A DNA stretch of 15,040 nt from Nocardia sp. (GTDB taxonomy: Bacteria > Actinomycetota > Actinomycetes > Mycobacteriales > Mycobacteriaceae), in contig JABFXT010000110.1 in assembly GCA_013361595.1 (NCBI GenBank), positions 1-15,040 on the forward strand, written 5' to 3'. Within the stretch, counting starts at the first letter, position 1; each line of letters opens with the position of its first letter. A program made the position numbers and the translations under genes. Of this stretch, positions 1 through 15,040 are shown in pieces. The notes beneath the pieces were generated by a model, which was given only the letters and a program-made list of their open reading frames with translations, did no database searches and was not told where the DNA came from.

Positions 1-62
1 TGAATGTTCAGGACCTGTCCGAAGAATCGCCGCCGGCGCTCGCGGTCGACGATGATCCTCAT
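1..62 (-). CDS. Possible 5' end of a gene running off the left edge (uncertain)
   Basis: An open frame on the minus strand starts at an ATG (60-62) and runs off the left edge without a stop. Its first residues, MRIIVDRER, resemble the start of the small 3Fe-4S ferredoxins that partner P450s in actinobacteria. The first cluster cysteine expected right after this stretch is not there; Arg residues follow instead. No good ribosome binding site precedes the ATG. It could be a degenerate ferredoxin remnant, another gene, or chance. It lies downstream of the hydrolase gene on the same strand. Confidence 0.2.
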   Translation of the reverse strand, partial: MRIIVDRERRRRFFGQVLNI

Positions 63-88
63 CGGCCACGATCGTCGGTGGTTGTGCT

Positions 89-934
89 TCAGCGCAGGAA
101 GGGGACGACCTCGGCGAGTAAGGCTGCGGGCCGGTCGAGCGGGATGATGTGGCCACAGTCCGGGATCACGCGGCCGGCCAGATCGTCGGCCACCGTACTC
201 AGCTGCTGGTGCAGGGCGGATCCCACGCTGCCGGCGCCCAGAGCAAGAGTCGGTACCCGCAGCCGGGAGGCGGCGGCCGCGTCGGCGATCAAGCGCGCAT
301 TCTCGGGCATCGCACGGTAATAGGAGAAGCCGCCGCGCAGCGCTTCGGTTCCGGTATACGCGCGTATGAATGCCGCGCGAAGATCGGCCGGGATGCGATC
401 CGGGCCCGTGGTGCCGGCATCGAGGAACCAGCCGATGTATTCGGCTTCGTGGCCTGCCAGGACGTTTTCCGCGAGACCGGGTACCGCGTGGAAGCCGAAC
501 CACCAAGGGGGACCGGCAGCGAGGAATTCCTCGGCGCCGGGCAGCGGCATGAGCAGTGATTCCATCAGTACCAGGCGACGCACCCGCTCGGGATGTCCCA
601 TCGCGAACAGGAATGCCGCCGGAACGGAGGCGTCCAGTGCCATCACCGAGGCTGCGGTGAGGTCGAAACCGTCGAGCAGGCCCGCGATATCACCGGCGAG
701 CGCCGCCGCGTCGCAGCCCGTGGCGGGGCGGGCGCTGTCACCGAGACCGCGCAGGTCCGGTGCGATCACCAGATAGTCGCGGGCCAGTGCCGGAATCACC
801 CGCTCCCAGACCCGCCGGGTGTGTGGCCATCCATGGAGCAGGACGAGTCCCGGGCCCGACCCGGTGACCGTCACGGCGAGTTCGACGGAATTCACCGTTT
901 TCCGGACTGTCTGTGGCTGTGTCTCGGTGCGCAC
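89..934 (-). CDS. Alpha/beta hydrolase, epoxide-hydrolase/haloalkane-dehalogenase-like
   Basis: A 281-residue cytoplasmic alpha/beta-hydrolase-fold protein. The oxyanion-hole motif HGWP is at residues 34-37 and APDLRGLGDS at about 58-67. Asp101 sits at the nucleophile-elbow position, and the C-terminal catalytic His262 is in the DCGHIIPLDRP segment. A cap domain rich in aromatics (about 130-215, including RAY and YYRAMPEN) is like that of epoxide hydrolases. The elbow reads ALDAS instead of the usual GHDxG, so activity may differ from the classical family. The GTG start at 934 is preferred because AGGAGG lies four bases upstream; a longer reading would run through the divergent HxlR gene. The substrate is unknown. 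The divergent HxlR regulator probably controls it. Confidence 0.85.
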   Translation of the reverse strand: MRTETQPQTVRKTVNSVELAVTVTGSGPGLVLLHGWPHTRRVWERVIPALARDYLVIAPDLRGLGDSARPATGCDAAALAGDIAGLLDGFDLTAASVMALDASVPAAFLFAMGHPERVRRLVLMESLLMPLPGAEEFLAAGPPWWFGFHAVPGLAENVLAGHEAEYIGWFLDAGTTGPDRIPADLRAAFIRAYTGTEALRGGFSYYRAMPENARLIADAAAASRLRVPTLALGAGSVGSALHQQLSTVADDLAGRVIPDCGHIIPLDRPAALLAEVVPFLR

Positions 935-945
935 GCCGCCTCCTG

Positions 946-973
946 GGTAACCTATAGTGACCACGTCACCATA
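946..973. promoter_or_regulatory. Overlapping inverted repeats, candidate HxlR operator
   Basis: The short divergent gap holds three GTNAC half-sites. GGTAAC (946-951) and GTGACC (957-962) form an inverted repeat with one mismatch around CTATA. TATAGTGAC (953-961) and GTCACCATA (965-973) form a second inverted repeat with 8 of 9 pairs matching around CAC. The position between hydrolase and HxlR starts suits an operator acting on both promoters. Binding by the adjacent HxlR protein is inferred. Confidence 0.5.
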
Positions 974-988
974 AGAAAGTGAAAACGA

Positions 989-1399
989 GTGGAACAAGAC
1001 GGCACTTTCCGGAAGCCCGGTGACCCCGGGGTGACCACCCGGCGCGGAGACCTGTTCGCGCCGGACTGTCCCACCCGGCAGCTTCTCGACCGGCTCGGCA
1101 GCAAATGGGTTTCGATGGTCGTGAAGGTGCTGGCCGAGGACAGTCCGGGCACCGTGCGGTTCGCCGCATTGCGCAAGCGGATGCCCGGTGTCTCCCAGAA
1201 GATGTTGTCGCAGACGTTGCAAGCGCTGGTGGCCGACGGTCTCGTCACCCGGCACGTCGAAACCACTGTCCCGCCCCAGGTCCACTACGGGCTCACCGAG
1301 CTGGGGCTCTCGCTCGAACTGCGGCTCGCGGGGCTGCGGGACTGGGCCGAGACCCATATGCCGGAGATCAGTGCCCACCGGGCTGCCGGGGTGCGGTGA
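989..1399 (+). CDS. HxlR-family winged-helix transcriptional regulator
   Basis: A 136-residue protein with the HxlR (MarR-like winged helix) pattern. CPTRQLLDRLGSKW at about 27-40 is the family's N-terminal signature. Next are the recognition-helix region FAALRKRMPGVSQKMLSQTLQALVADGLV (about 58-86) and the wing with HYGLTELG (about 99-106). Cys27 matches the N-terminal cysteine used for redox or electrophile sensing in characterised HxlR members such as YodB and HypR; its role here is inferred. It acts as a cytoplasmic dimer on DNA. The GTG at 989 is the first good start, with only a weak purine-rich site upstream. It is divergent from the alpha/beta hydrolase, its likely target, and a GC hairpin follows its stop. 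Confidence 0.9.
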   Translation: MEQDGTFRKPGDPGVTTRRGDLFAPDCPTRQLLDRLGSKWVSMVVKVLAEDSPGTVRFAALRKRMPGVSQKMLSQTLQALVADGLVTRHVETTVPPQVHYGLTELGLSLELRLAGLRDWAETHMPEISAHRAAGVR

Positions 1400-1400
1400 G

Positions 1401-1421
1401 ACCGCCGGGCGCACAGGCGGT
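1401..1421 (+). terminator. GC hairpin after HxlR gene, candidate terminator
   Basis: ACCGCC (1401-1406) and GGCGGT (1416-1421) form a perfect 6-bp stem with a 9-base loop, one base after the HxlR stop codon. There is no T-run, which is common for actinobacterial terminators. Confidence 0.4.
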
Positions 1422-1713
1422 CACGGGCGAAGGGGTCCGATCGCGAACGTAGCGGGTCGGATCCGGATCACGCGCACAGCGACGACCGACCGGGCCGGTG
1501 TGGCCCAGCGGTATGCCAAACAGCGCAGAGCGCAATATATTTAATTATGAAGATCCTGACCCGATCCATTCGTGTCGCCGATATGTGAACGGCGGGTCGC
1601 GGCGAATGAGTACCCGGTCGGGGGGGGGGATGGCCGCCGGTCGATCTTCGATACGATCTGAATCGTCGGGACGATCGCGGTCCCGGATGCGCTTTTAATT
1701 CTATTGTGCGCGT
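1422..1713. other. Gene-poor stretch with AT-rich patch and 10-G run
   Basis: No convincing coding sequence is visible. An AT-rich patch lies at about 1533-1549 (ATATATTTAATTATG), followed by a 13-codon open frame from ATG 1547 that stops at 1586-1588. A run of ten G residues lies at 1620-1629, and a second AT-rich patch at about 1692-1705 (TTTTAATTCTATTG). Together with the broken ABC gene just downstream, this looks like degraded DNA, possibly with leftover promoter elements. None of the short frames resembles a known protein. Confidence 0.45.
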
Positions 1714-2229
1714 GTGAATCTCACGATGACGTGGACGCCGGCCCGGCCCGGCTCGTCATCGTCGGTGAATCGGGTTCCGGCAAATCGACCCTGCTCCGGC
1801 TCCTGCTGGCATGAACTCCTGGTCGCAGTCGGCCTGGAACCCGATGCGGCCCTGCGCTATCTGCACGAATTCTCCGGCGGCCAGCGGCAGCGGATCGCCA
1901 TCGCTCGCGCGCTGGCCCCGCGTCCGACAGTGCTGGTCGCCGACGAACCCTTCTTCGCTCTGGACGCCACCGTACGCGGCCAGATCATCGATCTCGTCCG
2001 GTCGCTGGTGGCCGGATTCGGTCTCTCCTTGATCCTGGTGTCGCACGATATCGGCGTGGTGCAGCAGCTGTGTGATCGGCTGCTGGTGCTGAAGGACGGG
2101 TCGATCGTCGAGGCCGGTGGCACCGAGACCGTCCTGTTCGAGCCCCGGCATCCCTATACACGTGAGTTGCTGCGAGCCGTACCCACCTTGCCCGAACAGG
2201 GCTGCTCCGCCACAGTGAACCGCCGGTGA
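1714..2229 (+). pseudogene. Broken oligopeptide/dipeptide ABC transporter ATPase remnant
   Basis: The sequence encodes pieces of a DppF/OppF-type ATPase. Walker A (GESGSGKST) is read at 1764-1790 in one frame, which stops at TGA 1812-1814. From about 1813 the rest is read in another frame: ELLVAVGLEPD, the signature FSGGQRQR, Walker B VLVADEP, the D-loop ALDAT, the switch His in LVSHD, and the C-terminal PRHPYTRELL motif typical of oligopeptide-transporter ATPases. The 70-80 residues that normally separate Walker A from the signature, including the Q-loop, are absent, and little precedes Walker A. This is an internal deletion with a frame change, so no working ATPase can be made. No permease or binding-protein partner is nearby. 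Sequencing error alone would not explain the missing block. Confidence 0.85.
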
Positions 2230-2248
2230 AACGGCCGCGCGGGGCCGG

Positions 2249-3172
2249 TCAGGCGTCGACGAGTAGCCGCTCCCGTGCCCACTCCGCGAAACCGGTGAGC
2301 GGAATGCCCAGCGCACGTGCGTATTCCGGGCGACCGGGCTGACCCGCCGCGTTCAGGTACTCGTGCGAGGCGCCCATCGGCGGCATACCGGCGGCGCGTG
2401 CCTGCTCCTCGGTCATCTCCGGTGCCGCCAGCGGCCTGCCCAGTGTGCGCGACAGCACCTCCGCGATCTCGGTCATCGACAGGTGCTCACCGGCGAGTTC
2501 CAGTTCCACCCGGTCGAATCGTCGCGGGTCCGCGACGGCCGCCGCGGCGGCCCGGCCGATATCGTCGGCCGCCACCAGCGACAGCCGGGTCGCGGGATTC
2601 AGCACGGTCACCAGCCCGCCTTCGATACCGCGCGGGAACAGAAAGGCCATGGAGGGGAGGAAATTCTCCATGAAGAAACCCGGTTTCAGGATCGTCCAGC
2701 GCGGGAATCCCGCGGCGCGGACGCGGTCCTGGATCGCGGCCTTGGCGTCCAGCGAAGGTGCGACCGCCGGCCAGCGTCCCTCGGCCCAGCCGGGGGTTTC
2801 GGTGTGCTGCCCGGCGCCGGTGACCGAGGAATGTACGAACTGCTCGACCCCGGCGGCCGCGGCGGCTTCCACGAGGTTCGTGGCCTGGGCGATCTCGCCG
2901 GCGAAATCGAAACCCGCAGCGGTGAGGGCGGGCATCTGCACCGAGAACACCGAGCGGGCACCCCGCGCGGCCCGGATCACCGAATCCCGATCGCGCAGAT
3001 CACCGGTGACCAGTTCGGCGCCGAGTGCCGCGACGGCCGCGGCCCGGTCGGTGGACCGATCGCGTACGAGAGCGCGGACCGGGACCCCTGCCGCGCGCAG
3101 GGCTCGGACGGTGGCGCCGCCCTGCCGGCCGGTGGCGCCGGTGACCAGAACGGGTGCCGAATCTGTGGACAT
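2249..3172 (-). CDS. NmrA-family NAD(P)-binding protein (first copy)
   Basis: A 307-residue atypical short-chain dehydrogenase of the NmrA/HSCARG type. The dinucleotide-binding motif GATGRQGG is at residues 12-19, followed by VRALVRD at about 32-38. The central part AAAAAGVEQFVHSS and ILKPGFFMENF are typical of the group. These proteins bind NADPH or NAD; some act as redox sensors and others as quinone or azo reductases, so the reaction here cannot be fixed. The ATG at 3172 is preferred, with GAGGAG five bases upstream. The gene is head-to-head with a TetR regulator across a perfect palindrome, which argues for repression by that TetR. A second NmrA/TetR pair lies at 4291-6053 in mirror-image order. 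Confidence 0.85.
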   Translation of the reverse strand: MSTDSAPVLVTGATGRQGGATVRALRAAGVPVRALVRDRSTDRAAAVAALGAELVTGDLRDRDSVIRAARGARSVFSVQMPALTAAGFDFAGEIAQATNLVEAAAAAGVEQFVHSSVTGAGQHTETPGWAEGRWPAVAPSLDAKAAIQDRVRAAGFPRWTILKPGFFMENFLPSMAFLFPRGIEGGLVTVLNPATRLSLVAADDIGRAAAAAVADPRRFDRVELELAGEHLSMTEIAEVLSRTLGRPLAAPEMTEEQARAAGMPPMGASHEYLNAAGQPGRPEYARALGIPLTGFAEWARERLLVDA

Positions 3173-3196
3173 GATGCTCCTCGAATGTTCGGAAGA

Positions 3197-3219
3197 TAAG
3201 TGGCGGGGCCCGCCACTTA
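3197..3219. promoter_or_regulatory. Perfect 23-bp palindrome, TetR operator candidate
   Basis: The arms TAAGTGGCGGG (3197-3207) and CCCGCCACTTA (3209-3219) are perfect 11-bp inverted repeats around a single G. It lies 24 bases before both the NmrA start (3172) and the TetR start (3243). A site this symmetric and central probably serves the divergent TetR as operator for both genes; the binding itself is inferred. Confidence 0.75.
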
Positions 3220-3242
3220 GCAATCTCGGAGATGATGACGCC

Positions 3243-3803
3243 ATGCCGGACCTCCGGCGCGCCGACGCCCGGCGCAACTACTCCCGCATCCTCGCTGTGG
3301 CCGAGGCGGAGGTCGCGGCACACGGTGCCGGGGCGTCCCTGGAACAGATCGCGCGGACCGCCGGGGTGGGCTCGGCGACGGTGCGCAGGCACTTTCCGAC
3401 CCGTCACGCACTGCTCGAAGCGGTCTCGCGCGAGCGGATCGAGATGCTGCGCGTCCGTGCCCACGACCTCGTCGCCGCCCCCGACAGCCGCGGCGCGTTG
3501 CTCGAATGGCTGAGTGATCTCGTCGACTACTGCGTTTCCGCCCGCGGTCTGGCGGCCGCCCTGTCCTACGACGGCGCCGAGGTGGACCCGGTGCACGAGA
3601 ACACCTGCGCCGCGACCATGCGGGAAGCGGCCGAGCCGCTGGTCCGCCGCGCGGCCCGGGACGGCACGGTGGCCGCGGATACCACGGCCGGTGATCTCAT
3701 CACGCTCATCGTCGGTATCGCGCTGGCCACCGAGCACTTCCCCGATCCCGCCGCCCAGGCGAATCGGCTCTTCCGGCTCGCGGTAGCCGGGCTGAGCCCC
3801 TAG
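3243..3803 (+). CDS. TetR/AcrR-family regulator of the first NmrA gene
   Basis: A 186-residue TetR-type repressor. The N-terminal helix-turn-helix is about residues 32-51 (SLEQIARTAGVGSATVRRHFP), preceded by RADARRNYSRIL. The C-terminal part is helical and would be the ligand-binding and dimer domain. The ATG at 3243 has GGAG about 11 bases upstream; the frame is open far upstream, but that part is antisense to the NmrA gene and not credible. It is divergent from the NmrA gene and probably represses both genes through the palindrome at 3197-3219. Its N-terminal RADARRN motif and HTH resemble those of the TetR at 4291-5043, so the two regulators may be paralogues. The ligand is unknown. Confidence 0.88.
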   Translation: MPDLRRADARRNYSRILAVAEAEVAAHGAGASLEQIARTAGVGSATVRRHFPTRHALLEAVSRERIEMLRVRAHDLVAAPDSRGALLEWLSDLVDYCVSARGLAAALSYDGAEVDPVHENTCAATMREAAEPLVRRAARDGTVAADTTAGDLITLIVGIALATEHFPDPAAQANRLFRLAVAGLSP

Positions 3804-3845
3804 AACGCGGATCGGTCCCGACTCGCCGCACCGGACACGACGGTC

Positions 3846-4223
3846 TCACCCGCCGACCGGCTCCTGCCCGTCCAGCCGGGCCACCAATGTCTTCGGGGCC
3901 ACCGAGCGATAAGCGTCGGTGACGATCTCCCCGATCTCCGCCCAATCGACCGGTACGTCCAGGTAGACGCCCAGCCAGCCGCGATGGCCCACATAGGGCG
4001 GGCGGAAGAATCGGCCGGGTTCGGCGGCGACCAGGGCTTCCTGGGCGCCGGGCGGTGCCGCGCACCAGAACCCGAGCCGATCATCGTGATGGTGATCGGC
4101 GAACACGACGAAGGTCTTCTTCCCCCGGATGAACCAGGTGGGTTCGCCGTGACTGAGCCGCTCGGTGGTCTCCGGCAGTGCGGTGCACAGTCCGCGCAAC
4201 CGGGTCAGCGGCGTCTCGGCCAT
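3846..4223 (-). CDS. MmcQ/YjbR-family protein
   Basis: A 125-residue protein with the MmcQ/YjbR (DUF419) pattern. The N-terminal ALPETTERLSHGEPTWFIRGKKTFVVF (about 15-41) carries the typical sequence around PTWF. The middle part DRLGFWCAAPPGAQEAL and PYVGHRGWLGVYLD, and the C-terminal DW..I...V.DAYR.VAPK, complete the fold. The family has a double-wing fold related to MotA/CyaY-like proteins; a DNA-binding role has been suggested but the function is not established. The length is normal. The ATG at 4223 is the natural start. It sits between two TetR genes and is convergent with the one at 3243-3803. I see no clear operator of its own. Confidence 0.85.
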   Translation of the reverse strand: MAETPLTRLRGLCTALPETTERLSHGEPTWFIRGKKTFVVFADHHHDDRLGFWCAAPPGAQEALVAAEPGRFFRPPYVGHRGWLGVYLDVPVDWAEIGEIVTDAYRSVAPKTLVARLDGQEPVGG

Positions 4224-4290
4224 GGCGTCACCCTAGCGCGGCGGCGGGGTCGGGGCATCTGCGCGAAAGCTGTCTCCGGTCCGGTTTCGT

Positions 4291-5043
4291 TCAGCCGGTC
4301 GCGCGCCGCCGGTGTCCGCGCTGACGGCAGGTCGGTCCGCAATAGCGGGCCGGTCTGCCGGTGCCGCGGGCGGGGAGCCGGGTCCCGCATTCGGCGCAGA
4401 GTTGCGTCTCGGAAAGGGTTTCGTGACGACCTCGCCGGGAGTTGTCACGAAATAGCCTGTCTTCCGTTACGGGCGTGGTGCGCAATCCGTCGAGCAATTG
4501 CCGGACCAGCCGTGCGCCACGGGACCGGTTCCGGTGCGCCGACCATATCGCGGCACCACCGACGGTCAGCGCGGTCAGATCGGCGACCTGCACATCGGGG
4601 TCGACCGCGCGCGCCCGTTTCGCGTTGTACAGCAAGCGTTCCAATGCTTCACCGAAGCGTTGCCCCGCGGTAGCCAGTACAGCGTGCGGCCAACTGTGAT
4701 CGGCGGTGAGCGCATCGCAGATCTGTTTACGGCCGGCCGATTTCTCGATGACTTCGAGCAGGAACCCGAACAGCGCGTCACCGGGTGTGGCGCGAGCGGC
4801 CCAGCGATCCGCCGCCCGGGCCAGACCCGCGACGTGTTCGGCGAGTACCGCCTCCACCAGGACTTCCTTGCTGGGGAAGTGCCGGTATACCGTGCCGGCG
4901 CCCACACCCGCGCGCTGCGCGATCCGGCCGATCGACACCTCCGGCCCCTCCTCGGTGAATACCCGCATCGCCGTGCGGAGTACGAGGTCCCGGTTACGCC
5001 GGGCATCAGCGCGGCCGACGGCGTGCGCCGTTTCTGCTGTCAT
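4291..5043 (-). CDS. TetR-family regulator with C-terminal zinc-ribbon-like tail
   Basis: A 250-residue protein, longer than most TetR members (about 190-220). The HTH is at about residues 36-56 (VSIGRIAQRAGVGAGTVYRHFPSKE). A helical ligand domain runs to about residue 190. A basic linker then leads to a compact four-cysteine tail: C216-x2-C219 (CAEC) and C235-x3-C239 (YCGPTC), followed by RQRGHRRR. That spacing suggests a small zinc-binding ribbon, possibly an extra DNA or protein contact. The reading frame is continuous into the tail, so it is not a frameshift product. The ATG at 5043 has AAGGA nine bases upstream. It is divergent from the second NmrA gene, its likely target. Confidence 0.88.
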   Translation of the reverse strand: MTAETAHAVGRADARRNRDLVLRTAMRVFTEEGPEVSIGRIAQRAGVGAGTVYRHFPSKEVLVEAVLAEHVAGLARAADRWAARATPGDALFGFLLEVIEKSAGRKQICDALTADHSWPHAVLATAGQRFGEALERLLYNAKRARAVDPDVQVADLTALTVGGAAIWSAHRNRSRGARLVRQLLDGLRTTPVTEDRLFRDNSRRGRHETLSETQLCAECGTRLPARGTGRPARYCGPTCRQRGHRRRATG

Positions 5044-5126
5044 GTCACGTAATCCTTGTTCCTGGAACCGAAACGGGCGGATCATTCCGGATCGTGCCAG
5101 TATCCACCATCAACGGAACGGACGTC
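5044..5126. promoter_or_regulatory. Divergent TetR/NmrA promoter region with short palindrome
   Basis: The 83-base gap must hold both promoters. A short palindrome GTTCC-T-GGAAC lies at 5058-5068. Two direct copies of CGGATC, ten bases apart, are at about 5078-5094. No repeat here is as strong as that of the first NmrA/TetR pair, so the operator assignment is weak. The palindrome lies 15-25 bases before the TetR start. Confidence 0.35.
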
Positions 5127-6053
5127 ATGACCACCGAGAACCCGATCGATACCGCTGCTCCGATCCTGGTCACCGGGGCCACCGGCCAACAGGGCGGTAC
5201 CACCGCGCGGCGCCTGCTGAGCGCGGGACTGCCGGTGCGGGCCCTGGTCCGCGATACGAACGCCCCGGCGGCGGTGGCGCTGGCGGCCGCCGGTGCCCGG
5301 CTCGTCTACGGGGATTTCGACGAACCCGCCGGCCTGGTTCCCGCGCTGGACGGTGTCGGCGCGGTGTTCGGTGTTCCGCCGGTGGCCTTCGGGCCGACCG
5401 GTTCCGATACCGACCTCGAAGCCGCGCGCGGGCGGGCACTGATCGACGCGGCGGCGGCCGCTGGAGTCGAACAGGTCGTGTTCAGCACCGTCGCCACGAC
5501 CTCGGCGCCCACGCCGGGAGGGGCGGGAAAGTCCTCGATAGAGCAGTATCTGCGCGATCACATCGCCGCTCCCACCGTGCTGCGCCCGGTCCGCTTCATG
5601 ACCAACTATCTCGGGCTGGCGGTGGCCGCGATCGACGGGATATCGGATGGGGTGCACCGGCACCTGTTCCCGCCGCACGAGCCGATGCAGATCATCGCTG
5701 TGGAAGATATCGCCGAATTCGCCCTGCTCGCCTTCACCGATCCGGCCCGGTTCGCCGGCCGGACCCTGGAACTCGCCGGTGACCAGCCGACGCCCGTCGC
5801 GGCCGCGGCCGCGATCAGCGAAGCCACCGGTCTCGCGGTGCGGTACGAGCAGCTCACCGACGACGAGGCCACCGCTCTCGGTCCCGAGATCGCCGGGGTC
5901 AAGAAGCGCTGGCGCGATGGTCATCGCTGGCATGCCGATATCGAAGCACTGCGGGTGATTCATCCCGGTCTGCGCACACTCGGCGACTGGCTCGCCGAAT
6001 CCGGGGCCGCCATCCTGCACGACCATCTCACCGGCGGTGGCCGGAGGAAGTAG
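5127..6053 (+). CDS. NmrA-family NAD(P)-binding protein (second copy)
   Basis: A 308-residue NmrA-type protein with the binding motif GATGQQGG at residues 17-24, then VRALVRD, and AAAAAGVEQVVFSTV in the middle, closely parallel to the first copy at 2249-3172. The C-terminal half contains TLELAGDQPTPVAAAAAISEATG, the helix that covers the cofactor site. It could be an NAD(P)H-dependent reductase or a redox sensor. The ATG at 5127 matches the start of the other copy; an upstream GTG at 5094 would add 11 residues and cannot be excluded. It is head-to-head with the zinc-tailed TetR and tail-to-tail with the rhodanese gene with a single base between the stop codons. Confidence 0.85.
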   Translation: MTTENPIDTAAPILVTGATGQQGGTTARRLLSAGLPVRALVRDTNAPAAVALAAAGARLVYGDFDEPAGLVPALDGVGAVFGVPPVAFGPTGSDTDLEAARGRALIDAAAAAGVEQVVFSTVATTSAPTPGGAGKSSIEQYLRDHIAAPTVLRPVRFMTNYLGLAVAAIDGISDGVHRHLFPPHEPMQIIAVEDIAEFALLAFTDPARFAGRTLELAGDQPTPVAAAAAISEATGLAVRYEQLTDDEATALGPEIAGVKKRWRDGHRWHADIEALRVIHPGLRTLGDWLAESGAAILHDHLTGGGRRK

Positions 6054-6054
6054 C

Positions 6055-6915
6055 CTACGGCTCGCCGACCTCGACGGGATTGGACGCGTCCGCGCTCCAC
6101 TGCGACCACGACCCGGGGAACAGGCTCGCCTCGCGTCCGGCCGCGGTGAGCGCGGCGACGGCGATCGCCGCCGTCACTCCGGAACCGCAGTAGACGGCCA
6201 GCGGTTCCGGCGGACTCGCGCCCGATCCCGGATAGCGGGCGAGCACTTCTTCGTCCGGGCGGAACCGGCCCGATTCGTCGAGCAATGCCGTCGCCGGAAC
6301 GTTTACGGCACCCGGAATGTGCCCGGCCACGGGATCGACCGGTTCGTTCTCGCCGCGGTAGCGCTCGGGTGCGCGCGCATCGACGAGGGTGCCGTTCGCG
6401 ACGATATCGCCCAGTTCCCCGGCGGTGACGACGCTCAGCGCTCCGGCGTAGAGGTCGGGCCGGGTGACGGTGGCGTCGCCGGGAGCGGGCGTCACCTCCC
6501 CGCTGTCGAGGCTGCCACCGGACTCCCGCCAGGCCGCCAGGCCACCGTCGAGAATTCGCACATCGCGCAGGCCGGCGGCGGTGAGCACCCACCAGGCGCG
6601 CGACGAACCCGCGCGATTCCAATCGTCGTAGATCACCACCGGGACGCCGTCGCGCACACCCCACGCCCGCAGATCCCGTTGCAGCGCCGCGCCATCGGGC
6701 AGCGGATGGCGGCCGCGGCCGGTCACCGAGTGATCGGACAGCGCGCCGTCGAGGTCGACATAGACAGCGCCGGGCAGGTGGCCGGCGCGATAGTCTTCCC
6801 GGCCGTCGGGACGATCCAGCCGCCAGCGCACATCGAGTAGCGTCACGGGCGCCCCGGACGCGATCGTGTCCGCCAGTTCGCCGGTGGTGGTGAACACCTC
6901 AGCGCGAGTAGTCAT
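6055..6915 (-). CDS. sseA: 3-mercaptopyruvate/thiosulfate sulfurtransferase (two rhodanese domains)
   Basis: A 286-residue tandem rhodanese protein. The N-terminal domain (about 8-135) has LLDVRW and GHLPGAVYVDLD, with Asp98 where an active cysteine would be, as expected for the inactive half. The C-terminal domain (about 160-280) has LVDAR, GHIPGAVNVP and the active-site loop CGSGVTA with Cys243. CGSGVT is the loop form of 3-mercaptopyruvate sulfurtransferases; thiosulfate-specific enzymes usually have CRKGVT. The likely reaction is sulfur transfer from 3-mercaptopyruvate to a thiol acceptor or cyanide in the cytoplasm. The ATG at 6915 has GGAGG seven bases upstream. Assignment to the family is firm, substrate choice less so. 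It may share sulfur physiology with the operon at 9049-13395, but nothing in the sequence ties the two together. Confidence 0.9.
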   Translation of the reverse strand: MTTRAEVFTTTGELADTIASGAPVTLLDVRWRLDRPDGREDYRAGHLPGAVYVDLDGALSDHSVTGRGRHPLPDGAALQRDLRAWGVRDGVPVVIYDDWNRAGSSRAWWVLTAAGLRDVRILDGGLAAWRESGGSLDSGEVTPAPGDATVTRPDLYAGALSVVTAGELGDIVANGTLVDARAPERYRGENEPVDPVAGHIPGAVNVPATALLDESGRFRPDEEVLARYPGSGASPPEPLAVYCGSGVTAAIAVAALTAAGREASLFPGSWSQWSADASNPVEVGEP

Positions 6916-7165
6916 CGAACAGCCTCCACTCTGCCGGTCTGCCGTCACGAGTTCGCACCCGCCGGGTGGTCGGCGCGGAAGGGCCGACGACGACACCGCG
7001 GGATGCTAGCAGCGCGACGAATGGATCTCGGCCGTCGCGGCGGCGCTGTCCTGCCGCGGCGGTGCTGTCGAGATTCGAATCGTCGCGAGGCGAACTGTGG
7101 GAGGAGGTTCCGGGTTTCGCCCGCACCTCGGATTCGGGACCGACCGCCGGACAGTTCGACTGCCG
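6916..7165. other. Non-coding gap upstream of sulfurtransferase gene
   Basis: A 250-base stretch between two minus-strand genes. Apart from the ribosome binding site GGAGG just before the sulfurtransferase, I see no convincing gene, terminator or clean inverted repeat. It must hold the sulfurtransferase promoter unless transcription reads through from the gene at 7166-8167. Confidence 0.4.
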
Positions 7166-8167
7166 TCAGCGTCGACTCCCGCCGTCATGGACCCCGCCGC
7201 TGTCGTGGGCATGTCCTCGGGGCAGGATGACCCGTGCCACCAGGGCCCGGTGGTCCGCGCCGGGCAGGCCGGTCGTTTCCACTTCCACCGCGTATCCGCC
7301 GGCCACCAGAATGTGGTCGATTCCGACCAGCGGTGGCCACCGCTTATCGGTCGGGTAGGTGACCAGATGCCCCGCGCCCGCCTGCACAGCGGCGTCACCG
7401 AAACGACCGGACAGCAACGCGCGGTACTGCGCATGATCGTAGGTCGCGTTGAAATCGCCCCCGACGATCACCGGACGGTCCGTGGGCGACTGCTCGAGGA
7501 TCTCGCCCAGCCGCGACAGCTCATCGGCCCATACCCGCGTTCCGTACACCGGTGGTACGGGATGGAATGCGTACACGGTCACCGGCCCGATATCCGGGAT
7601 GGTCGCGGTGGCCGAGAGCTGGTTCAGCACGTATCCGTCGTATTCGACGGGGTCCGACAGCGGGTGGGCGCTCCAGATCCCGGTACCGGCCGCGGTTCTG
7701 CCGGGGGAGAGGTAGCGGTGGGGCAGTATCGCGTCGAGCCCGGCTCGGCCGAGCGCCTCGATCGCGGCGGGGGTGAGTTCGTCGACGGTCAGCAGCTCGA
7801 CCCGGCGAGTGCGCACCTCGTCCACCAGCGCCCGCGGATCGGCTCCGTCGAACAGGAGGTTGGCCTGCATCACCGTCACTGCCCGTCCGGTGTCCGCGGC
7901 GTCGTGGGACCGGTACAGGGGAAGCTGGGTCCAGACACCGACGGCCGCGACCAGCAGTGCCAGCACAGCACCGTTCCAGCGCCGTCCGGCGGCGAACGCG
8001 GCCGCGCCGACGAGGGCGGAACCCATCAGATACGGTGCGCCGGACGCGGCGAGAACCAGTAACCGCGCGGACGAACGGCTGAAATGCAGTCCGATCCCGG
8101 CCACTCCGGCGAGTGTCGCCGCTGCGGCGAGCATATCGGCGGCGATCCGGACCGGCTTCGAATTCAC
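7166..8167 (-). CDS. Membrane-anchored endonuclease/exonuclease/phosphatase-family protein
   Basis: A protein of about 333 residues. The N-terminal third holds three hydrophobic segments (about 8-26, 35-60 and 66-83). The rest is an EEP (DNase I-like) domain with its catalytic residues in order: Asn103 (QANLL), Glu130 (VDE), His202 (AFHPVPP), Asp238/Asn240 (GGDFNAT), Asp284-His285 (IDHILV) and Asp305-His306 (GADHRAL). It is a metal-dependent phosphodiesterase or phosphatase; the substrate (nucleic acid, lipid or inositol phosphate) is unknown. The topology would probably place the catalytic domain outside the membrane. The start is uncertain: GTG 8167 is chosen because it directly precedes the first hydrophobic segment; there is no strong ribosome binding site, and the frame is open up to 8272. 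Confidence 0.85.
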   Translation of the reverse strand: MNSKPVRIAADMLAAAATLAGVAGIGLHFSRSSARLLVLAASGAPYLMGSALVGAAAFAAGRRWNGAVLALLVAAVGVWTQLPLYRSHDAADTGRAVTVMQANLLFDGADPRALVDEVRTRRVELLTVDELTPAAIEALGRAGLDAILPHRYLSPGRTAAGTGIWSAHPLSDPVEYDGYVLNQLSATATIPDIGPVTVYAFHPVPPVYGTRVWADELSRLGEILEQSPTDRPVIVGGDFNATYDHAQYRALLSGRFGDAAVQAGAGHLVTYPTDKRWPPLVGIDHILVAGGYAVEVETTGLPGADHRALVARVILPRGHAHDSGGVHDGGSRR

Positions 8168-8382
8168 ATCCGCAAGCCAAGCACACGGGACGGCGGCGCC
8201 GATGTTCCCGCCGGCGCGGGAGTCGATCGGTCCCACCCGGCGACTGGGGCCCGGGGTCGCGACGTCCCGCAAATCGGCCGCCCCGCCGGACCTCGAAGGC
8301 GTGAAGAGCCTCGACCGTCGACCGGTTCAGCAGCGGTGGGGTGGAGTGAACGACCGGATGGAGATGGAGTGGGGCCCGGAAG

Positions 8383-8400
8383 CCGCCTGTGGTCAGGCGG
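8383..8400 (-). terminator. Hairpin at the TetR stop codon, candidate terminator
   Basis: On the minus strand CCGCCTG and CAGGCGG form a perfect 7-bp stem with a 4-base loop, and the TGA of the TetR gene at 8393-8986 lies across the end of the first arm and the loop. There is no T-run. It is placed to end the TetR transcript. The roughly 225 bases between it and the EEP gene show nothing else. Confidence 0.5.
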
Positions 8401-8986
8401 GTGGGATGAGCCCGGCGGCCAGTGCGCGGCCGAGGTGTAGCGGTTCCACCGTGTGCTCGAGTTTGGAGCCGGCCAGGGCGCCGTCGTAGATCAATTGGAT
8501 GCGGCGGGCCAGACCGGCGGCATCGGGGGCGCGGCGAGCCTCGAGCAGTTCGGTGAGTGCGTCCAGCATCCAGCGGCGGTGGGCGACCACGGGTGCGAGC
8601 GCCTCGTCCGGGAATTCCGTTGCGGCATTCGCATATTGGCAGCCACGGAAACCCCGGTCCGGGGCGGACGCGAGTGCGAGATCGAAGAAGGTGAGGATGC
8701 GGGCGGCCGGATCGGCGATCGCGGCGGTGGCCTCGTTCCAGCGGGCGCGATCGCGGTGATCCAGATGTTCCAGATAGGCGATGACCAGTGCGTCCTTGGA
8801 ACCGTAGCTGGAGTACAGACTCGCCCTCGCCACCCCGGATTCGGCCAGGATCCGGTCGATGCCGATCGCGCGGATACCGTGCCGGGCGAACAGGGTGGTC
8901 GCGGTATCGAGCAGGCGCCGCGCCGGCGCCGGTTTGCCGCGCCGCTCGGCGGATGCCGGCGCCGCGGACTCCGTTGTTGTGGCCAC
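8393..8986 (-). CDS. TetR-family regulator divergent from the sulfur-type operon
   Basis: A 197-residue TetR-type repressor. After a basic, low-complexity N-terminus the HTH is at about residues 42-61 (GIDRILAESGVARASLYSSYGSKDALV). The YSSYGSKDALV segment marks a widespread actinobacterial subgroup. The rest is a helical ligand domain with RGFRGCQYANAATEFPD in the middle; Cys in this RGC-type motif is common in the subgroup. The start is GTG at 8986; an ATG a little upstream is in another frame. An 18-bp palindrome lies 26 bases before the start and overlaps the -35 of the divergent operon, so it probably represses both itself and the operon. The ligand is unknown, possibly a sulfur compound imported by the operon. 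Confidence 0.9.
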   Translation of the reverse strand: MATTTESAAPASAERRGKPAPARRLLDTATTLFARHGIRAIGIDRILAESGVARASLYSSYGSKDALVIAYLEHLDHRDRARWNEATAAIADPAARILTFFDLALASAPDRGFRGCQYANAATEFPDEALAPVVAHRRWMLDALTELLEARRAPDAAGLARRIQLIYDGALAGSKLEHTVEPLHLGRALAAGLIPPA

Positions 8987-9011
8987 CTGTCCACCATAAC
9001 CATTTCCCGAT

Positions 9012-9029
9012 ATAGACAGATCGGTCTAT
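9012..9029. promoter_or_regulatory. 18-bp palindrome, TetR operator over the -35 element
   Basis: ATAGAC (9012-9017) and GTCTAT (9024-9029) are perfect inverted arms. The centre AGATCG is symmetric around GATC except for one base pair. Size and symmetry suit a TetR dimer, and the site sits between the TetR gene and the operon, overlapping the proposed -35 at 9013-9018. Binding by the neighbouring TetR is inferred. Confidence 0.7.
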
Positions 9030-9048
9030 CTATGGATAGTCTGTATCC
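9013..9048 (+). promoter_or_regulatory. Candidate promoter for a leaderless operon transcript
   Basis: TAGACA (9013-9018) is a plausible -35. After 18 bases, TAGTCT (9037-9042) fits the actinobacterial -10 pattern TAnnnT. Six bases follow before the GTG of the leader peptide at 9049, so transcription could start at the GTG itself, giving a leaderless message. A second inverted repeat GGATA-N5-TATCC (9034-9048) covers the -10 to start region. Confidence 0.55.
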
Positions 9049-9129
9049 GTGATCCGCAGCAATCTGACTCGCCGCCTGCACGTGGACCTCGTGCGCGTGG
9101 CCAATGCTGCCTGTCGTCACCGGCGCTGA
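9049..9129 (+). CDS. Sulfur-responsive type leader peptide (26 aa)
   Basis: A 26-codon open frame starting GTG and ending TGA. The peptide reads MIRSNLTRRLHVDL followed by VRVANAACRHRR. The pattern LTRRLHVDLxRVxxxxCR matches the short leader peptides seen before sulfate, cysteine and organosulfur genes in streptomycetes, nocardiae and mycobacteria. There is a single Cys codon (TGT, 9112-9114) near the end. In mycobacteria, cysteine-rich leaderless small frames have been shown to work as cysteine-responsive attenuators; extending this mechanism to a peptide with one Cys is inference. There is no ribosome binding site, in agreement with the leaderless start. It lies about 100 bases before the DUF4242 gene and is the strongest clue that the operon serves sulfur acquisition. 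Confidence 0.75.
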   Translation: MIRSNLTRRLHVDLVRVANAACRHRR

Positions 9130-9171
9130 TTCGGCTCCCCGCACCGCGTAGCGATCCGTTCGCGTATTCCC

Positions 9172-9189
9172 CGGCCGCCGTGGCGGCCG
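9172..9189 (+). promoter_or_regulatory. Strong GC hairpin between leader peptide and first operon gene
   Basis: CGGCCGCC (9172-9179) and GGCGGCCG (9182-9189) are perfect 8-bp inverted arms with a very small loop. The hairpin lies 42 bases after the leader-peptide stop and 40 bases before the ATG of the DUF4242 gene. There is no T-run, so it could be a factor-assisted attenuator or part of an alternative fold that responds to ribosome position on the leader peptide. No clear competing antiterminator was found by eye. Confidence 0.45.
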
Positions 9190-9229
9190 CGCACTCTCGC
9201 AGATCCCACCCCTTGGAAGGCGGCTGCCC

Positions 9230-9751
9230 ATGTCCCTTTACCTGTACGAACTCGTGCCCGCCGGCGCTGCCGCCCGCACCATCGAGGAATTCGGCGCGCG
9301 AGCCGAAAAAGAAGGCGGAGTGCTGATCGAAGCCCAGGTCACCACCGGTGCGACCCGGGTCTTCGCGATCACCGAATTCGCGGACTGTCGCGCTCCCGCG
9401 CTCCCGGCACCGGATCTGCTCGCCGAGACCGTCGACGGCCCGCACGAAGTCCGTCTGGTGGGCGCCGATCTGGCCGCGATCAAAGCCGCCCGGCCGGGTG
9501 CCGGGTATCTCGTGGAATGGGATATCCCCGCCGAGATCGATATGGACACCTATCTGGCCCGCAAGAAGGCCAACGCTCCCAAATACGCCGATGTACCCGA
9601 GGTGAGCTTCCTGCGCACCTATGTTCGCGAGGACACGGCCAAATGCCTGTGTTTCTACGACGCACCCGACGAGGCCGCGGTGCGCCGTGCCCGCGACGCG
9701 GTGAACACACCCGTCGACCGGCTGCACGAACTCGCGGATCCACGGATATGA
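9230..9751 (+). CDS. DUF4242-domain protein, first structural gene of the operon
   Basis: A 173-residue soluble protein. The C-terminal half (about 93-170) is a DUF4242 domain: YLVEWDIP near its start, then SFLRTYVREDTAKCLCFYDAPDEAAVRRARDAVNTPVDRLHEL. The family includes SCO4226, a ferredoxin-fold protein reported to bind nickel. Here Cys139, Cys141 and His166 are candidate ligands. The N-terminal half (MSLYLYELV..., about 1-85) looks like a more divergent ferredoxin-like unit. The ATG at 9230 has GGAAGG about nine bases upstream. Its ATGA overlap with the flavoprotein gene means translational coupling, so it probably works with that enzyme. Its exact function is unknown. Confidence 0.85.
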   Translation: MSLYLYELVPAGAAARTIEEFGARAEKEGGVLIEAQVTTGATRVFAITEFADCRAPALPAPDLLAETVDGPHEVRLVGADLAAIKAARPGAGYLVEWDIPAEIDMDTYLARKKANAPKYADVPEVSFLRTYVREDTAKCLCFYDAPDEAAVRRARDAVNTPVDRLHELADPRI

Positions 9752-10779
9752 CCGCCACCTCTGTCTCCGGGAGCACGGTCGCCGAATTCGTCCGGGCCCG
9801 TGCCGCCGACCTCGACGCGGGCCGCACCGACACCCGTACCGATATCGCCGAGATCGGCGGCCGCGGCCTGCTCGCCGCCGGGCTCGGCGGTTCCGATATC
9901 CGCGAGATCGCCGGTGTCGTCGAGCAGGTAGCGGCCGAAAGCCTCGCGGCCGGGTTCTCGCTGTGGGCCCAGCGGATGGCGCTCGAATATATCCGGCGCG
10001 CACCGGTTCCGGTGCGCGAGCGTTATCTGGACGACCTGGCTTCCGGGCGGCAGGTCGGTGTCACCGCGATGGCGGCGGCACTCAAACATCTCGCGGGTCT
10101 GGGCGAGCTGCCACTACGCGCAGCCGAGGAGGCCGGGGACCGCGTTTCCGGACCTATCGCCTGGGCCTCAAACGTTTTCGAGGATTCGCTGATCGTATTT
10201 CCGTTCCGGGGCCGGGACGGCGACGGCCGGGTCGGGGTGGTGCGCGCCGACGCCGACGGCGTGGCCATCCGCTCGGCGCCGGAGCTGCTGGCACTGGGTG
10301 CGACGGCCTCGACCGCGTTGAGTTTCGACCGCGTCGAGGTGCGGGACGACCACTTGGTCACCGCCGAGCTACCCGCCTTCTGCGCGACGATCCGGCCGGT
10401 GTTCCTACTGTTGCAGACCGCGTTCTGCGCCGGGGTCGCCGGGACTTCGGTCCGTGAGGCGGAGGGCCGGCTGGCCGGGCTCGGCGCCCAGTTCCGGGAC
10501 GAATACGGCGCTCTCGCCGCACGGCATTCGTCGGTGCGGCAGCGTCTCCGGCAATACACCACCGACGCACCCGCGACCCCGCCCGCCGAGCTCATCCGCC
10601 TGCGCCTGGACGCGGCGCGCACCGCGGTCGACGCGACCCGCCTGGAATCCACCCTGCGCGGTGGCGCGGGCTACGCCCTGCACTGCGATACCAACCGGCG
10701 GTTCCGGGAAGCCGCCTTCCTCCCTGTTCAATCCCCTTCGGAAGGCCAATTGCGGTGGGAACTGTCGCAGTACGACTAG
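9748..10779 (+). CDS. Acyl-CoA-dehydrogenase-fold flavoprotein, putative sulfur-acquisition oxidoreductase
   Basis: A 343-residue protein with the acyl-CoA dehydrogenase/oxidase fold. Helical N-terminus, then GSDIREIAGVVEQVAAESLAAGFSLWAQ (about 48-75). Next is a middle beta domain with SGPIAWASNVFEDSLIVF (about 134-151) and the flavin-contact segment LLALGATASTALSFDRVEV (about 180-198). The helical C-terminus ends with LRGGAGYALHCDTNRRFREAAFLPVQSP. It is shorter than classical dehydrogenases (about 380-400). In sulfur-scavenging loci this fold also supplies FMNH2-dependent monooxygenases such as DszC and SfnC-type enzymes; the operon context favours such a role over fatty-acid oxidation, but no reductase is encoded nearby. 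The ATG overlaps the preceding stop (ATGA), and its end overlaps the ATPase gene by 25 bases. Confidence 0.82.
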   Translation: MTATSVSGSTVAEFVRARAADLDAGRTDTRTDIAEIGGRGLLAAGLGGSDIREIAGVVEQVAAESLAAGFSLWAQRMALEYIRRAPVPVRERYLDDLASGRQVGVTAMAAALKHLAGLGELPLRAAEEAGDRVSGPIAWASNVFEDSLIVFPFRGRDGDGRVGVVRADADGVAIRSAPELLALGATASTALSFDRVEVRDDHLVTAELPAFCATIRPVFLLLQTAFCAGVAGTSVREAEGRLAGLGAQFRDEYGALAARHSSVRQRLRQYTTDAPATPPAELIRLRLDAARTAVDATRLESTLRGGAGYALHCDTNRRFREAAFLPVQSPSEGQLRWELSQYD

Positions 10780-11486
10780 CGGGTGCCCGCAAGGTTTATC
10801 CGGGCCGCGCCGATCCGGTGCTCGACGGAGTCGATCTGCGGATCGGCGCGGGTGAGCTGCTCGTGGTGCTCGGTGCCAGCGGTAGTGGTAAATCGACCCT
10901 GCTGCGCGTGGTCGCCGGCCTGGACCGGCTCGACGGTGGCGAGATCAGCTGGGGCGAGGGGGAGACAGGAAACCCGGCCACCGGCATGGTATTCCAGCAA
11001 CCACTGCTCATGCCCTGGCTCACCGTGCGGGACAACGTCCGGTTCGGCGGCCGGTTCGCCAGGCACCGGGCCGGTTTCGACCCGGACCACGTGGACGGGC
11101 TGCTCGAGCACTTCGGCCTGGCGGGCCTCGCCGACCGCCGACCCGATCAGCTCTCCGGCGGGCAAGCGCAGCGCGTCGCGGTGATCCGGGCGGTGGCGGT
11201 GCGGCCGCGCCTGCTGCTGCTGGACGAACCGTTCAGTGCGCTGGACCCCGCGATCCGCGCCGATCTGCAGGACTGGCTGGCCGATCTGGTCCGGGAGATC
11301 GACTGCACAACAGTGCTGGTCACCCACGATATCGACGAAGCCCTCCGCCTCGGCGACCGGATCGTCCTCATCGGGTCGGGTGGAAAGGTCCGCGAGGAAT
11401 TCTGCGAGTTGGGTGGTTCCGCCGACCGGGACCGATTGCGGCAGCGCATCATCGACCGCTATCGCGATTCGGCGGTGACGCTGTGA
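10755..11486 (+). CDS. ABC importer ATPase, nitrate/sulfonate/taurine type
   Basis: A 243-residue ABC ATPase of the SsuB/TauB/NrtD group. Walker A GASGSGKST at 40-48, Q-loop in MVFQQPLLMPWLTVRDNV (about 78-95), signature LSGGQAQR at 133-140, Walker B LLLLDEP at 153-159, D-loop SALD, switch His191 in VTHDIDEA. PLLMPWLTV..NV is typical of this importer group. It powers uptake through the permease at 12634-13395. The GTG start at 10755 lies inside the end of the flavoprotein gene, with GGAAGG about nine bases upstream; no later in-frame start would leave an intact N-terminus, so the 25-base overlap is probably real. Its stop overlaps the next start (GTGA). Confidence 0.92.
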   Translation: MGTVAVRLAGARKVYPGRADPVLDGVDLRIGAGELLVVLGASGSGKSTLLRVVAGLDRLDGGEISWGEGETGNPATGMVFQQPLLMPWLTVRDNVRFGGRFARHRAGFDPDHVDGLLEHFGLAGLADRRPDQLSGGQAQRVAVIRAVAVRPRLLLLDEPFSALDPAIRADLQDWLADLVREIDCTTVLVTHDIDEALRLGDRIVLIGSGGKVREEFCELGGSADRDRLRQRIIDRYRDSAVTL

Positions 11487-12637
11487 GCGCTCTGCCGATA
11501 TCGCGGCGTGGATTGCTCTGTGGCTGCGCCGGACTCGTCGCGGCGGGCGGTATCGCAGGCTTGGCCGACCTCGGGCGGGCCGCGGCCCAGCGATCCGGTG
11601 CCGGTGGTGAGCGGCTCCGGATCGGCTATCTACCGATCACCGATGCCGCGCCGCTGCTCGTCGCCGACCGCGGCGCCGCGGCGGTGAGTCTCGCCGAACC
11701 GGTGCTGTTCCGCAGCTGGGCGGCGCTGGCCGAAGCCTTCCTCACCCGGCAGGTCGATATCGTGCACCTGCTCATGCCGATGGCCGTGCAGCTGCGGTTC
11801 GGACTCGGAGCTCCGGCGCGGGTGCTGGGGTGGAACCACACCAACGGCTCCGCATTGACGGTCGCACCCGGGATCACCGAGCTCGGGCAGCTGGCCGGGA
11901 CCCAGGTCGCGATCCCGTTCTGGTGGTCCATTCACAACATCGTGATCCAGCAGTTGCTGCGCGCGAACGGATTACGCCCGGTGATCCGCGGGACCGCCTC
12001 ACGTTCGGCGGGCACGGTGGAACTGGTCGTGATGAGCCCGTCGGATATGGTCCCGGCGCTGGCCAACGGGTCGATCAGCGCTTTCACCGTGGCCGACCCG
12101 TTCAATGCCGTCGCCGAACTGCGCGGGATCGGCCGAATCCACCGGTTCCTCGGCGACCTGTGGCGCGATCACGCCTGCTGCGCGGTGGTCGTGCACCAGG
12201 ACCTGCTGGACCGGCGTCCCGCCGCCGCGCAGGCGGTCGCGGACGCGGTCGTGGCAGCGCAGCTGCGCATCGGTGCCGACCGTCCGGCCGCCGCGAAACA
12301 GCTCGCGGGCGCCTACCTGCCGCAGCCGCTACCGGCCATCACCAAGGCACTGACCTACCCCGGTACGCTCCCGGTCCGCCATCCGGACTGGCAACCGCAG
12401 CGGATCGGATTCCAGCCCTTCCCCTTTCCGAGTTTCACCACCGCGCTGGTGGCAGCCATGCACGACACCGTCGTCGACGGCGATACGCGTTTCCTCGCCG
12501 CCCTGGACCCCGACCGGGTGCACGACGCACTGGTCGACGACCGCTTCGTTCGCGCCGCGCTCGCACACGCGGGCGGTCCGGCCGCCTTCGGCCTGCCCGA
12601 CCGGCTCATCCGCATCGAGGAGATCGACCCATCGTGA
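11483..12637 (+). CDS. ABC importer substrate-binding protein, Tat-exported, NrtA/SsuA-like
   Basis: A 384-residue periplasmic-type binding protein. The N-terminus carries a twin-arginine signal (ISRRGLL, Arg8-Arg9), a hydrophobic stretch (about 11-30) and a likely signal-peptidase site after the Ala-rich segment near residue 35. Two cysteines (13 and 15) sit too early to be a convincing lipobox. The mature protein begins LRIGYLPITDAAPLLVA, the characteristic start of NrtA/CmpA/SsuA-type proteins. WWSIHNIVIQQLLRANGL and VADPFNAVAELRGIGRIHRFLGDLWRDHACCAVVV continue the fold. The substrate is probably a small organic or inorganic sulfur anion, judged from the leader peptide and not from binding residues. 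GTG start overlaps the ATPase stop, and its own stop overlaps the permease start (GTGA). Confidence 0.88.
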   Translation: MSALPISRRGLLCGCAGLVAAGGIAGLADLGRAAAQRSGAGGERLRIGYLPITDAAPLLVADRGAAAVSLAEPVLFRSWAALAEAFLTRQVDIVHLLMPMAVQLRFGLGAPARVLGWNHTNGSALTVAPGITELGQLAGTQVAIPFWWSIHNIVIQQLLRANGLRPVIRGTASRSAGTVELVVMSPSDMVPALANGSISAFTVADPFNAVAELRGIGRIHRFLGDLWRDHACCAVVVHQDLLDRRPAAAQAVADAVVAAQLRIGADRPAAAKQLAGAYLPQPLPAITKALTYPGTLPVRHPDWQPQRIGFQPFPFPSFTTALVAAMHDTVVDGDTRFLAALDPDRVHDALVDDRFVRAALAHAGGPAAFGLPDRLIRIEEIDPS

Positions 12638-13395
12638 ACACCGTCGACACCCGGCCCCGGACCGCCGCCCGGCTGCCCCGCCTCGCCGCCGTCGCCGCCG
12701 CCCTGCTGGTGTGGTGGATACTCACCGACCTGGTAGCCGGGCCCGAATCGCTGCTGCGCGAATTCGGGCCACAGCACGTACCCGGCGCGGCCGGGGAACT
12801 GTTCGACCGAGGTGTACTGGTCCCGGATATCGCGGTCAGTATGTGGCGCCTGCTGGTGGGGTCGGTGATCGCGATCACCGTCGGTATCCCGCTCGGACTG
12901 CTGCTCGGGCTGCACGCCGCCACCGAACAGGCGGTGGCCCCGGTGGTGCAGTTCCTGCGGATGATCTCGCCCCTGTCCTGGGCGCCGATCGCGGTCGCGC
13001 TGTTCGGTATCGGGAATCAGCCGGTGATCTTCCTCGTCGCGGCGGCATCGGTCTGGCCTATCGTGCTGAACACGGCGGCGGGGGTCCGGGCGATCGATCC
13101 CGGACTGCTGCTGGTCGCGCGTTCGTTCGGGGCATCCCGGCGGGAGCAGCTCTCGGCGGTGATCCTGCCCGCGATTCGCGCCCAGGTGCAGACGGGTATC
13201 CGGATCGGTCTGGGTATCGCCTGGGTGGTTCTGGTTCCGGCGGAGATGCTGGGCGTGCGTTCCGGCCTCGGTTATCAGATCCTCAATGCGCGCGACCAGC
13301 TCGCCTACGACCAGGTGGTGGCGGTGATCGTGGTGATCGGAGTCATCGGCTACGCCCTGGACACGCTGTCCCGGGTGATCCTCGACCGCCGCTGA
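12634..13395 (+). CDS. ABC importer permease, SsuC/TauC-like
   Basis: A 253-residue inner-membrane permease with about six hydrophobic segments (about 16-36, 68-94, 113-126, 129-150, 188-206 and 226-245). The cytoplasmic EAA loop is at about 161-181 (LVARSFGASRREQLSAVILPA), the docking site for the ATPase. SPLSWAPIAVALFGIG and GLRAGLGY-like GVRSGLGYQILNARDQ are usual for SsuC/TauC permeases. It completes the importer with the two preceding genes. GTG start overlaps the previous stop; GAGGAG lies about 11 bases upstream. It is the last gene of the operon, 33 bases before the convergent TetR gene; no strong terminator is visible in that gap. Confidence 0.92.
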   Translation: MNTVDTRPRTAARLPRLAAVAAALLVWWILTDLVAGPESLLREFGPQHVPGAAGELFDRGVLVPDIAVSMWRLLVGSVIAITVGIPLGLLLGLHAATEQAVAPVVQFLRMISPLSWAPIAVALFGIGNQPVIFLVAAASVWPIVLNTAAGVRAIDPGLLLVARSFGASRREQLSAVILPAIRAQVQTGIRIGLGIAWVVLVPAEMLGVRSGLGYQILNARDQLAYDQVVAVIVVIGVIGYALDTLSRVILDRR

Positions 13396-13428
13396 CGGTC
13401 GCCCCGGCTCGCCTCGGGTCCGAGAGCT

Positions 13429-14022
13429 TCAGTCGGCGAAACCGGTCCCGGCGCGGCGGATCGCGGCGCGCATCGCGGTGGCGCGTTGGGCCGGTGGTGT
13501 GGAGACCGCGGCGGCGACGGCCGCGCCCAGGCAGGCACCGAGATGGGTGCCCAGCACCGGCCACAGCTCCGGGTCGGTGAACCGTTCCCGAAGGGATTCG
13601 AGCAAGCTGGTGTACGCGGATTGCAACCGCAGCATGAGGGACCCGGGGATGCCGCGCGCACTTCGCACGACATCGGCCCGCACATCGGCGAGTTCGTCGG
13701 AGCGATCGGTCGCCGTATCGAAGGCGTCGACCAGTGCCAGCGCCGCGGCCTGTACCGAATCCCACGGAGTCGCACCGGGTCCCAGCCGGTCGAGGGTGCC
13801 CACCGCGGACTGTATATGCGCTTCGAGGTGGTGGAAGAGGACATCTTCCTTGGCGGGGAAGTAGAGGAAGAAGGTCCGCCGGGAGACACCGGCCGCGTTC
13901 GCGATATCGGTGGCCGAGGTCGCGGTGAAACCGCGGTCGAGGAACAGGTCCGTCGCGGCCCTGATGATGGCCGCCCGGGTTTCCGCGCGCTTCCGGTCCC
14001 GCAGCCCTGTTGTCTCGCCCAT
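13429..14022 (-). CDS. TetR-family regulator of the divergent SDR gene
   Basis: A 197-residue TetR-type repressor. The basic N-terminus (LRDRKRAETRAAIIRAA) leads to the HTH at about residues 35-56 (TSATDIANAAGVSRRTFFLYFPAKED), a form common in actinobacterial TetRs. The C-terminal helical part has ELADVRADVVRSARGIPGSLMLRLQSAY and a small, Ala-rich last helix. The ATG at 14022 is the natural start. It is divergent from the short-chain dehydrogenase gene, and two tandem palindromes between them are the probable binding sites. The ligand is unknown, possibly a substrate of the SDR. Confidence 0.9.
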   Translation of the reverse strand: MGETTGLRDRKRAETRAAIIRAATDLFLDRGFTATSATDIANAAGVSRRTFFLYFPAKEDVLFHHLEAHIQSAVGTLDRLGPGATPWDSVQAAALALVDAFDTATDRSDELADVRADVVRSARGIPGSLMLRLQSAYTSLLESLRERFTDPELWPVLGTHLGACLGAAVAAAVSTPPAQRATAMRAAIRRAGTGFAD

Positions 14023-14053
14023 CCGAGCAGACTAACCCCTTGCGGAAGAAACG

Positions 14054-14081
14054 TGCACCAGTGCATACTTGCACCAGTGCA
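14054..14081. promoter_or_regulatory. Two tandem identical palindromes, TetR operators
   Basis: TGCACCAGTGCA occurs at 14054-14065 and again at 14070-14081. Each copy is a palindrome (TGCAC-CA-GTGCA), and the copies are separated by TACT, so their centres are 16 bp apart. They lie 32 bases before the TetR start and 40 bases before the SDR start. Two TetR dimers bound side by side, perhaps cooperatively, would fit; this is inferred. Confidence 0.75.
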
Positions 14082-14121
14082 AATCAGTCGGTCGCGAACC
14101 GGCGCCTACGAGGGAGAAGCG

Positions 14122-15040
14122 ATGAGTGAGCTGAGCGGGCGGACTGTATTGGTGACCGGCGCGGGACGCGGAATAGGACGGGCCGAGGCCCTGTATCTGG
14201 CCCGGGCGGGTGCCAATGTCGTAGTCAACGATCCCGGAGTGGATATCGACGGATCGGGTGGCGACGAGTCGGTAGCGGCCGCCGTCGTCGCGGAGATCCG
14301 CGCGGGTGGCGGCAACGCGGTCGCCGATACCGGAAGCGTGTGGCGACTGGGCCGCCGCCGAAGCCATGATCGCCCGAGCTGTGGACGAATTCGGTGATCT
14401 GCACGCCGTGGTGAACAACGCGGCGATCGAGGCGAACCGGCCGCTGGACCGGCTCGCCGAGCACGAGTTCGACGAAGTGGTCGGCGTGAAGCTGAAGGGG
14501 ACGTTCGCGATGAGCCGGCATGCGGCCGCCTACTGGCGTGATCGGTACGCCGCCGGTGAACGCCTCGACCGGTCGCTGGTCAACACCTCATCGGGTTCCG
14601 GCCTGCTCAATCCGCTCCCCACCCAGACGAACTACGCGGCGGCCAATGCCGGAGTCGCGGCGATGACCACCGTGCACGCTCTGGAACTGCGGCGACTCGG
14701 CGTGCGGGTCAACTGTGTCAGCCCCTCCATGGTGCGCACCCGGCTCACCGAATCGGTACCGACGATGGACGAAGTGCCGTCGGCGGATGCGTTCGATCCG
14801 AAAGATCCTGTGGCGCTGGCTCCGGTGGTCGCCTACCTCGTCGGATCCGGCTGCCCGCTGACCGGCCAGGTGCTCTCGGTGCGGGGTGGCTCGGTCGCGG
14901 TGAACCACGGTTGGCGACGGGGCGAGCAGGTCGACAAGGACGCGCTGTGGGCGATCCCGGAGCTCGCGGCGGCGCTGGAGGCGCTGACGTTGGAGGATCC
15001 GTTCGACCGATTGGCGGCGGCGCTGGGCGGCGCCCTCGGT
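14122..15040 (+). pseudogene. Short-chain dehydrogenase/reductase, frameshifted and incomplete at window edge
   Basis: An SDR that begins at ATG 14122 with GGGAG six bases upstream. Cofactor motif TGAGRGIG and VVVNDPGVDIDGSGGDES are in the first frame, which breaks near 14338-14343. Removing one G from GTGTGGCGAC restores the frame and gives CDWAAAEAMIARAVDEFGDLHAVVNNAA, the NNAG-type motif, then NTSSGSG and NYAAANAG. The second frame stays open to the window end with a C-terminal part typical of the group (RGGSVAVNHGW). The active-site pattern YxxxK reads YAAAN: the Lys codon is AAT at 14645-14647. VVVNDxGV resembles SDRs of the multifunctional-enzyme type acting on acyl or steroid substrates. 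The frameshift may be real or a base-calling error; the Asn is a separate oddity. Confidence 0.8.

Follow-up and report, generated by a model that had tools for sequence, protein, structure and literature searches.

The closest described systems each share part of the arrangement analyzed here. In mycobacteria, cysteine-responsive leaders are leaderless short Cys-containing ORFs upstream of sulfur genes. The known sulfur monooxygenases of the acyl-CoA dehydrogenase (ACAD) fold, DszC/TdsC, MsuC and SfnB/SfnC, lack the dehydrogenase base. On the Synechococcus elongatus plasmid pANL, which is said to be the subject of a 1995 paper by Nicholson and Laudenbach with sulfur availability and CysR in its title, a cassette downstream of cysK has the gene order DUF4242, ACAD, ATPase, binding protein, permease. 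In the excerpt of PMC13125312, srpL and srpM, which are probably genes of this cassette, are called TauA/TauC type and, going by their COG labels, are grouped with nitrate uptake. The Staphylococcus aureus operon SA0165-SA0169 (NWMN_0115-0119) belongs to the CymR regulon and is repressed by sulfide; in the excerpted text of PMC5480029 it has a DUF4242 gene followed by genes for ATPase, binding protein and permease, but it is only partial relative to the cassette: its fifth gene is given as a formate dehydrogenase, while SA2080, an ACAD gene that also belongs to the CymR regulon, is located elsewhere. The DUF4242 family PF14026 has as its namesake SCO4226, a nickel-binding protein with Ni-1 ligands His76, Asp43 and Ser46, whose nickel binding is of low affinity and surface-exposed by its authors' own account, as given in the excerpt of PMC4186839.

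The window is the whole stretch of 15,040 nt that was analyzed, from the Nocardia-like genome of a soil bacterium. A leader and five coupled genes had been described in it by the initial annotation; ORFs and family matches, or for the ACAD-fold gene a model and fold search, confirm each of them, i.e., the leader, the DUF4242 gene, the ACAD-fold gene and the ABC importer, at the following positions.

8393..8986, minus strand: divergent TetR-family regulator, 197 aa (TetR_N, 44.1 bits over 8491-8986)
9012..9033, no strand assigned: predicted TetR-type operator, a palindrome with 2 mismatches relative to the consensus derived from locus L054
9037..9042, plus strand: predicted -10 element TAGTCT (from the TANNNT spacing survey)
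9049..9129, plus strand: leader peptide, 26 aa, one Cys (NF042934, 32.5 bits, cut-off 27)
9230..9751, plus strand: DUF4242 (SCO4226-like) protein, 173 aa, with a conserved KCLC (CxC) (PF14026, 81.5 bits, gathering cut-off 28.5)
9748..10779, plus strand: ACAD-fold flavoprotein lacking the catalytic glutamates, 343 aa (model and fold search)
10755..11486, plus strand: ABC importer ATPase (PF00005, 101.6 bits)
11483..12637, plus strand: NMT1_2 binding protein, RR signal (by eye) and HxCC motif (PF13379, 137.3 bits)
12634..13395, plus strand: ABC importer permease (PF00528, 80.9 bits)

The five genes run in one direction in the order of the pANL cassette, and each gene overlaps the next (ATGA at 9748, 25 nt at 10755, GTGA at 11483 and 12634). 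The operon contains no flavin reductase gene. The pANL cassette differs in that no TetR gene is annotated next to it, and its flavoprotein is 30% identical. Both the divergent TetR gene and the palindromic operator were absent from the initial annotation.

We propose, with a probability of roughly 0.7, that the operon takes in a small sulfur compound, probably an anion, and that its sulfur is freed for cysteine synthesis when preferred sources run short. Specifically, the binding protein would capture the compound and the permease and ATPase would import it; the flavoprotein would attack the sulfur as a monooxygenase or oxidase rather than as a dehydrogenase; and the DUF4242 protein would serve through its CxC cysteines as a thiol partner, either to reduce an intermediate or to take over the sulfur, a place that AhpD-like or OsmC proteins would fill in other phyla. 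Control would have two tiers: in the absence of an inducer the divergent TetR protein would block the promoter, and the leader ORF, leaderless and with a Cys codon, would hold expression below its full level unless cysteine is scarce. Both the leader family and the sulfur-linked relatives in cyanobacteria and staphylococci speak for sulfur scavenging, as originally suggested for this operon.

The leader ORF passes the profile cut-off of NF042934 ('putative leader peptide'), in line with the sulfur-type leader noted at the head of the operon, and in relatives NF042934 leaders stand ahead of genes for nitrite/sulfite reductase, sulfurtransferase and sulfonate monooxygenase. Within the 80 nt preceding the leader start, 34 of 35 leader loci have the operator with at most 7 mismatches, beginning 35-39 nt upstream of that start; the remaining one has 9 mismatches. 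The motif TANNNT lies 6-8 nt upstream of the leader start in 33 of the 35 loci vs 1 of 495 other start codons, a count to be read knowing that the leader start codon was selected with the -10 box in view. The position of the -10 element predicts that transcription starts at the leader GTG, i.e., a leaderless mRNA. Omitted from the leader survey are the match in L187 (judged false), L113 (no leader pattern) and L088, L103 and L108 (own operon). The arrangement is like that of the mycobacterial cysteine-responsive leaders in being a leaderless short ORF with Cys before sulfur genes, but here there is one Cys and no Cys run, and a TetR operator overlies the promoter. We do not claim an attenuator structure, because the RNA fold from leader to gene is no better than shuffles (z 0.27), Rfam gives no match at gathering scores, and most of the stretch from the leader stop to the DUF4242 start is unconserved among 19 sequences.

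Public records label the flavoprotein an acyl-CoA dehydrogenase. The protein has no Pfam hit, and in particular no Pfam ACAD match, whereas its predicted model and a fold search, with TdsC among the matches, both give the ACAD fold. In a sequence alignment of 22 flavoproteins we mapped the E376- and E254-type sites, which we take to be the catalytic glutamate positions of acyl-CoA dehydrogenases: the former is S, T or A in 22/22 and glutamate in none, and at the latter glutamate is not conserved (E in 3/22). Fold, absent dehydrogenase base and sulfur context are shared with DszC/TdsC, MsuC and SfnB/SfnC, but sequence similarity is weak (TdsC, E 7.8e-5; methanesulfinate monooxygenase 6u76, E 0.01), and against SfnB (TIGR04022) the score is 18.5 bits, far under the equivalog cut-off of 430.9.

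For the importer, the initial annotation had named a group handling sulfonates and taurine, which is not supported as worded. The binding protein scores 62.3 bits against SsuA (TIGR01728; subfamily cut-off 163.5) and 19.7 bits against the taurine-binding protein (TIGR01729; equivalog cut-off 304.25). Among its PDB matches 3un6 and NrtA rank first. It also carries a distinctive HxCC motif (H230, C232, C233), absent from NrtA and from a neighbouring non-cassette binding protein. Like the nitrate- and bicarbonate-binding proteins NrtA and CmpA it belongs to the NMT1_2 family. At the sites of the NrtA nitrate ligands, which we take to be W102, Q155, H196, G240 and K269, it has W, S, H, A and C; W102 and H196 are kept as W79 and H151, but Q155, G240 and K269 are replaced by S123, A204 and C233, so that the nitrate ligand set is not conserved. 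The best PDB match, 3un6, which is presumably the binding protein of S. aureus SA0165-SA0169 and to which our sequence comparison with that operon was confined, keeps the CC pair while the histidine of HxCC is missing. The RR signal suggests export by the Tat pathway. HxCC could serve as one diagnostic motif for re-annotating such importers.

In the DUF4242 protein the PF14026 match spans residues 93-167; a sequence search with this protein gave no usable PDB match. Literature searches on DUF4242, alone or together with an ABC transporter and acyl-CoA dehydrogenase, yielded no description of the DUF4242-flavoprotein pair. The pairing, which the initial annotation did not recognise as a described pathway, is not exclusive, DUF4242 being one of three partners seen with this flavoprotein family. 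The proposal gives DUF4242 a testable role; among the papers found under this name, one studies a member, a nickel-binding protein of open function.

Among the named actinobacterial loci (best 80 of 234), all four partner genes lie beside DUF4242 in 73/80, and because they recur in this way the co-occurrence is more than chance; L211, which has no annotation, was excluded from the partner count, L079, cut by a contig end, from the paralogue count, and some genus labels were assigned here, e.g., L147 as Prescottella. The leader is less widespread: its pattern turned up in just 34 of the same 80 loci, none of them mycobacterial or from Dietzia, Kocuria, Rothia or Arsenicicoccus. A divergent upstream TetR orthologue is present in 58/80 and an operator with at most 5 mismatches in 53/80. 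No locus among the 46 without the leader pattern appeared tied to another nutrient, judging by gene neighbourhoods, although PMC13125312 files srpL/srpM as nitrate uptake. No further shared ORF (at least 100 aa, at least 35% identity, different genera) occurs around the 80 loci in more than three genera, and the conserved set includes neither an LLM monooxygenase nor a flavin reductase.

In other phyla this flavoprotein and the HxCC importer are accompanied not by DUF4242 but by another protein, either decarboxylase/AhpD-like (in an Agrobacterium cassette, for instance, an AhpD-like one) or OsmC, and some of these variants carry cyanase or sulfurtransferase. Plasmid searches matched 12, 58 and 87 records, and 13 regions among the matches listed were read, picked for variety and annotation; neither cyanase nor sulfurtransferase is present in the six decarboxylase-type plasmid cassettes read. 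Judging from sequence, DUF4242, AhpD-like and OsmC proteins may be interchangeable thiol partners. Classical OsmC peroxidases have two cysteines; the OsmC partners keep one and lack the second, which leaves a shared thiol role a guess. Cyanase is found in 22/44 family genomes with the DUF4242 cassette vs 66/207 without it (n = 251; Fisher p 0.025, uncorrected for kinship). The association is weak, and cyanase lies inside none of the DUF4242 cassettes that we examined, so we rejected it as a general companion.

The substrate, which we infer to be a small sulfur anion, need not be organosulfur: an anion such as thiocyanate is also compatible. A narrower form of the main reading, which we consider a serious candidate while leaning against it, is the scavenging of a short-chain sulfonate or sulfinate by an MsuC-, SfnC- or DszC-like flavoprotein with DUF4242 as an accessory. 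The faint similarities to SfnB, TdsC and 6u76, the presence of TdsC in the fold list and a Pseudonocardia copy that sits amid other sulfur-type genes all point this way; the scores far under the SsuA and taurine cut-offs, an HxCC motif missing from NrtA and a neighbouring non-cassette binding protein, and a conserved set without LLM monooxygenase or flavin reductase do not, and the cyanase neighbours would be left unexplained. Our boldest candidate, in our estimate likewise less likely than not, is a cross-phylum thiocyanate-scavenging family in which the HxCC protein takes SCN- and the flavoprotein and an exchangeable Cys partner remove the sulfur, leaving cyanate for cyanase where this is encoded alongside. 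If true, DUF4242 would act as a thiol partner for which either of two unrelated protein families can stand in, and we know of no such bacterial route to thiocyanate sulfur.

Detoxification, with TetR sensing an electrophilic sulfur or nitrogen compound that the flavoprotein and thiol partner destroy and with sulfur supply secondary, would account for a TetR gene and operator that are commoner than the leader, and for partners from the OsmC and AhpD-like families, which are known for peroxide or thiol chemistry. We nevertheless think it improbable: a binding-protein-dependent importer carries the compound inward, and the leader, pANL and CymR links indicate sulfur nutrition. The nickel-binding namesake of PF14026 might suggest a nickel or other metal operon, but the weak, exposed binding reported in the excerpt of PMC4186839, a leader family that indicates sulfur and an NMT1_2 importer with no metal-transporter family seen among its profile matches make this very unlikely. 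Least credible is a fatty-acid/acyl-CoA dehydrogenase operon beside an unrelated transporter, which has the public-record name of the flavoprotein in its favour, but against it the lost glutamates and the missing Pfam ACAD match. The nickel, nitrate, acyl-CoA and taurine readings were accordingly rejected or downgraded, on the ligand sites and cut-offs of the binding protein, the absent glutamates and the weak nickel binding of SCO4226.

Returning to the uptake of a small sulfur compound for cysteine synthesis, the cassette links sulfur-regulated gene sets of actinobacteria, cyanobacteria and staphylococci that are labelled nitrate, taurine or sulfonate transporters. Weighing against the uptake reading are two Kocuria loci (L185, L191) in which DUF4242 and the flavoprotein are matched and the importer is not, although the sequence is present, along with the 46 loci that show no leader pattern, the grouping of srpL/srpM with nitrate uptake, the incomplete S. 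aureus match, the missing flavin reductase, the unremarkable RNA fold and the single cysteine of the OsmC partners. The complete gene set also occurs in Thermomicrobium, as it does on pANL.

Comparison of sequences and of loci supports sulfur scavenging as the probable role of the operon, as the initial annotation proposed, and the claimed gene set itself is confirmed. The five genes that follow the leader meet at overlapping junctions, and the closest named relatives of both the acyl-CoA-dehydrogenase (ACAD)-fold flavoprotein and its DUF4242 partner are from Nocardia. The source assembly amounts to 5.18 Mb at 78% completeness, with the window as contig 38. The operon and its surroundings are:

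6055–6996, minus strand: rhodanese-type sulfurtransferase (matched in two parts), lying 2 kb upstream of the operon
7166–8272, minus strand: endonuclease/exonuclease/phosphatase-family protein, flanked by the rhodanese and TetR genes
8393–8986, minus strand: TetR gene, upstream of and divergent from the operon
9049–13395, plus strand: leader ORF of 26 codons, DUF4242 protein, ACAD-fold protein, then the ABC importer (ATPase, binding protein, permease)
13429–14022, minus strand: second TetR-family gene, converging on the operon

When the window was used as query against relatives' loci L032–L087, the rhodanese-type gene had a counterpart in place at L032 only, which is also the only locus where a counterpart of the second TetR gene was seen in place.

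The flavoprotein finds matches at 57 places in 56 of 251 family genomes. The complete set with divergent TetR occurs in the window and at 29 loci (L032–L060), 25 of which show the leader pattern. At 14 others (L061–L074) we found neither an adjacent TetR match nor the leader pattern, and two of them lack a permease match; of the remaining 13 places, 12 hold paralogues with 35–42% identity in other settings and one (L079) an incomplete copy. The operon is unevenly distributed among members of the genus: of the 21 congeneric genomes listed, 4 have it, our own counted. Among named actinobacterial loci (best 80 of 234), the flavoprotein is accompanied by DUF4242 at 79, the ATPase at 77, the binding protein at 76, the permease at 73, all four at 73, and TetR at 58, some missing genes reflecting contig ends. 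The leader pattern was found at 34 of these 80. Within the same 80, the leader pattern occurs in Nocardia, Rhodococcus, Prescottella, Tomitella, Saccharopolyspora, Streptomyces, Pseudonocardia and Amycolatopsis, in one of two Gordonia loci and in an unclassified MAG; it was not found in loci of mycobacterial genera, Dietzia, Kocuria, Rothia or Arsenicicoccus. At two Kocuria loci (L185 and L191) DUF4242 and the flavoprotein are present with no detectable adjacent importer, so the enzyme pair may also act alone. No additional gene near the 80 loci (ORFs of at least 100 aa, at least 35% identity) is common to more than three genera. On the Pseudonocardia plasmid pBCI1-2 (L204) the cassette lies near a second ABC importer, an NtaA/DmoA-type monooxygenase and another acyl-CoA dehydrogenase, with a rhodanese ~2 kb downstream.

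The leader scores 32.5 bits against the NF042934 profile (cut-off 27). To see what such leaders precede, we searched 81 family genomes, 68 of which had a match at E 0.001 and 44 one above the cut-off. After adding the second, weaker leader of our own genome and setting aside our own operon together with a locus where no leader could be recognised, we analyzed 31 proteins from 27 loci. Each locus contributed its longest ORF with a start no more than 420 nt from the leader, and four loci contributed a second one. At 1e-8 these match DUF4395 (12), rhodanese (4), nitrite/sulfite reductase (3), family-5 binding proteins (3), SDF symporters (2), the alkanesulfonate-monooxygenase type (2), flavin reductase (1) and acyl-CoA dehydrogenase type 2 (1). 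The reductase, monooxygenase and rhodanese genes we take, by name or recall, to be sulfur genes; DUF4395 we do not so assign, and inspection reveals a rhodanese-type ORF in the DUF4395 stretch at three loci (L101, L118 and L119). As evidence for a sulfur role the symporters and family-5 proteins are ambiguous. The second leader of our own genome (contig 532), which scores 18.2 bits and falls below the cut-off, is followed by a nitrite/sulfite-reductase-type gene. "Sulfur type" is a fair label for such leaders. In 19 Nocardia and Rhodococcus sequences many nucleotides are kept in the leader's R-L-H-V-D-L-V-R stretch, and the region 3′ of its stop is unconserved except for the ribosome-binding site. 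Many synonymous positions of that stretch are also kept, beyond the needs of a leader that counts Cys codons.

Upstream of the operon lies a 22-bp palindrome resembling ATAGACAGACCGGTCTGTCTAT. In the 80 nt preceding the leader start at 35 leader loci, window included, it begins 35–39 nt 5′ of that start with at most seven mismatches in 34; it also occurs at loci without the leader pattern (26 of 46 at no more than five mismatches). A TANNNT box stands 6–8 nt 5′ of the leader start in 33 of the 35, compared with 1 of 495 other start codons; because the choice of start codon took account of the box, the spacing of the operator provides more independent evidence. TetR would block the promoter, and the transcript would start at the leader's own start codon.

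The sulfonate label given to the importer is unsupported. The nitrate ligands of NrtA, which we take to be W102, Q155, H196, G240 and K269, align with W79, S123, H151, A204 and C233 of the NMT1_2 binding protein. Its residues H230, C232 and C233 (HxCC) are at least 97% conserved among 78 aligned relatives and invariant in 17/17 cassettes of three kinds, four of which differ at S123, W147 and A204. As a control we took 30 NMT1_2 loci from relatives, 20 with any alignment and 10 aligned across both cysteines: HxCC is present in 4/4 proteins with an adjacent flavoprotein (our own window counted) and in 0/6 others. The importer thus appears to form a separate class, being neither of nitrate nor of sulfonate type by these tests.

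Plasmids were searched with the flavoproteins and 13 regions read, a Burkholderia region without annotation being left out. The same flavoprotein and HxCC importer occur there with a different small protein adjoining the flavoprotein: a carboxymuconolactone decarboxylase in Deinococcus, Agrobacterium, Variovorax, Roseomonas, Bartonella and Moraxella, or OsmC in Corynebacterium, Marinobacter, Acetobacter, Pseudosulfitobacter, Methylocystis and a rhodobacterium. On binding-protein and flavoprotein trees (several nodes weak), the partner kinds are intermixed. Specifically, Synechococcus (DUF4242) clusters with decarboxylase cassettes on the former and stands apart from actinobacterial DUF4242 cassettes on the latter, and Moraxella (decarboxylase) falls among OsmC cassettes on both. 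DUF4242 carries a CxC at least 97% conserved among 83 aligned sequences, all six decarboxylase-type partners a CxxC, and the OsmC partners one cysteine in common, the second cysteine of classical OsmC being missing. We infer that the partner may carry out a thiol step for the flavoprotein. Sulfur-regulated importer operons are of a known kind; what appears to be new is that partners are exchanged, that the binding proteins form an HxCC class, and that control is probably two-tier (TetR repression plus a Cys-containing leader ORF).

With the DUF4242 protein as query, 10 plasmid records matched, including Synechococcus elongatus pANL and Thermomicrobium roseum, both with the order of the window (DUF4242, ACAD, ATPase, binding protein, permease). 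Among hits in the plasmid collection at large, two ~2.17-Mb records named Neisseria gonorrhoeae (H29 and H30) look chromosome-like in size, a collection artefact. The pANL cassette follows cysK and a gamma-glutamyltransferase-family gene, with 48% (binding protein), 49% (permease) and 30% (flavoprotein) identity to the window. A 1995 paper, going by its title, reportedly linked pANL genes to sulfur availability and CysR. A 2026 paper places srpL and srpM, which we infer to be the binding-protein and permease genes of this cassette, under nitrate uptake by COG labels (PMC13125312). In Staphylococcus aureus, SA0165 is a DUF4242 gene (PMC8158120) and heads an operon of the CymR regulon whose genes are repressed 16.9-, 34.0-, 11.5-, 13.0- and 13.7-fold by sulfide (PMC5480029); since its final gene is printed as formate dehydrogenase, the match is partial.

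Hints to the substrate come from neighbouring genes. A cyanase gene lies inside the Marinobacter and Acetobacter OsmC cassettes and within ~0.6 kb of 5 of the 12 flavoprotein paralogues in our own family (L078, L080, L081, L082 and L084; two of the five cyanases confirmed by Pfam). Two other OsmC cassettes contain a sulfurtransferase gene, the remaining two neither, and neither was found inside the plasmid cassettes of decarboxylase type (six) or DUF4242 type (three). Thiocyanate, a small linear anion and as such a fit for an NrtA-like pocket, would leave cyanate after sulfur removal and so explain the cyanase neighbours. We regard it as a tentative candidate; an ordinary sulfonate or sulfinate is just as likely. 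The five paralogues near cyanase show ~38–41% identity, and some also adjoin OsmC and an NMT1_2 importer.
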